From positions 62,001 through 126,000 of the forward strand of contig NZ_LGVW01000011.1 in the NCBI RefSeq assembly GCF_001263335.1: a stretch of DNA of 64,000 nucleotides, read 5' to 3'. Every line of letters starts with the position of its first letter. Position 1 is the stretch's first letter. Below are positions 1-64,000 of this stretch, piece by piece. The notes beneath the pieces are model-generated. The model made no database searches. It saw only the letters and a list, made by a program, of their open reading frames with translations, and was not told where the DNA came from. The position numbers and the translations under genes are program-made. Source of the DNA: Dichelobacter nodosus. Its GTDB lineage: Bacteria; Pseudomonadota; Gammaproteobacteria; Cardiobacteriales; Cardiobacteriaceae.

Positions 1-183
1 CGTCCGTTGCTTAAATATGCGGATCGACGGCAGAAATTGCAGCAATTGCGCGAGGAACGCTGGGGATTGTATGAAGGCATTGCCGATATTTATTTGAGCA
101 CCGATGAAAATCATTTCACAACTTCTTTTCAGCGTTTAATCGTCAGCATCAAAGAATTTGCGCGCCAACAAAGCCATCGTTAA
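1..183 (+). CDS. aroK: Shikimate kinase, C-terminal end (partial)
   Basis: Only the last 60 residues lie in the window; the reading frame is open from base 1 and stops with TAA at 181-183. The segment RPLLKYADRRQKLQQLREER followed by LYEGIADIYLSTDE matches the C-terminal part of shikimate kinase, where an R-P-L-L segment precedes the R(x)3-Y-E-x-I-A-D block. The enzyme phosphorylates shikimate with ATP in the cytoplasmic chorismate pathway. It converges on gyrB, with a shared hairpin terminator between them. An aroB partner would lie outside the window or elsewhere. Assignment rests on a short fragment, so confidence is moderate. Confidence 0.75.
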   Translation, partial: RPLLKYADRRQKLQQLREERWGLYEGIADIYLSTDENHFTTSFQRLIVSIKEFARQQSHR

Positions 184-184
184 A

Positions 185-213
185 TAAAAACCCCGCCAAA
201 AGCGGGGTTTTTT
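185..213. terminator. Bidirectional intrinsic terminator between aroK and gyrB
   Basis: CCCCGC at 191-196 pairs with GCGGGG at 202-207 around a 5-nt loop. The stem is flanked by an A-run upstream and a T-run downstream, so it can end transcription on both strands. It sits between the convergent stop codons of aroK and gyrB. Confidence 0.9.
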
Positions 214-217
214 CTGT

Positions 218-2641
<2,424 letters not shown>

Positions 2642-2759
2642 TCAAAAGCCGCAATTATACCATAACCACGCGATACCAATACCGCGCGCGGTGGCAAAAT
2701 CGTTGGCAAATAACAGCAAAATAAAAGAAATAATCTATTGAAAATGAATAGAAAAAAGA

Positions 2760-2836
2760 TGGTGGGCCCAGAGGGACTTGAACCCCCGACCAAGCGATTA
2801 TGAGTCGCCTGCTCTAACCGACTGAGCTATAGGCCC
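2760..2836 (-). tRNA. ileX: tRNA-Ile2 (CAT anticodon, lysidine-modified type)
   Basis: A 77-nt cloverleaf with encoded CCA. The anticodon loop is CTCATAA, so the gene-encoded anticodon is CAT. The D-arm/anticodon-stem region (GCAGGCGACTCATAATCGC, then TTGGTCG) is the same as I recall for E. coli tRNA-Ile2 (ileX) and unlike elongator or initiator Met tRNAs. The expected function is reading AUA after TilS converts C34 to lysidine. The acceptor stem GGGCCTA pairs with TGGGCCC with one G-T wobble. Automatic annotation often mislabels such genes as tRNA-Met. Identity by remembered sequence similarity, not by a search. Confidence 0.9.
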
Positions 2837-2854
2837 TAAAATAAGGAGGCGGGC

Positions 2855-2883
2855 ATCATACTGGATTTTGTCGTTTTTGTTAA
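2855..2883 (-). promoter_or_regulatory. Sigma-70 promoter of tRNA-Ile2
   Basis: On the minus strand TTAACA (2878-2883) and TATGAT (2855-2860) are separated by exactly 17 bp. A GC-rich stretch GCCCGCC follows the -10, as in stringently controlled stable-RNA promoters. The predicted start falls a few bases before the tRNA 5' end. The remaining DNA up to hpf (2884-3102) is AT-rich, with nothing further that I can support. Confidence 0.7.
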
Positions 2884-3102
2884 TATTTTTTATAGAAAAA
2901 GCCAATATCATGCCGCGATGGTGATTTTTAAAATCGTTTTGATACGGTTTTTTTGATGAGAATGCCGCATTATGCGCCCCGAGAAATGGTTTTTTGTTTT
3001 TGATGAAATCGCGCGGTTTTAAATAATAAAAATATTGAATCGCTGATTAAGTTTTGCTACCGTGAAGAAACTGCTTTGCAGTATTGACCAAAGGAGTATG
3101 TT

Positions 3103-3393
3103 ATGCAATTTAATATTACCGGTAGACATTTAGACATCAGTCCTGCCTTGCGTGAACATATTGAAAAAATGCTCAATCGTCTTGAGCAAACTTATCAAAA
3201 TATCACCAGCGCCCAAGTAACGCTGCGCATTGTTAAACATGAAAAAATCGCGGAAACAACCTTATCCATCGCTGCCAGCAATGATATTCATGCCGAAGGG
3301 CGTCATGAAGATATGTATGCCGCGATCGATTTGTTAGCGGAAAAGCTGGAAAAACAATTGCAGCGACAAAAAGAAAAACTCGAAGAACGTTAA
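3103..3393 (+). CDS. hpf: Short ribosome hibernation promoting factor (HPF/YfiA family)
   Basis: 96 residues, the length of the short HPF form that promotes 100S ribosome dimers in gammaproteobacteria. The opening MQFNITGRHLDISPALREHI is the family signature; the later block HAEGRHEDMYAAIDLLAEKLEKQL is the conserved second helix and basic tail. The protein binds the 30S decoding centre during stationary phase or starvation. The ATG follows an AAAGGAG ribosome-binding site. In enterics hpf sits by rpoN; here it stands alone with its own terminator. Lack of a long C-terminal domain excludes long HPF; YfiA/RaiA remains a less likely alternative. Confidence 0.93.
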   Translation: MQFNITGRHLDISPALREHIEKMLNRLEQTYQNITSAQVTLRIVKHEKIAETTLSIAASNDIHAEGRHEDMYAAIDLLAEKLEKQLQRQKEKLEER

Positions 3394-3416
3394 TCATCAT
3401 TGAAAATAAACGTTCG

Positions 3417-3442
3417 GAAAACCCTGCCGCGCAGGGTTTTTT
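3417..3442 (+). terminator. Intrinsic terminator after hpf
   Basis: ACCCTGC (3421-3427) pairs with GCAGGGT (3431-3437) around a CGC loop and is followed by a T-run. It lies 24 nt past the hpf stop. Confidence 0.9.
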
Positions 3443-3530
3443 ATTAACCCCAATATGAAAAATAAACTTTCCTGATTTTATAAATGGCTTTGCTAAAATG
3501 TTTTTTACGAGCTCAATTGACGAGGATTTT

Positions 3531-3767
3531 ATGTTTCGTTTTTTACTGCCCTTATTTTTAATTTTAAATCTTGCCGGTTGTAGTCCTTCAAATACCCCGC
3601 AAGCTGTTGGCGAATATAATCTTTCGCGTGGCGATTGCTACGTTGAACCGTGTTCATCATCAGGAAAACGCTGCGCGCGCATTCGCGACAAAATGACGCA
3701 AGACAGTTGCGCGATGGTTGAAGGAAAATTTGTGCCGCGTAATCATCAAGAAATGCATTGGTTTTAA
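3531..3767 (+). CDS. Small putative lipoprotein
   Basis: 78 residues. I chose the ATG at 3531, preceded by GAGG, because it begins directly with a lipoprotein signal: MFRFLLPLFLILNLAGC, lipobox LAGC with the acylated Cys at residue 17. The 61-residue mature part has five further cysteines (motifs GDCYVEPC, KRCARIRDK, DSCAMVEGK), so disulfides are likely. I do not recognise the family. The stop is 1 nt before the phaR-like ATG, implying a shared transcript. An in-frame upstream ATG at 3498 would hide the signal peptide and is rejected. Confidence 0.75.
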   Translation: MFRFLLPLFLILNLAGCSPSNTPQAVGEYNLSRGDCYVEPCSSSGKRCARIRDKMTQDSCAMVEGKFVPRNHQEMHWF

Positions 3768-3768
3768 A

Positions 3769-4206
3769 ATGGCAACACGGCAAATTAAAAAATACTCAAA
3801 CCGTCGTCTTTATGACACGGGATCCAGTCGCTACATTAAAACCGAAGATTTGCGGCAGTTATTGTTACAAGGCGAAAATTTCAGCGTGGTTGATGCGCAA
3901 AGCGGACGTGATATTACGCGCTCCATGCTGTATAGCATTCTTGCGGAAGCCGCATTAAATAATGATATTACGCCGGTGCTGACGCAATCGCTGTTGGCAA
4001 AAATTGTCAGTTTTAATAACGACTATCTCGCCGGCATTTTAGGACGATATTTAGAGCAATCTTTGGAAGTTTTTTTAACCCATCAAGCGGTTTTTCAACA
4101 ACAAATGCGCAATTTCGACGTTGAAGATCCTTTCTCTACCATCGAACGTTTAAAAAATATACAAGATAAAACTTTGGAAGAACTTGCCGCCAAATTAAAA
4201 GATTAA
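3769..4206 (+). CDS. phaR: PhaR-type polyhydroxyalkanoate synthesis regulator homolog
   Basis: 145 residues. The N-terminal half has the PHB/PHA accumulation regulator DNA-binding signature: IKKYSNRRLYDTGSSRYI near residues 5-22, then DLRQLLLQGENFSVVDAQSG and DITRSMLYSIL. The C-terminal half (PHB_acc region) is helical and charged. Known family members repress phasin and PHA genes and sense PHA polymer. No PHA synthase, thiolase or phasin gene is in the window, so the targets are unknown here. The ATG is 1 nt after the lipoprotein stop, with no strong ribosome-binding site, so translational coupling is likely. A longer in-frame start at 3718 lies inside the lipoprotein gene and lacks homology support. 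Confidence 0.88.
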   Translation: MATRQIKKYSNRRLYDTGSSRYIKTEDLRQLLLQGENFSVVDAQSGRDITRSMLYSILAEAALNNDITPVLTQSLLAKIVSFNNDYLAGILGRYLEQSLEVFLTHQAVFQQQMRNFDVEDPFSTIERLKNIQDKTLEELAAKLKD

Positions 4207-4225
4207 CTCAATCAAAGGCGTATCA

Positions 4226-4738
4226 ATGATGCTGATTTTTTGGGCTGTTTTTTTCATCTTATTAGCGATTCATTTAAGCGTATTGGCAATATTTTGGGAT
4301 AAAAATGACGCTAAACAGCGATGGGGACAATTTTTAGGATTATGTTTCATCGTCTTTTTCATGCTTTTCATAGGGATAGCGATGATTTTTTCGACCGAAT
4401 TCAAACGCGCGGCGCCGCCAATCGTCCCCAAAATAGCAAAAGTCAATGCGCCACAAAAACCGCAAACAACGATCGTTATTGAAAAAAGCGCGCGGCAACG
4501 TCAACAAGAATTAGCAGCTTATACAATATGTTATGACTATATTTTCCGCACCAGCGATTATCCCGAATCTTTAGAACCGCATCAGTTTAAAAGCCATTTT
4601 TCCTACGATGAAGAAGGTCAGTTAACGGTCATCGTGCGTTTTTTTGCGTTAAATAGTCAACAAAAACGCGTATCCATGATTGCTGAATGTCAATTTTCCG
4701 ACGGCGAGTACCCCAGTTTAACCGTTTGGAGTGAATAA
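4226..4738 (+). CDS. Unknown membrane protein with two N-terminal helices
   Basis: 170 residues, starting at one of two adjacent ATGs (4226 or 4229) behind AAAGGCG. Two hydrophobic segments, about residues 3-23 and 37-57, are followed by a proline- and lysine-rich linker (PPIVPKIAKVNAPQKPQ) and a soluble domain of about 90 residues. Both ends of the helical hairpin should lie on the same side of the inner membrane; the side is not certain. The soluble part contains YTICYDYIFRTSDYPESL and ends SDGEYPSLTVWSE. I do not recognise the family. It follows phaR by 19 nt and may be co-transcribed with it. Confidence 0.7.
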   Translation: MMLIFWAVFFILLAIHLSVLAIFWDKNDAKQRWGQFLGLCFIVFFMLFIGIAMIFSTEFKRAAPPIVPKIAKVNAPQKPQTTIVIEKSARQRQQELAAYTICYDYIFRTSDYPESLEPHQFKSHFSYDEEGQLTVIVRFFALNSQQKRVSMIAECQFSDGEYPSLTVWSE

Positions 4739-4900
4739 TCTCCTGATAAAACAATTTAAAATTACCGTCTCAAAAAAATATCAAAATTGTTGCTGTTGAA
4801 TCAGTTATTTCAAGCATGAACATCATGATTTTTTAATTTTATAAAGATAACGCAAGGTGTAGTATCAGCGCGCTTTATTGATTTAAACAGAGATATTTTT

Positions 4901-6178
4901 ATGTATTACGACATTGTGATTGTGGGCGGCGGCGCCGGCGGTTTGGAACTAGCAGCGCGGTTGGGACGTTGGTTTGGACGCGAACAAGGTGCGCAAAAAG
5001 TGTTACTCATCGATCGCGCAAGTGTTCATATTTGGAAGCCAACTTTGCATGAAGTCGCGGTGGGCACGTTAAACACGCAACAAGAAGGATTGTCTTACCA
5101 ATCTTTGGGACGGCGCAATCATTTTAGTTTTATGCGCGCGCAGCTGCAGCAATTACACCCCGAAACGCATCAATTGACGTTAGCGCCCGTTTGCGATGTT
5201 CAAGGCGAATTTATCATCGCCGAGCGTACGATTGAATTTGGAAAATGCGTGTTAGCGCTGGGCAGTGGTTCCAATTTTTTTGGCACCAGCGGCAGCGAAC
5301 ATGCTTATGTTTTAGAAAATTTGGAAGACGCGGAACGTTTTTACAATCAATTATCCCATTTATTTTCTTGGGCAGAATATTCGGATCATCACACGTTAAA
5401 CGTCAGCATTGTTGGCGGCGGCGCCACCGGCGTTGAATTAGCAGCAGAATTGCGTGAAGCCTATCGTTTATTTGCGGCAGAACGCGCCACGCCTGCTTTT
5501 CAATTAAATATTACGTTAATCGAAGCCGGCGCGCGGATTTTGGCAACGTTGCCAGAGAAAATGTCACAAAACGCGGCGCAAATTTTGCAATCAAAACAAG
5601 TCACTGTATTGACTTCCACCAAAGTATTAGCGTTGCACCGCGATCATATTACGACTTCCGCCGGCGAATTAGCTGCTGGTGCCATCGTCTGGGCGGCAGG
5701 CATTAAAGCAGCGGAAACAAATCGCGATTTTGGTTTAACGGTTAACGCGCTCAATCAATTTATTGTTGATGAACAATTGCGCACATCAGCGGCAGATATT
5801 TATGCCATCGGTGATTGCGCGGCGTGTTTATGGCGCGACGGAAAAAATGTGCCGGCGCGGGCGCAGGCAGCGCATCAACAAGCATTTTTCCTCTTTAAAC
5901 AATTACGCGCTATTGCGCAAAATAAAGCGTTTCGCAAACGTTATCGTTACCGCGATTTTGGTTCTCTTATCGCGCTTGGCGGTAAAGATAATATCGGTAA
6001 TTTAATTCCCAATTTGTTAAAGCGCCATATTTTTATCGAAGGCATAATCGCCAAATATATGTATTTATTACTGCATCTTGCGCATCATCAATTGTTGCTG
6101 GGATACGGAAAAACGTTTTTATTAGTGCTCGCGCGTTTTGCGCAAAATCGCCTTTCCGGTCGCTTAAAATGGCATTGA
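4901..6178 (+). CDS. ndh: Type II NADH:quinone oxidoreductase
   Basis: 425 residues, usual size for NDH-2. This single-subunit flavoenzyme passes electrons from NADH to quinone without pumping protons, at the inner face of the membrane. Two Rossmann motifs are visible: the FAD site GGGAGG at 9-14 and the NADH site GGGATG at 172-177. The block IYAIGDCAA is the second FAD signature. The C-terminal hydrophobic/amphipathic stretch (YMYLLLHLAHHQLLLGYGKT, then FLLVLARF) fits the membrane anchor of the family. The gene stands alone, with 162 nt of AT-rich DNA before it, in which I find no convincing promoter. Confidence 0.95.
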   Translation: MYYDIVIVGGGAGGLELAARLGRWFGREQGAQKVLLIDRASVHIWKPTLHEVAVGTLNTQQEGLSYQSLGRRNHFSFMRAQLQQLHPETHQLTLAPVCDVQGEFIIAERTIEFGKCVLALGSGSNFFGTSGSEHAYVLENLEDAERFYNQLSHLFSWAEYSDHHTLNVSIVGGGATGVELAAELREAYRLFAAERATPAFQLNITLIEAGARILATLPEKMSQNAAQILQSKQVTVLTSTKVLALHRDHITTSAGELAAGAIVWAAGIKAAETNRDFGLTVNALNQFIVDEQLRTSAADIYAIGDCAACLWRDGKNVPARAQAAHQQAFFLFKQLRAIAQNKAFRKRYRYRDFGSLIALGGKDNIGNLIPNLLKRHIFIEGIIAKYMYLLLHLAHHQLLLGYGKTFLLVLARFAQNRLSGRLKWH

Positions 6179-6224
6179 TCGGTGGGGTTAATCACATGCC
6201 GCGCAGCGCATCAATCTTCTGCGC

Positions 6225-6243
6225 AGCGATAATCTTTATCGCT
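6225..6243 (+). other. Hairpin downstream of ndh
   Basis: AGCGATAA (6225-6232) is perfectly complementary to TTATCGCT (6236-6243) with a 3-nt loop. No T-run follows, so it is not a canonical intrinsic terminator. It may help end or stabilise the ndh transcript. Confidence 0.5.
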
Positions 6244-6484
6244 ACGATGTTCCCTTATTTCGCTGCAAAAAACTAATAAACGCTCAATAGTCATTGGTTT
6301 ATCCAAAAAAAGCAGTGTGCACAGTTTTTTCTAAAAAAATTCATTGAGTTTTTCCGCTGTTAAAAGATGGCTGCGTTTAAATTGCCAAACGATTATAATG
6401 CTGGCGATTACCAAGTAGTCGCAAAAAGACGGTTTTCGGTATCTGTTTATTTTTAAAAATAAAATCTGTAAACCGCACAATTTT
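6244..6484. other. Non-coding stretch upstream of sdaA
   Basis: Between ndh and the sdaA leader lie about 350 nt without a supported gene. The part given here is AT-rich; I see no riboswitch core, tRNA or convincing -35/-10 pair. Short ORFs on either strand lack ribosome-binding sites and family features. Confidence 0.4.
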
Positions 6485-6493
6485 AAAGAGGAG

Positions 6494-6509
6494 ACAGAGC
6501 ATGCTCTGT
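6494..6509. promoter_or_regulatory. Perfect 16-bp palindrome in the sdaA leader
   Basis: ACAGAGCATGCTCTGT reads the same on both strands. It lies 26 nt before the sdaA ATG, and the ATG of a putative leader peptide is at its centre. It could be a dimeric operator or, in RNA, a hairpin that hides that start codon. No known regulator is recognised from the sequence. Confidence 0.5.
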
Positions 6510-6542
6510 GCGTCACTAAATATTGGAGGCAATTATGATTAG
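6501..6542 (+). CDS. Putative 13-residue leader peptide overlapping sdaA
   Basis: An ATG at 6501 has a strong ribosome-binding site, AAAGAGGAG at 6485-6493, 7 nt upstream. It opens the frame MLCASLNIGGNYD, ending at TAG 6540-6542. The stop falls 5 nt past the sdaA ATG, so the two reading frames overlap by 8 nt, and the sdaA ribosome-binding site (GGAGG, 6525-6529) lies inside the peptide frame. This arrangement suggests translational coupling or attenuation. The peptide itself matches no family known to me. Inference from the ribosome-binding site and position only. Confidence 0.4.
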   Translation: MLCASLNIGGNYD

Positions 6543-7905
6543 TATTAAATCAATTTTGAAAATCGGTATCGGACCATCGAGTTCCCACACGATGGGACCC
6601 ATGCGCGCGGCGGCTGTATTTCGCACTCATCTTATTGAAAAAGGATTATTGGATAAAACCACGCGCGTGGTCGTGAATTTATATGGTTCTTTATCCGCAA
6701 CGGGCAAAGGTCACGCAACCGATAGCGCCACGATTGCCGGACTCACCGGCGATGATCCGCAAACCGTTGATACCGATTCTTTGCCGGAACGCATTGAACG
6801 CATTAAAAAAGAAGGAAAATTGCCGTTAAGTGATACGCATCAAATCGCTTTTAATTATGATCGCGATATTATTTTCGAAAAAACGGCATTGCCGCAGCAC
6901 GAAAATGGTATGACTTTGAAAGCATTCAATAATGATCAGGTTTTATACGAAGAAACCGTGTTTTCCATCGGCGGCGGTTTTATTGCCAGCGCTGAAGAAT
7001 TAGCTCATCAAGGTAAACAAACCCGTGAAATGAATGTGCCTTATCCTTTCCAAAAGGCAAAAGACGTTGTGGCATTATGTCAACAGCATAAATTGCGGTT
7101 TTCTGATTTAATTTTGGCAAACGAAGTGGCTTTATTGGGCAGCGAAGAAGCGGTTAATGAATATTGTCAACGTGTTTGGGCGGTGATGAATCATTGCATT
7201 GAAGGCGGATTATCTAAAGAAGGATTTTTGCCGGGCGGATTAAAATTACCGCGGCGAGCAGCAAAAATGCACGCGCAATTGCAAGCGGCTGAAAAAGAGG
7301 GCGCAGCCGATCCTATGCGAGTAGTGGATTGGGTCAATATGTTTGCTATCGCTGTTAACGAAGAAAATGCGGCGGGTGCGCGCGTGGTTACGGCGCCAAC
7401 TAATGGCGCGTGTGGTGTCGTGCCGGCGGTTTTAGCGTATTACAATCGCTTTATTAAACCGATCGACGAAGAAACCATTATGCGTTATTTATTAACGTGT
7501 AGCGGTATCGGCGTTTTATATAAATTAAATGCGTCTATTTCTGGGGCGGAAGTAGGTTGTCAAGGTGAAGTGGGCACGGCTTGCTCTATGGCTGCCGGCG
7601 GTTTAGCCGAAATTCAAGGCGCAACGGTAGAACAAGTATGCGCAGCGGCAGAAATGGCAATGGAACACAATTTAGGGTTAACTTGCGACCCAATTGCGGG
7701 ATTAGTTCAAGTGCCGTGTATTGAACGCAACGGCGTGGCAGCAATGAAATCAATTAACGCCGCGCGCATGGCATTGATGCGTACTGATAACACATTCGTT
7801 TCTTTAGATGATGTTATTCAAACCATGCTGGAAACTGGACGCGATATGCATTCAAAATACCGCGAAACTTCCCAAGGCGGTCTTGCTGTTCACGTGAAAT
7901 ATTAA
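6535..7905 (+). CDS. sdaA: L-serine ammonia-lyase, single-chain iron-sulfur type
   Basis: 456 residues, matching the fused alpha-beta form of proteobacterial SdaA/SdaB. It deaminates L-serine to pyruvate and ammonia with an oxygen-sensitive [4Fe-4S] cluster. The beta-domain signature KIGIGPSSSHTMGPMRAA is near the N-terminus. The catalytic alpha-domain has cysteines in TNGACGVVPAV, LTCSGIG, VGCQGEVGTACSMAAGG and LTCDPI, which include the expected cluster ligands. The ATG at 6535 follows GGAGG with good spacing; a TTG 12 nt upstream is inside that site and rejected. sdaB and tdcG are close paralogs, so the exact symbol is uncertain. Confidence 0.95.
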   Translation: MISIKSILKIGIGPSSSHTMGPMRAAAVFRTHLIEKGLLDKTTRVVVNLYGSLSATGKGHATDSATIAGLTGDDPQTVDTDSLPERIERIKKEGKLPLSDTHQIAFNYDRDIIFEKTALPQHENGMTLKAFNNDQVLYEETVFSIGGGFIASAEELAHQGKQTREMNVPYPFQKAKDVVALCQQHKLRFSDLILANEVALLGSEEAVNEYCQRVWAVMNHCIEGGLSKEGFLPGGLKLPRRAAKMHAQLQAAEKEGAADPMRVVDWVNMFAIAVNEENAAGARVVTAPTNGACGVVPAVLAYYNRFIKPIDEETIMRYLLTCSGIGVLYKLNASISGAEVGCQGEVGTACSMAAGGLAEIQGATVEQVCAAAEMAMEHNLGLTCDPIAGLVQVPCIERNGVAAMKSINAARMALMRTDNTFVSLDDVIQTMLETGRDMHSKYRETSQGGLAVHVKY

Positions 7906-7945
7906 ATATTGAGAATAAAAAAAGTAGGCATATAAATTGCTATAA

Positions 7946-7985
7946 AACGGTAATCGATAATTTTATCGGTTACCGTTATTTTTAA
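7946..7985 (+). terminator. Intrinsic terminator between sdaA and the HMA-like gene
   Basis: AACGGTAATCGAT (7946-7958) pairs with ATCGG plus TTACCGTT (7965-7977), about 13 bp with one G-T pair, followed by ATTTTTA. It ends only about 14 nt before the next ATG, so it also sits in the leader of that gene. Confidence 0.85.
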
Positions 7986-7998
7986 TAAGAGATAAATT

Positions 7999-8190
7999 AT
8001 GGCACAAACACAATTTCAAGTTGATACGATTAAAGGCAATCCTGAAAAAGCCGAGAAGTTACAAAAAGACGGCATGAAAATCGCCGGTGTGAAATGGGTA
8101 AACGTTAATCAACAATCCGGCGTGGTAGTTGTTACTCATGAAGCTGCTTTTAATCAGGCAGATTTTCAAGGCTTGATTGACGCGCTATAA
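7999..8190 (+). CDS. HMA-fold small protein lacking the metal-binding cysteines
   Basis: 63 residues. Size and pattern match a heavy-metal-associated (HMA/copper-chaperone) beta-alpha-beta-beta-alpha-beta domain: FQVDTIKG, a helix (NPEKAEKLQKDGMKI), AGVKWVNVNQQSGVVVVTHE, then ADFQGLIDAL. The usual CxxC between first strand and helix is replaced by KGNPEK, and the protein has no cysteine at all, so copper or zinc binding of the standard kind is not possible. The role is unknown; a protein-protein interaction module is one inference. The gene is a separate unit with intrinsic terminators on both sides and AAGAGAT as ribosome-binding site. Confidence 0.75.
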   Translation: MAQTQFQVDTIKGNPEKAEKLQKDGMKIAGVKWVNVNQQSGVVVVTHEAAFNQADFQGLIDAL

Positions 8191-8204
8191 TCATTGCGTT
8201 TTTG

Positions 8205-8237
8205 CAAAAAAAGCCCTTGTCAAAAGGGCTTTTTTTA
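8205..8237 (+). terminator. Intrinsic terminator after the HMA-like gene
   Basis: AAGCCCTT (8211-8218) pairs with AAGGGCTT (8224-8231), with an A-run before and a seven-base T-run after the stem. Confidence 0.93.
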
Positions 8238-8292
8238 TGGTGCCGTCCGGTCAAAATTAAAATCAGCGCGGCGTTTAAAACAGATTTTTTTC

Positions 8293-8310
8293 GACCGCTA
8301 AAATGCGGTC
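8293..8310. other. Small inverted repeat in the hrpA leader
   Basis: GACCGC (8293-8298) and GCGGTC (8305-8310) flank a 6-nt spacer. No T-run follows on the plus strand. It could be a small operator or a chance hairpin. The hrpA ATG is 52 nt further on. Confidence 0.3.
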
Positions 8311-8361
8311 AAAATATTATTATTTTTCTATTAAAACAGCGTGTTATTAAAGGAAAAGATT

Positions 8362-11300
8362 ATGAATAATGCCATTCGTTATGATTTTAATACGGTTTTA
8401 TGCCAAGACCGTCACGCTTTAAAAACGCTGTTTTATCGTCTCAAAAGGCAAACGCGGCAAGGTTTTAATACGGAAGCATTGCAAGCGCAACTCAATGAAC
8501 GTTATCAAAAATCGCAGGAACGTTACCGCCACCGGCAAGAAAATCTGCCGCGCCCTCATTTTCAAAACGATTTGCCCGTTTTAGCGCAAAAAGAACGCAT
8601 TAAAGAACTGATTGCGCAGCATCAAGTCGTTATTATCAGCGGTGAAACCGGTTCCGGAAAAACCACGCAATTACCGCAAATATGTTTGGAGCTGGGTTTG
8701 GGCGCCGGCGGACAAATCGCGCATACGCAACCGCGCCGCATTGCCGCACGCAGCGTTGCTGCAAGAATCGCGGAAGAATTATCCGTACCGTTGGGGGCGG
8801 CGGTAGGTTATCAAGTGCGTTTTGATGAACAATGTTCACCGGATACCGTCATCAAATTAATGACCGATGGATTATTACTCGCGGAAACGCTCACCGATCC
8901 TTATTTATATCAATACGAAGTCATCATCATCGACGAAGCCCACGAACGCAGTTTAAACATCGATTTTTTACTCGGATATTTGCACCGTTTGCTTGAAAAA
9001 CGCCGCGATTTAAAGCTCATCATCACTTCTGCCACAATCGACGCCGAAAAGTTTGCCCGTCATTTCCATCAAGCGCCGCAAATTAACGTTTCCGGACGCA
9101 CTTATCCCGTTGAAATTCGTTACCGCGAACCGCCCGCCGACAGCGATTTATCGGAAGAAATTTTGGCAGCAATTGATGAATTAGATTGCGAACAACGCGG
9201 CGATATTTTGGTTTTTTTGCCCACTGAACGCGATATTCGCGAAACGGCTACGTTTCTTTCTCGCGCGCAATTGCCGGCAACCGATATTTTGCCGCTTTTT
9301 GGGCGCCTTTCTTTAGCCGATCAACAAGCCGTTTTTCGTCCTAAAAATCAGCGCCGCATCGTGCTGGCAACCAACGTTGCTGAAACCTCGTTAACTGTGC
9401 CGCGGATTAAATACGTTATCGATACGGGCACCGCGCGCATGAGTCGTTATTCATTGCGCACCAAAACGCAGCGCCTGCCGATTGAAGCGATTTCACAAGC
9501 AAGCGCTAATCAACGCGCCGGACGTTGCGGACGATTGAGCGCCGGTGTTTGTATTCGTCTTTATAGCGAAGAAGATTTTCAAAATCGCCCCGAATTTACG
9601 GAACCGGAAATTTTGCGCACCAATCTGGCGGCGGTTATTTTGCAAATGTTGCTCTTAAATCTTGCGCAAAATGGCGATGATATTGCGCGTTTTCCCTTTG
9701 TTGATCCGCCGGAAATGCGGCAAATTAATGACGGTTATCGTTTGTTATTCGAGCTAAAAGCGGTTGATAACCATAATCGCCTCACCGATTTGGGACGAAA
9801 AATAGCACGTTTGCCGATTGATCCGCGGTTTGCGCGCATTGTTTTTGCCGCTGAAGAGCACGCTTGTTTGCATGAAACGCTGATCGTGCTTGCCGCGCTT
9901 TCCATTCAAGATCCGCGCGAGCGTCCGTTTGATAAGGAACAACACGCCGATATGCGGCATCGTGAATTTGCTGACAAAACCAGCGATTTTCAAACTTTGC
10001 TCAATCTGTTTGCCGTTTATCAAAAACAACGCCGGCAATTGTCAAATAATAAATTGCGGGCGTGGTGTAAAAGTTATTTTTTAAACGCCGCGCGCATGCA
10101 GGAATGGCGGGCGCTGGTGAATCAATTGTTGCGCGATGTGCATCAGCAAAAGTTAACGATTAACGATTATCGTCCGCGTCCCGTCATCAGCAACGAAACG
10201 GGAGAAAAAGGCGGTTTGGCTTTAGAAAATCCCAATTTAATGGGATTGCACCGCAGTTTATTGGCGGGATTTTTGGATCAAGTGGGTTTGTGGGACGAGC
10301 AAAATAAAGAATACGCGGGGCCGCGGCAACGCAAATTTTCGCTTTTTCCGGCGAGCGTTTTGGCAAAAGCGCGTCCGCAGGCGGTGATGGCGGCTCATAT
10401 TATGGAATTAAATCGCGTTTATGCGCGCATGTGTGCGCCGATTGAATTGCACGAACTCGAGCAACTCACCGCGCATTTGACGAAAACTCAATTAAGTGCA
10501 CCGCATTGGTCAAAACGCGCCGGCAACGTTTTAGCAGAAGAAACGGTATTACTTTATGGTTTGCCGATTGTGGCAGGCAGAAAAAAACCGTTGGCAACGC
10601 AAGATAGAGACAGCGCACACGAAATTTTTATCCGCGAAGCTTTGGTCAGCGGTGAAATTAATACACGTTTAACCGTTATCGCGCGCAATCAAGCGTTACG
10701 CGCGCAGCTTGAAACGCTGGAAGATAAAACGCGCAGCCGCGGCATTGTGGTTGATGAAGAACAAGTAGCAGATTTTTATTTGCAGCGTTTACCGGTAACG
10801 GTTTATTCCACCGTCACTTTGGAGCAGTGGGCAAAAAAATATCATGAACATGATTTATTGATGACGGAAGCTGATTTATTGATGCAAGAAGTTGCGGTTT
10901 CCAAACGCGATTATCCCGAAAATTTAGCCATTCGCGGTTATCAGTTTCCTTTGAAATACGTTTTTGATCCTACGCAAAGCGATGATGGTATTACGGTTTT
11001 ATTGCCGCTGACCGCTTTAAATGCCGTTTGCGCCGCGGATTTTGAACGATTAGTGCCGGCGATGTTGCAAGAAAAAATTGAAATGATTTTGCGGCGTTTG
11101 CCCAAAATGTGGCGTCGGCAAATGGTGCCGATTCCGGATTTTGCGCAAGCACTTTATGAACGCATTGTGGAGACGGAAACGCCGTTAATTCCGGCATTAA
11201 TTTCGGGAATTGACGCGATGAAAGGGCTCAAAATTCCTGAAGATGCTTTCGATCAGGAAAAAATCGATGATCATTATCGAATGAATTTCCGTTTATTAGA

Positions 11301-12270
11301 CGCGAAAAAACAAGTAATTGCAGAAGGGCGCGATTTGGAAGCGTTACAAAAACAATATGCGGCAGAAGCCAGTTTGCAGTTTCAAAAACGCAGCCACAGT
11401 CAACTTGCCAGCGATGAAATCGTTACGGATTGGTTGTGGGAAAATTTACCGTCACAAGAAAAAATGCGCGGCGGCATTATTGGTTATCCAGCGTTAACGT
11501 TGGAAGACGGGCAATTATATTTGCGGCTTCATGATGATCCCGAACGCGCCGAACGTGCGCACCGCGTGGGTGTACGATTTTTATTAATGCAAAAATTATC
11601 CAGCCAAATTAAATATTTACATAAAAATCTTCCTTACAAAACGCAGATGAGTTTGCACTATCGCAAAATAAGCAGCGATATTTATTTGCTTGATGATATT
11701 ATTTCGGCTTTGGTGGATCAGGTGTGTTTAACGGCAGCGGTGCCGCGCACGCAAAAAGATTTTTCGGCGGCGCTTTTGCAGGGTGAAAAAAAATTGGTTG
11801 CCGGCGGACAGCAATTAGCCGCGGTTTTGGTGGATTTACTTGCGCAGTACAGTCGCATTAATGAAGCGCTGCGATCGACGAAACCCGTTGACGCTAAAAA
11901 TGATATCGAACGACAATTAGCGCGTTTGGTTTTTCCCAGTTTTATTCGTTTAACCGAACGCGCGTATTTAAACGATATTGCGCGTTATTTGCACGCCGTT
12001 GAATTGCGTTTACAAAAATTGGCGCGCGATCCGCAAAAAGATGCGCAGCGACAAAAAATCATCGCGCCGTGGGAAGAAAAATTAAGCGCCAAAATGCAGC
12101 AATGTGCGGTTACGTATCCATTAACCGCAAATACGCCAAAAACGTTGCAGCGCTTTTTTTATTTATTGGAAGAATTTCGCATTCAAGTTTTTGCGCAAGA
12201 ATTGGGAACAAAGGAAAAAGTTTCAGAAAAACAATTACAAATCTTATGCGATGAAGGAGAGCAATCATGA
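8362..12270 (+). CDS. hrpA: ATP-dependent RNA helicase HrpA (DEAH box)
   Basis: 1302 residues, matching the long (about 1300) proteobacterial HrpA rather than the shorter HrpB. Motif I GETGSGKTT is at about 94-102, the DEAH box (IIIDEAHERS) at about 191-194, motif III SATID follows, and motif VI QRAGRCGR is near 385. Ratchet and OB domains come next and then the long C-terminal HrpA-specific region. HrpA is known for mRNA processing and ribosome-rescue roles in the cytoplasm. I chose the ATG at 8362 behind AAAGGAAAAG; an upstream GTG at 8341 lies before that site. The stop overlaps the next ATG by 4 nt. Confidence 0.96.
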   Translation: MNNAIRYDFNTVLCQDRHALKTLFYRLKRQTRQGFNTEALQAQLNERYQKSQERYRHRQENLPRPHFQNDLPVLAQKERIKELIAQHQVVIISGETGSGKTTQLPQICLELGLGAGGQIAHTQPRRIAARSVAARIAEELSVPLGAAVGYQVRFDEQCSPDTVIKLMTDGLLLAETLTDPYLYQYEVIIIDEAHERSLNIDFLLGYLHRLLEKRRDLKLIITSATIDAEKFARHFHQAPQINVSGRTYPVEIRYREPPADSDLSEEILAAIDELDCEQRGDILVFLPTERDIRETATFLSRAQLPATDILPLFGRLSLADQQAVFRPKNQRRIVLATNVAETSLTVPRIKYVIDTGTARMSRYSLRTKTQRLPIEAISQASANQRAGRCGRLSAGVCIRLYSEEDFQNRPEFTEPEILRTNLAAVILQMLLLNLAQNGDDIARFPFVDPPEMRQINDGYRLLFELKAVDNHNRLTDLGRKIARLPIDPRFARIVFAAEEHACLHETLIVLAALSIQDPRERPFDKEQHADMRHREFADKTSDFQTLLNLFAVYQKQRRQLSNNKLRAWCKSYFLNAARMQEWRALVNQLLRDVHQQKLTINDYRPRPVISNETGEKGGLALENPNLMGLHRSLLAGFLDQVGLWDEQNKEYAGPRQRKFSLFPASVLAKARPQAVMAAHIMELNRVYARMCAPIELHELEQLTAHLTKTQLSAPHWSKRAGNVLAEETVLLYGLPIVAGRKKPLATQDRDSAHEIFIREALVSGEINTRLTVIARNQALRAQLETLEDKTRSRGIVVDEEQVADFYLQRLPVTVYSTVTLEQWAKKYHEHDLLMTEADLLMQEVAVSKRDYPENLAIRGYQFPLKYVFDPTQSDDGITVLLPLTALNAVCAADFERLVPAMLQEKIEMILRRLPKMWRRQMVPIPDFAQALYERIVETETPLIPALISGIDAMKGLKIPEDAFDQEKIDDHYRMNFRLLDAKKQVIAEGRDLEALQKQYAAEASLQFQKRSHSQLASDEIVTDWLWENLPSQEKMRGGIIGYPALTLEDGQLYLRLHDDPERAERAHRVGVRFLLMQKLSSQIKYLHKNLPYKTQMSLHYRKISSDIYLLDDIISALVDQVCLTAAVPRTQKDFSAALLQGEKKLVAGGQQLAAVLVDLLAQYSRINEALRSTKPVDAKNDIERQLARLVFPSFIRLTERAYLNDIARYLHAVELRLQKLARDPQKDAQRQKIIAPWEEKLSAKMQQCAVTYPLTANTPKTLQRFFYLLEEFRIQVFAQELGTKEKVSEKQLQILCDEGEQS

Positions 12271-12452
12271 AGCTTTTAAAAATTTGCATGATGGGAGTAT
12301 GTTTATTATTAGGCGGTTGTTTGGGCGGCAGCTCGATGGTTTATCGAATCGATAGCGGCAGTACCGGCAACCATAAAATAGGCATTTATCACGATGACGG
12401 CGGCACGAATGTTTATGGCACCGTGGGCTCGTCAATATCATTTACTCAATAG
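12267..12452 (+). CDS. Very small putative lipoprotein
   Basis: 61 residues; the ATG overlaps the hrpA stop (ATGA), with GGAGAG upstream. The N-terminus MKLLKICMMGVCLLLGGC is a lipoprotein signal with lipobox LGGC, Cys at residue 18. The mature 44 residues are rich in Gly, Ser and Thr (GGSSMVYRIDSGSTGNHKIG), with no recognised domain. It sits 9 nt before mtnN, so hrpA, this gene and mtnN probably share a transcript. Function unknown. Confidence 0.65.
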   Translation: MKLLKICMMGVCLLLGGCLGGSSMVYRIDSGSTGNHKIGIYHDDGGTNVYGTVGSSISFTQ

Positions 12453-12461
12453 GAATTAATT

Positions 12462-13151
12462 ATGATCGGTGTAATCGCAGCGATGCCGGAAGAATTAGCG
12501 GCATTACGCGCTCTTATGCAGGAATGTGAACCGCTGACATTGGCAGGGAAAACGGCTTACCGCGGCACTCTTTCTGGAAAACCAATTATTTTGGCATTAT
12601 CAGGAATCGGCAAAGTCAATGCGGCAGCGCTTTCTACTTTATTATTAACGCAATATCAGCTCACCGCCGTGATCAATATCGGCAGCGCGGGCGGCATTGA
12701 TGCACGCGTTAAAATTGGTGATGTAGTGGTGGCAAATCAAGTGGCTCATCATGACGTTGATTTGCGGGCATTTGGTTACAAAAAAGGGCAATTGCCTGAT
12801 TTACCGTTATTTTTTCCGTGCGATAAAAATTTATGCGCACTCGCGGAAAAAGCAGCCGCGGCATTTGACAGCGCAACCGTGCACCAAGGACTCATCGTCT
12901 CCGGCGACCAATTTGTTGACGGCGGCGATAAATTAACGCAAATTCGGCGGCATTTTGAAGGCGTTTTAGCCTGCGAAATGGAAGCAGCAGCGATTGGGCA
13001 AATTTGTTATCAGGCGGCGTTACCGTTTGTTGTGATTCGCGCGCTTTCCGATCACGCCGATGTGATGGCAGAAAGTCAGTTTGATGCTTTTATCGAGCAA
13101 GCGAGCAAACAATCAGCAGAAATGGTTGCGCGTTTATTGGCATTATTATGA
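12462..13151 (+). CDS. mtnN: 5'-methylthioadenosine/S-adenosylhomocysteine nucleosidase
   Basis: 229 residues, standard length. It cleaves adenine from methylthioadenosine and S-adenosylhomocysteine, clearing products of polyamine synthesis and methylation. The start MIGVIAAMPEELAALR carries the catalytic-pocket glutamate; INIGSAGGIDARVKIGDVVV and the block CEMEAAAIGQICY (nucleoside-binding Met-Glu) are family hallmarks. The catalytic Asp is in IRALSDHAD. It follows the small lipoprotein closely and precedes opgG by 125 nt that contain a probable promoter. Confidence 0.96.
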   Translation: MIGVIAAMPEELAALRALMQECEPLTLAGKTAYRGTLSGKPIILALSGIGKVNAAALSTLLLTQYQLTAVINIGSAGGIDARVKIGDVVVANQVAHHDVDLRAFGYKKGQLPDLPLFFPCDKNLCALAEKAAAAFDSATVHQGLIVSGDQFVDGGDKLTQIRRHFEGVLACEMEAAAIGQICYQAALPFVVIRALSDHADVMAESQFDAFIEQASKQSAEMVARLLALL

Positions 13152-13214
13152 ATTTATTACGTTTTTAACGCTTAAATGATGCTTTTAACCATATTCGATT
13201 TCTCGCGCTTTGAG

Positions 13215-13220
13215 TATAAT
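13215..13220 (+). promoter_or_regulatory. Probable -10 element upstream of opgG
   Basis: A perfect TATAAT lies 57 nt before the opgG start. The hexamer 17 bp upstream (TATTCG) is a poor -35, so the call is tentative. Confidence 0.35.
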
Positions 13221-13276
13221 TTTCACCTTTACCGCATATCAACAGCGGCTCGTTTGAGATGACAAGGAATTTTTTC

Positions 13277-14827
13277 ATGAACAGACGCAAATTCGTTGCA
13301 AGCAGCGTGGTTGGCGCTGCAGTCGTTGGTACAGCCGGCGCACAAACGCCACCCGTTTCCGCGCCCGAAGATCGCAAACATTCTTTTGAGCGCGTTATTT
13401 TGCTTGCCGAACACTTATCAAAAAGCGCTTATCAAGAGGATAAATTAACCTTAAACAGCGCATTTAAAGATTTGAGTTACGACCAATATCGCGGCATTCG
13501 TTTTCGTCGCAGCGCTGATCCGTTCGCGTCCCAAAAATTAACGGAGTTTGGCTTAGATTTATTACCGCCCGGACGTTATTATCAAGACAGAGTACGGATT
13601 TCCATCGTGGAAAAAACGGGCGAAAGCGCAGAAATCGCTTTTAATCCCGATTTTTTAGAATTTGATCCCAATTTATTTGTCACCGATAACCTCGTTTTTT
13701 CAGATGACGATAAAGCTGGTTTAAGTTGGTCGGGATTTCGTTTGCGTTTTCCAATTAATTTTGCCGAAGTTGCCGATGAATTCGTGGTTTTTCAAGGCGC
13801 CAGTTATTTTCGCGCGGTGGCAAGTGATACGTTTTACGGCTTATCGGCGCGCGGTTTAGCGCTCAAAACCGGCGATCCCGAAGGTGAAGAATTTCCGCGC
13901 TTTTCGCAATTTTGGATTTATCGTCCACAAGCGGGCGCGCGTTCCATTCATATTGACGCATTACTAGAAAGCGCTTCCGTTACCGGCGCTTATCGTTTTG
14001 AAATTTTTCCCGGTTTGGAAACCGTATTTTCAATAAAAAGTCACTTATTTCCGAGAGTCAATCTATCGAAATATGGCATCGCGCCTTTAACGTCGATGTA
14101 TTACTTCAGCCCGTGCCGCCGGCAACGCATTGACGACTATCGTCATGCCGTTCACGACAGCGACGGTTTAGCGATGTACACCGGCAGCGGCGCGCGTTTG
14201 TGGCGTCCATTAACCAATCCCGCGAGTTTACAATTTTCTGCTTTTGTGGATCAAAATCCGCAGGGATTTGGCTTTTTGCAACGCGCACGCGCATTTGCCG
14301 ATTATCAAGATGCCGAAGCGCGTTATGAAAAACGACCATCAGCGTGGATTGAACCGCTCGGCGATTGGGGACGCGGCAACGTATCGTTGATTGAAATTCC
14401 GGCAGATAGTGAATTTAACGACAATATGATCGCGTTTTGGAACGGCGCCCAAACGTTGGAAGCCGGCAAACGTTATGCGTTTGATTATCAATTGTTATGG
14501 TCAAAATCAGGGCCGCAATTTTCTCAACGCGCAAAAGTTATTGCCAGCCGCATTGGAAAAGCCGTTAATAATCCAGCCGCGTATACCGTAATCATTGATT
14601 ATCAATTTACGCAAAAACCGGCTTTGGAAACGCTGCAATTTTCGGTAACCGCCAATAAAGGGCGCGCGATTAATGGGCACGTTTTACTATTACCTGATGA
14701 GCAAACCGTGCGCGCGAGTTTTGAATATTATCCAGAAAAAGGCGCGGCAGCAGAATTGCAAGCTGGCATCGCGCAAAATGGAAAATCAGTTGCAGAAACA
14801 TGGTTATATCGATGGCAAGCCAATTAA
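13277..14827 (+). CDS. opgG: Periplasmic glucan biosynthesis protein, OpgG/OpgD family, with Tat signal
   Basis: 516 residues, typical for the family. OpgG/OpgD act in the periplasm on the beta-1,2-glucan backbone made by OpgH, forming osmoregulated periplasmic glucans. The ATG at 13277 has AAGGA at 13264-13268. The N-terminus MNRRKFVASSVVGAAVVGTA has twin arginines, a hydrophobic core and an AQ cleavage region, so it looks Tat-exported. Family blocks include FKDLSYDQYRGIRFR, FGLDLLPPGRYY, LSWSGFRLRFPIN and PLTSMYYFSPCRRQRIDDYR. E. coli OpgD is Tat-dependent while OpgG uses Sec, so this may be OpgD-like in export though it sits next to opgH as opgG does. Its 3' end overlaps opgH by up to 28 nt. 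Confidence 0.9.
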   Translation: MNRRKFVASSVVGAAVVGTAGAQTPPVSAPEDRKHSFERVILLAEHLSKSAYQEDKLTLNSAFKDLSYDQYRGIRFRRSADPFASQKLTEFGLDLLPPGRYYQDRVRISIVEKTGESAEIAFNPDFLEFDPNLFVTDNLVFSDDDKAGLSWSGFRLRFPINFAEVADEFVVFQGASYFRAVASDTFYGLSARGLALKTGDPEGEEFPRFSQFWIYRPQAGARSIHIDALLESASVTGAYRFEIFPGLETVFSIKSHLFPRVNLSKYGIAPLTSMYYFSPCRRQRIDDYRHAVHDSDGLAMYTGSGARLWRPLTNPASLQFSAFVDQNPQGFGFLQRARAFADYQDAEARYEKRPSAWIEPLGDWGRGNVSLIEIPADSEFNDNMIAFWNGAQTLEAGKRYAFDYQLLWSKSGPQFSQRAKVIASRIGKAVNNPAAYTVIIDYQFTQKPALETLQFSVTANKGRAINGHVLLLPDEQTVRASFEYYPEKGAAAELQAGIAQNGKSVAETWLYRWQAN

Positions 14828-16917
14828 ATTTTTTGCCCAGCGTTCCGCCGCCAGCGCCTTTGGCAATGCCGGTGCAAAATTTAAAACTCAAACCGCGGCG
14901 CCGGCGCTTTCAAAGCGCTTGGCGTACGTACGGCGCGCGGTTCATCGCTTTCGGCGGCACGATATTAATCGGCAGTTTGGGCACGCTGGAAATGTATCGC
15001 GCGCTCGGCAATCACATCACTTTTTTGCAATGGTTATTGTTGGGATTGTTTTCTTTGACGTTTTATTGGGTTTCTTTTTCAACGGCTTCCGCGCTCGCCG
15101 GCATTATTCCGCCGCTTTCGCGTCGAGAAAAACTCAATCCAGAAGGCGGAAAATGCGCCATCGTCATGCCGGTTTACGGCGAAGATCCCGCGATGACGGG
15201 CGCCGCATTATTAGCCATCGCCGATGATTTGAAAAATTCTGCAATTGCCGCGCGCTGCGAATTATTCATTCTTTCTGATACGCAAAACGTTGATGCGTGG
15301 CTGAAAGAAACGGCAGCTTTTTCATTATTGCGCGCGCGGTGTGCGTTGCCTTTGTGGTATCGCCGCCGCAGTAAAAATATCGGGCGTAAAGCGGGAAATA
15401 TCGAGCAATTTATTAAAACGTGGGGCGGTCGTTACGCCTATTTTTTATTGCTCGATGCCGACAGTTTAATGAGCGCAGAAACGATCGTTAAAATGGTTGC
15501 CCGCATGGACGCCGATCCCAATTTAGCGTTATTGCAAACGCAGCCGCGGTTATTAGGTGCGGAATCGCTTTTAGCGCGCACGATTCAATTTGCCGGCGGT
15601 TTATACGGCAAAATCGTTGGACGCGGCATCAGCGCGTGGCAAGGTTATGAAGGCAATTATTGGGGACACAATGCGTTAATCCGAACGCAAGCGTTTGCCG
15701 AAAGTTGCGGGCTGCCGGTGTTAAAAGGGCGCCGACCAATTGGCGGTCATATTATGAGCCATGATTTCGTTGAAGCGGCTTTATTGTGTCGCCGCGGTTG
15801 GCAAGTGCGTATGGATAGCGATTTAAACGGCAGTTATGAAGGTTTGCCGCCGACTTTGGAAGAACTTTCTCGCCGCGAACGCCGTTGGGCGCAGGGTAAT
15901 TTGCAGCATTTAGGCATTATCACCGCGCGCGGTTTGCGCGGTTGTAGCCGTTTGCATTTTGTCATTGGTATTGCCGGTTATTTGATGAGTCCTATTTGGT
16001 TATTGATGATTACGGTGGGACTTTTAATTACGACGCAAGCGTTATTTACGCAGCCGGAATATTTTCCGCTAGCATATCAATTATTTCCCAATTGGCCGAC
16101 GTTTGACGCTAAACGCATGTTTGAACTTTTATTTGCCGCGCTGATTTTATTGTTGTTGCCCAAAATAATGGGGTTATTTTGCGTATTGATTCATAAAAGA
16201 CGCCGGCGATTGTTTGGCGGCGCGCGGGCGGTGTGTCGCGGATTTCTTTTGGAATTGCTGATTTCTACTTTGTACGCGCCGATGATGATGGCGTTGCAAA
16301 CGCATCATATTGTGGAAATTTTTTTAGGACGCGATTCCGGCTGGACAACGCAAAGCCGCGACGGCGATTTATTGCCGTGGAAAACCGCGCTGCGGCATAC
16401 GTTTTTTTATGTGATTTGCGGTTTATTGCCGCTTTCGATGTTGCTTTGGCTCGCGCCGCAGCAAATTTTTTGGTTATCGCCAATTTTGTTGGGATTGCTG
16501 GTGTCGCCGTGGTTGGCGCGTCATAGCGGTAATAAACGTTGGGGACGCATTTTGGCGCAGCGAAAATTGTTATTAACGCCGGAAGAAATTGATCCGCCGC
16601 GGATTTTATGGCAGGCGATGATGAAAAAAAATTATTTTTTATCAATATCTTGCATCACGTTAGCCACTATTGCGCAATCGCGGCAGCATTTAGAGCAACA
16701 TTTGGCTTCATTGGAGCAGCAGGAACCGCCGTTATCCGATGAAGAAAGTTATTTATTGTGGATTACGGCTTCGGCAAAATTAAATGCGGCGCGCGATAGC
16801 GCGCAAGCATTGCAGTTTCTCACGCCGCAAGAAGCGTTAATTGTGGCAAGTAGTGCTTCATTGTTGTGGCAATTGCATCATAAAAATGCGTCCGCTGATT
16901 CAGCATTATCTGTTTGA
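14800..16917 (+). CDS. opgH: Glucans biosynthesis glucosyltransferase H
   Basis: 705 residues, shorter than the roughly 850 of E. coli OpgH, mainly at the cytoplasmic ends. An inner-membrane family 2 glycosyltransferase that polymerises and exports the glucan backbone from UDP-glucose. Two N-terminal helices (about 48-70 and 79-105) precede the GT2 domain with VMPVYGEDP, the metal-binding LLDADSLM and a QxxRW-like RRERRWAQGN block; further helices follow from about 390 to 570. The start may be ATG 14800 or 14812; neither has a strong ribosome-binding site, and both overlap the opgG 3' end, which fits translational coupling. Confidence 0.95.
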   Translation: MVISMASQLNFLPSVPPPAPLAMPVQNLKLKPRRRRFQSAWRTYGARFIAFGGTILIGSLGTLEMYRALGNHITFLQWLLLGLFSLTFYWVSFSTASALAGIIPPLSRREKLNPEGGKCAIVMPVYGEDPAMTGAALLAIADDLKNSAIAARCELFILSDTQNVDAWLKETAAFSLLRARCALPLWYRRRSKNIGRKAGNIEQFIKTWGGRYAYFLLLDADSLMSAETIVKMVARMDADPNLALLQTQPRLLGAESLLARTIQFAGGLYGKIVGRGISAWQGYEGNYWGHNALIRTQAFAESCGLPVLKGRRPIGGHIMSHDFVEAALLCRRGWQVRMDSDLNGSYEGLPPTLEELSRRERRWAQGNLQHLGIITARGLRGCSRLHFVIGIAGYLMSPIWLLMITVGLLITTQALFTQPEYFPLAYQLFPNWPTFDAKRMFELLFAALILLLLPKIMGLFCVLIHKRRRRLFGGARAVCRGFLLELLISTLYAPMMMALQTHHIVEIFLGRDSGWTTQSRDGDLLPWKTALRHTFFYVICGLLPLSMLLWLAPQQIFWLSPILLGLLVSPWLARHSGNKRWGRILAQRKLLLTPEEIDPPRILWQAMMKKNYFLSISCITLATIAQSRQHLEQHLASLEQQEPPLSDEESYLLWITASAKLNAARDSAQALQFLTPQEALIVASSASLLWQLHHKNASADSALSV

Positions 16918-16942
16918 ATAAAATATTATTTTTGGAGTGACG

Positions 16943-18073
16943 ATGGCTTTTGTTTCTTTTCAAGCGCCTCAAGGTTCAACGATTGCCGTTGGTATGTCCG
17001 GCGGCGTTGATTCTTCTGTAACGGCGTATTTGCTCAAAAAACAAGGTTATGATGTTTTTGGGATTTTCATGAAAAACTGGGAAGAGACGTTTTCCAGCGG
17101 TTATTGCAGCGCAGCAGAAGATTTGGAAGATGCGCGCGATGTTTGTCAAACGCTTGATATTCCATTGCATACGGTCAATTTTGTGCAGCAATATCACGAT
17201 CGGGTTTTTCAATTATTTTTAGATGAATACCGCGCCGGACGCACGCCTAATCCTGACGTTTTATGCAATCGCGAAATCAAATTTGCCGAACTCGCGCTTT
17301 ATGCCCAACAATTGGGCGCCGATTTTCTCGCCACCGGACATTATGCGCAACGTTTGCAGTCTGAACATCACGAAGCGGCGCTGTTTAAAGGCGTTGATGC
17401 GCAAAAAGATCAATCTTATTTTTTGCATCAAATCACGCCGGCGCAGTTAAATAAAGCGATTTTTCCTTTAGGCGGATTGCAAAAAAAACAAGTGCGCGCT
17501 ATTGCCCGCGAGCAGGGTTTAACGACTTTTGATAAAAAAGATTCCACGGGCATTTGTTTTATTGGTGAACGACCTTTTCGCGCGTTTTTACAACAATATT
17601 TGCCGGCGCAAAAAGGTTTAATGAAAACGCCGAATGGAGAAATCGTCGGTGAACATATGGGTTTGATGTATTACACCATCGGGCAACGGCAAGGTTTGGG
17701 CATCGGCGGCATCGCAGGCGCATCGGAGGAGCCGTGGTACGTTTTGGAAAAAGATCTGAGTAATAATGTGTTGATTGTTGGACAAGGCGATCACCCGTTG
17801 TTATATCACCGCGTTTTAATCGCTGGACAATTATCGTGGCTTAATGAAGCGCCGATCGCGGGTCGTTTTTATCACGCTAAAACGCGTTACCGGCAAAGTG
17901 ACCAAAAATGTCGGGTGGATTATGCCGCCGATGGTCGTTTGCAATTGACGTTTGAACAACTGCAGCGCGCTATCACTTTAGGACAATATGCTGTGATTTA
18001 TGACGGCGAGCGCTGTTTGGGCGGCGGCGTAATTGAAGCAAGAATGCAGGGAAAACAAGATGTCTCAAGCTAA
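16943..18073 (+). CDS. mnmA: tRNA-specific 2-thiouridylase MnmA
   Basis: 376 residues. It thiolates U34 of tRNA-Lys, Glu and Gln using a persulfide relay and ATP. The PP-loop GMSGGVDSS is near residue 16. The catalytic nucleophile cysteine is in [12 protein letters not shown] and the persulfide cysteine in [12 protein letters not shown]. The block [15 protein letters not shown] marks the C-terminal domains. I chose the ATG at 16943 behind TTGGAGTG; the GTG at 16937 overlaps that site. It is followed by hflD with a 14-nt overlap, the same gene order as in E. coli. With mnmG at the other end of the window it forms mnm5s2U34. Confidence 0.97.
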
Positions 18074-18671
18074 CGCGCACGAGCAGGCGCTGGCATTATC
18101 GGCAGCGATGTTGGCAATTGATGATGTGATTTTATTAGCAACCACGGGGCAATGTCCGGAAAGAGATTTATCGGCACTGTTGCCTAGTTTATTGCGGCAA
18201 AATCAGGCGCGGCTTGAAGATTATTTTTTAGAGATTGCTCCTTTTGAAAAGGGGCGCGCGTTATTGGTTAATTTTTTAATTAATGGCGCGTCTTCGGAAC
18301 ATGTGCGTTATTTGATTCAATTGACGGTTTTGGAGGAAAAATTATCAGCAAATCGTGCATTATTTGCGCAATTATTGCAGCGCTTAAATGAAGCCGAAAG
18401 TGCCGCCGAACATTTTCCGTTGCTTCATGACGCGATGATTGCGCGCTTTGCTGATATTTATCAAGCAAGCGTTTCGCCGGCGATGCGCAAAATTTTAATT
18501 CACGGCAATCCCGATTATCTCAAACAACCGCAAATTGCCGCGCGTGTGCGCGTGTGCTTATTGTGTGCGGTGCGGGCGGTGGGATTGTGGCGCGCGTACG
18601 GTGGCAGTAAATGGCAAGTGATTTTCTTTCGGAAACGTTTTTTAAAAGCGTTGCGCGCGTTACGTTTTTAA
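18060..18671 (+). CDS. hflD: HflD homolog (high-frequency lysogenisation protein family)
   Basis: 203 residues, all-helical peripheral membrane protein family. The tail [20 protein letters not shown] followed by [14 protein letters not shown] matches the conserved C-terminal block of HflD. Position directly after mnmA, with a 14-nt overlap and AGGGA as ribosome-binding site, supports the name. In E. coli the protein binds phage lambda CII, but its normal cellular job is unclear. purB, the usual next gene in enterics, is at 57-58 kb here. The stop codon overlaps the ppsR stop on the other strand. Confidence 0.88.
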
Positions 18672-19483
18672 TAACGCCGTTTTAAATGGCAGGTTTGCAT
18701 AATATGCACCGCGAGCTCTTCAACGGATTTATGCGTGGTGTTGGCGTACGGCAAATTAAAACGATAAAACATTGCTTTGGCGTCGCTAACTTCGCGTTTG
18801 CAGGTCAAAATATCGGCGTATTCCGAATTGGGACGGCGTTCCTGTCGAATTTTTGATAATCGTTCGGGATCAATCGTTAAACCAAATAATTTGTTGCGAA
18901 ACGGTTTGACCATATTGGGCAAATTGGGACTTTGTAAGTCTTCAGGCGTGAGCGGATAATTGGCAGCGCGAATGCCGTATTGCAATGCGAGATATAAACA
19001 AGTTGGCGTTTTGCCGCTTCGAGAAACGCCGATCAAAATGACTTCCGCGTGTTGCAAATTTCTATCGCTGGAGCCGTCATCATGATTTAAGGTGAAATTC
19101 AACGATTCCATGCGCGCATCGTAACGTTCAGTGTTGATAATGCTATTAATGCGCGGCGAAAATTGTAAGGCGCTGACGCCCAATTCTTTTTCTAATGTGC
19201 CCAAAAAAGCATCAAAAAAACTCAAATGCAGTCCAGCGCTGCTTTTAACAATATTGCGAATTTCTTCATCTACGATGCTGGAAAAAACCAGCGGGCGCAG
19301 CGCGCTTTTTTCGGCGGTCGCATTGATGATATTGACTAATTGGTGCGCTTTTTCCGGCGAATCGATAAACGGGTGATTTTCTCGTTTTAAATTGACTTCA
19401 AATTGGTTGAGCAAAGCATCTCCCATACTTTCTACCGTGATACCGGTGCGGTCGGAAATGAAAAAAGCAGTTCTTCTTGGCAT
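18668..19483 (-). CDS. ppsR: PEP synthase regulatory protein (bifunctional kinase/pyrophosphorylase, DUF299)
   Basis: 271 residues. The family inactivates PEP synthase by ADP-dependent phosphorylation of a threonine next to the catalytic histidine and reactivates it with phosphate. The N-terminus RRTAFFISDRTGITVESMG and the P-loop GVSRSGKT (about 152-159), followed by TPTCLYLA and NYPL, are diagnostic. I chose the ATG at 19483, behind AAGG. It is divergent from ppsA, its expected substrate, across 253 nt. Its stop overlaps the hflD stop by 2 nt. Confidence 0.95.
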   Translation of the reverse strand: MPRRTAFFISDRTGITVESMGDALLNQFEVNLKRENHPFIDSPEKAHQLVNIINATAEKSALRPLVFSSIVDEEIRNIVKSSAGLHLSFFDAFLGTLEKELGVSALQFSPRINSIINTERYDARMESLNFTLNHDDGSSDRNLQHAEVILIGVSRSGKTPTCLYLALQYGIRAANYPLTPEDLQSPNLPNMVKPFRNKLFGLTIDPERLSKIRQERRPNSEYADILTCKREVSDAKAMFYRFNLPYANTTHKSVEELAVHIMQTCHLKRRY

Positions 19484-19675
19484 TATTTTTCCTTGATGAA
19501 TCAATTCGTTATTTATTGTACGCCACGCATTTTTAATGCTGACGAAATAAATGGGGCGTTATTATGCCGCGCGGGCAAAAGATTTTCACGGCGAAAAATA
19601 ATTTAAAAATAAAACGGGCAAGCTTTTGCCGTACGCCGGCGCGTTTTAGTGCGGTGATTTTATCGCGATTGAGGT

Positions 19676-19704
19676 TTTACTATATTTAAGCGAACTATTA
19701 GAAT
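19676..19704 (+). promoter_or_regulatory. Candidate ppsA promoter
   Basis: TTTACT (19676-19681) and TAGAAT (19699-19704) are spaced 17 bp, 32 nt before the ppsA ATG. The intergenic region also has GGCAAAAG and CTTTTGCC about 45 nt apart, which could pair. Match to consensus is moderate. Confidence 0.4.
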
Positions 19705-19736
19705 ACGCGCTTTATTTCTTAACGAGGGTTTGTGGC

Positions 19737-22121
19737 ATGGTTGATGAGTACGTCATTTGGTTTGAAAATTTGCGCATGAGCGATGTGGAACGGGTCGGCG
19801 GCAAAAATGCATCTTTGGGAGAGATGATCAGTCAGTTAACGGAAAGAGGCGTGCGCGTTCCCGGCGGCTTTGCCACGACTGCCGCCGCTTATCGCGCTTT
19901 TTTAGCGCATGACGGTTTGGATAATCGCATCGCCGCGGCGCTTAAAGATTTAAATGTTGATGATGTGGTTGCTTTGGCAGAAGTTGGGCAAAAAATTCGT
20001 CAATGGATTTTGGAAACGCCATTTCCGCAAGCGTTTGATGAGGCTTTAGCAAAGGCGTGGAAAAAAATGGTTGCCGATGCCGGATCAGATGAGATTTCGG
20101 TTGCCGTGCGTTCTTCTGCTACCGCTGAAGATTTACCGGACGCATCATTTGCCGGTCAACAAGAAACATATTTAAATATCAAAGGATTAGATAACGTTAA
20201 AGAAGCCATTCATCACGTTTTTGCTTCTTTATATAACGACCGCGCAATTTCTTACCGCGTTCACAAAGGTTTTGCCCACGATATGGTGGCGCTGTCTGCC
20301 GGCGTGCAACGTATGGTGCGCTCTGATACGGGCGCTTCTGGCGTAATGTTTTCCATCGATACCGAAAGCGGATTTAATCAAGTGGTTTTCATCACCGCGG
20401 CATACGGTTTAGGCGAAACCGTGGTGCAGGGCGCCGTTAACCCCGATGAATTTTATGTACACAAACCCACGTTAGCCGCCGGTCGTCCCGCGATTTTGCG
20501 CAAAACTTTGGGCTCTAAACGCATCAAAATGATTTTTAGCGATACCGCACAAGCGGGAAAATCCGTGCAAACAATTGATGTTTCTTTGGCAGAACGGCAA
20601 CGTTTCGCGATTTCTGATAAAGAAATTACGGAACTCGCGCAATTTGCCGTGTTAATTGAACAACATTATGGTTGCCCGATGGATATTGAATGGGGACGCG
20701 ATGGTTTTGACGGCAAACTTTATATTTTGCAAGCGCGCCCAGAAACGGTGAAATCGCAAGAACAGCATCAAAATACGCTGCGCCGTTATCAAATTACTGG
20801 CGAAAAACAAGCGTTATGCCGCGGACGTGCGATTGGGCAAAAAGTCGGTCAGGGGCGCGTGCGCAAAGTTAGCGATGCTTCTGAAATGGATAAAGTGCAA
20901 GCCGGCGATATTTTGGTTACCGATATGACCGATCCCGATTGGGAGCCCGTTATGAAGCGTGCGGCAGCCATCGTTACTAATCGCGGCGGCAGAACGTGCC
21001 ACGCGGCAATTATTGCTCGTGAATTGGGCATTCCTGCAGTGGTGGGTTGTCATAATGCTTCTGAAGTGTTGCAAGAAGGGCAGGAAGTAACGGTTTCTTG
21101 CGCGGAAGGCGATACGGGTTTTGTATACCGCGGCAAATTAAACGTTGATATTCATGATTTTGCGCTCAACGATATGCCAGAACCGCCCGTTAAAATTATG
21201 ATGAATGTGGGCAATCCGGAATTGGCGTTTTCTTTTGCTCATTTGCCAAATGAAGGCATTGGTTTGGCGCGTATGGAATTTATTATTAACCGTCAAATCG
21301 GTATGCACCCCAAATTATTATTGGCTTTTGATGAACAAGATGAAGAAGTCAAAGAAGAAATTGAAGACCGCATTGCGGGATACGATTCGCCGGTGGATTT
21401 TTATGTGCGTAAGATTGCAGAAGGCGTGGCAACAATTGCGGCATCGGTTTATCCGCGCAAAATCATCGTGCGACTTTCTGATTTTAAATCAAATGAATAC
21501 GCAGGTTTGATCGGTGGTAAACAATACGAACCGCACGAAGATAATCCGATGTTGGGTTATCGCGGCGCAGCGCGTTATATTGCGCCGGATTTTGCGGATT
21601 GCTTTGCTTTGGAATGCCGCGCGCTGAAATACGTACGCGATGAAATGGGGCTCATTAATGTGGAATTGATGATTCCTTTTGTGCGTACTTTAAAAGAAGC
21701 GGCTGCCGTTGTAGAAACCTTAAAAAACAATGGATTGGAACGCGGTAAAAATGGTTTGCGCTTGATTATGATGTGCGAAGTACCGAGTAACGCGATTTTG
21801 GCAGAACAATTTTTGGAATATTTTGATGGCTTTTCTATCGGCTCTAACGATATGACGCAATTAACTTTAGGCGTTGATAGAGATAGCGGCGGCGTTATTG
21901 CAGCAACTTTTGATGAACGCGATCCTGCGGTAAAAGCCATGTTGCATTTGGCAATTACGGCGTGTCGTAACCAAGGAAAATATATTGGTATTTGTGGACA
22001 AGGTCCTTCTGATCACCCTGATTTTGCGCGGTGGTTAGTTGAAGAAGGCGTTTCTTCAATTTCTTTAAATCCTGATACGGTGATTTCAACTTGGTTGTAT
22101 TTGGCAAACGCCAAACAGTAA
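19737..22121 (+). CDS. ppsA: Phosphoenolpyruvate synthase
   Basis: 794 residues, standard length. Converts pyruvate and ATP to PEP, AMP and phosphate for gluconeogenesis. The N-terminal nucleotide-binding domain has [12 protein letters not shown] near residue 19 and [20 protein letters not shown]. The swivelling domain carries the catalytic histidine and regulatory threonine in [21 protein letters not shown] (about 417-437). The PEP-binding barrel includes [18 protein letters not shown] and the catalytic cysteine in [16 protein letters not shown] serves as ribosome-binding site. ppsR next door is the expected regulator. Confidence 0.97.
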
Positions 22122-22128
22122 AAATAAA

Positions 22129-22170
22129 ACCGGCGCCGGATTTTAAAACTGGCGCCGGTAATCATTTTTC
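22129..22170. terminator. Terminator between convergent ppsA and ung
   Basis: ACCGGCGCC (22129-22137) pairs with GGCGCCGGT (22151-22159) around a 13-nt loop. ATCATTTTTC follows on plus and TTTTATTTTT on minus, so it probably serves both strands. Confidence 0.8.
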
Positions 22171-22177
22171 TTAAATA

Positions 22178-22867
22178 TTACACTTGCCAATTAATCGGCG
22201 TCTTTCCGTGCGCGATTAAATAATCATTGGCGCGCCGAAAATGATCGCAACCGATAAATGCACCGCCAGCGAGCGGCGACGGGTGCACCGCCGTTAAAAT
22301 GCAATGTTTTTCCGCATCAATAAATTGCGCTTTCGCTTTGGCAAAATTACCCCATAACATAAAAACAATATGTTCCCGTTCATTTGATAACGCTTCAATA
22401 GCCGCGTGGGTAAATTCCTGCCAACCGATAGCGCGATGACTGCCGGCTTTTCCGGCTTCTACCGTCAGCGATGCGTTTAATAATAAAACGCCTTGTTTTG
22501 CCCACGCGCTTAAATCGCCGTGATCGGGTACCTGAAAATCCGGATAACTGCGTTTGAGTTCTTTATAAATATTGAGCAAAGAGGGCGGTGGGCGCACGCC
22601 TTTAGGCACCGAAAACGATAATCCCATCGCCTGACCGCGCCCGTGATATGGATCTTGCCCAATAATAACGGCTTTTACCGCATCAAATGGCGTTTGATCA
22701 AAAGCGTTAAAAATCAATTTATTAGGCGGATAAGTGACGATTCCTTGCGCTTTTGCCGCGAGTAACGTTTCTTTAATGCGCACAAAATAATCTTGGGAAA
22801 ATTGTTCATACAACACTTTCTTCCAACTTTCCTCGATGCGCACATTTTCCGGACAAACTTCGATCAT
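22178..22867 (-). CDS. ung: Uracil-DNA glycosylase, family 1
   Basis: 229 residues. Excises uracil from DNA at the start of base-excision repair. The water-activating loop GQDPYHGRGQAMG and the minor-groove loop VHPSPLAGGAF are intact, and the FMLWGNFAKAK block is conserved. AGGAGTAATT precedes the ATG. It starts 2 nt after the stop of the MliC-like lipoprotein and so appears to be the last gene of the long envelope operon that begins at xpaC, an unexpected partner for a repair enzyme. Confidence 0.97.
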   Translation of the reverse strand: MIEVCPENVRIEESWKKVLYEQFSQDYFVRIKETLLAAKAQGIVTYPPNKLIFNAFDQTPFDAVKAVIIGQDPYHGRGQAMGLSFSVPKGVRPPPSLLNIYKELKRSYPDFQVPDHGDLSAWAKQGVLLLNASLTVEAGKAGSHRAIGWQEFTHAAIEALSNEREHIVFMLWGNFAKAKAQFIDAEKHCILTAVHPSPLAGGAFIGCDHFRRANDYLIAHGKTPINWQV

Positions 22868-22869
22868 AA

Positions 22870-23235
22870 TTACTCCTGAAGACGGCAGCCCGTCACCAGC
22901 ACATTATCAGAATAGGGCGCGCCGATAACGGCATGACGTCCATCGCTAAAAAAAGCCAGCGTTGCATTTTGATAAATCACCGGACGCGTACTTTCTTGTT
23001 TTTGCAAATGATATTTTTTCCCTTGATAAGTGAGCGTCAGCTTTTTTTTTTGATGATCGCGCAGTTGCGTTTCAATTTTTTCACCACGATCACATTGCCA
23101 GCGATGCCGTCCTAAAGGAAGATGCACTTGCTCGGGCTCTTGTTCATCGATAATGGTTTGTTTTTTTTCTAATGAAGATTGGCAAGCGCATAAAATCACA
23201 GCCAATATCGTTAATAAACTGATTTTATTCAACAT
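22870..23235 (-). CDS. mliC: MliC-like C-type lysozyme inhibitor lipoprotein
   Basis: 121 residues from the ATG at 23235, giving a clean lipoprotein signal MLNKISLLTILAVILCAC with the acylated Cys at residue 18. The mature part fits the MliC/PliC family: WQCDRGEKIETQL, a basic beta-rich core (KKLTLTYQGKKYHLQKQEST), YQNATLAFFSDGRHAVIG in place of the usual Y-x-FWSKG-E block, and the C-terminal VLVTGCRLQE, which resembles the end of E. coli MliC. The two cysteines match the conserved disulfide. Likely role: outer-membrane protection from host lysozyme. It sits 2 nt after a Slt transglycosylase gene. Family assignment is from motifs only. Confidence 0.7.
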   Translation of the reverse strand: MLNKISLLTILAVILCACQSSLEKKQTIIDEQEPEQVHLPLGRHRWQCDRGEKIETQLRDHQKKKLTLTYQGKKYHLQKQESTRPVIYQNATLAFFSDGRHAVIGAPYSDNVLVTGCRLQE

Positions 23236-23237
23236 AA

Positions 23238-25103
23238 TTACCACATTCGTATGTTTTTCTGTTGCCACGGCTGCACCGGCAAACCCAAACGGTACTCATA
23301 GACTTTTTCATATTCCAAAACTTGCTTAACGTAATCGCGGGTTTCATAAAAAGGAATTTGAGCAATCCATTCATCGAGCGGCAAATTGGGGCGTTCCTGC
23401 AACCATTTATTAACGCGCGCCGGCCCCGCATTATAAGCCGCGGCGGCATAAGCTAAATGCCCAAATTGGTTTAAACAATCGTACAAATACCAACTTCCCA
23501 AACGAATATTAACGGCAGGATCAATTAAACTGGCGCTGCCGCTATAAGGAATATTATGTTTTTTTGCCGTGTGATGAGCGGTTGCCGGCATGATTTGCAT
23601 TAAACCGACAGCACCCGCCGCGGATTTGATTTCCGGTTGAAAAATACTTTCTTTGCGCATAATGGCAAAAATTTTTGCCGGCGAAATTGCCAATTGCTTT
23701 GCCATCTGCCGCACCAAATCCTGATGATGCAAAGCAAAACGCTGCTGCAAATAATCCCATTTTTTAGTTTTCGCCAACGTGCTCACGGCTTGCACCGACC
23801 AACCTAATTCATCAGCAAAAAGCGCCAATTGTTCGAGTTGTTCGGGCGTTAACTGCTTTTGCAAACTGTAAAATTCTTGCAACGCGCGCCGTTTTTCGCC
23901 TAATTGCCAAAACGTTTTTAAACGATAAGTTTCGGGGCGCCGCATAATTCTATGATAATCGATTGTTTTTACTAATGATTTATTATTAAAACGATAAGAT
24001 TGCTTCATTTTTTCGGCAGCAAGAAAACCAAAAAAATCACGTTCCAACGCCGCGCGCCGATAATAATTATCAGCTTTTTCTTGATGTCCAGAACGTTCAA
24101 AACTTTTGGCAATCCAATACAAAATTTCCGGTTTTTTCAAAGTTTCCGCGTCCAAAGTATCGAGCAATAACGGCGCCAAACTCGATAATTTATGTGTGCG
24201 CAAATGATGCGCAATCACATCAAAAACGGTATTCATTTGTTGCCGATCGCGCGGAATAGCGTGATAAATAAACAATAATTCCGGTGCATCTTGTTGCGCG
24301 AGTTTTGCCGCTAAACGATTAAAACTCTCGGCTAACGCTTCATCTTCTTCCAGCGAAACATTTTGCCGCAGCGCTTCCAAAGCTAATTGCGTGGCGGCTG
24401 TTAAATCTTTTGACGCCAAACGCGTGATGCCGTCGGCTAAAATCGCGCTTTTCCACGTTTGCGGTAATAAAAATGCTTTTTCTATCGGCTCATTGCGGCG
24501 CCGAATAGACAACCATAATTGCGCGGCTTGTTGATCGCTGCCCGTCATCAAACGCGTTAAATATTGTGCCAGCGCAAGATTATTGGCGCGCAAAGTGCGT
24601 TTAAAGCGTTCTGCAATCAGTGCCGGCGGAATTTTGATGTTGGGGTGCGCAAAAACGGGATCGCAGGCGCTGTCGATATTGCCATCTTTTAACCATAATT
24701 CTTCAATATGTTTTTGTGCGGCGGCGGTTTTTCCCGTTGCCAGCAGCGCTTGTCGCCAAATGCATTCGCAGCGTTCGCTGGCAAAATGCGGGGAATATGC
24801 TGCCAAAATCGCGTCCGTTTGATTGTTTTTTAACCAAATCGGAAAAATTTTAACGGCTAATTGTGCGGCAAATGGGCTGCGGGCGTGTTGTTGCAAAAAA
24901 GTGACGATTTCCGCGCTGGCGGTGGTTTCGCCGTGTTGCACGTAAGCTTCATATTGCAAATAGGGATATAAAGGGTGCCCAAAAAATTGTTGGTAATCGC
25001 TCAACGGCGCGCCGGCACGCAACGCTGCCTCCGCTTCCAATAAACGATTGGCACGCGCGCTGGTGATGATAAGAAAAAAAGCCAATAAAATATTTTTAAA
25101 CAT
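23238..25103 (-). CDS. slt: Soluble lytic murein transglycosylase, Slt70 type
   Basis: 621 residues, size of Slt70. Cleaves glycan strands of peptidoglycan with formation of 1,6-anhydroMurNAc, in the periplasm. A signal peptide (MFKNILLAFFLIITSARA) is followed by a long helical superhelix domain (about 20-450) and the catalytic SLT domain. The catalytic glutamate is Glu485 in MRKESIF, with AAGAVGLMQIMPATA and AYNAGPARVNKWL downstream. GAGAAG precedes the ATG. Third transglycosylase in a row in this operon and the only one with the Slt superhelix. Confidence 0.95.
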   Translation of the reverse strand: MFKNILLAFFLIITSARANRLLEAEAALRAGAPLSDYQQFFGHPLYPYLQYEAYVQHGETTASAEIVTFLQQHARSPFAAQLAVKIFPIWLKNNQTDAILAAYSPHFASERCECIWRQALLATGKTAAAQKHIEELWLKDGNIDSACDPVFAHPNIKIPPALIAERFKRTLRANNLALAQYLTRLMTGSDQQAAQLWLSIRRRNEPIEKAFLLPQTWKSAILADGITRLASKDLTAATQLALEALRQNVSLEEDEALAESFNRLAAKLAQQDAPELLFIYHAIPRDRQQMNTVFDVIAHHLRTHKLSSLAPLLLDTLDAETLKKPEILYWIAKSFERSGHQEKADNYYRRAALERDFFGFLAAEKMKQSYRFNNKSLVKTIDYHRIMRRPETYRLKTFWQLGEKRRALQEFYSLQKQLTPEQLEQLALFADELGWSVQAVSTLAKTKKWDYLQQRFALHHQDLVRQMAKQLAISPAKIFAIMRKESIFQPEIKSAAGAVGLMQIMPATAHHTAKKHNIPYSGSASLIDPAVNIRLGSWYLYDCLNQFGHLAYAAAAYNAGPARVNKWLQERPNLPLDEWIAQIPFYETRDYVKQVLEYEKVYEYRLGLPVQPWQQKNIRMW

Positions 25104-25118
25104 GAACTTCTCGGCTGA

Positions 25119-25817
25119 TTATTGAATATGCATTTTCCACTCGTTTTGATAATGCCCGCGATACGCTAACACGCGGTTAACGTAATTTTGCGTTTCAGGG
25201 TAGGGCGGAATCGTGTAATGATATTTTTTCACGGCTTCGGGGCCAGCATTGTATGCGGCGAGCGCTAACGCTTCATTACCATTAAAATAAGTCAGCATTT
25301 GCCGCAAATAACGAACGCCACCATCAATATTTAAAGCAGGATCAAATGGATCGTTAACGTTTAACGCACTGGCAGTTGTCGGCATTAATTGCATCAAACC
25401 AATAGCGCCTTTATTAGAAACCACTTCAGAACGATAAGCCGATTCCACCGTAATCACCGCGTGAACCAAACTGGCATCAACTTGATGTTTTTTGGCTAAT
25501 TCATTGATTAAATTCTTCATTTCATTTTGACGTTTTTCAAATTCGCCGCTGGGTTTGCTCACCGTTTGCGCGCCGGTTTTGCCGCTGGGTTTTACGATAC
25601 ATTGATGACGAATGCGAATTAACACGCCGTTAATCTTTAATTCTGCTTTGCAGGCGGAAGAAACCGAAGTTTTCGTGGTCAACGGTCTGCCCAAACTGCA
25701 GGGAATATAATGCGTTTTACCATTTTTAACGTAACTGCCGCAGGAACGCGCGGCAAAACAATGAGTAGCAAACGCGTTTAACAGTAAAAAAATGATAAAT
25801 TTTTTCAGCACAATCAC
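25119..25817 (-). CDS. Lytic transglycosylase, short, with N-terminal cysteine modules
   Basis: 232 residues. A signal peptide (about 1-22) is followed by two cysteine-bracketed segments (SCGSYVKNGKTHYIPCSLG and CKAELKINGVLIRIRHQC) and an SLT catalytic domain. The catalytic glutamate is Glu125 in TVESAY; GAIGLMQLMPTTA and ALAAYNAGPEAV follow. The C-terminus PPYPETQNYVNRVLAYRGHY is closely similar to that of the gene upstream, so the two are tandem paralogs. It starts with GTG at 25817 overlapping the upstream stop (GTGA). Periplasmic peptidoglycan cleavage is expected; the N-terminal modules are not recognised. Confidence 0.9.
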   Translation of the reverse strand: MIVLKKFIIFLLLNAFATHCFAARSCGSYVKNGKTHYIPCSLGRPLTTKTSVSSACKAELKINGVLIRIRHQCIVKPSGKTGAQTVSKPSGEFEKRQNEMKNLINELAKKHQVDASLVHAVITVESAYRSEVVSNKGAIGLMQLMPTTASALNVNDPFDPALNIDGGVRYLRQMLTYFNGNEALALAAYNAGPEAVKKYHYTIPPYPETQNYVNRVLAYRGHYQNEWKMHIQ

Positions 25818-27367
25818 AAACCTATCAAAGACGGATTACTTTTATAACGGCGGTAATATTGCATAACTTTTGGCACATAAGCGCGAGTTTCAATAAACGG
25901 CGGAATTTTATAACCATATTTGCGCACATTGCCTTCCCCCGCGTTATAACCGGCAACTGCGAGCTCTAAATTGCCATTAAATTCGTTGAGCAACCATTTC
26001 AAATACGTTGTTCCTCCGCGGACGTTTTCGCCAGTATGAAAAGCATCGGTTACACCAAAACGCCGCGCCGTCGCCGGCATCAATTGCATCAAACCTTGCG
26101 CGCCCGCGCGTGAAACAGCTTTGGGTTTATAAGCCGATTCAGCAGAAATCACCGCATGCACCAAAAAGGGATCGACGCCAATCGTGCGCGCGATGCGGTT
26201 AATTTCGGCAGATAATCCGCGTTGACGTTCCAAAAATTGTCCACTGACGGGAATGTCTAACGTTTTAATATAGGCGGCTTTAATTTTGCGCGCTTCAACA
26301 ATCAAAGCGGCAGGGCAATCTTTTGTGGGCTCGAGGTGAAAAATTTTGCCATCAGCGCTGGTTACCGTTCCGCCGCAAGAACCTTCAACGTTTAAATAAT
26401 TTTGATACGGCGCAACCGTTGCCTGCTGCTCGCCATAAACAACCACGCCGCCGCTGCTGCCGAGCGTAAAATCATAAGAACGCGTGGCGCATCCATATTC
26501 ACGTTTTACGCCATTAAAATGCACTTTTCCCGCGCCGGTGCAACGAATAGCAGCGGTTGCCGTTGGTTCTGGTTCATTAAGATTTTGCACGCCTTGAACC
26601 GCTAAATCGCCTAAAGAACGCGGCTGTGTAGATTGTTGTTTAAAACGCGCTTTGGCGCTGGCAAACGAACGAGAAAAAAAACTGCAACGTCTAAACTTAG
26701 TTTGTTGATTTTCCGCAACATAACTGGCGCGCCCATCTTGATCAAAACATTTATAAATATCCATCGGCGGTGAATCCGTAACGGCAATTTCGCCTTTTCC
26801 TGATGATTTTTCGGTGGTGGGTTTGGACGTCGTTTTTTTCGGTTTGGGTTGCCACGCATCGGCTTTTTTAGCAAAAAAACGGCATTGTTCGTGAGGCGGC
26901 TCCGTGGCTTCTAAAATTTCATCGCCATTAGCATGAATACAAATATAAAGATTAACGGGTTTGGGTTGATTTTTTTCTTCTTTTTCAACGGTTTTCGTTT
27001 CTGGAATTTGATTTTTATTGAGCGCGGCAGGTTTTTCTGATTGCCCCGCTTGAACCTTGGGTTGCTCGATAAAACGAAATAACTGCGATGCCGGAATGCC
27101 TTGTTCGGGAACGTTTTTTTCAGGAAGCGCGATCTTTGTTGCCGTCGGTGGCACGGGAGATACCGCTTTCGGTGGCGCGGAAGTTGTTTTTTGTGGCGCA
27201 AACATTCCTTTTGTATAAGGCACGCAATTTGCGGATTTTTTTTCAGCAGGAACAATCGTTTGCATACCGTCCGGCGCAGTGCAAACAAACAGCGCATTTT
27301 GCGCAAAAGCGCTGCCTACAAAAATAAACGTCGCGCCCACAAAAAAACGGTAAAAAACGTTCATCAT
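25814..27367 (-). CDS. Lytic transglycosylase with repeated DUF4124-like cysteine modules
   Basis: 517 residues. A signal peptide (about 1-22) leads into three similar segments, each a Cys in F/Y-x-C-x-x-x-x-G followed about 20 residues later by a second Cys: C29/C48, C143/C162 and C207/C228. The third, IYKCFDQDGRASYVAE, looks like a DUF4124 domain. A fourth, less similar pair is C276/C293. Low-complexity linkers rich in Pro, Lys and Thr separate them. The C-terminal SLT domain has catalytic Glu410 in SAESAY, then GAQGLMQLMPATA and VAGYNAGEGNVRKYG. Start and stop overlap neighbours by 4 nt. The modules may bind the wall or partners; that is inference. Confidence 0.9.
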   Translation of the reverse strand: MMNVFYRFFVGATFIFVGSAFAQNALFVCTAPDGMQTIVPAEKKSANCVPYTKGMFAPQKTTSAPPKAVSPVPPTATKIALPEKNVPEQGIPASQLFRFIEQPKVQAGQSEKPAALNKNQIPETKTVEKEEKNQPKPVNLYICIHANGDEILEATEPPHEQCRFFAKKADAWQPKPKKTTSKPTTEKSSGKGEIAVTDSPPMDIYKCFDQDGRASYVAENQQTKFRRCSFFSRSFASAKARFKQQSTQPRSLGDLAVQGVQNLNEPEPTATAAIRCTGAGKVHFNGVKREYGCATRSYDFTLGSSGGVVVYGEQQATVAPYQNYLNVEGSCGGTVTSADGKIFHLEPTKDCPAALIVEARKIKAAYIKTLDIPVSGQFLERQRGLSAEINRIARTIGVDPFLVHAVISAESAYKPKAVSRAGAQGLMQLMPATARRFGVTDAFHTGENVRGGTTYLKWLLNEFNGNLELAVAGYNAGEGNVRKYGYKIPPFIETRAYVPKVMQYYRRYKSNPSLIGL

Positions 27368-28254
27368 GATTTTCTTCTTTTCATCACGTCAATACAGACT
27401 TTTACCGGCAACCATTGCCGCATTCCTTTTTTCCAAATTAAATCGCGCTCGTCGATGCTGCCGTTATTCAAACCTGCTTCCAATTCCGCCATGCTAAACG
27501 GTCCAATTTGTTCCCCATTTTGCACGCGGAAAAATTCGCGCCGTGTGGGAAGCGTTGAGTTTGACGCATGATGAACAGGCGCCGGTTCATTTTTTTTCAC
27601 CGCGTTTTTTTCGGGAGAGTGTGCAGACGGTTCCGCTGATAACGGCAACGGCGCGGTTTCTTCAGCGGCAATCGTCAGCGCATTGATTTGAATGCCTTGC
27701 GCGTTGAGCGTTCTCATTAAAGATTCGGTGAGAAATTGCCCTAAACCAACGGCATGCTTTTTAATATCTTCCGCGGGCACTTTTTGTGCGCGCAAAATAT
27801 CAACCACGGCACGCGCAATAAAATCATTAATCGCGTCCATACCGGATAAATAAGATAAATCACGGAAAAATTCGCAAAACGCCGCCGGCGCGGTAATCGT
27901 GAATTCATAATTTCCTTCAAGCGCCAAAGTCAACGCGGCTTCGGGCAAGGTATAACGCGGATAATGCCAAACGTTGCGCGATGGCGTGTGGCAACGAAAA
28001 TTAATCAAATAAAGCGGCTGTTGATGATGAAAAAGCTGCAAATCCGTTTTATGAATCACATGTTCACCGCCGATAAATAAATGGCTGGATTGTTTTTTTT
28101 GCAATAAAAAAGCCATTTGATCTTTGGGCACAAGCAAACGATCGCCTGCCGCGATTTTATGAAGTTCCGTCACCGTTAAACATTGTTGCTCGGGCAATTG
28201 CGGCGCCGCAATTTGGTTTGACGAATGAGCAAAAAATTTATTTAAAAAAGACAT
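27364..28254 (-). CDS. SPFH/YdjI-like protein with C-terminal GYF_2 domain
   Basis: 296 residues. Residues about 20-205 fit the SPFH-type domain of B. subtilis YdjI and 'virion core protein' homologs: GDRLLVPKDQMAFLLQKKQ, a NFRCHTPSRNVWHYPR strand region, LTLALEGNYEFTITAPAAF, and a helical ILRAQKVPAEDIKKHAVGL followed by NAQGIQINALTI. A Pro/Ala-rich linker leads to a GYF_2 domain at about 240-290 (FFRVQNGEQIGPFSMAELEA, then IWKKGMRQWLPV). No transmembrane helix. Relatives pair with PspA-like or TelA proteins in membrane-stress clusters. It lies 11 nt after telA and overlaps the next gene by 4 nt. Confidence 0.75.
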   Translation of the reverse strand: MSFLNKFFAHSSNQIAAPQLPEQQCLTVTELHKIAAGDRLLVPKDQMAFLLQKKQSSHLFIGGEHVIHKTDLQLFHHQQPLYLINFRCHTPSRNVWHYPRYTLPEAALTLALEGNYEFTITAPAAFCEFFRDLSYLSGMDAINDFIARAVVDILRAQKVPAEDIKKHAVGLGQFLTESLMRTLNAQGIQINALTIAAEETAPLPLSAEPSAHSPEKNAVKKNEPAPVHHASNSTLPTRREFFRVQNGEQIGPFSMAELEAGLNNGSIDERDLIWKKGMRQWLPVKVCIDVMKRRKS

Positions 28255-28265
28255 CTTATTGATTT

Positions 28266-29363
28266 TTATGAAGCAGTACTAATGGTGGATTTTAATGCGT
28301 TTTTAAGCTCTTGCTCGGCAGCGATTAAACGATCCTCGGTTTGTTTGCGTTGAATACGGGCTTGTTCATGAATTTGAATGCCTTCTTCAATGGTTGCAAT
28401 TAACAGCCGATTGGCTTGCTCGACGGCTTCAATATCAAAAATACCGCGTTCAATTTGTTGCCGACTTTCACGATTGGATACTTGCAAAGTTTCGGCGTTT
28501 TTCATCAATAATTCGTTCGTCAGATCGCTACTTTCTTTCAGCGATTGCGCCGCTTGATGAGAGCGATAAATCGTAATCGTTTGCGCGAGTTGCTGACGCC
28601 ATAAAGGAATCGTATTCAATAAAGTGCTGTTGATTTTATTAATCATGCCTTTATCGTTTTCTTGCACTAAGCGAATGCTGGGCAAGGCTTGCATGGAGAC
28701 TTGTTGCGTTAACCGCAAATCCGCCAAACGGCGCTCGATTTCATCGCGCATTGCTTGAAAATCGCGCAAACGTTGGGCGCTTTCCATGGTTTGACTTTCT
28801 TCGGTGCGCGCTTTTAAAGCGGGCAAAGAATGTTGATCGGCGTGTTCAATGACTTGTTCGGCAGCGGCAACGTAATGACGCAAATCGCGGTAATAACCCA
28901 GCGTTGCTTCATAAAGTCGATCTAATGAAGTGATATCCAGCAATAATTGTTGTTTGTGCTGCTCTAATTCATTAGCGATGCCGTCGATTTGATCGTTGAC
29001 GGATTCAAATTGTTGAATAAACGATTGCACGCCGCTGGCTTTGCCCAATAATTTATTCCAAAACCGCGGTTTTTCGTACAATTGTTTTTCTTTTCCTTGA
29101 AAACCACGCAACGCGCTGACCATATTATTCAATAAAGCGCCGGCGCCGCCGAGATCTTTATTGCGCACATCTTTCAGCATATTATTGGCAACGCTATTGA
29201 TTTGCCGCTGTGCATCTGATCCAAAACTCAATATTGATTGACTGCTTTTAATATCAAGCTGCGCCACCAATTGCCGCACGCGCTGCGGATCTAATTGATC
29301 GGAATCCTCTTGTTCGGTTATCGTCAAAGCATTTTGCTGCTCAATTTGGATATCATTTGTCAT
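28266..29363 (-). CDS. telA: TelA/KlaA-family protein (toxic anion resistance family)
   Basis: 365 residues, helical throughout with strong coiled-coil character, no signal peptide. Matches TelA/YaaN: LDPQRVRQLVAQLDIKSSQS, an early GAGALLNNMVSALRGF block, PRFWNKLLGK, LDRLYEATLGYYRDL, and the C-terminal EEGIQIHEQARIQRKQTEDR. Plasmid homologs are linked to tellurite resistance; chromosomal ones are thought to act with XpaC in membrane-associated stress responses. I chose the ATG at 29363 behind AGGAAAAAAG, overlapping xpaC by 11 nt; a longer frame from 29429 would run deep into xpaC. The next gene is the SPFH/GYF protein. Confidence 0.92.
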   Translation of the reverse strand: MTNDIQIEQQNALTITEQEDSDQLDPQRVRQLVAQLDIKSSQSILSFGSDAQRQINSVANNMLKDVRNKDLGGAGALLNNMVSALRGFQGKEKQLYEKPRFWNKLLGKASGVQSFIQQFESVNDQIDGIANELEQHKQQLLLDITSLDRLYEATLGYYRDLRHYVAAAEQVIEHADQHSLPALKARTEESQTMESAQRLRDFQAMRDEIERRLADLRLTQQVSMQALPSIRLVQENDKGMINKINSTLLNTIPLWRQQLAQTITIYRSHQAAQSLKESSDLTNELLMKNAETLQVSNRESRQQIERGIFDIEAVEQANRLLIATIEEGIQIHEQARIQRKQTEDRLIAAEQELKNALKSTISTAS

Positions 29364-30222
29364 CTTTTTTCCTATGATTGCTATGCAATTGTTGGTGTAA
29401 AACGTCCATGCGAACATCAAGTTGCTCATTTTTTTGTTGTATTAATTGCATACTTTGTTCTTTAAAACTGTGCTCTAATTGCTCCAAAACCATCATAAAT
29501 TTTTTCCGCTGTAACCCGCGTTGATCCACGGATAAATTAAGATAATCCTCGCTAATTTTAACTAATTCTGGCAATTGCACCACAAAAAACGTCCGCGAAC
29601 GGCGCACGTGATCCGCGCTGGCGCTTGATAATTGCGCGATTTGTCTGGCATCGCTACTGACGGCATTCATTTTCCAACCCAATAAAAAATCATCGGGGTA
29701 TTGTTTGAGTTGTTGCGCGCGCTGCGTCAAAAAAACCAAATGTTTATCCGTTTCTTGCAACATTTTGCGCAAAGTTGGCGTTAACGCGTCGGGAGAAATA
29801 TCGGTTTCTGGTTCGAGCGCGGTTATTTTTTCGTCGTCAAAATAACTAAAACGGTAACCATAACCGCTTAATGCGGTAAGAAAAGTCATGCCGATAATGC
29901 CCAAAGAACGCAGAGAAAAGGTAATAATCAACACGCCCAAACACAATAAAAATAACGCAATATAACGTTTATCATCAATAAGTTGCGCCTGATTATTGAG
30001 CAAATTACGGCGTTTTTGTAAAAAATAATGCCGCGTAAAACGGGCGCTGGTTAAAAAACACGCAAGAGCAAGGATTGCCGCGGTCATTTTCCGCCAATCG
30101 TTTTGCATGATGCCGGCAAAAAATGCAAGCCACAAAGGAAATTGCAAAATATATAAAGCCGCGCCGCGAATGGCTAATAATTTTAAGCGCAGAACGTGTT
30201 GAATATGAGCGAAATCGATCAT
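29353..30222 (-). CDS. xpaC: XpaC-like membrane protein (TelA partner)
   Basis: 289 residues. Four hydrophobic segments in the N-terminal half (about 20-37, 43-60 and a pair near 86-124) are followed by a cytoplasmic helical region ending in a coiled coil (MVLEQLEHSFKEQSMQLIQQ). Family features include a linker with LEPETDISPDALTPTLRKML. XpaC homologs were named for 5-bromo-4-chloroindolyl phosphate hydrolysis in Bacillus, but no enzyme site is evident; pairing with telA is the conserved trait. ATG 30222 has only TGAG upstream; a TTG at 30234 is less likely. A putative 24-residue gene ends 16 nt before it. Confidence 0.75.
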   Translation of the reverse strand: MIDFAHIQHVLRLKLLAIRGAALYILQFPLWLAFFAGIMQNDWRKMTAAILALACFLTSARFTRHYFLQKRRNLLNNQAQLIDDKRYIALFLLCLGVLIITFSLRSLGIIGMTFLTALSGYGYRFSYFDDEKITALEPETDISPDALTPTLRKMLQETDKHLVFLTQRAQQLKQYPDDFLLGWKMNAVSSDARQIAQLSSASADHVRRSRTFFVVQLPELVKISEDYLNLSVDQRGLQRKKFMMVLEQLEHSFKEQSMQLIQQKNEQLDVRMDVLHQQLHSNHRKKDDK

Positions 30223-30238
30223 TATTGAACTCAAAAAA

Positions 30239-30313
30239 TTACTGCATCAACAGCATAAAAGAAGTGATTCCCATAGAAATAAACAAAAAAACAAATCCTA
30301 AAAATTGCCGCAC
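30239..30313 (-). CDS. Putative 24-residue membrane peptide upstream of xpaC
   Basis: A GTG at 30311-30313 has GAGGAG as ribosome-binding site 7 nt upstream. It opens a 24-residue frame ending in TAA at 30239. The product (MRQFLGFVFLFISMGITSF plus MLLMQ) is one continuous hydrophobic helix with a positive N-terminus, as expected of a single-span small membrane protein. It lies 16 nt before xpaC in the same orientation and would be the first gene of the operon. The call rests on the ribosome-binding site, hydrophobicity and position; no homolog is known to me. Confidence 0.5.
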   Translation of the reverse strand: MRQFLGFVFLFISMGITSFMLLMQ

Positions 30314-30443
30314 TGCCGAACTCCTCACTCACTTACGCCGGCTATGATGTGTTTTTACGAGGTTTTTTTCAAGAGCCGCTCCTCATTATCGTTTGGCAAA
30401 CCGCATTTGTTTTAATAGAAAAAAATAAAAAAACGGTAAACGA

Positions 30444-30824
30444 TTAAAAAATCACATTTTTTAACCATTCAATTTCATGATGCGTTTGATATTGCGTGAT
30501 GAGCACCGCATCAAAACGACAATCCGGCGGTACCGCATAATTCTTTTGAAGGTAATCTTGCGCGCTTTGATAACAGCGGCGCAGTTTTTCCGGTGTAATC
30601 GATTCCGCCGCGCTGACTAATGCCTGCGCCCGCCGCAGTCGTACTTCCACAAAAACCAATACCCGATCATCTTGCGCAATCAAATCAATTTCGCCGTACC
30701 GCGAATAAACGTTTTTCGCTACAATATTGAGCCCGTGCGCGGTTAAATAATCAGCCGCAAGCAATTCTCCATATTGCCCGCGTTTTTTCGTGGTCATTTT
30801 TTTATTGTTCATAGGAAATTTCAT
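30444..30824 (-). CDS. yraN: YraN family protein (UPF0102, nuclease-like fold)
   Basis: 126 residues from the longest ATG; ATGs at 30812 and 30797 are also possible and none has a clear ribosome-binding site. The core GELLAADYLTAHGLNIVAKN, RYGEIDLIAQD and VFVEVRLRR carries the E-D-ExK-like pattern of the restriction-endonuclease fold (GEIDLI ... FVEV). CRFDAVLI near the end is also conserved. Function in cells is unclear; it is usually next to rsmI, as here. Its longest start codon overlaps the divergent rsmI start in the tetranucleotide CATG, so one region of about 20 bp must serve both genes. Confidence 0.88.
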   Translation of the reverse strand: MKFPMNNKKMTTKKRGQYGELLAADYLTAHGLNIVAKNVYSRYGEIDLIAQDDRVLVFVEVRLRRAQALVSAAESITPEKLRRCYQSAQDYLQKNYAVPPDCRFDAVLITQYQTHHEIEWLKNVIF

Positions 30825-31665
30825 GTCTCAATCATTGCCGACTGCCGGTTGTTTATTTATCGTTGCTACGCCCATTGGCAATTTAAAAGATATATCAACG
30901 CGCGCCCTCGAAACGCTGCAACACTGTAGCGCCATTGCCTGCGAAGACACGCGCGTCAGTCAACATTTGTTAACCGCATTCGGCATTCAAAAACCGTTGA
31001 TTGCGTTGCATCAACACAATGAATATCGCGCCGCAGACAGCATTTTAGCGCGACTGCACGCCGGCGAAGATATTGCCGTGATTTCTGACGCGGGAACGCC
31101 GCTGATTTCCGACCCCGGCGCCATCATTACTGCGCTCGCCCATCAAAATCAAATCCGCGTTATTCCCGTTCCCGGCGCAAACGCCGTGATTACCGCGTTA
31201 TCTGCCAGCGGTTTGCCGGCGGATCGTTTTGTTTTTTCGGGATTTATTCCTGCAAAAGCCGGCGAACGCGATCGTTTTTTAACGCAACACGGACATTATC
31301 CGCTGACCACCGTTTTTTATGAAACACCGCACCGCATTAAAGCCACGCTTGATGCCTGTCAACAACAATTTTCTGCCGAGCGCAAATTAGTAATCGCGCG
31401 TGAATTAACAAAAACCTTTGAACAAATCGTTTCAACAACTGTCGCTGATGCGCCTTCATGGTTAAACGCTGATAAACAACACGAAAAAGGGGAATTTGTT
31501 TTATTGCTCGCCGGCGATACCGAACAAAAAACCGCGGAGCATTGGCAAACATTAGCCGATGATTTAGCAGAAGCGGGATTGAGTAGTAAAACGATTGCCG
31601 CGTTGCTGGCTAAACATTGCGCCGCTCATAAAAAAACCGTTTATAACTATCTCATCGCGCGATAA
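30823..31665 (+). CDS. rsmI: 16S rRNA 2'-O-ribose C1402 methyltransferase
   Basis: 280 residues. Methylates the ribose of C1402 in the ribosomal decoding centre with S-adenosylmethionine. The tetrapyrrole-methylase fold is clear: LFIVATPIGNLKDISTRALE near residue 12, ACEDTRVSQHLL, VISDAGTPLISDPG, VIPVPGANAVITALSASGLP and FYETPHRI. ATG 30823 has AGGAA upstream; an earlier frame start at 30790 lacks one. The 3' end overlaps the sitD stop region by 19 nt on the opposite strand. Confidence 0.96.
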   Translation: MSQSLPTAGCLFIVATPIGNLKDISTRALETLQHCSAIACEDTRVSQHLLTAFGIQKPLIALHQHNEYRAADSILARLHAGEDIAVISDAGTPLISDPGAIITALAHQNQIRVIPVPGANAVITALSASGLPADRFVFSGFIPAKAGERDRFLTQHGHYPLTTVFYETPHRIKATLDACQQQFSAERKLVIARELTKTFEQIVSTTVADAPSWLNADKQHEKGEFVLLLAGDTEQKTAEHWQTLADDLAEAGLSSKTIAALLAKHCAAHKKTVYNYLIAR

Positions 31666-32462
31666 ATGCACGCACTCATGAAAATGATGCCTTGGCTTAA
31701 AACAATGCAGGCTGCCGGCGAAGCGTTCCAATAAAAACTGGCTAATAATCCGCTGAAACTCGCTAAAATTGCCGAAAAAACAGCAACTATCAACATCATT
31801 GAAAACCGGCGGCAACACATTTGCCCCGTTATCCCCGGCGCAACCAGCATCGCAACGATTAAAATAACGCCAACCGCTTGCATTGCCGCCACAGCAGTTA
31901 ATGCCACTAAAACTAATAAGGTATAACGCAAATGCTGCCGCGATAACCCACTGATATGGGCATGATTTTCATCAAAAACATATAATAAAAAATCTTTCCA
32001 TTTCAATAAAATAACGATGATGACGGCAATGCTTATCAGCAGCGTTTGCCAAAAATCTATCGCTTGAATGCCTAAAATATTGCCAAATAATATTTTGCTT
32101 AACGGTTCGGCAGGTTGAAAAATACTGTAAAGCAGCATGCCCAATGCCATCATGCCGGAAAAAACTATGCCGAGCAGACTGTCCGCGGGTAAATGCGTTT
32201 GTTGATCCAACGCATCTGTTGAAACAACGCATAATAACGCCGCTCCTAAAGCACCAATACTGATAGGAATGCCAATTAATATTGCAATAACAACGCCTAA
32301 AGTCATGGCATGCGCCATCGCATCGCCTAACATCGACCAACCACGTAATACCAAATAACACGAAAGGAGCGCGCAACTACTACTGATAAACAAAGCAATC
32401 AATAAAGCCTGTTGCATAAAAGGGTAGGTCAGCGGTAGAAAAAAAGCATTATCAAACATCAT
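31647..32462 (-). CDS. sitD: Metal ABC transporter permease, SitD-like
   Basis: 271 residues, about eight to nine hydrophobic segments. It is of the ABC-3 permease family used for Mn, Fe and Zn import. The cytoplasmic coupling region YLVLRGWSMLGDAMAHAMTLGVV and the block ILLKWKDFLLYVFDENHAHISGL are conserved. AGGAAAAG precedes two adjacent ATGs. It ends the sitABCD-type operon, 11 nt after sitC, and converges on rsmI with a 19-nt overlap. Its two-permease arrangement favours Mn/Fe (Sit/Yfe) over zinc (Znu) import. Confidence 0.85.
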   Translation of the reverse strand: MMFDNAFFLPLTYPFMQQALLIALFISSSCALLSCYLVLRGWSMLGDAMAHAMTLGVVIAILIGIPISIGALGAALLCVVSTDALDQQTHLPADSLLGIVFSGMMALGMLLYSIFQPAEPLSKILFGNILGIQAIDFWQTLLISIAVIIVILLKWKDFLLYVFDENHAHISGLSRQHLRYTLLVLVALTAVAAMQAVGVILIVAMLVAPGITGQMCCRRFSMMLIVAVFSAILASFSGLLASFYWNASPAACIVLSQGIIFMSACIYRAMR

Positions 32463-32473
32463 CTTTTCCTGAT

Positions 32474-33304
32474 TTATTGCGTCCGGCGCACAACAAAATC
32501 ACGTTGAGCTGTAAATAAAAAAATCAAAACAAAAAATAGAGTTTGAATGACGACGATTAAAGGCGCAGTGGCGCTGTGCAAAAAGTAACTTAAATAACTG
32601 CCTAAAAAACCGCTCAAACCGCCAATAATCGCTGAAAATATCAATACAATTCCAAAACGACGACTACACAAATATGCTGTTGCTGCCGGCGTAATCATCA
32701 GCGCGGTTACTAAAAGTGCACCAACTGCCTGAAGAGAAATAACAACTGATATTGTCAGCAATATAAAAAAGAGTAAGCGCAGCAAACGGCAATTTAAACC
32801 ACAAATAAACGCTTGAGTTTCATCAAAGAAAATCAGCATAAAATCTTGCCATTTCAAAGCAATAACACACAAACTAACGCTGGAAATGCACAATAATTGC
32901 CATAAATCTTCCGAAGAAATCGTTAAAATCTGCCCGTAAATGATCGCGTCTAAACTAATGGCTGTAGGATTAATGGAAATAATCAATAAACCAAGTGCGA
33001 AAAATAGCGATAAAACAAAAGCGATAATGGCATCGCTATAAACGTGGCTGCGCGTTTTAAGTAACAACATTGTTAAAGCGGCGCACACCGCCGCAATCAA
33101 CGCACTTAATAAATACGGTAATTGAAAACAATAAGCGGTGGCGACGCCCGGCACTACAGCGTGCGACAAAGCATCGCCTATCAATGACCAGCCTTTTAAA
33201 ATTAAATAAACCGATAAAACCGCACACAAAATGCCCACAATGGTTGCGGCAATCATCGCCGTATTCATATAAGAAAACTGAAATGGTTCAAGCAGATTGA
33301 TCAT
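32474..33304 (-). CDS. sitC: Metal ABC transporter permease, SitC-like
   Basis: 276 residues, multi-spanning ABC-3 permease and paralog of the next gene; compare VYLILKGWSLIGDALSHAVV and ALKWQDFMLIFFDETQAFICG with sitD. In known Sit/Yfe systems the two permeases form a heterodimeric channel. The ATG overlaps the sitB stop by 4 nt (ATGA). The base composition of this operon looks more AT-rich, with fewer CGCG words, than its neighbours. Confidence 0.87.
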   Translation of the reverse strand: MINLLEPFQFSYMNTAMIAATIVGILCAVLSVYLILKGWSLIGDALSHAVVPGVATAYCFQLPYLLSALIAAVCAALTMLLLKTRSHVYSDAIIAFVLSLFFALGLLIISINPTAISLDAIIYGQILTISSEDLWQLLCISSVSLCVIALKWQDFMLIFFDETQAFICGLNCRLLRLLFFILLTISVVISLQAVGALLVTALMITPAATAYLCSRRFGIVLIFSAIIGGLSGFLGSYLSYFLHSATAPLIVVIQTLFFVLIFLFTAQRDFVVRRTQ

Positions 33305-34146
33305 TTTTCTTGTTCCTGCGTTTGAATAATGGCGCGTTTGCCATAAAAAATCGCGGCGCGTTCATCATCGGAAATAATGGTGACCGGTAAACCTGATGGC
33401 TGCGAAAGATGTACATTTTTTAAAATACCGCCAAAAGTTTGAGCGAGATATTCTTGCGTAAAATAAAGCTTTGTTTCACCCGCAACGATTAAGCGGCGAT
33501 TAATCATTAAAACCTGATCGCAATAATCGGGCACACTGCCCAAATTATGCGTTGATACGATAATCAAATGACCATTTGCGCGCAATTGCCGCAATAATTG
33601 CATGATTGCCGTTTCTGTAGTGACATCAACGCCGGTAAAAGGTTCGTCCAATAAAATAATGGGGCTTTGTTGCGCGAGCGCGCGGGCTAAAAAAACGCGT
33701 TTTTTCTGTCCGCCAGAAAGTTCACCAATTTGACGATCACTTAAATCATTAATGGCTAATTTTTCTAAAGCATCTGCCACAATTTTGCGATCAATTGAAC
33801 GCGGACGGCGGAAAAATCCCATATGTCCAAAACGTCCCTGCATCACAACATCGCGCACCAAAATAGGAAAATGCCAATCAATTTGTTCCGTTTGCGGTAC
33901 ATATGCCAATAAATTTTTAGAAATTGCACGGTGAACGGATAATTCATTGATACGAACACAACCATTTTGTGGTTTTATGATTCCCATCATACTGTTAAAT
34001 AAGGTCGATTTTCCAGAACCGTTAACGCCGATCAATGCGCAAACGCAACCACCACTTAATTCAAAAGAAATTTCTTCCAGTGCTTGATGTCCATTGCGAT
34101 AGATAACGCTTAAATCGATAACGGTTAATTTTGGTGGCGTATTCAT
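33301..34146 (-). CDS. sitB: Metal ABC transporter ATP-binding protein, SitB-like
   Basis: 281 residues. Walker A GVNGSGKST, signature LSGGQKKR, Walker B IILLDEPFTG and the H-loop STHN are all present. The segment MQGRFGHMGFFRRPRSIDR resembles Mn/Fe-type ATPases (SitB/YfeB). It powers the importer from the cytoplasmic face. I chose the ATG at 34146, 1 nt after the sitA stop; a longer frame from 34179 would lie within sitA. No domain is missing. Confidence 0.92.
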   Translation of the reverse strand: MNTPPKLTVIDLSVIYRNGHQALEEISFELSGGCVCALIGVNGSGKSTLFNSMMGIIKPQNGCVRINELSVHRAISKNLLAYVPQTEQIDWHFPILVRDVVMQGRFGHMGFFRRPRSIDRKIVADALEKLAINDLSDRQIGELSGGQKKRVFLARALAQQSPIILLDEPFTGVDVTTETAIMQLLRQLRANGHLIIVSTHNLGSVPDYCDQVLMINRRLIVAGETKLYFTQEYLAQTFGGILKNVHLSQPSGLPVTIISDDERAAIFYGKRAIIQTQEQEK

Positions 34147-34147
34147 T

Positions 34148-35050
34148 TTACTTAGCGTTTTTATTGAGTGCAGATTCAAAACCGCTGATTATTGTATCGG
34201 TAGTTACTTTCAATAAATCTAAATAAGTAGGTACCGCGCCATCAGCAGTAGAAAGTGAATCAACGTATAAAACGCCGCCATATTGAGCACCAGTTTCCTT
34301 AGCAACAACTTTTGCATGTTTATCTGACAGGGTACTTTCGCTAAATACGACAGGAATTTGATGTTTTCGTACAGTTGCTATTAAATCGGCAATTTGTTGT
34401 GGAGTGCCTTCTTGCTCAGAGTTAACCGGCCACACATAGGCTTCACGAAGGTGATAATCGCGTGCTAAATAGGAAAAAGCGCCTTCTGTGGTTACTAACC
34501 AACGTTGTTGTTCCGGAATTTTGGCAAAAGCTTGCTGAAGATGCGTATCAAGCGCTTGAATTTTTTCTTTGTAACGCCGTGCATTTTCAGCGTAATCATT
34601 GGCGTGTTCAGGATCATATTTTTGCAGTGCTTGAGTGATATTATCAACATAAATCAAAGCATTATCGATCGACATCCATGCATGTGGATTAGGAATGCCA
34701 GAATCACCTTCAATAGGAATGGGTACTACCCCCGCACTGACTGTTACTGCTGGCACATTTTTTAATGATTGATGAAAACGCTCAAACCAACGTTCTAGTT
34801 GCAATCCATTATGTAATAAAAGTTGCGCTTTTTGGGCGGTAACCAAATCATGAGGCGTAGGTTCGTAATCGTGGATTTCAGCGCCAGCTTTAGTAATAGA
34901 AAAAACATCAGCGTGTTCACCAGCAATATTTTGAGCAATATCAGCAATGACGGTGAATGTGCTTACAACAGTGAATTTTTGCGCCATCGCTGCCGAGCAA
35001 AAAAACGTCAAAATGAGTACCATCATTGAGTTAAGAAATGATTTTTTCAT
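34148..35050 (-). CDS. sitA: Periplasmic Mn/Fe-binding protein, SitA-like
   Basis: 300 residues with a Sec signal peptide (about 1-23, ending AAMA). Cluster A-I metal-binding protein; expected ligands are His in HDYEPTPHD (about 59), His in NPHAWM, Glu in FSEST and Asp in YVDSLS. The H-H-E-D set and absence of a His-rich loop favour Mn/Fe over Zn. GGAG precedes the ATG. It is the first gene of sitABCD and lies behind a strong promoter overlapped by a Fur-box-like site, so iron (or Mn) repression is likely. Confidence 0.88.
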   Translation of the reverse strand: MKKSFLNSMMVLILTFFCSAAMAQKFTVVSTFTVIADIAQNIAGEHADVFSITKAGAEIHDYEPTPHDLVTAQKAQLLLHNGLQLERWFERFHQSLKNVPAVTVSAGVVPIPIEGDSGIPNPHAWMSIDNALIYVDNITQALQKYDPEHANDYAENARRYKEKIQALDTHLQQAFAKIPEQQRWLVTTEGAFSYLARDYHLREAYVWPVNSEQEGTPQQIADLIATVRKHQIPVVFSESTLSDKHAKVVAKETGAQYGGVLYVDSLSTADGAVPTYLDLLKVTTDTIISGFESALNKNAK

Positions 35051-35085
35051 ATTTTTCTCCAGTAGATAAAGTTAGTAGGGGGAGA

Positions 35086-35114
35086 ATTTTATTCTTATTG
35101 AGAATTATTATCAA
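35086..35114 (-). promoter_or_regulatory. Sigma-70 promoter of sitABCD
   Basis: On the minus strand TTGATA (35109-35114) and TAAAAT (35086-35091) are separated by exactly 17 bp, about 36 nt before the sitA ATG. Both hexamers differ from consensus by one base. Confidence 0.8.
35100..35112. promoter_or_regulatory. Fur-box-like operator
   Basis: GAGAAT-T-ATTATC is a 6-1-6 inverted arrangement differing from the Fur hexamer ideal GATAAT-N-ATTATC at one base. It covers the -35 and part of the spacer of the sitA promoter, so binding would block RNA polymerase. Upstream ATTCTTATT could extend the site to three hexamers. Confidence 0.65.
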
Positions 35115-35218
35115 GTACAAAATTGCTGATTTTTTTATCTAAAAAACGGGAATTGGTGCAAAAAAAATGAAAAATCGGTAAAGTAGCGCCACTTTTTTCC
35201 CTATTTCAAGGAATTTAT

Positions 35219-35839
35219 ATGAAAGGTCAGCTTTGGATTGTTGCCGCGCCATCGGGCGGCGGTAAAACATCACTCATCGCCGAAACCTGCCGTCAATTGC
35301 CAAAAGTGATCGAATCCGTTTCGCATACCACGCGCGAACAACGCAACGGCGAAATTGAAGGAACGCATTATTATTTTGTGACCAAAGAAACGTTTGCCGC
35401 CATGCGCGCGCAAGGCGATTTTTTAGAATGCGCGGAAGTGTTTCATAATTCGTACGGCACCTCCGCGCAGCAAGTCGATCGATTATTAGCGCAAGGTTAT
35501 GATGTGATTTTATCGATCGATTGGCAGGGAGCGCAGCAAGTGCAAGCAAAACGCGCTGATGTAACGAGTGTTTTTTTATTGCCGCCATCTTTGGCAGCGT
35601 TAAACGAGCGTTTAACCAATCGTGGTCAAGATCGTTCGGAAATTGTGCAACAACGCATGCAAGAAGCAAACGCGCAAATTGCGCATTATGTGGATTTTGA
35701 TTACATCATTATTAATGACGATTTCAATCGCGCGGCAAAAGAATTGCAAGCATTAATCATCGCCTCACGCTTGCAACGTCAACGTTGTGCAGAAGAATTA
35801 GCGCAGTTAGTCGATCAACTCGCCCACGATCATTATTGA
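35219..35839 (+). CDS. gmk: Guanylate kinase
   Basis: 206 residues. Phosphorylates GMP to GDP. P-loop APSGGGKTSLI (about 9-19), then the GMP-binding block VSHTTREQRNGEIEGTHYYF and SYGTSAQQV. The last helix ends LVDQLAHDHY. AAGGAATTTAT precedes the ATG. It is monocistronic and not followed by rpoZ/spoT as it would be in E. coli; yicC, its frequent neighbour, is at 55 kb. Confidence 0.96.
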   Translation: MKGQLWIVAAPSGGGKTSLIAETCRQLPKVIESVSHTTREQRNGEIEGTHYYFVTKETFAAMRAQGDFLECAEVFHNSYGTSAQQVDRLLAQGYDVILSIDWQGAQQVQAKRADVTSVFLLPPSLAALNERLTNRGQDRSEIVQQRMQEANAQIAHYVDFDYIIINDDFNRAAKELQALIIASRLQRQRCAEELAQLVDQLAHDHY

Positions 35840-35881
35840 TATTTTTCAAGCAATAAGCGCTCAATCGTCATAACGCGGCAT

Positions 35882-37669
35882 TTATGTTACATCGATCAAA
35901 GTTACAGGAATAATGCCGCGCAAACTATTGGTTAAAATAATTTTTTCCGCGCGTTGCACATCGAAAGCGGTAAGTTTTTCCTGCAAAATGCGCTCGGCGC
36001 CGATGAGTTCGGGTTGTTCTAAAATCGTTTGCCGCATCACGCCGGCGAGAATATGAAGTTGAAGCGGCGGCGTATACCATTGATGATCAATACATAAAAA
36101 AACGTTGCTGCGTCCGCCTTCCAATAAAAAACCGCTTTGATTGAAAAATAAAGCATCAAACGCGTGATTTTTCACCGCAAACTGCCACGCCGCATCGAAA
36201 ATGCCGCGGTAACTGGTTTTATAACAACGCAAAATATCTTCATCAGGCAACGCGTCAGGATAAAGCAAGCAGCGCGGTGCCGGCGCTTTTTGCGGCAGCG
36301 GATCAATGTTTACCGATAATTTTGCTTTGCTTAATGTGATTTTTAAACGTTGCGGCGCGTCATCTTGTTGCGCGGCTAAACGTTGCAAACGTTCTTTGAG
36401 TTTTACGATATCCACCGTCGGCAAAGAAAGCGCGGCGGCGCTGTTTTTTAAACGCTGCAAATGAGCGTCCAGCCGCAAAACGTTCCCCGATTCCACGCGC
36501 AACGTTTCAAATAAATTGATTTCCGGCGGTAAATTTAAAAAACGGGTTTTCACGCGGCATTCTTCATATTCGCCTTCGGCGCTGCTGTCAATCGTGATGC
36601 CGCCGCCAACGCCAAACCGCGCGATTTGGTTTTGAATGGTAAGCGTACGAATGGCGACGTTTAACACGCTGTGAATGCGTCCATTTGCCAGCGGTTCAAC
36701 ATAACCAATGCTGCCGGTATAAATGCCGCGCGGGCGGTTTTCTAATTGATCGATGATGTGCATTGCCATTTTTTTGGGTGCGCCGGTAATCGAGCCGCAG
36801 GGAAAAGTAGCGCGAATAATATCGCTTAAACCGCAGCCGTAACTCATTTTCGCGCGGATTTTGGTCGTCATTTGCAACACGCTGCCAAACGCCGCAACGT
36901 GAAACGGATTTTCTACGCGTACGCCAAACGGTTCAGCGATTTTAGATAAATCATTGCGCAATAAATCCACGATCATTGCGTTTTCGGCGCGGTTTTTTTC
37001 GTCATGCGCTAATGCATTTTTAGCGGCGGCAACATCGGCAGCGGCGGCAGGTTTTGCCAATGTTCCTTTCATGGGTTCGGTGGTAATTTCTCGACCGTGA
37101 ATGGTTAAAAAACATTCCGGCGATAAACACAAGGTATAACCATCATCAGGGTGATACATCAATGCGGCATACGGCACGGGTTGACGTTGACGCAACCGTT
37201 GATAAAGCAATAGCGGATCACCGGTAAAATGCGCCGTGCGTTCCAACGTGAAATTAATTTGATACACATCGCCTGCCAAAATATGCTGATGAATGCGGTC
37301 AATAAAATCCCGATAATCGTCTTCAGAAACGGAATAATGCGCATCAATAAACATACCTTGCAAAGGATTATCCAAACGGTTAATCGCTTCGTTTAATAAA
37401 TCGGGAATTTGCTGGCGCGTCAGCATATGGCAATCTTGATACCAATCAATGGCGAGCGCGGCGGGTTTTGTGGGCAGACGATAAAGCGCTAAACCCAATT
37501 CATAAGGAATTCTCAAAGTGCAATGCAATCCTTGCTGCCAACCTTGATATAAAAGCGCGTCTAATTGATCGAGTTGTTCGGCGGTGAGCGTATCGCGATG
37601 ATGAAAATGATGATAATGCCGCGCGCGCTCTTCGCAAATGTTATCGAGTAAAGCAAAAGGTGAATTCAT
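35882..37669 (-). CDS. pabB: Fused aminodeoxychorismate synthase component I / aminodeoxychorismate lyase (PabB-PabC)
   Basis: 595 residues. The first part (about 1-370) is a chorismate-utilising PabB: DVYQINFTLERTAHF, GREITTEPMKGTLAKP, MIVDLLRNDLSKIAEPFGV, and the signature FPCGSITGAPKKMAM. A short linker then leads to a class IV aminotransferase-like PabC domain (about 385-595): FETLRVESGNVLRLDAHLQR and LLEGGRSNVFL. Together they make p-aminobenzoate for folate. The fused architecture is known in other bacteria. I chose the ATG at 37669 behind GAAGAA; upstream frame extension to 37720 lacks homology. A pabA glutaminase is not in the window. Confidence 0.93.
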   Translation of the reverse strand: MNSPFALLDNICEERARHYHHFHHRDTLTAEQLDQLDALLYQGWQQGLHCTLRIPYELGLALYRLPTKPAALAIDWYQDCHMLTRQQIPDLLNEAINRLDNPLQGMFIDAHYSVSEDDYRDFIDRIHQHILAGDVYQINFTLERTAHFTGDPLLLYQRLRQRQPVPYAALMYHPDDGYTLCLSPECFLTIHGREITTEPMKGTLAKPAAAADVAAAKNALAHDEKNRAENAMIVDLLRNDLSKIAEPFGVRVENPFHVAAFGSVLQMTTKIRAKMSYGCGLSDIIRATFPCGSITGAPKKMAMHIIDQLENRPRGIYTGSIGYVEPLANGRIHSVLNVAIRTLTIQNQIARFGVGGGITIDSSAEGEYEECRVKTRFLNLPPEINLFETLRVESGNVLRLDAHLQRLKNSAAALSLPTVDIVKLKERLQRLAAQQDDAPQRLKITLSKAKLSVNIDPLPQKAPAPRCLLYPDALPDEDILRCYKTSYRGIFDAAWQFAVKNHAFDALFFNQSGFLLEGGRSNVFLCIDHQWYTPPLQLHILAGVMRQTILEQPELIGAERILQEKLTAFDVQRAEKIILTNSLRGIIPVTLIDVT

Positions 37670-37724
37670 TTCTTCGTGTTTTATAAAAAATCGTCCGATT
37701 ATAACGGCTACCGACGGCAAACGA

Positions 37725-38768
37725 TCAGGAAAATAACGGCTTTTGTGGATCGTTTTCTGCGTTCAATAAAGTCATCAACGGCGCCGGTAATGCCATTTGA
37801 GCGACGGCATCGGGCGCATAAAAATCCGTGGATTTTTGCGTTGTTTGCGCAGTGAGTAAATACATGGATAAATGAAAATGCGTAAAACGGTGCATCATCA
37901 CGGGCGAATCCGACGACGATTGCCACGAAAATCCCTGCGCCGCAATCCACATTTTCGCCTCATGCTCCGTTTCAAACCACGGTAGCGACCATAATCCGCC
38001 CCAAATGCCACGACGGGCGCGTTTTTGCAAATAAATTTCACCGTCATCATTGCGACATAACACAAAATAACCATTCCGCGCGGGCGGCGCTTTTTTCGGT
38101 TTACGCCGCGGCAACTGCATTTGTTGTTGATTTTTTAACGCATAACAATCGGTTTTTACCGGACAATCTGCGCATTTTGGGCGCGCACGCGTACAAATCA
38201 AACTACCCAAATCCATTAAACCTTGCGTATAACTGCGCAAATCGTCGGCAGCATCAGGCAATAAAGCTTCCGCCAGCGTCCATAATTGCTGCTGCGTTTT
38301 GGGCGCTTCAATAAAATCCAAAATACCGTGATGACGCGTTAACACGCGGCGCACGTTGCCGTCACAAATCGCTTCTTTTTTTCCAAACGCAAAAACACAA
38401 ATTGCCGCTGCCGTTGAACGTCCCACGCCTTTTAATTGTTCTAATTGCGCGCGCGTGTTAGGCAATTGACCGTTTAATTGATGAACAACGTATTGCGCCG
38501 CGGCATGCAAATTGCGCGCGCGAGCGTAATAACCCAATCCGCGCCACAAAAATAATACTTCTTCTTCCGGCGCCGCTGCCAAAGTGTCAATATCGGGAAA
38601 ACGCGCGATAAAACGTTGAAAATAAGGAATTACGGTGACAACTTGCGTTTGTTGCAACATAATTTCAGACAACCAAACGTGATAAGGATTGCAGTTTTGC
38701 CACGGCAACTCATGCCGCCCAAAAGTGCGTTGCCACGAAATCAAACGAGCAGAAAATGAAGCGTTCAA
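37725..38768 (-). CDS. mutY: A/G-specific adenine DNA glycosylase MutY (TTG start)
   Basis: 347 residues. Removes adenine mispaired with 8-oxoguanine. The helix-hairpin-helix block LEQLKGVGRSTAAAICVFAFG is followed by the catalytic region DGNVRRVLTRHHGI. The [4Fe-4S] ligands are in C-TRARPK-C-AD-C-PVKTD-C, and a C-terminal NUDIX-like domain recognises 8-oxoG. No ATG fits; the TTG at 38768 has GAGGAAC upstream, and MNASFSARLISWQRTFGRHE aligns with the N-terminus of E. coli MutY, so TTG is the likely start. Confidence 0.95.
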   Translation of the reverse strand: MNASFSARLISWQRTFGRHELPWQNCNPYHVWLSEIMLQQTQVVTVIPYFQRFIARFPDIDTLAAAPEEEVLFLWRGLGYYARARNLHAAAQYVVHQLNGQLPNTRAQLEQLKGVGRSTAAAICVFAFGKKEAICDGNVRRVLTRHHGILDFIEAPKTQQQLWTLAEALLPDAADDLRSYTQGLMDLGSLICTRARPKCADCPVKTDCYALKNQQQMQLPRRKPKKAPPARNGYFVLCRNDDGEIYLQKRARRGIWGGLWSLPWFETEHEAKMWIAAQGFSWQSSSDSPVMMHRFTHFHLSMYLLTAQTTQKSTDFYAPDAVAQMALPAPLMTLLNAENDPQKPLFS

Positions 38769-38793
38769 AAAAGTTCCTCAATCAATAATGACG

Positions 38794-39636
38794 TTATTGT
38801 TGCCGATGAAAAATTAAATCGATCACCGCGCTTAATTGTTGCCCGCAATTGGGCAAAGCATTTAATTGCTGCCGCGTGCATTGTTCATGATGCGCGATTA
38901 GAGATTGAATGTTTGCCGGCGAAAAAAAGTTCATATAGGTATTTTTTAATTGCTGCGCATCTTTGCCGGCGGTTTTGCCCAATGTTTGGCTGTCGCTGGT
39001 GGCATCGAGCATATCATCGATAATTTGATAGGCGATGCCGATATGTTCGCCAATCGCGGTTAATTGCGTTTGATAATGCGCGTAATCCGGCGACGGCAGC
39101 GCGCCCAAATGCAACGCGGCGGTGAGGAGGGCGCCGGTTTTTTTTTGATGAATGATTTGCAATTTTTGCACGTCAATTGCGGTGCCGGTATAAATCATAT
39201 CCAAACTTTGTCCGCACACCATCGCGCCCGCAGCAGCGCTCAAACAACGAATTTGCGCCAAACCATTTTTTTCATCGCGCGCCAATAATGCAAACGCCAA
39301 CGTATTAAGCGCATCGCCGGCTAAAATCGCGGTTGCCTCATCGAAAGCTTTATGACAACTGGCTTTACCGCGGCGCAAATCATCATTATCCATCGCCGGC
39401 AAATCATCATGAATCAGCGAATAAGCATGAATGCATTCAAGCGCGCAGGCGGCGTTATCAACCAGCGACAACGGCAAAGAAAAATCTTCTGCAACGGCAT
39501 AAATCAATGCCGCCCGCAAACGTTTGCCGGCGTTTAATGTGCTGTAGCGCATGGCTTTTGTCAGTAGGCTTTCATCATGCGGCAACGCGCGTTCCAAAGC
39601 GTGTTCGACGCGGTCGCGATAATTGTTTAAATTCAT
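38794..39636 (-). CDS. ispA: Farnesyl diphosphate synthase (short-chain polyprenyl synthase)
   Basis: 280 residues, slightly under the usual 295-300. Condenses IPP with DMAPP/GPP to farnesyl diphosphate. The first Asp-rich motif is in HDDLPAMDNDDLRRG and the second in YQIIDDMLDAT. GKRLRAALIYAVAEDF and KTGALLTAALHLGAL are also typical. It lies 25 nt upstream of mutY in the same orientation. xseB and dxs, its usual partners, are absent here. The ATG has only a weak ribosome-binding site. Confidence 0.94.
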   Translation of the reverse strand: MNLNNYRDRVEHALERALPHDESLLTKAMRYSTLNAGKRLRAALIYAVAEDFSLPLSLVDNAACALECIHAYSLIHDDLPAMDNDDLRRGKASCHKAFDEATAILAGDALNTLAFALLARDEKNGLAQIRCLSAAAGAMVCGQSLDMIYTGTAIDVQKLQIIHQKKTGALLTAALHLGALPSPDYAHYQTQLTAIGEHIGIAYQIIDDMLDATSDSQTLGKTAGKDAQQLKNTYMNFFSPANIQSLIAHHEQCTRQQLNALPNCGQQLSAVIDLIFHRQQ

Positions 39637-39660
39637 AAAAATTTCATTAATTTTAGAGTG

Positions 39661-40611
39661 TTATACTTCGCGTTCGGCGCATATTTGCATCATGCTGTTA
39701 AAACGTTCCAGAGAAATATCGCCGCGTTCCAGCGCGCGCTGCACGCCACAATCAGGTTCGTGCTGATGGCTGCAATCGTTAAAACGGCATTCGTGCGTAT
39801 ACTGATGAATTTCTGGAAAACCGGATACGACTTCAGAATGTTGCAAATGAGTGAGCGAAAATCCGCGTACGCCGGGCGTATCGATAATTGCCGTATGAGC
39901 ATCAAGCGGATAACGGCGCGCGTTTCGCGTGGTATGTTGACCAAAACCTCTGGCGGCAGAAACGGCTTGCGTCCAAACGTCAATATCGGGCATTAAATAG
40001 TGAATGAAGCTGGATTTTCCCACGCCTGATTGCCCGCAAATAACGGTTTGTCGCCCCGAAAGCCAATGTGTGAGTTCTTCGAGTCCGGTTTTTTGATAAA
40101 TACTGCCGTAAAACACGCGGTAGCCCAGCTGATGATAAATTGCCAGCCGATTTTCGGCAGCAGCAAAGGTTTGAGCATCGAACAAATCGCTTTTATTGCA
40201 AAAAAAAGCCGGCTCAATATGCGCTTGATGCGCGGCAACGAGAAAACGGTCGAGCAAAGCATTTTGCCAATCGGGCACGGGCGCAAACGTAATTAGCAAT
40301 TGATCGATGTTGCTGGCAACGGGTTTTAGTTTTCCAGCGTGTTGTTTGTATAACGTTTTTTCGCGCGGATAAATGCCTTCTACGATGGCGTGTTGCGGTT
40401 GATCGCGGGTGATTAAAACGCGGTCGTTAACGGCGATGGCGCCGAGTTTTTGCCGCCAATCGGCAGCGAGTATTTCGCCGTGGTCGTCAACAATTAATTG
40501 ATAGCCCAAATGCGCAACGACTAACGCAGCATCGGCGCGGTCGCCGGCGGCTAATTTATTTTGACGGTGATTGTGAATGCGTCGTTGTTGTTGGTGGCTT
40601 AATTTACTCAA
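39661..40611 (-). CDS. rsgA: Ribosome small-subunit-dependent GTPase A (TTG start)
   Basis: 316 residues. Circularly permuted GTPase that checks 30S maturation. An N-terminal OB domain is followed by G4 (CNKSDL), then G1 GQSGVGKSS, G2/G3 (HTTRNARRYP and DTPGVRGF), and a C-terminal zinc-binding CRFNDCSHQHEPDCGV. The start at 40611 is TTG: MSKLSHQQQRRIHNHRQNKL matches the E. coli N-terminus and no nearby ATG fits. It is 6 nt downstream of mlaA. The usual divergent orn gene is not next to it. Confidence 0.96.
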   Translation of the reverse strand: MSKLSHQQQRRIHNHRQNKLAAGDRADAALVVAHLGYQLIVDDHGEILAADWRQKLGAIAVNDRVLITRDQPQHAIVEGIYPREKTLYKQHAGKLKPVASNIDQLLITFAPVPDWQNALLDRFLVAAHQAHIEPAFFCNKSDLFDAQTFAAAENRLAIYHQLGYRVFYGSIYQKTGLEELTHWLSGRQTVICGQSGVGKSSFIHYLMPDIDVWTQAVSAARGFGQHTTRNARRYPLDAHTAIIDTPGVRGFSLTHLQHSEVVSGFPEIHQYTHECRFNDCSHQHEPDCGVQRALERGDISLERFNSMMQICAEREV

Positions 40612-40617
40612 AGACGA

Positions 40618-41370
40618 TTACTCGCTGGTTTCGGGCGCAAAAAGGGCGTCAACATCTTCATTGTTTTCTAACGCTTTGATTGGCGTGCCTAATTGTCCCC
40701 AACGATGTTGTAACCATGTATCGCGTATCATCGTGTAACGATCAGTTGCCGCGCCGGAGATTTGTTTTTCCATGGGTAATAATGCGGCGCGTTTTTGAAT
40801 GGTATCGCTGCCAATCATCGTCCAATAGAGTTTGTCGTTTTCAACGTAGGTAACGAGCGTCATGTAATGATCGGGGATTTTGCTGACGGCATCGCGAACG
40901 GTGGAGGGCCCGAATAAAGGTAAAACTAAATAAGGTCCTGACGGCACGCCATAATGCGCGAGTGTTCCGCCAAAATCGCGGTTAATTTTGGGATTGCCCA
41001 TTGGCGTAGCGACGTCAAAAATGCCACCCAAACCGTATACCGTATTATTAATAACGCGGGCGGTGATGCCGGCGGTTGCTTGTCCGTCTAATTGCAAAAC
41101 GGCGTTGCCCAAAGAGCGCACGTCGTCAATATTGCTGAAAAAATTGTGGATACTTTTGCGAATCGGCTGCGGAACTACGGTTTCATAACCTTTAGCAACG
41201 GGTTTTAATACGGCTTTATCCACGGTTTCATTAAAAGCAAATACTTTGCGGTTAACGGGTTCTAAAGGATCGTGCGCATAACCTTGTTCATCAACGGCGC
41301 TGCTGCACGCGGTTAACAATAATACGGGAGTAATCGCAAATAAAAAATGGCGAAAAGCGGGATTGTTCAT
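40618..41370 (-). CDS. mlaA: Outer-membrane lipid asymmetry lipoprotein MlaA (VacJ)
   Basis: 250 residues. A lipoprotein that removes mislocalised phospholipids from the outer leaflet and hands them to MlaC. Signal with lipobox LTAC (Cys at residue 22), then the family blocks DPLEPVNRKVFAFNETVDKA, FFSNIDDVRSLGNAVLQ, DFGGTLAHYGVPSGPYLVLP and FGPSTVRDAV. AGGAACGCTC precedes the ATG. The other Mla genes (mlaFEDCB) are not in the window, as is usual for mlaA. It follows perM by 58 nt. Confidence 0.96.
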   Translation of the reverse strand: MNNPAFRHFLFAITPVLLLTACSSAVDEQGYAHDPLEPVNRKVFAFNETVDKAVLKPVAKGYETVVPQPIRKSIHNFFSNIDDVRSLGNAVLQLDGQATAGITARVINNTVYGLGGIFDVATPMGNPKINRDFGGTLAHYGVPSGPYLVLPLFGPSTVRDAVSKIPDHYMTLVTYVENDKLYWTMIGSDTIQKRAALLPMEKQISGAATDRYTMIRDTWLQHRWGQLGTPIKALENNEDVDALFAPETSE

Positions 41371-41428
41371 GAGCGTTCCTTGTTTTTAATGCATTGAATA
41401 AATGAGGGTGATGGTTGTTTAGTGGTCA

Positions 41429-42490
41429 TCATAAGCTTGAATCCTTTCGTTGATAAACGTCGCTTTTGAGATAATGTTCTTTCATGGAAATTAAAAAAAC
41501 ATTGATCACGGCAGCGCACGGCAATGCTAATAATACGCCCATAAAGCCAAAAAATTGACCGCCGGTGAGTACGGCAAATAATACGGCTACGGGGTGGAGT
41601 CCGGTTCGATCGCCGACAAATTTGGGCGTTAAAAACATGCCTTCCATCATTTGTCCACAAATAAAAACGGCAGCAATAGCAAAAAGATGCAACCAATCTT
41701 GAAATTGAATCAAAGCAACCAGCGCCGAAATACTCATGCCAACGACCAATCCCAAATACGGCACAAAACTCACCAAACCGGAAAAAAATCCGATGAGAAT
41801 GCCTAAATCAAGACCCACAATCGATAAACCAATGGCATAAATAATGCCCAAACAACACATAACAATAAACTGTCCGCGCAAAAAACCGCCCAAAACTTCG
41901 TCCGATCTTCGCGCGAGCAGACAAATATCGTCGTGATACTTTCTCGGCAATAATGCTTGAAATTTAGCAAGCAATTTATCCCAATCGCGCAAAAGATAAA
42001 AAGTAACAACGGGAATTAAAAAAAGATACATAACGCCCGTTATCACCGCACGCGCGGGCTTTTTCAAAGAACTGAATAAACCATTTAATACTGCCGATGC
42101 GCTTTTAATGTTGTCTTGTAAAAACTTTTGTGCATTATCGGCGTTAATCGTTTCTGGACTGATATCGAATAATTTTTGAATGGTCGGCGTCATCACTTTT
42201 TGCACGTGATTGAGATAATTAGGAACGCGCCCGCTGATTTGGTCGACTTGTTGATCAATCATCGGAATAATCACCAACACGATAACGGCAAAACCAATCA
42301 GCAGCAAAGCAAAAAGCGTTACCACCGCCCACAAACGCGGAATTTTGCAAGCTTCGATTCGATCAACCAAAGGATCGCCCAAATATGCCAACACGGCAGC
42401 AAACAAAAAAGGCGTTAAAACTGGGCTAAGTAAATATAATAAAAAGCCGCTCATCACAAAAACAATGAGCCAAAAAAAACGTTCTTGCAT
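41429..42490 (-). CDS. perM: PerM / AI-2E transporter family permease
   Basis: 353 residues with about seven or eight membrane segments. Family blocks: PFLFAAVLAYLGDPLVDRIE, a periplasmic loop around 75-140, VTFYLLRDWDKL, GQFIVMCCLGIIYAIGLSIVG, ISALVALIQF and FVGDRTGLHPVAVLFAVLTGG with a C-terminal cytoplasmic tail. The substrate of this subgroup is not established; related proteins include Na+/H+ antiporters and AI-2 exporters. I prefer the ATG at 42490 (GAG 7 nt upstream) over a TTG at 42514. Confidence 0.88.
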   Translation of the reverse strand: MQERFFWLIVFVMSGFLLYLLSPVLTPFLFAAVLAYLGDPLVDRIEACKIPRLWAVVTLFALLLIGFAVIVLVIIPMIDQQVDQISGRVPNYLNHVQKVMTPTIQKLFDISPETINADNAQKFLQDNIKSASAVLNGLFSSLKKPARAVITGVMYLFLIPVVTFYLLRDWDKLLAKFQALLPRKYHDDICLLARRSDEVLGGFLRGQFIVMCCLGIIYAIGLSIVGLDLGILIGFFSGLVSFVPYLGLVVGMSISALVALIQFQDWLHLFAIAAVFICGQMMEGMFLTPKFVGDRTGLHPVAVLFAVLTGGQFFGFMGVLLALPCAAVINVFLISMKEHYLKSDVYQRKDSSL

Positions 42491-42624
42491 TCCGTTACTC
42501 GTAGAAAAAGGCAAGTAATTGTAACAGAAAACCCTTATTTTCGGTGCTGCTCCCTATTCAAACGGCGCACCGAAAAAATTGGGTAGATTAATAGATAATA
42601 TATTGAATTAAATAAGGAAAAATA

Positions 42625-43527
42625 ATGAAAAATCTTAAAACCATCGTTGACTGGATTCGCTACGGCGCCAGCGAATTTGCACGGCAATCGCTTTTTTTTG
42701 GTCACGGCACGGATAATCCTTTAGATGAAGCCGCCGCGCTCGTGCTCGGCATTTTGCAGCTTCCTTTTAGTTTAGATGCTTCTTATTGGGGCGCGCATTT
42801 AACCGATAAAGAATGCGCATTATTAGCTGATGCTTTTCGGCGCCGCATTGAAGAACGTTTGCCCGTGCCCTATTTAACGCAGCGCACGTTATACGGCGGT
42901 TATGAATTTTATATTGATGAACGCGCACTTATTCCGCGTTCGCCGATTGCCGAACTCATCGATCGCGGGCTGGCGCCTTATTGGCAAGGCGATGATCCCG
43001 AACGGATTTTGGATTTATGTTGCGGCAGCGGCTGCATCGGCATTTTAGCGAAATATCATTATCCCGACGCCGAAGTGGTGTTAGCCGATATTGACGAACA
43101 AGCGCTTGCGGTCGCAGCCATTAATCTGCAGCGCGCGGCGATGGAAGATGACGGCGTGGAAATCGTTCAAAGCGATATTTTTACTGCCGTCACCGGTACT
43201 TTTGATTGGATTTTATGCAATCCGCCTTATGTTGAAGCAGAAGAGATGACAACGATTGCTGCGGAATATTACCACGAGCCGCGGCAAGCTTTGGTTTCCG
43301 GCGCTGATGGTTTGGATTTGACGCGGCGAATTTTGTCGCAAGCGGCGCATTATTTAAATGATAACGGCGTTTTGATTTTAGAAGTGGGCATGAGTTGGCA
43401 AAATTTGGAACAAGCTTATCCGGAAATTGGTTTTGATTGGGTGGATTTTGAACGCGGCGGCGAGGGCGTTTTTGCTGTGAGTCGCGACGAATTGTTGGCG
43501 TGGCAATGCGCGGGACTTTTATCGTAA
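42625..43527 (+). CDS. prmB: Ribosomal protein L3 N5-glutamine methyltransferase
   Basis: 300 residues. SAM-dependent methylation of a glutamine in 50S protein L3. The catalytic NPPY is in LCNPPYVEAEEM; the SAM-binding motif is ILDLCCGSGCIGIL; RIEERLPVPYLTQRTLYGGYEF and IPRSPIAELI mark PrmB rather than the release-factor enzyme PrmC. TAAGGAAAAATA precedes the ATG. The usual downstream aroC is not present; the next gene converges on it across a terminator. Confidence 0.95.
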   Translation: MKNLKTIVDWIRYGASEFARQSLFFGHGTDNPLDEAAALVLGILQLPFSLDASYWGAHLTDKECALLADAFRRRIEERLPVPYLTQRTLYGGYEFYIDERALIPRSPIAELIDRGLAPYWQGDDPERILDLCCGSGCIGILAKYHYPDAEVVLADIDEQALAVAAINLQRAAMEDDGVEIVQSDIFTAVTGTFDWILCNPPYVEAEEMTTIAAEYYHEPRQALVSGADGLDLTRRILSQAAHYLNDNGVLILEVGMSWQNLEQAYPEIGFDWVDFERGGEGVFAVSRDELLAWQCAGLLS

Positions 43528-43531
43528 AAAA

Positions 43532-43561
43532 CAAAATGGCGCCAAGCAATTGACGCCATAA
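43532..43561 (-). terminator. Terminator between prmB and the puuD-like gene
   Basis: ATGGCG (43536-43541) pairs with CGCCAT (43554-43559) around a 12-nt loop. On the minus strand the stem is followed by a T-rich tract (TTTTGTTTTTT), so it best serves the puuD-like gene; the plus-strand tail is weaker. Confidence 0.65.
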
Positions 43562-43580
43562 AATTATTTAAAACAATAGA

Positions 43581-44306
43581 TTAACGATTTTGTATCGCGG
43601 CAAAAAAGCGTTCAAAAATATAACGCGATAGCAAACGAACGCCGCTATTGAATTCTGGGTGCCATTGCACGCCCAACATAAAACGATGTTCCGGCAAACT
43701 GATCGCTTCCATCATGCCGTCGCTCGCACTGGCTTCTAAAAAAAGCGCCGGCGCCAGTTTATCAATGGCTTGTTGATGCAGCGAATTGACCATGGCAGTG
43801 GTACCGAAATCCGCCAAAATGCCGCCGCGATGAATGCAAATATCATGCACTTCTTGATATTGCACCGCCAAAGGATCGGTTTCATTTTCTAAATGCGGCA
43901 AATAATATTGTTCTTTTTTGCGCCAATCGGGCGTTAACGTGCCGCCAAAAAAAACGTTCATTTCCTGATGCCCGCGGCAAATCGCTAAAAGCGGCAAATC
44001 ATGATCTCTTGCATAAGCTAAAAGATGAAAACTTAAGGTGTCACGCCCTAAATCAGAATGGGGTTCGGCGTGGGTTGCGTGATAATGAAAAGGACTGACG
44101 TTACTGGCGCTACCCGTTAATAAAATGCCGTCTAATTGCGCAAATAACTGATCCCGCTGCGCGCAATGATTGAGTTGTTGCGGCAATAAAATGGGAATGC
44201 CGCCGGCTTCAACGATGGCGTTAATGTAGCTGTCATGCGCTTCTTGAATGCCGTAATTTGCTAATGTTTTGTGGCAACAAATAATGCCAATTAAGGGTTG
44301 TGTCAT
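43581..44306 (-). CDS. Peptidase C26 family gamma-glutamyl hydrolase (PuuD-like)
   Basis: 241 residues, a class I glutamine amidotransferase-like hydrolase. The nucleophile cysteine is in LAICRGHQEMN; the catalytic His-Glu pair is in VQWHPEF. DGILLTGSASNVSPFHY is a PuuD-type block. PuuD releases GABA from gamma-glutamyl-GABA in putrescine breakdown, but no other puu gene is nearby, so the substrate here is uncertain; related family members cleave other gamma-glutamyl compounds. Single gene, divergent from nhaC. Confidence 0.85.
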   Translation of the reverse strand: MTQPLIGIICCHKTLANYGIQEAHDSYINAIVEAGGIPILLPQQLNHCAQRDQLFAQLDGILLTGSASNVSPFHYHATHAEPHSDLGRDTLSFHLLAYARDHDLPLLAICRGHQEMNVFFGGTLTPDWRKKEQYYLPHLENETDPLAVQYQEVHDICIHRGGILADFGTTAMVNSLHQQAIDKLAPALFLEASASDGMMEAISLPEHRFMLGVQWHPEFNSGVRLLSRYIFERFFAAIQNR

Positions 44307-44510
44307 CGCTCTGCCTGTTCTTTGAAAAGAGGAAATTCTAACCGAATTTTTTCTTCAAAACGCGGAAAAAATCGTCATAAAAATTTTTAACATCATAGGT
44401 ATAGCATCTTTCAAAGAATTCATGTTTAATATGCAGCCTTTTTTTTGCACCATAAAGGGTTTCTTTCATTTTTTATGAAGTTTTTGAGTTAATCTGCGCA
44501 AGGAGTTGAC

Positions 44511-46001
44511 ATGGCAAATCTGTATCAGGCAATTCGGTGGCGGTATCGCGTTTATCGTAAATTTTCCACCGTGGCTTTGGTATTGGTCATTTTTTCATTA
44601 TTTTTGTGGCTCGCCAAAAGCCATGTTTCAGGGGAAAGTTGGGGGATTTGGTCGTTATTGCCCACATTGCTCGTTTTATTCGTGGCGATTATTACGCGTC
44701 GCCCGTTTGAATCGATGATTACCGGCGGCGTTGCCGGATTGATCATGCTCGATCCCAGCAATTTAATTACGCCGTTTGCCAGCCAAATTTCAGCGATTTT
44801 TGGAAATGCCACCATTGTTTGGGTGATTTTAGTATGCGGTTTGATGGGTGGTTTTATTCGCATTTTAGAAATCAGCGGCAGCTCAAACGGTTTTACTCAA
44901 TTTTTAACCAATGTAGTTAAAAGTCGGCGGCAATCATTATTGGCAACCGTTGCCGTGGGCATCGTGATTTTTATTGACGACTATTTAAACTGCCTCGCCG
45001 TTTCCAATTCTGTTAAAAAACTCACGGATTACTATAAAGTTTCTCGCGAAAAATTAGCCTACATTATCGACTCCACCGCGGCGCCAACTTGCGTAATCGT
45101 GCCGGTATCAACGTGGGCGGTTTATTTTGCCGGATTGTTAGAAGAAGCGGGCGCCGTTGAAAAAGGGCAGGGCATTGCGATGTACATTAAAAGCATTCCC
45201 TACATGGTTTATGCATGGATAGCGCTTATTATCGTCGCTTTAGTTGCCGCGGACGTTATCGGCGATTTTGGTCCAATGAAAGCTGCCGAAGCGCGCGCTA
45301 AAGCCGGAAAACCCATTCCAGATGGTTTTCATGCTTCTGATTTAGTAGAAGATAACCGCGCGCTCATTCAAATCAGTTATCGGCGGCGTTTGTGGAATTT
45401 TATTTTCCCGATGATTTTATTAGTAGCGGCAACGGTTTATTTTGAAATTGATTTATTGCGCGGTGTGATTTTAACCTGCGCGGTGACTATTGCATGGTTT
45501 TGGTTGCAAGGATTATTAACCTTTGAAGAACAAGTTGAGTCATTATTTCACGGCTTCAAAATTATGATGTATCCGCTGGCAGCAGTGATTGCTGGTTACT
45601 TTTTAAAAGGCGTGAACGACGAATTGGGCATGACTAAATTTGTGATTGAAGCCGCGATGCCGTACGTCAGCGCTCAAACCTTCCCGATAATTATTTTTAT
45701 CGCGATGGGCATCGTCGTTTTTTCAACCGGATCCAGCTGGGGCGTATTCGTTATTACCATTCCGATTGTGGTGCCGATTGCGCAACAATTAGGAACGCCA
45801 ATGCCGTTAGTAGTCGGCGCTTTGCTTTCTGCTTCTTCTTTTGGCAGCCACGCTTGTTTTTTCAGCGATTCCTCATTGTTAGCTTCGCAGGGTTCGGGGT
45901 GTACACCGATGCAACACGCGTTTACTCAATTGCCGTACGCTTTATTAGGCGCCGCACTCGCCGCTGTAACGCTGCTTATTTTGGGATACACGCTTTCTTA
46001 A
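44511..46001 (+). CDS. nhaC: Na+/H+ antiporter, NhaC family
   Basis: 496 residues, about twelve hydrophobic segments. Typical NhaC-type blocks include VAIITRRPFESMITGGVAGL, VIFIDDYLNCLAVSNSVKKL, STAAPTCVIVPVSTWAVYFA, STGSSWGVFVITIPIVVPIA and SSFGSHACFFSDSSLLASQG. It exchanges sodium for protons across the inner membrane; some family members instead exchange organic acids (for example malate/lactate), so the substrate is not certain. AAGGAG lies 5 nt before the ATG. The 204-nt upstream region is AT-rich, with no clear promoter. A strong terminator follows. Confidence 0.88.
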   Translation: MANLYQAIRWRYRVYRKFSTVALVLVIFSLFLWLAKSHVSGESWGIWSLLPTLLVLFVAIITRRPFESMITGGVAGLIMLDPSNLITPFASQISAIFGNATIVWVILVCGLMGGFIRILEISGSSNGFTQFLTNVVKSRRQSLLATVAVGIVIFIDDYLNCLAVSNSVKKLTDYYKVSREKLAYIIDSTAAPTCVIVPVSTWAVYFAGLLEEAGAVEKGQGIAMYIKSIPYMVYAWIALIIVALVAADVIGDFGPMKAAEARAKAGKPIPDGFHASDLVEDNRALIQISYRRRLWNFIFPMILLVAATVYFEIDLLRGVILTCAVTIAWFWLQGLLTFEEQVESLFHGFKIMMYPLAAVIAGYFLKGVNDELGMTKFVIEAAMPYVSAQTFPIIIFIAMGIVVFSTGSSWGVFVITIPIVVPIAQQLGTPMPLVVGALLSASSFGSHACFFSDSSLLASQGSGCTPMQHAFTQLPYALLGAALAAVTLLILGYTLS

Positions 46002-46007
46002 ACGCTC

Positions 46008-46037
46008 AAAAAGTCCGCATCATGCGGGCTTTTTTTT
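46008..46037. terminator. Bidirectional terminator between nhaC and clpA
   Basis: AAAAAGTCCGCAT pairs with ATGCGGGCTTTTT with one G-T wobble, flanked by A- and T-runs; it serves both convergent genes. Confidence 0.92.
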
Positions 46038-46043
46038 GCGCAA

Positions 46044-48335
46044 TTATTGATACAACGCACTATCAATATTTAATTCCGATTCTTGACATTGCGCTTCCAC
46101 TTCTAATACCGGAACATCATTGGCAATTAATACGCTGACATGACCGCCATTTGCCAACTTTCCAAATAACAAATGTTCTGCCAACGGCTCTTTAATATAT
46201 TTTTGAATCGTCCGCGCCATAGGTCGCGCGCCCATTTTGGCGTCGTAACCGTGTTGCGCGAGCCAATTTTTGGATTCTTCAGAAAGAGTAATTGTCACTT
46301 GTTTTTCTTCTAATTGTTGCTCCAATTCAATAATAAATTTATCAACAACATGACGAATGGTTTCTTCGCTAAGCGGCGAAAAGGGAATAATGGCGTCTAA
46401 ACGATTGCGAAATTCGGGAGAGAAATAACGTTTCACCGCAGTTTCTGATTGCGTTTTCGCGTGAACGTTGTCATCAACATGACCAAAACCAATGCGGTTT
46501 TTCTCCAATTCAAATGCGCCCACGTTACTGGTTAAAATCACGACTAAATTACGGCAATTCACCTCGCGACCGTTGGCATCGGTTAACACGCCGTGATCCA
46601 TCACTTGCAACAAAATATTCATGATATCGGGGTGCGCTTTTTCGATTTCGTCCATCAACAGCACGGCATGCGGATTTTTCAAAATTTTTTCCGTCAAAAT
46701 GCCCGCTTGTTCATAACCAACATAACCTGGAGGCGCGCCGATCAGTCGCGAAACCGTATGCGATTCCATATATTCACTCATATCAAAACGCAGCAATTTA
46801 ATGCCCATCACATGCGCCAATTGTCGGCAAACTTCCGTTTTGCCCACGCCAGTTGGTCCCGTAAACAAAAAGCTGGCGATCGGCTTTTCTTTTTCACGCA
46901 AACCCGCGCGGCTCAATTTAATTGCCACGGATAAAGCATGAATGGCTTCATCTTGACCAAAAACCACCGTTTTTAAATCGCGCTCTAAGGTTTTCAAAAC
47001 ATTGCGATCATCGTTGGAAACGCTTTTTTCCGGAATTTTCGCCACGGTAGCAACGAGTTGTTCAATCATCAAAGCCGTGATTTCTTTTGATTGTTGTTCT
47101 GCCGGCAAAATGCGCATTTTCGCGCCGATTTCGTCAATTAAATCAATAGCTTTATCAGGTAAATTGCGATCATTGATATACCGATCGGATAACTTAACCG
47201 CCGCCTCCAGCGCTTCATCAAGATACTGAATTTCATGAAATTCTTCATAACGTTTGCGCAAACCTTTTAAAATCGCGATGGAATCGTCTAAAGACGGTTC
47301 GGCAACATCAATCCGCTGAAAACGCCGCGCGAGCGCGTGATCTTTTTCAAAAATTTGTCGGAATTCTTGATCGGTGGTGGCGCCGATGCAGCGCAAATCT
47401 CCATTTGCCAGCGCGGGTTTGATGAGATTTGACGCGTCCATCGTGCTGCCGGTGGTGGCGCCGGCGCCGATGATGGTATGAATTTCATCAACAAATAAAA
47501 TGGCGTTTTCTAATTGCAATAATTCTTTTAATAACGCTTTGATCCGATTTTCAAAATCACCGCGGTATTTTGTGCCGGCGAGCAAACTGCCCATATCCAA
47601 ACTATAAATAACGGCATCATTTAAAATTTCTGGCGCTTCTTTATTGACGATGGCGCGTGCTAAACCTTCGGCGATTGCCGTTTTACCCACGCCGGCTTCA
47701 CCCACTAAAATGGGATTGTTTTTCCGCCGCCGGCATAATGTTTGCGTGAGCCGTTTGAGTTCTTTTTGCCGTCCAATCAACGGATCGATTTTTCCTTGTT
47801 GAACCCTTTCATTTAAATTGATGGTAAATTCTTCGATTGCAGATTTTTGTTTGCCCGCCGTTTGCGTATTTTTATTGTGCTGCGTTTCGGTTTCTGGCAC
47901 GGACGCTTCATCTAAATGCGCGATATAAGTTACTAAATCTAATCGTGAAATTTCTTGTTTACGCAAAAAAAAGGCGGCATATGAATCGCGCTCTGACACG
48001 ATGGCAACCAGCGCATTTAAACAGCTGACTTCTTCACGACCGGCATTTCTGGCATGCAAAACGGCGCGTTGAATCATGCGCTGGAACGCTAAAGTAGGTT
48101 GCGTATTGCCTTCGCTTTGCTCGCGGGAAAATTTAGGGCAATGTTCTTCTAAATACACATTAATCTGTTCACGCAGCGCCGCAATATCGCCGCCGAGGTT
48201 TAAAATCGCATCGATAACGCTTTGTTCTTCTAAAAGCGAGAGCAGCAAATGTTCGAGCGTTAAAAATTCATATCGCGCCTGCTGCGCGTTACGAAAAGCC
48301 CGATCAATAGCCTGATCAAGAGTAGGGGACAGCAT
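46044..48335 (-). CDS. clpA: ClpA, ATPase subunit of ClpAP protease
   Basis: 763 residues. Hexameric unfoldase that feeds substrates to ClpP. Clp N-domain repeats (about 1-145), first AAA+ module with Walker A GEAGVGKTA, and second with GPTGVGKTE and the DRH-type C-terminal domain. The ClpP-contacting loop is IGFGH, against IGL in E. coli. I chose the ATG at 48335, behind GGAGAATA; a TTG at 48347 lies before that site. clpS is immediately upstream in the usual order. No clpP is in the window. Confidence 0.97.
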   Translation of the reverse strand: MLSPTLDQAIDRAFRNAQQARYEFLTLEHLLLSLLEEQSVIDAILNLGGDIAALREQINVYLEEHCPKFSREQSEGNTQPTLAFQRMIQRAVLHARNAGREEVSCLNALVAIVSERDSYAAFFLRKQEISRLDLVTYIAHLDEASVPETETQHNKNTQTAGKQKSAIEEFTINLNERVQQGKIDPLIGRQKELKRLTQTLCRRRKNNPILVGEAGVGKTAIAEGLARAIVNKEAPEILNDAVIYSLDMGSLLAGTKYRGDFENRIKALLKELLQLENAILFVDEIHTIIGAGATTGSTMDASNLIKPALANGDLRCIGATTDQEFRQIFEKDHALARRFQRIDVAEPSLDDSIAILKGLRKRYEEFHEIQYLDEALEAAVKLSDRYINDRNLPDKAIDLIDEIGAKMRILPAEQQSKEITALMIEQLVATVAKIPEKSVSNDDRNVLKTLERDLKTVVFGQDEAIHALSVAIKLSRAGLREKEKPIASFLFTGPTGVGKTEVCRQLAHVMGIKLLRFDMSEYMESHTVSRLIGAPPGYVGYEQAGILTEKILKNPHAVLLMDEIEKAHPDIMNILLQVMDHGVLTDANGREVNCRNLVVILTSNVGAFELEKNRIGFGHVDDNVHAKTQSETAVKRYFSPEFRNRLDAIIPFSPLSEETIRHVVDKFIIELEQQLEEKQVTITLSEESKNWLAQHGYDAKMGARPMARTIQKYIKEPLAEHLLFGKLANGGHVSVLIANDVPVLEVEAQCQESELNIDSALYQ

Positions 48336-48347
48336 ATTATTCTCCAA

Positions 48348-48662
48348 TTATTGTGGGCGGATACTACACATCAGCGGGTGTCCTTTTTCACGAGCGTAAG
48401 CAATCACTTGACGCGCTTTGGTTTCGGCAATATCGCGCGGGAAAATGCCCACCACCGCCGAACCTTCAAAATGAACTTTAAGCATCAATTTTTCTGCTAC
48501 TTCTGCCGTTTGATAAAAAAAGCGACAAATGACCTCAATCACAAAATCCATGGTGGTGTAATCATCATTATGCAAAACCACTTCAAAAAGATCGGGTTGT
48601 GCAACGTCTGATTTTTGTGCTGATGGCGCTAATAAAAGGTCATTTTGTGAGGAAGTACTCAT
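48348..48662 (-). CDS. clpS: ClpS, N-end-rule adaptor for ClpA
   Basis: 104 residues. Binds ClpA and delivers proteins with destabilising N-terminal residues. The block VVLHNDDYTTMDFVIEVICR and the helix region EVAEKLMLKVHFEGSAVVG, then AETKARQVIAYAREKGHPL, define the family, including the N-degron pocket. I chose the ATG at 48662 with GGATACGG upstream; the open frame to 48728 is not conserved. It ends 12 nt before clpA. Confidence 0.95.
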   Translation of the reverse strand: MSTSSQNDLLLAPSAQKSDVAQPDLFEVVLHNDDYTTMDFVIEVICRFFYQTAEVAEKLMLKVHFEGSAVVGIFPRDIAETKARQVIAYAREKGHPLMCSIRPQ

Positions 48663-48907
48663 TGCCGTATCCAAAAATAAATTGTTCTTATTATGGGGAC
48701 GCGCAAAAGCATTGCAAGATAAATTCACGCTTTTTAACCTACAACCATCGTTTTATAAAAACGTCTCTTCTCACGGTTTTGTTGTTGAAGTGATAAAATT
48801 GCGCCGCCTTGAATTTTGGGAATAAACCGCGCTTTTTTCCTCATCAACTAACGCGCATTCAGCGCCCCGCAAAACGCTATTAACCACCACATTTAAAGGA
48901 GAAGATC

Positions 48908-49945
48908 ATGCAAACATTAGTATTACCGCGTTTTGACGACATGCACACCCATGTTCGCGATAACGTTTTTTTAACGCGGACAGTGCGCGATATTGCGGCG
49001 TGGGCAGGACGCGCGGTTATCATGCCGAATTTGGTGCCCGCTATTGATACGATTTCTGCCGTTGAGCAGTATCGCCGCCGAATTGAAGCGCATCTTCCTC
49101 CAGAAAGTGAATTTACGCCGTTGATGACGTTATATTTAAGCGCAAATTTAACAATTGACAGTATCCAGCAGGCGAAAAACGCGGGCGTGGTTGCCGTTAA
49201 ATGGTACCCCAAAGGCGCGACCACGCATTCCGCGCAAGGTATTGCCCAAATTCATGCGTTTTATCCGTTATTGGAAGCGATGCAAAAAGCGGGATTATTA
49301 CTGTTAATTCATGGCGAAGTGACCGATGATGATATTGATATTTTTGATCGTGAAGCGGTATTTATTGATCGCGTGCTTGAGCCGTTGCGCCGCGATTTTC
49401 CACAATTGAAAATGGTGTTAGAACATATTACGACCGCCGCGGCGGTGGATTATGTGATGCATGCCGCATGTAATCTTGCCGCAACCATTACGCCGCAGCA
49501 TTTACTTTATAACCGTAATCAATTACTCGTTGGCGGTTTAAAACCGCATTATTATTGTTTACCGATTTTAAAAACCGAACGCGACCGCAAACGTTTATTA
49601 GAAGCCGCAATCAGCGGTGATCCGCGGTTTTTCTTAGGAACTGACAGCGCGCCGCATTTGCGCACGCAAAAAGAATGTAGTTGTGGTTGCGCAGGGTGTT
49701 ATAGCGCTTTTCACGCGCCGGCTTTATATGCCACGATTTTTGAACGCGCCGGCGCTTTGCCGCGTTTACACGATTTTGCCTGCCGATTCGGCGCAGATTA
49801 TTACGGCTTACCTTATAATAACGGCAGCATTTGTCTGCAACGGCAAGAATGTATTGTTCCTGATGTTCTTAGCTATGGTGAGGGCGAACTGGTTCCTTTA
49901 TCCGCCGGAATGAGTTTGCCATGGACGTTAGCAGATAAAAACTGA
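48908..49945 (+). CDS. pyrC: Dihydroorotase
   Basis: 345 residues, class II dihydroorotase size. Zinc-dependent cyclisation of carbamoyl aspartate in pyrimidine synthesis. Zinc ligands are in DDMHTHVRDN near residue 12, the carboxylated Lys in VAVKWYPKGATT, His in LLLIHGEV and EHITTAAAV, and Asp in GTDSAPH. AAAGGAGAAGATC precedes the ATG. The 245-nt divergent region towards clpS holds AT-rich DNA, in which I find no certain promoter. pyrD is at 59 kb. Confidence 0.97.
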   Translation: MQTLVLPRFDDMHTHVRDNVFLTRTVRDIAAWAGRAVIMPNLVPAIDTISAVEQYRRRIEAHLPPESEFTPLMTLYLSANLTIDSIQQAKNAGVVAVKWYPKGATTHSAQGIAQIHAFYPLLEAMQKAGLLLLIHGEVTDDDIDIFDREAVFIDRVLEPLRRDFPQLKMVLEHITTAAAVDYVMHAACNLAATITPQHLLYNRNQLLVGGLKPHYYCLPILKTERDRKRLLEAAISGDPRFFLGTDSAPHLRTQKECSCGCAGCYSAFHAPALYATIFERAGALPRLHDFACRFGADYYGLPYNNGSICLQRQECIVPDVLSYGEGELVPLSAGMSLPWTLADKN

Positions 49946-49991
49946 TTTTAAAAAAGCGATATTGCAGGCGGATTAAAGCAAAAGAATAGAT

Positions 49992-50609
49992 ATGGATAAT
50001 GCGAATTACGATGAAAACGTCTTTGATGGACAGGGCTACCGCTACAATGTGGGCATTGTTTTGCTTAATACGCAAAAACAAGTATTTGTAGGAAAACGCA
50101 AAGGTCAAGAAGCATGGCAATTTCCTCAAGGCGGCATGCACGGCGGCGAATCGGGCAAAGATGCGATGCTGCGAGAATTATTTGAAGAAACAGGACTGAA
50201 AGCGCATCAAGTCAACATTTTGCAGGAAACGGAAAAATGGCTGCATTATCGTTTACCGGTGCGATTTCGTCGGCGAAAATTTCCGGGGAAAATTCAATGT
50301 ATTGGACAAAAACAAAAATGGTTTTTGTTGCAATTAAAAGATGACGACGTTTGTTTTGATTTAAACGGCGACGGCGCGCCCGAATTTGATGCATGGCAGT
50401 GGGTAAATTATTGGCAACCAATTGAATTTGTGGTTCATTTTAAACGTGATGTTTACGCGCAAGCGCTGGAAGAATTATCCGTTGCCGTTCCCGAATTGCG
50501 CGCGCAAAAACCTGCTGGTTTTCATCAACGCGGGCGGCAGAAAAACGTTAAACATCATCTCAACCCCCAAAAAGCGCCTTCTTTTGCCCGCCGTAGACGT
50601 CATAACTAA
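49992..50609 (+). CDS. rppH: RNA pyrophosphohydrolase (NudH)
   Basis: 205 residues. Removes pyrophosphate from mRNA 5' ends to trigger RNase E decay. The start region DGQGYRYNVGIVLLN and QEAWQFPQGGM lead into a complete Nudix box: GGESGKDAMLRELFEETGL. The tail (about 160-205) is basic (RGRQKNVKHH, ARRRRHN), likely for RNA binding. ATAGAT precedes the ATG, a weak ribosome-binding site. fieF follows 21 nt later. The usual ptsP/lgt neighbours are absent. Confidence 0.95.
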   Translation: MDNANYDENVFDGQGYRYNVGIVLLNTQKQVFVGKRKGQEAWQFPQGGMHGGESGKDAMLRELFEETGLKAHQVNILQETEKWLHYRLPVRFRRRKFPGKIQCIGQKQKWFLLQLKDDDVCFDLNGDGAPEFDAWQWVNYWQPIEFVVHFKRDVYAQALEELSVAVPELRAQKPAGFHQRGRQKNVKHHLNPQKAPSFARRRRHN

Positions 50610-50630
50610 GCAATTTTTATGGAACATAAA

Positions 50631-51530
50631 ATGAGTGATCGAAGTGTTTTGCTAAAAAGGGCGAGCGCGGCATCAGTTTGTGTAGCAGTAACATTAATGC
50701 TGCTCAAACTGCTGGCGTGGTGGTTATCGGGATCGGTGAGTTTACTGGCTTCTTTGATGGATTCGGCAACCGATATTTTAGCCAGCATGATCAATTTATT
50801 TGCGGTGCGTTTGGCAATGTGTCGCGCCGATAATAATCACCATTACGGTCACGGCAAAGCCGAAAGTTTATCAGCATTGTCGCAAGCGATGTTTATCACG
50901 GGTTCATCATTTTTCTTAATTATCAATGCATTACCGCGATTATTTGCGCCGCAACCTTTATCGCATAACACCATTGGTATCGTGGTGATGCTGATTTCTT
51001 TGGGCGCGACTTTGGCGTTGGTTCGTTATCAACATTTTGTGTTAAAACAAGTGGATTCCCCTTCAGTGCACGCCGATAGTTTGCATTATTTAAGCGATAC
51101 GTTAACCGGAATGGGCGTTTTGCTGGCGCTAGTTTTAAATAGCGCATTTAATATCGCCATCGCCGACCCGATTTTAGCGATTTTGATCGGAATTTATATG
51201 CTTTATGGGGTTTATCAGATTGTTTATGATGCGGTTTCTGCATTGATGGACGTAGCATTGCCAGAAGCAGAAATGGATATGATTCGTGCGGCAATTGCGC
51301 GCGTTGATGGTTATATTGGCGTGCATCGGCTGCGCGCGCGCAAAAGCGGCGCGTGGCGCATTATTGATATGCATATGGAATTTTCTGATGATATTTCTTT
51401 GCAAAATGCGCATAAAATCAATGATCGAGTTGAAAAATCGATTGCCGCTTGTTTTGATGCGCCTTGCGAAATTATGATTCATTTGGAACCGAGCAGCGTT
51501 GCTTTTGATGATCAACATAAAATTCAGTAA
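50631..51530 (+). CDS. fieF: Cation diffusion facilitator, FieF-like
   Basis: 299 residues from the ATG at 50631 (GGAAC upstream); ATG 50619 is an alternative. Six membrane segments and a cytoplasmic C-terminal domain. Site A ligands fit DSATDILAS in helix 2 and HADSLHYLSD in helix 5, the all-Asp/His set of FieF/YiiP, which export iron and zinc by proton exchange. HHYGHGKAESLSALSQAMFI is a further family match. The C-terminal His-rich region includes IIDMHMEF. Metal specificity is not settled by sequence. Confidence 0.9.
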   Translation: MSDRSVLLKRASAASVCVAVTLMLLKLLAWWLSGSVSLLASLMDSATDILASMINLFAVRLAMCRADNNHHYGHGKAESLSALSQAMFITGSSFFLIINALPRLFAPQPLSHNTIGIVVMLISLGATLALVRYQHFVLKQVDSPSVHADSLHYLSDTLTGMGVLLALVLNSAFNIAIADPILAILIGIYMLYGVYQIVYDAVSALMDVALPEAEMDMIRAAIARVDGYIGVHRLRARKSGAWRIIDMHMEFSDDISLQNAHKINDRVEKSIAACFDAPCEIMIHLEPSSVAFDDQHKIQ

Positions 51531-51592
51531 TTCATGTTTCTTTTCTTTTTCTCTTTTTGACGTACAATGCCGCCGGAAATTTAGGAATTGAG

Positions 51593-51997
51593 ATGAAAAA
51601 ATTTTTGCGAAGCGTCTTAAAAATTTTACTAAGTCTCATACTCTTGCTAGTCATCACCGTGATTTTTGCGATATGCGGAATTGGCAAACATATCCTTCAA
51701 AATGACGGAATAAATCCTGCTCAAGCAAATGAAGACAATGTCACAAAAATGCTTTTTTTCTTGATAGAAAAGTACGCGACCTTATCTTTGAAAGCTCAAT
51801 GTGATCAAATTATTAAAAAAGATGAAGGGTGTCGGTGCTTTGCAAAAGAATTTCAGGTATCAGCAAAAACTGTCATGTCCAATTCTGATGAAAAAACGCG
51901 AGAAAGCGATGAAAAATTGGCAATCGATAAAATGACCGCCTGCGGATTTACGAAAGAAGAGATGGAACATTTTGCAAAAGCGTTAGAAAAACAATAA
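51593..51997 (+). CDS. Unknown small membrane-anchored protein
   Basis: 134 residues from the ATG at 51593, behind AGGA. An N-terminal anchor helix (about 7-33, KILLSLILLLVITVIFAICG) is followed by a charged helical domain of about 100 residues with four cysteines (AQCDQIIKKDEGCRCFAKEF, TACGFTKEEM). The soluble part should be periplasmic if the N-terminus is inside. I know no family. Codon use is AT-rich and lacks the GCG/CGC words common around it, which may mark transfer. A terminator follows. Confidence 0.65.
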   Translation: MKKFLRSVLKILLSLILLLVITVIFAICGIGKHILQNDGINPAQANEDNVTKMLFFLIEKYATLSLKAQCDQIIKKDEGCRCFAKEFQVSAKTVMSNSDEKTRESDEKLAIDKMTACGFTKEEMEHFAKALEKQ

Positions 51998-52022
51998 TTC
52001 CTCCAATATTTTTTAAAAACCG

Positions 52023-52047
52023 AGCGGCAATTAGTGCCGCTTTTTTT
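52023..52047 (+). terminator. Intrinsic terminator just before cmoM
   Basis: AGCGGCA (52023-52029) pairs with TGCCGCT (52035-52041) around ATTAG, followed by six further T. It ends 10 nt before the cmoM ATG. Confidence 0.9.
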
Positions 52048-52057
52048 GGGACAAACC

Positions 52058-52864
52058 ATGGTAGTAGCACACAATCCAACCGAGACGAATCCTGATCATC
52101 ATTATTTTGAAGAAATCGGCGACCATTTTTTAAAACAGATTTATTACAACAATAAAGGACGCATTCGTCTTGCCGTTTTAAAACGCGATTTGGCGCCTTT
52201 TATGCGCACTCCAAAACCATTAGAAATTTTGGATATCGGCGCCGGCGCTGGACAAATGGCACTTTGGTGCGCTGCTTTTGGACATCGCGTGACGCTTTTT
52301 GATGCGTCCGAGCGGCTGCTTGCTCAAGCGCAAAAACAAGCACAAAAAGAATCTTTAAACGCACAATGCACTTTTATTTGCGGTGAAATTACGCAAATGC
52401 CCGATGTTTTGGGCGCGCGGCAATTTGATTTTGTGCTTTCTCACGCCGTTTTAGAATGGCTGGAAGACGGCGCGCAATTATTTGAACGTTGTCAACAATA
52501 TTTAAAGCCTAACGGATTGTTATCATTGATGTATTACAACCGCAGCGCTTTAGAATTCATTCAACACGTTTTTGGTAATTTTTCTTATGTTGATTCGGGA
52601 TTAGTTGCCAAAAAAACGGCGAAACTCACCCCTAAATATCCCCGAAGCAGCGATTGGGTTGCCGCGCAATTAGGCGCATTACCGCTTAAAAAACAAAGCG
52701 GTATCCGCTGCTTTTACGATTATATGAAACCCGAAGACCGCGCTGCCAATAGTATTGAAAGCATCATCGCTCATGAATTATCGCTATCGCTGCGCCGCGA
52801 ATTTTTGCCAGTAGCGCGTTATATTCATGAAATACGGCAACGCACCATCTCAACCGCTAACTGA
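52058..52864 (+). CDS. cmoM: tRNA 5-carboxymethoxyuridine methyltransferase CmoM
   Basis: 268 residues. Methylates cmo5U34 to mcmo5U34 in tRNA with S-adenosylmethionine. SAM motif ILDIGAGAGQMALW; then FVLSHAVLEWLEDG, LSLMYYNRSALEF, GNFSYVDSG, LTPKYPRSSDWV and GIRCFYDYMKPEDR, all close to E. coli CmoM as I recall it. The ATG at 52058 lies within 10 nt of a terminator T-run, with GGGAC as weak ribosome-binding site; a GTG at 52034 inside the terminator stem is unlikely. cmoA/cmoB are not in the window. Confidence 0.92.
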   Translation: MVVAHNPTETNPDHHYFEEIGDHFLKQIYYNNKGRIRLAVLKRDLAPFMRTPKPLEILDIGAGAGQMALWCAAFGHRVTLFDASERLLAQAQKQAQKESLNAQCTFICGEITQMPDVLGARQFDFVLSHAVLEWLEDGAQLFERCQQYLKPNGLLSLMYYNRSALEFIQHVFGNFSYVDSGLVAKKTAKLTPKYPRSSDWVAAQLGALPLKKQSGIRCFYDYMKPEDRAANSIESIIAHELSLSLRREFLPVARYIHEIRQRTISTAN

Positions 52865-52892
52865 TGTTGGCATATTGTTATAAGGAGAAAAT

Positions 52893-54113
52893 GTGAGAGT
52901 GTTAAAAGAAATCGTCATCGGCGCACAAATGCTATTTGTCGCCTTTGGCGCCTTAGTACTCGTGCCTTTGCTCACGGGATTGAGTCCCGCCGTGGCGCTC
53001 TTATCCGCCGGAATTGGCACGCTGATTTTTCAGTTTTTAACGGGAAGACAAGTGCCCATTTTTTTAGGCTCGTCTTTTGCGTTTATTGCGCCGATTATCG
53101 CCGCGCAACAACAATGGGGACTTGCCGCAACGCAGGGCGCGATTTTATCGGTATCGCTGGTTTATTTTGCGTTTGCGCTGGCGATTTATTTTTTAGGCAC
53201 GGGTTTTATTCACCGTTTATTTCCGCCGGTAGTGATTGCGCCGGTGATTATGGTGATTGGACTGTCTTTGGCGCCTTCCGCCACCAATATGGCGATGGGA
53301 TTAAGCGGCGACGGTTCACAAGTTTTATTTAGTAAAACCAACGCATTATGTGTTGCCAGCACCGCGTTACTTGCGACCATTATCGTGGCGTTATATTGCA
53401 AAGGATTAAGTAAATTACTGGCGATTTTAGCCGGCATCGGCAGCGGTTATTTGCTGTCGTTTTTTTTAGGAATGACGGACTTCACGCCAGTTAACGCTGC
53501 GGCATGGTTTTCATTGCCACCGATTACAAAACCAAGTTTTAATTTGGAAGCGATTATTTTCATGTTACCCGTGGCGCTGGCACCTGCGATCGAACATATC
53601 GGCGACGTGGCAGTGATTGCGCAAATCTGTGAAAAACCTTTTATTACAAAACCAGGACTTCATAAAACCATGGCAGGCGATGGTATCGCAGTTGCGATTG
53701 CTGGTTGTTTAGGCGGGCCTCCGGTAACCACTTATTCTGAAGTAACCGGCGCAGTTTCCATCACCGGCGCTAAAAACGCGCAAATTATGATTTATGCGGC
53801 GCTGACGGCAATCGTTTTGGCGTTTTCGGGAAAATTAGCGGCATTATTAAGTTCAATGCCAACGCCGATTATGGGCGGCATCATGTTGTTATTATTCGGA
53901 TCGATTGCCGCGATGGGCGCAAGAACATTGTTGGATAAAGATGCCGATATTTGCAACGAACGCAGCGTGGTGATTATCGCGTTAACTTTAGTTGTGGGAC
54001 TGGGCACGTTATCCGTAGAAATCGGTTTCGTTAAATTACAAGGTATCGGTTTAGCGGCAATCGTTGCCATTTTATTGAATTTATTACTGCCGAAATTATC
54101 GCAGCAATCATAA
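52893..54113 (+). CDS. uraA: Uracil-xanthine permease (NCS2 family)
   Basis: 406 residues, about fourteen membrane segments. Imports uracil with protons. NCS2 blocks: VPLLTGLSPAVALLSAGIGT, VPIFLGSSFAFIAPI, PVALAPAIEHIGDVAVI with the substrate-binding Glu, and GGPPVTTYSEVTGAVSITGA. Start is GTG 52893 behind AAGGAG. The preceding two bases make an overlapping ATG-TGA at 52891-52896 in another frame, which may compete for initiation. It follows cmoM by 28 nt. Confidence 0.93.
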   Translation: MRVLKEIVIGAQMLFVAFGALVLVPLLTGLSPAVALLSAGIGTLIFQFLTGRQVPIFLGSSFAFIAPIIAAQQQWGLAATQGAILSVSLVYFAFALAIYFLGTGFIHRLFPPVVIAPVIMVIGLSLAPSATNMAMGLSGDGSQVLFSKTNALCVASTALLATIIVALYCKGLSKLLAILAGIGSGYLLSFFLGMTDFTPVNAAAWFSLPPITKPSFNLEAIIFMLPVALAPAIEHIGDVAVIAQICEKPFITKPGLHKTMAGDGIAVAIAGCLGGPPVTTYSEVTGAVSITGAKNAQIMIYAALTAIVLAFSGKLAALLSSMPTPIMGGIMLLLFGSIAAMGARTLLDKDADICNERSVVIIALTLVVGLGTLSVEIGFVKLQGIGLAAIVAILLNLLLPKLSQQS

Positions 54114-54165
54114 AAAAACCACTCAACTCAATCGGTTAAATATCGATTGCGTTGAGTGGATTTTC
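54112..54165. terminator. Long hairpin terminator between uraA and rdgB
   Basis: CCACTCAAC (54119-54127) pairs with GTTGAGTGG (54151-54159), extended by CAATCG/CGATTG after a one-base mismatch. On minus, a seven-base T-run follows, so it mainly serves rdgB; on plus, ATTTTC follows. Confidence 0.85.
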
Positions 54166-54169
54166 AAAT

Positions 54170-54760
54170 TTAATTTTCTTGAAATAAAGCACAAAAAGCG
54201 CGCAACGCTTTTCCGCGGTGGCTGATTTGATTCTTTTCTGCCAACGTTAATTCTGCGGCAGATTTTCCCAATTCGGGCAACCAAAAAAGAGGATCGTAAC
54301 CAAAACCGCGGTCGCCGCGCGGCGCGCGCAAAATTTCGCCCGTCCAAGTGCCGGTAGCAATGAGCGGCAAAGGATCTTCATCGTGGCGACAATAAACAAT
54401 CACGCTGACAAACATCGCCCGCCGATCATCAATTAATTCCATTTCTTTCAATAATTTAGCATTATTAGCAACGTCATCACCGTGACCACCGGCATAACGC
54501 GCAGAATAAATTGACGGCGCACCATTTAACGCCGTAACCATTAATCCCGAATCGTCAGCAATTGCCGGTAAACCGCTGATTTTTGCCGCGTGGCGCGCTT
54601 TGAGTAAAGCGTTTTCCACAAAACTTAAACCCGTTTCGCAAACGTCATCAATGCGCCAATTACTCTGCGGCACGATGCGATAAGAAAGCGGCGCAAAAAG
54701 ACTTTGAAATTCCGCAATTTTGCCGGAATTATTGCTCGCCAGTACGATGGTATTTTCCAT
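54170..54760 (-). CDS. rdgB: dITP/XTP pyrophosphatase (HAM1/RdgB)
   Basis: 196 residues. Hydrolyses non-canonical purine triphosphates to keep them out of DNA. Blocks: VLASNNSGKIAEFQSLF at the start, FVENALLKARHAA, AIADDSGLMVTALNGAPSIY, and RGFGYDPLFWLPELG near the end, then NQISHRGKAL. It starts 2 nt after the rph stop, an order also seen elsewhere. Confidence 0.96.
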   Translation of the reverse strand: MENTIVLASNNSGKIAEFQSLFAPLSYRIVPQSNWRIDDVCETGLSFVENALLKARHAAKISGLPAIADDSGLMVTALNGAPSIYSARYAGGHGDDVANNAKLLKEMELIDDRRAMFVSVIVYCRHDEDPLPLIATGTWTGEILRAPRGDRGFGYDPLFWLPELGKSAAELTLAEKNQISHRGKALRAFCALFQEN

Positions 54761-54762
54761 TT

Positions 54763-55479
54763 TTATAATCCTAAAACGCGGCGTTGTTCCGCCATAATTT
54801 CACTAATGCCTTTTTCGGCTAAATCGAGTAACGCGTTCATTTCTTGCCGTGAAAAAGCGCGTCCTTCCGCCGTTCCTTGAATTTCAATCAACGCGCCGGC
54901 ATCGTTCATAACGATATTCATATCTGTTTCCGCGGCGCTATCTTCGCAATATTCCAAATCCAATAATGCTTCTCCTTGATAAAATCCCACGGAAACCGCC
55001 GCCAGCTGACCGCGCAAAGGATTTGCTTTTAAACGACCTTGTTGCATTAAAACGCGAATGGCATCAGCAAGCGCAATAAATCCGCCGCTGATTGCTGCGG
55101 TACGCGTGCCGCCATCGGCTTGCAAAACATCACAATCCAACGTAATAGAACGTTCTCCTAACGCGGATAAATCAACCACGGCGCGCAAAGATCGCCCAAT
55201 TAAGCGTTGAATTTCTTGCGTGCGTCCTTGTTGTTTTCCTCTGGCGGCTTCTCGGGTGCTGCGTTCGTGCGTGGCGCGCGGCAACATGCCGTATTCTGCC
55301 GTTACCCAACCTTGATTTTGTCCGCGCAAAAAGGGCGGCACACGTTCTTCAATGCTGGCGGTACACAAAACTTGCGTACGTCCCAAAGTAATTAAAGCAG
55401 AACCTTCTGCATGACAATTAACGGCGCGTTCAATATGAAGTTCGCGCATTTGATCCGGCAAACGATGATGAGGACGCAT
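54763..55479 (-). CDS. rph: Ribonuclease PH
   Basis: 238 residues. Phosphorolytic 3'-5' exonuclease that trims tRNA 3' ends. Blocks: [54 protein letters not shown], and the catalytic region [19 protein letters not shown]. Full length, unlike the frameshifted copy in E. coli K-12. GGAGAAAATT precedes the ATG. It is divergent from yicC across 72 nt, as in E. coli. Confidence 0.97.
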
Positions 55480-55521
55480 AATTTTCTCCTATAAAAAACA
55501 CGTCATTTTAACAAAGGCTGT

Positions 55522-55527
55522 TATGAT
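55522..55527 (+). promoter_or_regulatory. Extended -10 element for yicC
   Basis: TATGAT preceded by TG (TG-T-TATGAT) 24 nt before the yicC ATG. The -35 position is poor, which an extended -10 can offset. Confidence 0.4.
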
Positions 55528-55551
55528 TGCCGCCTTAAAATGGAGGTTTCA

Positions 55552-56412
55552 ATGCGAATGAGTATGACCGCGTTTGCCCGCGCCGACGGTGAATTTAAAG
55601 GGCAAGTTTTTAGTGTGGAAATTAAAACGGTAAATCATCGTTTTTTAGAAATTGCGCCGCGTTTGCCGGAACGTTTGCGTTTATTAGACAGCGCGCTGCG
55701 CGAAAAATGTCAGGAAACTTTTTACCGCGGAAAAATTGATTGTTGGGTGAATTTTCATTCCGACCGCGGCGAGAAAAATTTAGTATTAAATACGCAGCAA
55801 TTAAAGCGTTGGTTATTGATTTTTTCGGACAGCGGCGCTTTTCAATCGTTGGGAAAACCGGATTGGGCAACGATGCTTTCTTTGCCGGGCGTGATGCAAG
55901 AAAGTTTGGACGATGACGCAGGATTATCGGCGGCAATTTTAGAAACGTTTGATCAGGCGCTGGCGCAAGTATTAGCGATGCGCGCGCGGGAAGGGGAATT
56001 GATCGAAGGCACGTTACACGAGCAACTCAATAAACTTGAAGCGCAAGTTTTGGCAATTGAAGAACGCGTGCCGATGATTTCAACAACGTTGACGCAACAA
56101 ATTCAAGAAAAAATCGCGACATTACAATTGGAAGTGGATCCGCAGCGTTTTGAACAAGAATTATTCTTTTTAATCAGTAAGATGGATATTAAAGAAGAAA
56201 TTGATCGGCTGCATTTTCATATCGATCAAGCGCGCAATACTTTAGCCGATGACGGCGCGGTGGGCAGACGAATGGATTTTTTAATGCAGGAATTTAATCG
56301 AGAAGCCAATACGTTAGGCGCGAAAGTTTATGACAATCAATTAAGCGCGGCGGCGGTAGATTTAAAAGTGATTATTGAGCAGATGCGGGAGCAGGTGCAA
56401 AATCTGGAATAA
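55552..56412 (+). CDS. yicC: YicC family endoribonuclease
   Basis: 286 residues. The opening MRMSMTAFARADGEF and VEIKTVNHRFLEIAPRLPER are the YicC N-terminal signature; the C-terminal DUF1732 region is MDIKEEIDRLHFHIDQARNT, GRRMDFLMQEFNREANTLGA. E. coli YicC is reported to be an endoribonuclease acting on small RNA. I chose the ATG at 55552 with TGGAGG 6 nt upstream; the ATG at 55540 contains that site. It is divergent from rph, a conserved pair. Confidence 0.94.
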   Translation: MRMSMTAFARADGEFKGQVFSVEIKTVNHRFLEIAPRLPERLRLLDSALREKCQETFYRGKIDCWVNFHSDRGEKNLVLNTQQLKRWLLIFSDSGAFQSLGKPDWATMLSLPGVMQESLDDDAGLSAAILETFDQALAQVLAMRAREGELIEGTLHEQLNKLEAQVLAIEERVPMISTTLTQQIQEKIATLQLEVDPQRFEQELFFLISKMDIKEEIDRLHFHIDQARNTLADDGAVGRRMDFLMQEFNREANTLGAKVYDNQLSAAAVDLKVIIEQMREQVQNLE

Positions 56413-56449
56413 CGATTTAAACGCCTGCGCCCGTTTATCGATAAAAATC

Positions 56450-56475
56450 AATGGATTATTGTTCAATAATCCATT
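56450..56475. terminator. Bidirectional terminator between yicC and dsbB
   Basis: AATGGATTATT (56450-56460) is perfectly complementary to AATAATCCATT (56465-56475), 11 bp with a GTTC loop. An A-rich tract precedes it and TTATTT follows. The right arm touches the dsbB stop. Confidence 0.85.
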
Positions 56476-56985
56476 TTATTTGATACGAAACAACGGTTTA
56501 TTATTTTCACAAATAACGGCAATGACGAGCAGCACTAAAAATCCCATCATTGACCACGTGGGAATGGTTAATCCTAAAAATGTGTCTTTTGCTGCGCAGG
56601 ATCCTGTTCCTTGCATCGATTGCCATAAACCTTCGAGGTAACCTTTGTGTTCCAAAGTTGCCCAAAAATCTAAACCACATTTTGGCGCTTTTTCCAGCGG
56701 TAAACTTTGAATATAAAGATGACGCGCGGCTAAACCGATGCCCAAAAAAATGCTGGCATATTTTAAAAATTTCATCAGCCACGATCCCCAAACGCTTTGC
56801 GGGAAAAAAGCGGCATCAAGCAAAAACGCCAAACCAATCAATAAAAATGCCAAACGTTGCATCATGCATAAATGGCAGGGATTGAGATATAGCATTTTTT
56901 CCAATACCAACCACGAAAATAAAATCAATCCCCAAGAACCCAAACCGCAAACGGCAAGCGTCATTCTTTTTTGCGCATCGGTCAT
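56476..56985 (-). CDS. dsbB: Disulfide bond formation protein B
   Basis: 169 residues, four membrane helices. Reoxidises DsbA and passes electrons to quinone. The first periplasmic cysteine pair is in NPCHLCMMQR (about 36-39), the second pair in KCGLDFW and TGSCAAKD. The quinone-contact Arg after the CxxC is present. It is the last gene of the long minus-strand series starting with proC, 27 nt after purB. No dsbA is in the window. Confidence 0.95.
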   Translation of the reverse strand: MTDAQKRMTLAVCGLGSWGLILFSWLVLEKMLYLNPCHLCMMQRLAFLLIGLAFLLDAAFFPQSVWGSWLMKFLKYASIFLGIGLAARHLYIQSLPLEKAPKCGLDFWATLEHKGYLEGLWQSMQGTGSCAAKDTFLGLTIPTWSMMGFLVLLVIAVICENNKPLFRIK

Positions 56986-57012
56986 TTTTGACTCCTTAAA
57001 AAACGATGATTT

Positions 57013-58395
<1,383 letters not shown>

Positions 58396-58899
58396 TTAAA
58401 CCAAAAAAATAAACCATAAAAATCCAAGCGCGTAAACCGCCGCCACAATATCATCAATCATGATGCCAAAACCGCCGCGGGTATTTTTATCTAACCAATT
58501 GATGGGAAACGGTTTACCAATATCAAAAAAGCGAAACGCTAAAAAAGCGCCGATAATAGCGTAAACAGAATGCATAAACGCTGCCGGCATTAAAGAAAGC
58601 ACCAACCACATTGCGACAAATTCATCCCAAACAATGCCGCCGTGATCGTGAATGCCTAACGCGCGGCTGGTTTTCGTGCAAACATCAACGCCGAACATAA
58701 AAGCACACAATAAAAACGGGGCGGCAAAATAAATATTTTGTAAAAAAGACAAAAAAGGCAACGCCAATCCCAGCGCCGCTAAAGTGCCCCACGTTCCCGA
58801 TGCCGGACGCAATAAACCGCTGCCCAAACCAAACGCGCAAAAATACGCCGGACGGCGGCAAATAAATGCAAAAGTTGGGTAATTCGTTTTTTTATTCAT
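58396..58899 (-). CDS. pgpA: Phosphatidylglycerophosphatase A
   Basis: 167 residues, four hydrophobic segments. Dephosphorylates phosphatidylglycerophosphate to phosphatidylglycerol at the inner membrane. The block GLGSGLLRPASGTWGTLAAL, then DHGGIVWDEFVAMWLVL, FRFFDIGKPFPINWLD and GFGIMIDDIVAAVYAL, contains the conserved acidic residues. thiL, its frequent neighbour, is absent. It follows pyrD by 4 nt; the ATG has a weak ribosome-binding site, so coupling is likely. Confidence 0.94.
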   Translation of the reverse strand: MNKKTNYPTFAFICRRPAYFCAFGLGSGLLRPASGTWGTLAALGLALPFLSFLQNIYFAAPFLLCAFMFGVDVCTKTSRALGIHDHGGIVWDEFVAMWLVLSLMPAAFMHSVYAIIGAFLAFRFFDIGKPFPINWLDKNTRGGFGIMIDDIVAAVYALGFLWFIFLV

Positions 58900-58903
58900 A
58901 AGA

Positions 58904-59917
58904 TTAACGCTGCGGCGAGGGCATGCGTAAGCAGTCCTTAATCAATTGCGGGCCGTGATAAATCAAGCCGCTGTAGATTTGCACTAAATCGGCGCCGGCT
59001 TCGAGTTTGGCGTAATAATCATCAGCGCTCATCACGCCGCCCGATGCAATCAGTGGCAAATCGGGCAAACGCTCGCGAATGTGAGCAATGATTTTGGTGC
59101 TTTTTTCCGTTAACGGTTTGCCCGACAATCCGCCTTGTTCATCGGCATAACGGTGTCCCGTCACGGCAGTTTTATCTAAAGTTGTATTGGTGGCAATGAT
59201 GCCATCAATGCCGCTGTCTTCAATAATTGAAAGCATTTCATCTAATTGCTCGCGTTCATTATCCGGCGCAATTTTCACTAACAACGGCACGGTTTTCTCA
59301 TAAACCGCGCTTAATTTATCGCGTTCCGTTTTCAAACGTTGCAATAATTCGCAAAGCGCCGCGCCGTGTTGCAAATCGCGCAAACCGACGGTATTCGGGC
59401 TGGAAATATTAATCGCCAAATAATCTGCATACGGATAAGCCGTGCTCATCGCAATTAAATAATCATCGGCGGCGCGTTCATTGGGCGTTAATTTATTTTT
59501 ACCGATATTAATGCCGATGAGCGCGCGCGTGCGTTTTTTCACCGCGGCAACTTGTTGGCACAAAGCAACGACGCCGTCATTATTAAATCCCATGCAGTTA
59601 ATGATGGCTTGATGCTCGGGCAGACGAAATAAACGCGGTTTGGGATTGCCTGATTGCGGACGCGGCGTTGCCGTGCCCACTTCAATAAAACCAAAACCCA
59701 AGCGATCAAAAGCAGAAATTGCTACCGCGTTTTTATCTAAACCCGCGGCGAGTCCCAAACGATTGGGAAAAGTATGTCCTAATAAATGAATGGGATTTCC
59801 AGCTTTTATGCGCGGTATGAATACTGCCGCGCGCGATAAAATTTGCAGGGTGAGGTTATGCGCGATTTCTGGATTTAAACAAAATAATAGCGGGCGCAAA
59901 TGAGGGTAGGGATTCAT
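58904..59917 (-). CDS. pyrD: Dihydroorotate dehydrogenase (quinone), class 2
   Basis: 337 residues. Oxidises dihydroorotate to orotate with FMN, passing electrons to quinone. The N-terminal membrane-associating helices (HLRPLLFCLNPEIAHNLTLQ) mark class 2. FMN/substrate blocks: GLAAGLDKNA, FIEVGTATPRPQSGNPKPR, INISSPNTVGLRDLQ with the catalytic Ser region, TNTTLDK and LIASGGVMSADD. AAGGAG precedes the ATG. It is 24 nt after serC. Confidence 0.97.
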   Translation of the reverse strand: MNPYPHLRPLLFCLNPEIAHNLTLQILSRAAVFIPRIKAGNPIHLLGHTFPNRLGLAAGLDKNAVAISAFDRLGFGFIEVGTATPRPQSGNPKPRLFRLPEHQAIINCMGFNNDGVVALCQQVAAVKKRTRALIGINIGKNKLTPNERAADDYLIAMSTAYPYADYLAINISSPNTVGLRDLQHGAALCELLQRLKTERDKLSAVYEKTVPLLVKIAPDNEREQLDEMLSIIEDSGIDGIIATNTTLDKTAVTGHRYADEQGGLSGKPLTEKSTKIIAHIRERLPDLPLIASGGVMSADDYYAKLEAGADLVQIYSGLIYHGPQLIKDCLRMPSPQR

Positions 59918-59941
59918 TAAAACTCCTTAAAAAATAAAACG

Positions 59942-61018
59942 TTAATGGCGCTGCGCGAAATCATGCATAAAATCAATTAATGCTTCCACGCCTGCCATTT
60001 CCATCGCGTTATAAAGGCTCGCGCGCAAACCGCCCACCGCTGAATGACCTTTTAATCCCACCAAAGCGTGCGTTTCGGCTTCTTGCCAAAATTGCGTATC
60101 CAAAGCATCGGACGGCGTTCTCATCACCACGTTAATTTTTGAGCGGTATTTTTTTTCTACGTCATTGCGGTAAAAATCGTTATTATCAATAAAATCATAG
60201 AGTTTTGCGGATCTTTTCTGCGCCAGCGCCGCAAAATGCGCCACACCGCCTTGTTGTTCTATCCATTTTAAAACCAAATGCAAAATATAAATTTGCCAAG
60301 TCGGCGGCGTATTGAGTAAAGAGTTGGCATCAGCATGATGTTTATAACAGAAAAAGCGCGCCAGATTTGTATGTTCACGTAAACATTGTTTCCGCACAAA
60401 AACTAATGCCATGCCTGACGGCGCTAAATTTTTTTGCACGCCGCCGTAGACGATATCGCAATAATCCCAAGGCAACGGGCGCGTGTAATAATCGGAAGAA
60501 ACATCTAACACCAGCGGCACGCCCAAATCGGGCAATTCGGGAAACTGCAAACCGTCTACCGTTTCATTACTGGTTAAATGCACATATCGCAAATTTTTGG
60601 GAACGGTTAACGTTTTTAAATCGGGCAAAGTGGTGCATTTTCCATCGGGCGCGCGCCACAATTCCACCATTTTTCCCACGCGCTGCGCTTCTTCTAACGC
60701 TCGTTTTGCCCATAAACCGCTGTTGACGATGCCCGCACTGCCGCCGTCAGCCAGCAAATTTAAAGCTGTCATAGCAAATTGTTGATGCGCGCCGCCGGCA
60801 ATCAGCAAAACACAAAAATCATCAGGCGCGCCGATGAGTTTTTTCGCCAACGATAAAGTTTCTGCCAAAATTGCTTCAAAACGCTGGCTGCGGTGAGAAA
60901 TTTCCATCACCGACATGCCGCAACCTTCAAAATCGAGTAATTCTTTTTGTGCTTGTTGCAAAACGGGCAGAGGCAATGTGCAAGGACCGGGATAAAAGTT
61001 AAAAACACGCTTTGACAT
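59942..61018 (-). CDS. serC: Phosphoserine aminotransferase
   Basis: 358 residues. PLP enzyme of serine (and pyridoxine) synthesis. The N-terminus RVFNFYPGPCTLPLPVLQQA and MSVMEISHRSQRFE are family blocks; the PLP lysine is in YGGVQKNLAPSG. I chose the ATG at 61018 with GGAG 8 nt upstream; the longer frame to 61069 runs through the preceding small gene. It begins 4 nt after that gene. Its partners serA/serB and aroA are not in the window. Confidence 0.96.
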   Translation of the reverse strand: MSKRVFNFYPGPCTLPLPVLQQAQKELLDFEGCGMSVMEISHRSQRFEAILAETLSLAKKLIGAPDDFCVLLIAGGAHQQFAMTALNLLADGGSAGIVNSGLWAKRALEEAQRVGKMVELWRAPDGKCTTLPDLKTLTVPKNLRYVHLTSNETVDGLQFPELPDLGVPLVLDVSSDYYTRPLPWDYCDIVYGGVQKNLAPSGMALVFVRKQCLREHTNLARFFCYKHHADANSLLNTPPTWQIYILHLVLKWIEQQGGVAHFAALAQKRSAKLYDFIDNNDFYRNDVEKKYRSKINVVMRTPSDALDTQFWQEAETHALVGLKGHSAVGGLRASLYNAMEMAGVEALIDFMHDFAQRH

Positions 61019-61022
61019 GTGA

Positions 61023-61220
61023 TTACTCCAAAATCGGTAAACTGTTGCCGTCCCATTGATGATCGGCATCGGGAATAAACGTTAAACCGCCATCTAATCC
61101 GTTGCTGATAAGCCAACCGCCCGGGATGGGGCTGCGATATAAATCGGGCACATGCCGATCCTGCGTTTTCAGTTTTTCCCAATAAAGACGCGGAGTATTC
61201 GCGCGAGATAAAAACTTCAT
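61023..61220 (-). CDS. Unknown 65-residue protein between mnmG and serC
   Basis: ATG 61220 overlaps the mnmG stop (ATGA) and has AGGGG upstream. The product is soluble, without a signal or helix anchor, rich in Pro, Gly and Trp: [20 protein letters not shown], then [13 protein letters not shown]. It has no cysteine. I do not recognise a family. It lies between mnmG and serC with overlaps of -4 and +4 nt, so it is probably translated with both. Confidence 0.7.
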
Positions 61221-63115
61221 AATTTTTCCCCTACACAATCGCCACCTTTTTCACTATTGGATAATGGTTGCGTATGTTTTTTAAAATAAATCAATAAAAG
61301 AGATAACGCTGCCGGCGTCATGCCTGCAATTCTTGCCGCTTGATCCAAATCGTGCGGTTGAACTTTTTGCAATTTTTCTGCCAATTCTGCTGATAATCCC
61401 GTCACTTTTCGATAATCAAACGGCACTGGCAATTTTTGCGCGCGATTTTTTTGCAATTTTGCCACTTCTTCATATTGCCGTTGAATATAACCCGAATATT
61501 TAGCAGCAATATCAATCTGTTCAATCACTTCATCGCTGGGATATTCATCGGGCGGCACGTTTGCCAACGCCAAAACGGCGCGCACGTCAATTTCTGGTCG
61601 TTTTAACAATTCTGCGGCATATGTATTATGCGTTAATCCTGATAACCGATCGGCAGGAATTAATAATTTTTTTAATTGATCGCTGGCGTGCGCAACCGCC
61701 GCCATTTTCGCGTCAAACTGTTTCATGCGCGCGCTGCCAACGCAACCTAATTGATAGCCAATTGCGGTTAAACGTTGATCGGCATTATCCTCGCGCAGCA
61801 ATAAACGATGTTCCGCGCGACTGGTAAACATGCGATACGGCTCGCGCGTTCCCTGCGTAATTAAATCATCGATTAAAACGCCCAAATAAGCTTGATCACG
61901 GCGCGGATACCAGCCTTCTTTATCGTAAACGCGCAACGCGGCATTAATGCCGGCGAGCAATCCCTGCGCGGCTGCTTCTTCATAACCCGTGGTGCCGTTA
62001 ATTTGACCGGCAAAAAAGAGATTTTTAATGGCTTTTGTTTCAAGGGTATAACGCAATCCCTGTGGATTGAAAAAATCATATTCAATTGCATATCCGGGAC
62101 GCGTAATAATCGCTTGTTCTAACCCTTTGATAGTGTGGACATATTTTAATTGCGCTTCAAAAGGTAAACTGGTTGAAATGCCGTTGGGGTAAATTTCATT
62201 GGTCGTTAAACTTTCCGGCTCCAGAAAAATTTGGTGGCTGGTTTTATCGTGAAACCGCATTACTTTATCTTCAATCGACGGACAATAACGCGGTCCAAAT
62301 GCATCTTTAATCACGCCGGCATACATAGGCGCTTGATCGATATATTCACGAATAATATCATGCGTTTGCGTGTTGGTATGCGTAATGTGACAAGGAATTT
62401 GCCGCGGGTGTTCGTTGACGTTGCCTAAATAAGAAAAAACCGGCAGCGGTTCATCGCCTAATTGTTCGCTCATTTGCGAAAAATCAATGCTACGCGCATC
62501 AATACGCGGCGGTGTTCCTGTTTTCATGCGGTGCGTTTCAAACGGTAAATCGCGCAATTTATTGGCTAATTCTAAAGCTGCCGGATCGCCCGCGCGACCG
62601 CCAACGAAATAATTTAACCCAACATAAATTTTGCCGCCTAAAAATGTGCCCGCGGTGATGATGACGGTTTTGGCGTGAAAATCGATTTTATGTTGACTGG
62701 AAACGCCGATAACGGTTTCGCCGTTTAATAAAATACCGCTTACTTCCGTCTGAAAAACGCGTAAATGTTCTTGTTTTTCTACCAAAGCGCGTACCGCGGC
62801 TTTGTATAACACGCGGTCAGCTTGTGCGCGCGTTGCTTGTACTGCTGCGCCTTTGCGGCGATTTAAAATCCGCCAATGAATGCCGGCGCGATCGGTGGCG
62901 CGCGCCATCACGCCGTCTAATGCATCAATTTCTTTGACTAAATGTCCTTTCCCGATGCCGCCGATCGAAGGATTGCAGCTCATTTGTCCAATAGTTTCAA
63001 TATTTTGCGTTAATAATAAAGTGTCGCAACCCATGCGCGCTGCCGCACACGCAGCTTCTACGCCGGCATGACCGCCACCGACAACGATGACGTCAAATAA
63101 ATCTGGATAATGCAT
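61217..63115 (-). CDS. mnmG: tRNA uridine-5-carboxymethylaminomethyl modification enzyme MnmG (GidA)
   Basis: 632 residues. FAD protein that with MnmE adds the cmnm5 group to U34; MnmA adds the 2-thio group on the same base. FAD motif [18 protein letters not shown] at about 12-29, then [20 protein letters not shown] and the GidA signature [11 protein letters not shown]; the second signature is in [19 protein letters not shown]. Full length with the C-terminal helical MnmE-binding domain. It is not with rsmG/parA near an origin, as is common. Confidence 0.97.
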
Positions 63116-63139
63116 GATGTTTCTTCGAAAAAATTAAGA

Positions 63140-63658
63140 TCAGAGGAAGAGTGCGGAAAGCAGTTTCATCATGCTGGTATTGACAAAACTGATGGCAAAC
63201 AATGCCACAATCGGTGAAAAATCTAATCCCGCAACCGATGGAATTAAGCGCTGCAACGGTTGCATCAGCCATTGCGTACATACCACTGCCACTTGTAAAA
63301 ACATTTGTTGCTGCGGCACTTGCAACCACGAGGCGATCACGATGATAAAAATGGCATACATCGTGACCAAAAGCCACGTAGTACACAGAAAAAAGATGAT
63401 GCCAAACGGCAAAGAAAGTAACAAAGAAGAAGTTAAAACCCAACCACCTAAAACGGCAATAATGGCGGCAACGATAAGCGCCGCCCAATCAAAACGCTGA
63501 TTTTTCGGCAACATTTTAGAAAAAGGCAGCGTTAATGGTTCTGTTAAACGATTCAGTTGCACGGCGACGGTGTTATATTCAAGATGATATCTGTTGACGT
63601 GAAAACGAATAATAAACACGGCAATGGCGCAGCGAATTGCAAAAATGACAAGATTCAT
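63140..63658 (-). CDS. yggT: YggT family membrane protein
   Basis: 172 residues with two YggT repeats: FHVNRYHLEYNTVAVQLNRL followed by TEPLTLPFSKMLP, and the second copy WLMQPLQRLIPSVAGLDFSP. About four to five hydrophobic segments, inner membrane. The function is not well established; related proteins affect osmotic shock tolerance and division. ATG 63658 overlaps the proC stop by one base (TAATG), with AAGGA upstream. The proC-yggT pair is conserved in gammaproteobacteria. Confidence 0.92.
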   Translation of the reverse strand: MNLVIFAIRCAIAVFIIRFHVNRYHLEYNTVAVQLNRLTEPLTLPFSKMLPKNQRFDWAALIVAAIIAVLGGWVLTSSLLLSLPFGIIFFLCTTWLLVTMYAIFIIVIASWLQVPQQQMFLQVAVVCTQWLMQPLQRLIPSVAGLDFSPIVALFAISFVNTSMMKLLSALFL

Positions 63659-64000
63659 TATGCCCAATCCTTCGTTAATGCTTCGCCTAATTCATGGCTG
63701 CGCCCAACAACTTTTTGCATTGCAGTTTGCACCATTTCATCTAAATTTTGCTGATTAAAGACGGTAATTGCTTGTTCGGTTGTGCCGCCTTTAACCGCAA
63801 TTTGATCAATAAAAGTTGCAAAATCGGCGTTTTGTTCAACGTCATCAATAGATTCTACGGCAAGCGTTGCCGCGCCTAACGCGGTTAATGTGATGATGTC
63901 GTAAAGTTCTTGTTTTTCAAAACCATATTGTTCTCCAGCTTGCGCCATCGCTTGCATTAATCGATAAAAATAAGCAATGCCGCTTCCTGAAAGCGCGGTG
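63658..64000 (-). CDS. proC: Pyrroline-5-carboxylate reductase, C-terminal part (partial)
   Basis: The frame is open to the window edge; 113 residues of the C-terminus are visible. TALSGSGIAYFYRLMQAMAQ matches the conserved ProC block T-x-x-S-G-S-G-P-A-Y, with Ile in place of the usual Pro; LTALGAATLAVE is the usual helix following it. KGGTTEQAITVFNQ is the conserved V-x-S-P-G-G-T-T equivalent with IAVKGGTT, so Ser-Pro is changed to Val-Lys here. It makes proline from pyrroline-5-carboxylate with NADPH. Its stop overlaps yggT. Confidence 0.9.
   Translation of the reverse strand, partial: TALSGSGIAYFYRLMQAMAQAGEQYGFEKQELYDIITLTALGAATLAVESIDDVEQNADFATFIDQIAVKGGTTEQAITVFNQQNLDEMVQTAMQKVVGRSHELGEALTKDWA

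Follow-up and report, generated by a model that had tools for sequence, protein, structure and literature searches.

Organization of the locus

The window, a stretch of 64,000 nucleotides from the sheep-footrot bacterium Dichelobacter nodosus (a host to which an exact dn-acp primer match also points), carries at positions 22178-30313 the minus-strand gene series xpaC-telA-spfh-slt1-slt2-slt-mliC-ung (Table 1). The gene order is real, as Pfam domains and gene calls agree with the series described in an initial annotation of this DNA, and the tight junctions claimed there were likewise borne out, with gaps of 2-15 nt and overlaps of 4-11 nt. As read from the sequence, xpaC and telA overlap by 11 nt, telA and spfh are separated by 11 nt, and overlaps of 4 nt at spfh/slt1 and slt1/slt2 are followed by gaps of 15 nt (slt2-slt), 2 nt (slt-mliC) and 2 nt (mliC-ung). 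"Fused", the word originally chosen for this arrangement, is the wrong term since the genes are adjacent.

Table 1. Features of the locus, with positions in the window, in the order of reading on the minus strand
Feature	Position	Strand	Basis
Putative hydrophobic ORF, 24 aa, GTG start	30239-30313	-	Read in sequence; uncorroborated
xpaC, Halogen_Hydrol/XpaC family, 289 aa	29353..30222	-	PF10112, 34.0 bits (cut-off 29.8)
telA, 365 aa	28266..29363	-	PF05816, 335.5 bits (over cut-off)
spfh, divergent SPFH/Band-7 domain and C-terminal GYF_2, 296 aa	27364..28254	-	Pfam and fold
slt1, lytic transglycosylase, 517 aa	25814..27367	-	Pfam SLT, 94.7 bits
slt2, paralogous lytic transglycosylase, 232 aa	25119..25817	-	Pfam SLT, 97.5 bits
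slt, Slt70-type soluble lytic transglycosylase, 621 aa	23238..25103	-	Pfam SLT and SLT_L
mliC, MliC-fold lipoprotein, 121 aa	22870..23235	-	PF09864, 47.4 bits
ung, uracil-DNA glycosylase	22178-22867	-	NCBIfam equivalog; outside conserved unit
Terminator-like hairpin just past ung	22129-22159	-	9-bp G+C-rich stem, then T-rich tail

Division of the region by a strong promoter or terminator, which the initial annotation had considered as evidence against a single unit, was not apparent: relative to shuffled sequence the block displayed no excess of promoter-like (16 versus 16.3) or terminator-like sites (14 versus 17.8). The terminator scan covered loops of 3-8 nt, and the hairpin after ung (13-nt loop; -23.7 kcal/mol for the folded 69-nt stretch) therefore falls outside its range. 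The tiny membrane gene proposed at the head of the series is without corroboration. Within 300 nt upstream of xpaC in eight genomes, short ORFs ending at most 16 nt from xpaC occur in three (the window, G005 and G009); those of the window and G005 alone are membrane-like by eye, and their sequences are mutually dissimilar, so that a similarly placed membrane-like ORF exists in one of seven relatives.

The encoded proteins

The N-terminal half of XpaC, which was scanned against Pfam with a 12-nt upstream extension, is hydrophobic. TelA, with a start picked from the sequence, is 54-57% identical to its counterparts in seven family members (aligned as a protein one residue longer at the start) and has many invariant residues; compared with solved structures it gave no match up to E 0.1. 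A link to defence was rejected, as PADLOC returned nothing but one weak TelA match (11.6 bits).

The SPFH protein is the least conserved of the block, with a mean pairwise identity of 27% versus 63% for TelA. Its GYF_2 domain is recognized by Pfam (46.3 bits), and Band_7_1 scores 21.0 bits, under the cut-off of 24; among three divergent relatives' SPFH proteins two exceed this cut-off (31.7 and 25.1 bits) and the third does not. The AlphaFold model (pLDDT 84.6) matched SPFH proteins best among solved structures in Foldseek (E 9.1e-7) and a GYF domain more weakly (E 0.011). Against isolated stomatin SPFH domains the TM-score is about 0.67 by target length and just 0.3-0.4 by whole-model length, because the SPFH part alone aligns. 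Judged by its model, the protein has an SPFH fold with a highly divergent sequence. A link to phages was also rejected, as tblastn with this protein found no match among phage records.

All three transglycosylases contain PF01464, and the Glu of the E-S motif, which we take to be the catalytic residue of the SLT family, could be read in each; in SLT1 it is E410, invariant across an alignment of 10. The N-terminal part of SLT1 contains Cys-bearing repeats and its structure model is poor (pLDDT 55), while Slt matches Slt and Slt70 entries in the PDB over almost its full length (best E 3.8e-67). By eye, the N-termini of SLT1, SLT2 and Slt are signal-like and those of the SPFH/GYF_2 protein and TelA are not. 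The MliC-like protein, scanned against Pfam with an upstream extension, has the lipobox LCAC.

Conservation within Cardiobacteriaceae

Twelve Cardiobacteriaceae genomes were searched, the window's included, and 13 in all with the sister-family genome G013. TelA was found in 8 of the 12. All eight, from five genera, have an xpaC orthologue and the arrangement xpaC-telA-spfh-slt1-(slt2)-slt-(mliC) on one strand, with the SLT genes directly after spfh. The initial annotation had allowed that no relative might have SLT genes near xpaC-telA; this is contradicted by linkage in every TelA-bearing family member, window included. Among the ten cassette-bearing genomes slt2 is absent from G009 only, and mliC is absent from G003. 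Seven of the eight TelA-bearing genomes have uninterrupted reading frames for xpaC, telA and spfh; in G005, both spfh and slt1 are broken, each into two open frames. Neither a zinc-ribbon protein nor PspA (PF04012) was found in any of the eight. PspA occurs in two of the 13 genomes, G010 and G013, and in the latter xpaC-telA-spfh-ZnR and slt1-slt lie on two separate contigs.

The wall cassette is present without xpaC and telA in two of the ten genomes, G001 and G002. G002 retains spfh-slt1-slt2-slt-mliC with an open spfh frame; from one of the two the linked spfh is absent as well. In a phylogenetic tree G001 and G002 fall inside the TelA-bearing set (one-clade test, p-AU 0.013; the tree has a very long branch to the outgroup and no more than one starred branch), which gives moderate evidence that xpaC-telA was lost from these genomes rather than never present.

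Contrary to its original inclusion in the unit, ung adjoins the block in the window only. It is adjacent in no relative with readable flanks, and among the eight such relatives Ung was found in G002 alone, about 12 kb off on the opposite side of the block. Most flanking genes differ between genomes: a blastp comparison at 1e-8 of the flanks of nine genomes (up to 1-27 kb) gave 23 pairs, of which 7 exceed 50% identity, and G003 and G008, both of the genus Cardiobacterium, have one partial match of 104 aa in common. Some flanking genes are common to pairs of genomes.

TelA and MliC loci outside the family

From 115 stretches outside the family we obtained 101 TelA loci, after dropping 3 duplicates and 11 stretches without a TelA match better than E 1e-30, none of which shows SLT; a further above-threshold TelA match, in G343, lies outside this count. 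The 101 deduplicated loci include 96 with xpaC, 67 with spfh and 48 with a zinc-ribbon gene, and SLT was found at two, once adjacent and once distant on the other strand; these neighbour counts are lower bounds, because many loci sit at contig ends. In G329, the second genome of G250's genus, the sequence stops just upstream of xpaC, where SLT would adjoin xpaC-telA. A loose check with a local SLT profile recovered three of four known SLT places (L042, L055 and L117) and missed the contig-end copy in L118. The gene-neighbourhood association foreseen in the initial annotation holds in all eight TelA-bearing Cardiobacteriaceae genomes, but with one adjacent SLT per 101 loci a general TelA-SLT linkage outside the family is ruled out. 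Among the open-licence PMC papers listed under the terms used, no title or abstract opening describes a joint xpaC-telA-spfh and SLT locus.

In a class sample outside the family, 36 MliC matches passed the cut-off, and none of the 36 stretches (5-12 kb) that surround them contains SLT, which rules out a general MliC-transglycosylase linkage; the stretch around the MliC paralogue in the window's own genome (L116 in G000) has no SLT either.

Ser89 and Lys103 of MliC are required for lysozyme inhibition, according to PMC6033465. Their equivalents are retained in none of the nine operon copies, in which SGAxY is altered (Pro for Gly in eight of nine) and the TKG lysine is replaced by Asp or Asn (eight of nine). 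Both are kept in 21 of 37 comparison MliCs, the other 16 lacking one or both, and the D. nodosus paralogue at G000:C28 retains both. Since the two residues are absent, the proposal that MliC guards against host lysozyme is unsupported; moreover, D. nodosus encodes away from this block a lysozyme inhibitor of demonstrated activity, Dn-ACP, as reported in PMC6624275. The lost residues are no proof that another target was gained.

Discussion

Parts of this locus resemble known systems. In the Bacillus subtilis ydjFGHI operon (PspA, YdjG, YdjH and the SPFH protein YdjI), an SPFH protein carrying an adaptor domain at its C-terminus is likewise encoded with membrane partners, as described in PMC8581546 and PMC11237479, and the former reports that loss of YdjG/H disturbs wall synthesis under stress. 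Unlike ydjFGHI, the present operon has GYF_2 in place of the zinc ribbon, and contains XpaC-TelA and three transglycosylases; neither PspA nor a YdjG-like gene was found in the genome. The XpaC-TelA pair is shared with Listeria lmo1966-lmo1967, which PMC12791056 places among bacteriocin-responsive genes (0.61 and 0.63 in its table), adding, with reference to Collins 2010, that mutation of lmo1967 raises sensitivity to nisin and tellurite; Listeria, however, is Gram-positive, and the account of the pair consulted here names no SPFH or SLT genes. A further relative is the xpaC-telA-spfh/GYF_2-ZnR operon of other Gammaproteobacteria (among them Competibacteraceae, Granulosicoccaceae and Methylomonas), whose first three genes and their order are equal to ours, but whose SPFH protein is canonical (Band_7_1 338 bits in one example) and whose fourth gene is often a zinc-ribbon membrane protein, with no SLT cassette. 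Slt itself resembles Slt70-type enzymes almost end to end, though here its operon also encodes two smaller SLT enzymes along with the MliC-like lipoprotein. The latter carries the MliC domain of MliC/PliC inhibitors, from which most operon copies differ in the two altered motifs.

Our preferred reading, held tentatively and given somewhat less than an even chance, is that of a PspA-free envelope-maintenance operon specific to Cardiobacteriaceae, assembled from two joined modules. The first would be the widespread gammaproteobacterial XpaC-TelA-SPFH/GYF_2 set, whose fourth gene outside the family often codes for a zinc-ribbon membrane protein similar to YdjG of B. subtilis; in the TelA-bearing Cardiobacteriaceae genomes this gene is missing and the SPFH protein has diverged. 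The second would be a wall cassette of SLT1, SLT2, the Slt70-type enzyme and the MliC-fold lipoprotein. A single transcript could thereby bring together membrane stabilisers at the cytoplasmic face and wall-turnover enzymes in the periplasm, and the lipoprotein may restrain or position the operon's own enzymes instead of acting on host lysozyme. Shared expression under envelope stress is the more likely link between the modules than direct contact of XpaC/TelA/SPFH with the enzymes. Under this reading Cardiobacteriaceae would provide a case of the XpaC-TelA-SPFH module being coupled to the cutting of peptidoglycan and occurring without PspA. It should be interpreted with some caution: G001 and G002 retain the wall cassette although they lack xpaC-telA, and the first module is therefore dispensable for it; moreover the association, limited to one family, may reflect a single event, so that its conservation could be due to descent and convenience.

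These points are also those on which a serious alternative is built, namely a one-time merger, in the family ancestor, of two housekeeping units that use a common promoter but do not otherwise interact in function. Such a merger, a real possibility, agrees with linkage known in one family only and with the two genomes in which the wall cassette lives alone, and the whole block could have been inherited as a unit. It accounts less well for a block that is intact across five genera though most neighbouring genes differ, and for the open spfh frame that G002, without telA and xpaC, still has beside its SLT genes.

A bolder form of the preferred reading appears rather unlikely to us: a trans-envelope repair operon without PspA, in which a diverged XpaC-TelA-SPFH scaffold would accompany three transglycosylases and the MliC-fold lipoprotein would have been re-purposed as their dedicated governor, no longer blocking lysozyme. 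Whether MliC-type lysozyme inhibitors control a bacterium's own lytic transglycosylases is treated as an open question in PMC10139938, PMC10746161 and PMC2267010. In the first of these, E. coli MliC and Ivy partially inhibited MltA/B in vitro, which counts in favour of the preferred reading as well; against it, MliC is there a weak transglycosylase inhibitor, and neither its loss nor its overproduction altered the outcome of MltA overproduction. The present locus offers a natural test case, since it encodes, together with three transglycosylases, an MliC-fold protein from which the residues that contact lysozyme have been lost.

It is doubtful that the operon serves mainly peptidoglycan turnover or recycling and carries XpaC-TelA-SPFH along as a degenerating relic. 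The low identity of the SPFH protein, the absence of xpaC-telA (in one case also of linked spfh) from two cassette-bearing genomes and the split frames of G005 would fit such decay, but the conservation of TelA, with its many invariant residues, and the open frames in seven of eight genomes argue for selection.

Least probable is the model of the initial annotation, in which the wall-cutting enzymes would be under the direct control of an XpaC/TelA/SPFH assembly in the inner membrane, or be positioned by it, and MliC would protect against host lysozyme: it draws on the conserved adjacency and on the lysozyme inhibition known for the MliC family (PMC2267010), but is opposed by the signal-like N-termini found on the three enzymes and on neither SPFH/GYF_2 nor TelA, by the enzymes kept in the two relatives without xpaC and telA, and by lysozyme-blocking residues that are gone from every operon MliC and present in the D. 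nodosus paralogue.

Extent and conservation of the block

Our results confirm the linkage claimed in the initial annotation, in which the membrane genes xpaC, telA and spfh (encoding an SPFH/GYF_2 protein) stand beside lytic transglycosylase (SLT) genes. TelA was present in 8 of the 12 Cardiobacteriaceae genomes searched, the window's own counted, and all eight carried the order xpaC-telA-spfh-slt1-(slt2)-slt-(mliC) on a single strand, with slt2 absent from genome G009 and mliC, the MliC-like lipoprotein gene, from G003. In these genomes xpaC to spfh overlap or lie at most 61 nt apart, and the spfh-slt1 gap is -4 to 27 nt in the window, G003, G006, G008, G009 and G011. The four genomes in which TelA was not found are G001, G002, G007 and G010; completeness is just 72% for G007 and 78% for G010. 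Two genera display split frames, slt1 in G004 (locus L031, 4439-6135) and both spfh and slt1 in G005 (L029, 8080-10485), each as two open frames; sequencing error, decay or a true split could account for them.

Within the window, the junctions from xpaC to ung have gaps of 2-15 nt or overlaps of 4-11 nt, and no excess of promoters or terminators over shuffled sequence interrupts the block. Together with ung it is bounded by yraN at one side and by a terminator-like structure at the other, a 9-bp hairpin with a T-rich tail 3' of ung. Nearby (31647-33304, minus strand) a tandem pair of genes encodes paralogous membrane proteins that by eye resemble metal ABC-transporter permeases.

Genes of the block and the adjoining ung in the window
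Gene	Position	Strand
xpaC	29353-30222	minus
telA	28266-29363	minus
spfh (SPFH/GYF_2 gene)	27364-28254	minus
slt1	25814-27367	minus
slt2	25119-25817	minus
slt	23238-25103	minus
mliC (MliC-like lipoprotein gene)	22870-23235	minus
ung	22178-22867	minus

The initial annotation counted ung as part of the block, a view that the flanks do not bear out. Frames of at least 100 aa around the block were compared by blastp at 1e-8 among 10 cassette-bearing genomes; G011 was left out because its contig stops next to the block, and the other nine reached 7-19 kb upstream and 1-27 kb downstream (1 kb in G005). Of the 23 pairs obtained, 16 showed 24-40% identity and seven exceeded 50%: one gene common to the window and G001; Ung, which adjoins the block in the window only and lies ∼12 kb off on its opposite side in G002; a gene directly after the block in G001 and ∼2 kb past it in G009; a pair from G003 and G008 that matches only in part, over 104 aa; and three pairs drawn from adjoining genes upstream of the block in G006 and G009, no closer to it than 2 kb. 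Within this comparison no gene directly beside the block was common to the whole family, so the conserved unit extends from xpaC to mliC, without ung.

Origin of the combination

In a class-wide sample TelA exceeded the cut-off in 39 of 370 genomes, including family members G000, G004 and G009. We read the stretches around all of these places except that of G343, and added those around the best 80 of 372 named relatives; among these 80 the only three Cardiobacteriaceae (G006, G008 and G011) all carried the SLT cassette. After removal of 3 duplicates and of 11 stretches with no TelA match better than E 1e-30, the 115 stretches yielded 101 non-family loci, with xpaC in 96, spfh in 67, a zinc-ribbon membrane protein in 48 and SLT in 2, all lower bounds since many loci are contig ends. 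One of the two SLT cases is a Sel1-repeat SLT gene just upstream of xpaC-telA on the same strand in G250, a gammaproteobacterium of another family (L055, 5850-9085), possibly an independent pairing or chance; in the other (L134), SLT lies ∼6 kb from TelA on the opposite strand. In G013, from a sister family in the same order, xpaC-telA-spfh and the zinc-ribbon gene occupy one contig and an slt1-slt pair another. On the simplest account, the two modules started out separate and were joined in the ancestor of Cardiobacteriaceae.

The wall cassette also occurs without TelA. In G002 (93% complete) spfh-slt1-slt2-slt-mliC is kept with open frames and neither TelA nor XpaC was found, and in G001 (86% complete) only slt1-slt2-slt-mliC is left. 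Both genomes nest among the TelA-bearing ones in a slt+slt1+slt2 tree, and a topology that groups all TelA-bearing rows in one clade is rejected (p-AU 0.013). This is moderate evidence that xpaC-telA was lost twice, in G001 and in G002, and not stronger because the tree has a very long branch to the outgroup and a star on just one branch.

The MliC-like lipoprotein

The initial annotation proposed that MliC guards against host lysozyme. MliC/PliC proteins carry the motifs SxSGAxY and YxxxTKG; Pseudomonas aeruginosa MliC contacts lysozyme through S89 and K103, and in SliC the corresponding residues, S83 and K103, are required for inhibition (PMC6033465). We aligned the proteins with printed segments of 2f09 and 3f6z, assigning S89 by its spacing to the Lys. 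Among 37 comparison MliCs (36 from the class sample and a D. nodosus paralogue) the Ser was kept in 31, the Lys in 23 and both in 21. None of the nine operon copies keeps either residue; Gly is replaced by Pro in 8/9 and Lys by Asp or Asn in 8/9. The motif alignment behind this is short, and the profile matches the two structures only weakly (E 0.026 and 0.47), but Tyr/Phe and spacing are in agreement. Both residues are kept in the paralogue, a second MliC-like lipoprotein (G000:C28:281197-281406, L116). D. nodosus also has Dn-ACP, which inhibits lysozyme (PMC6624275); its frame in the genome shows, by eye, two ACP-like halves and contains the genome's single, exact match to the printed 26-base primer for dn-acp. 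Given these losses and the presence of Dn-ACP, the operon lipoprotein is unlikely to act as a lysozyme guard by the known mechanism.

Possible working of the locus

The locus is a new combination of known families. By title and start of abstract, no paper evidently about it was found among the open-licence papers searched; a phage-shock survey does treat band-7 neighbours, and its available text contains none of TelA, toxic anion, SPFH, YdjI or transglycosylase (PMC11237479).

Slt matches Slt70-type structures across nearly its full length; the other two SLT enzymes, SLT1 and SLT2, are smaller. In its N-terminal half SLT1 has Cys-containing repeats of varying length among relatives, which come out as beta-hairpins in a model of poor quality elsewhere. 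The Glu of the SLT1 E-S motif is invariant across the alignment. Three of the five SLT-domain places in the D. nodosus genome lie in the block.

Most likely, we infer, shared expression would couple a cytoplasmic-face membrane scaffold (XpaC-TelA-SPFH) with periplasmic wall turnover, and the lipoprotein would act on the co-produced transglycosylases. The second step is the bolder, since E. coli MliC inhibits MltA/B weakly (PMC10139938) and of the 36 MliC stretches examined in non-family genomes none has an SLT gene nearby. The main rival explanation is a plain operon merger, in which the modules share a locus with no interplay.

Mean pairwise identity is 63% for TelA, 54% for SLT1, 49% for Slt, 47% for SLT2, 36% for XpaC, 31% for MliC and, lowest in the block, 27% for SPFH, for which two of the frames compared were too long or cut short. 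The window's SPFH protein falls under the Band_7_1 cut-off by sequence. Its model (15 aligned sequences; pLDDT 84.6, pTM 0.61) matches solved SPFH assemblies at best E 9.1e-7, with a TM-score by model length of only 0.3-0.4 because the SPFH part alone aligns, and a GYF domain more weakly (E 0.011). In B. subtilis, stressed cells that have lost YdjG or YdjH show disturbed wall synthesis (PMC8581546). Neither the zinc-ribbon partner, which resembles YdjG, nor PspA was found in the eight TelA-bearing family genomes, and PspA (PF04012) was likewise not found in G001 or G007. Elsewhere in these last two genomes (L199, 8409-11606, and L200) a canonical SPFH gene stands beside a zinc-ribbon membrane gene, with a third gene of YdjH/TPM-type likeness by eye.
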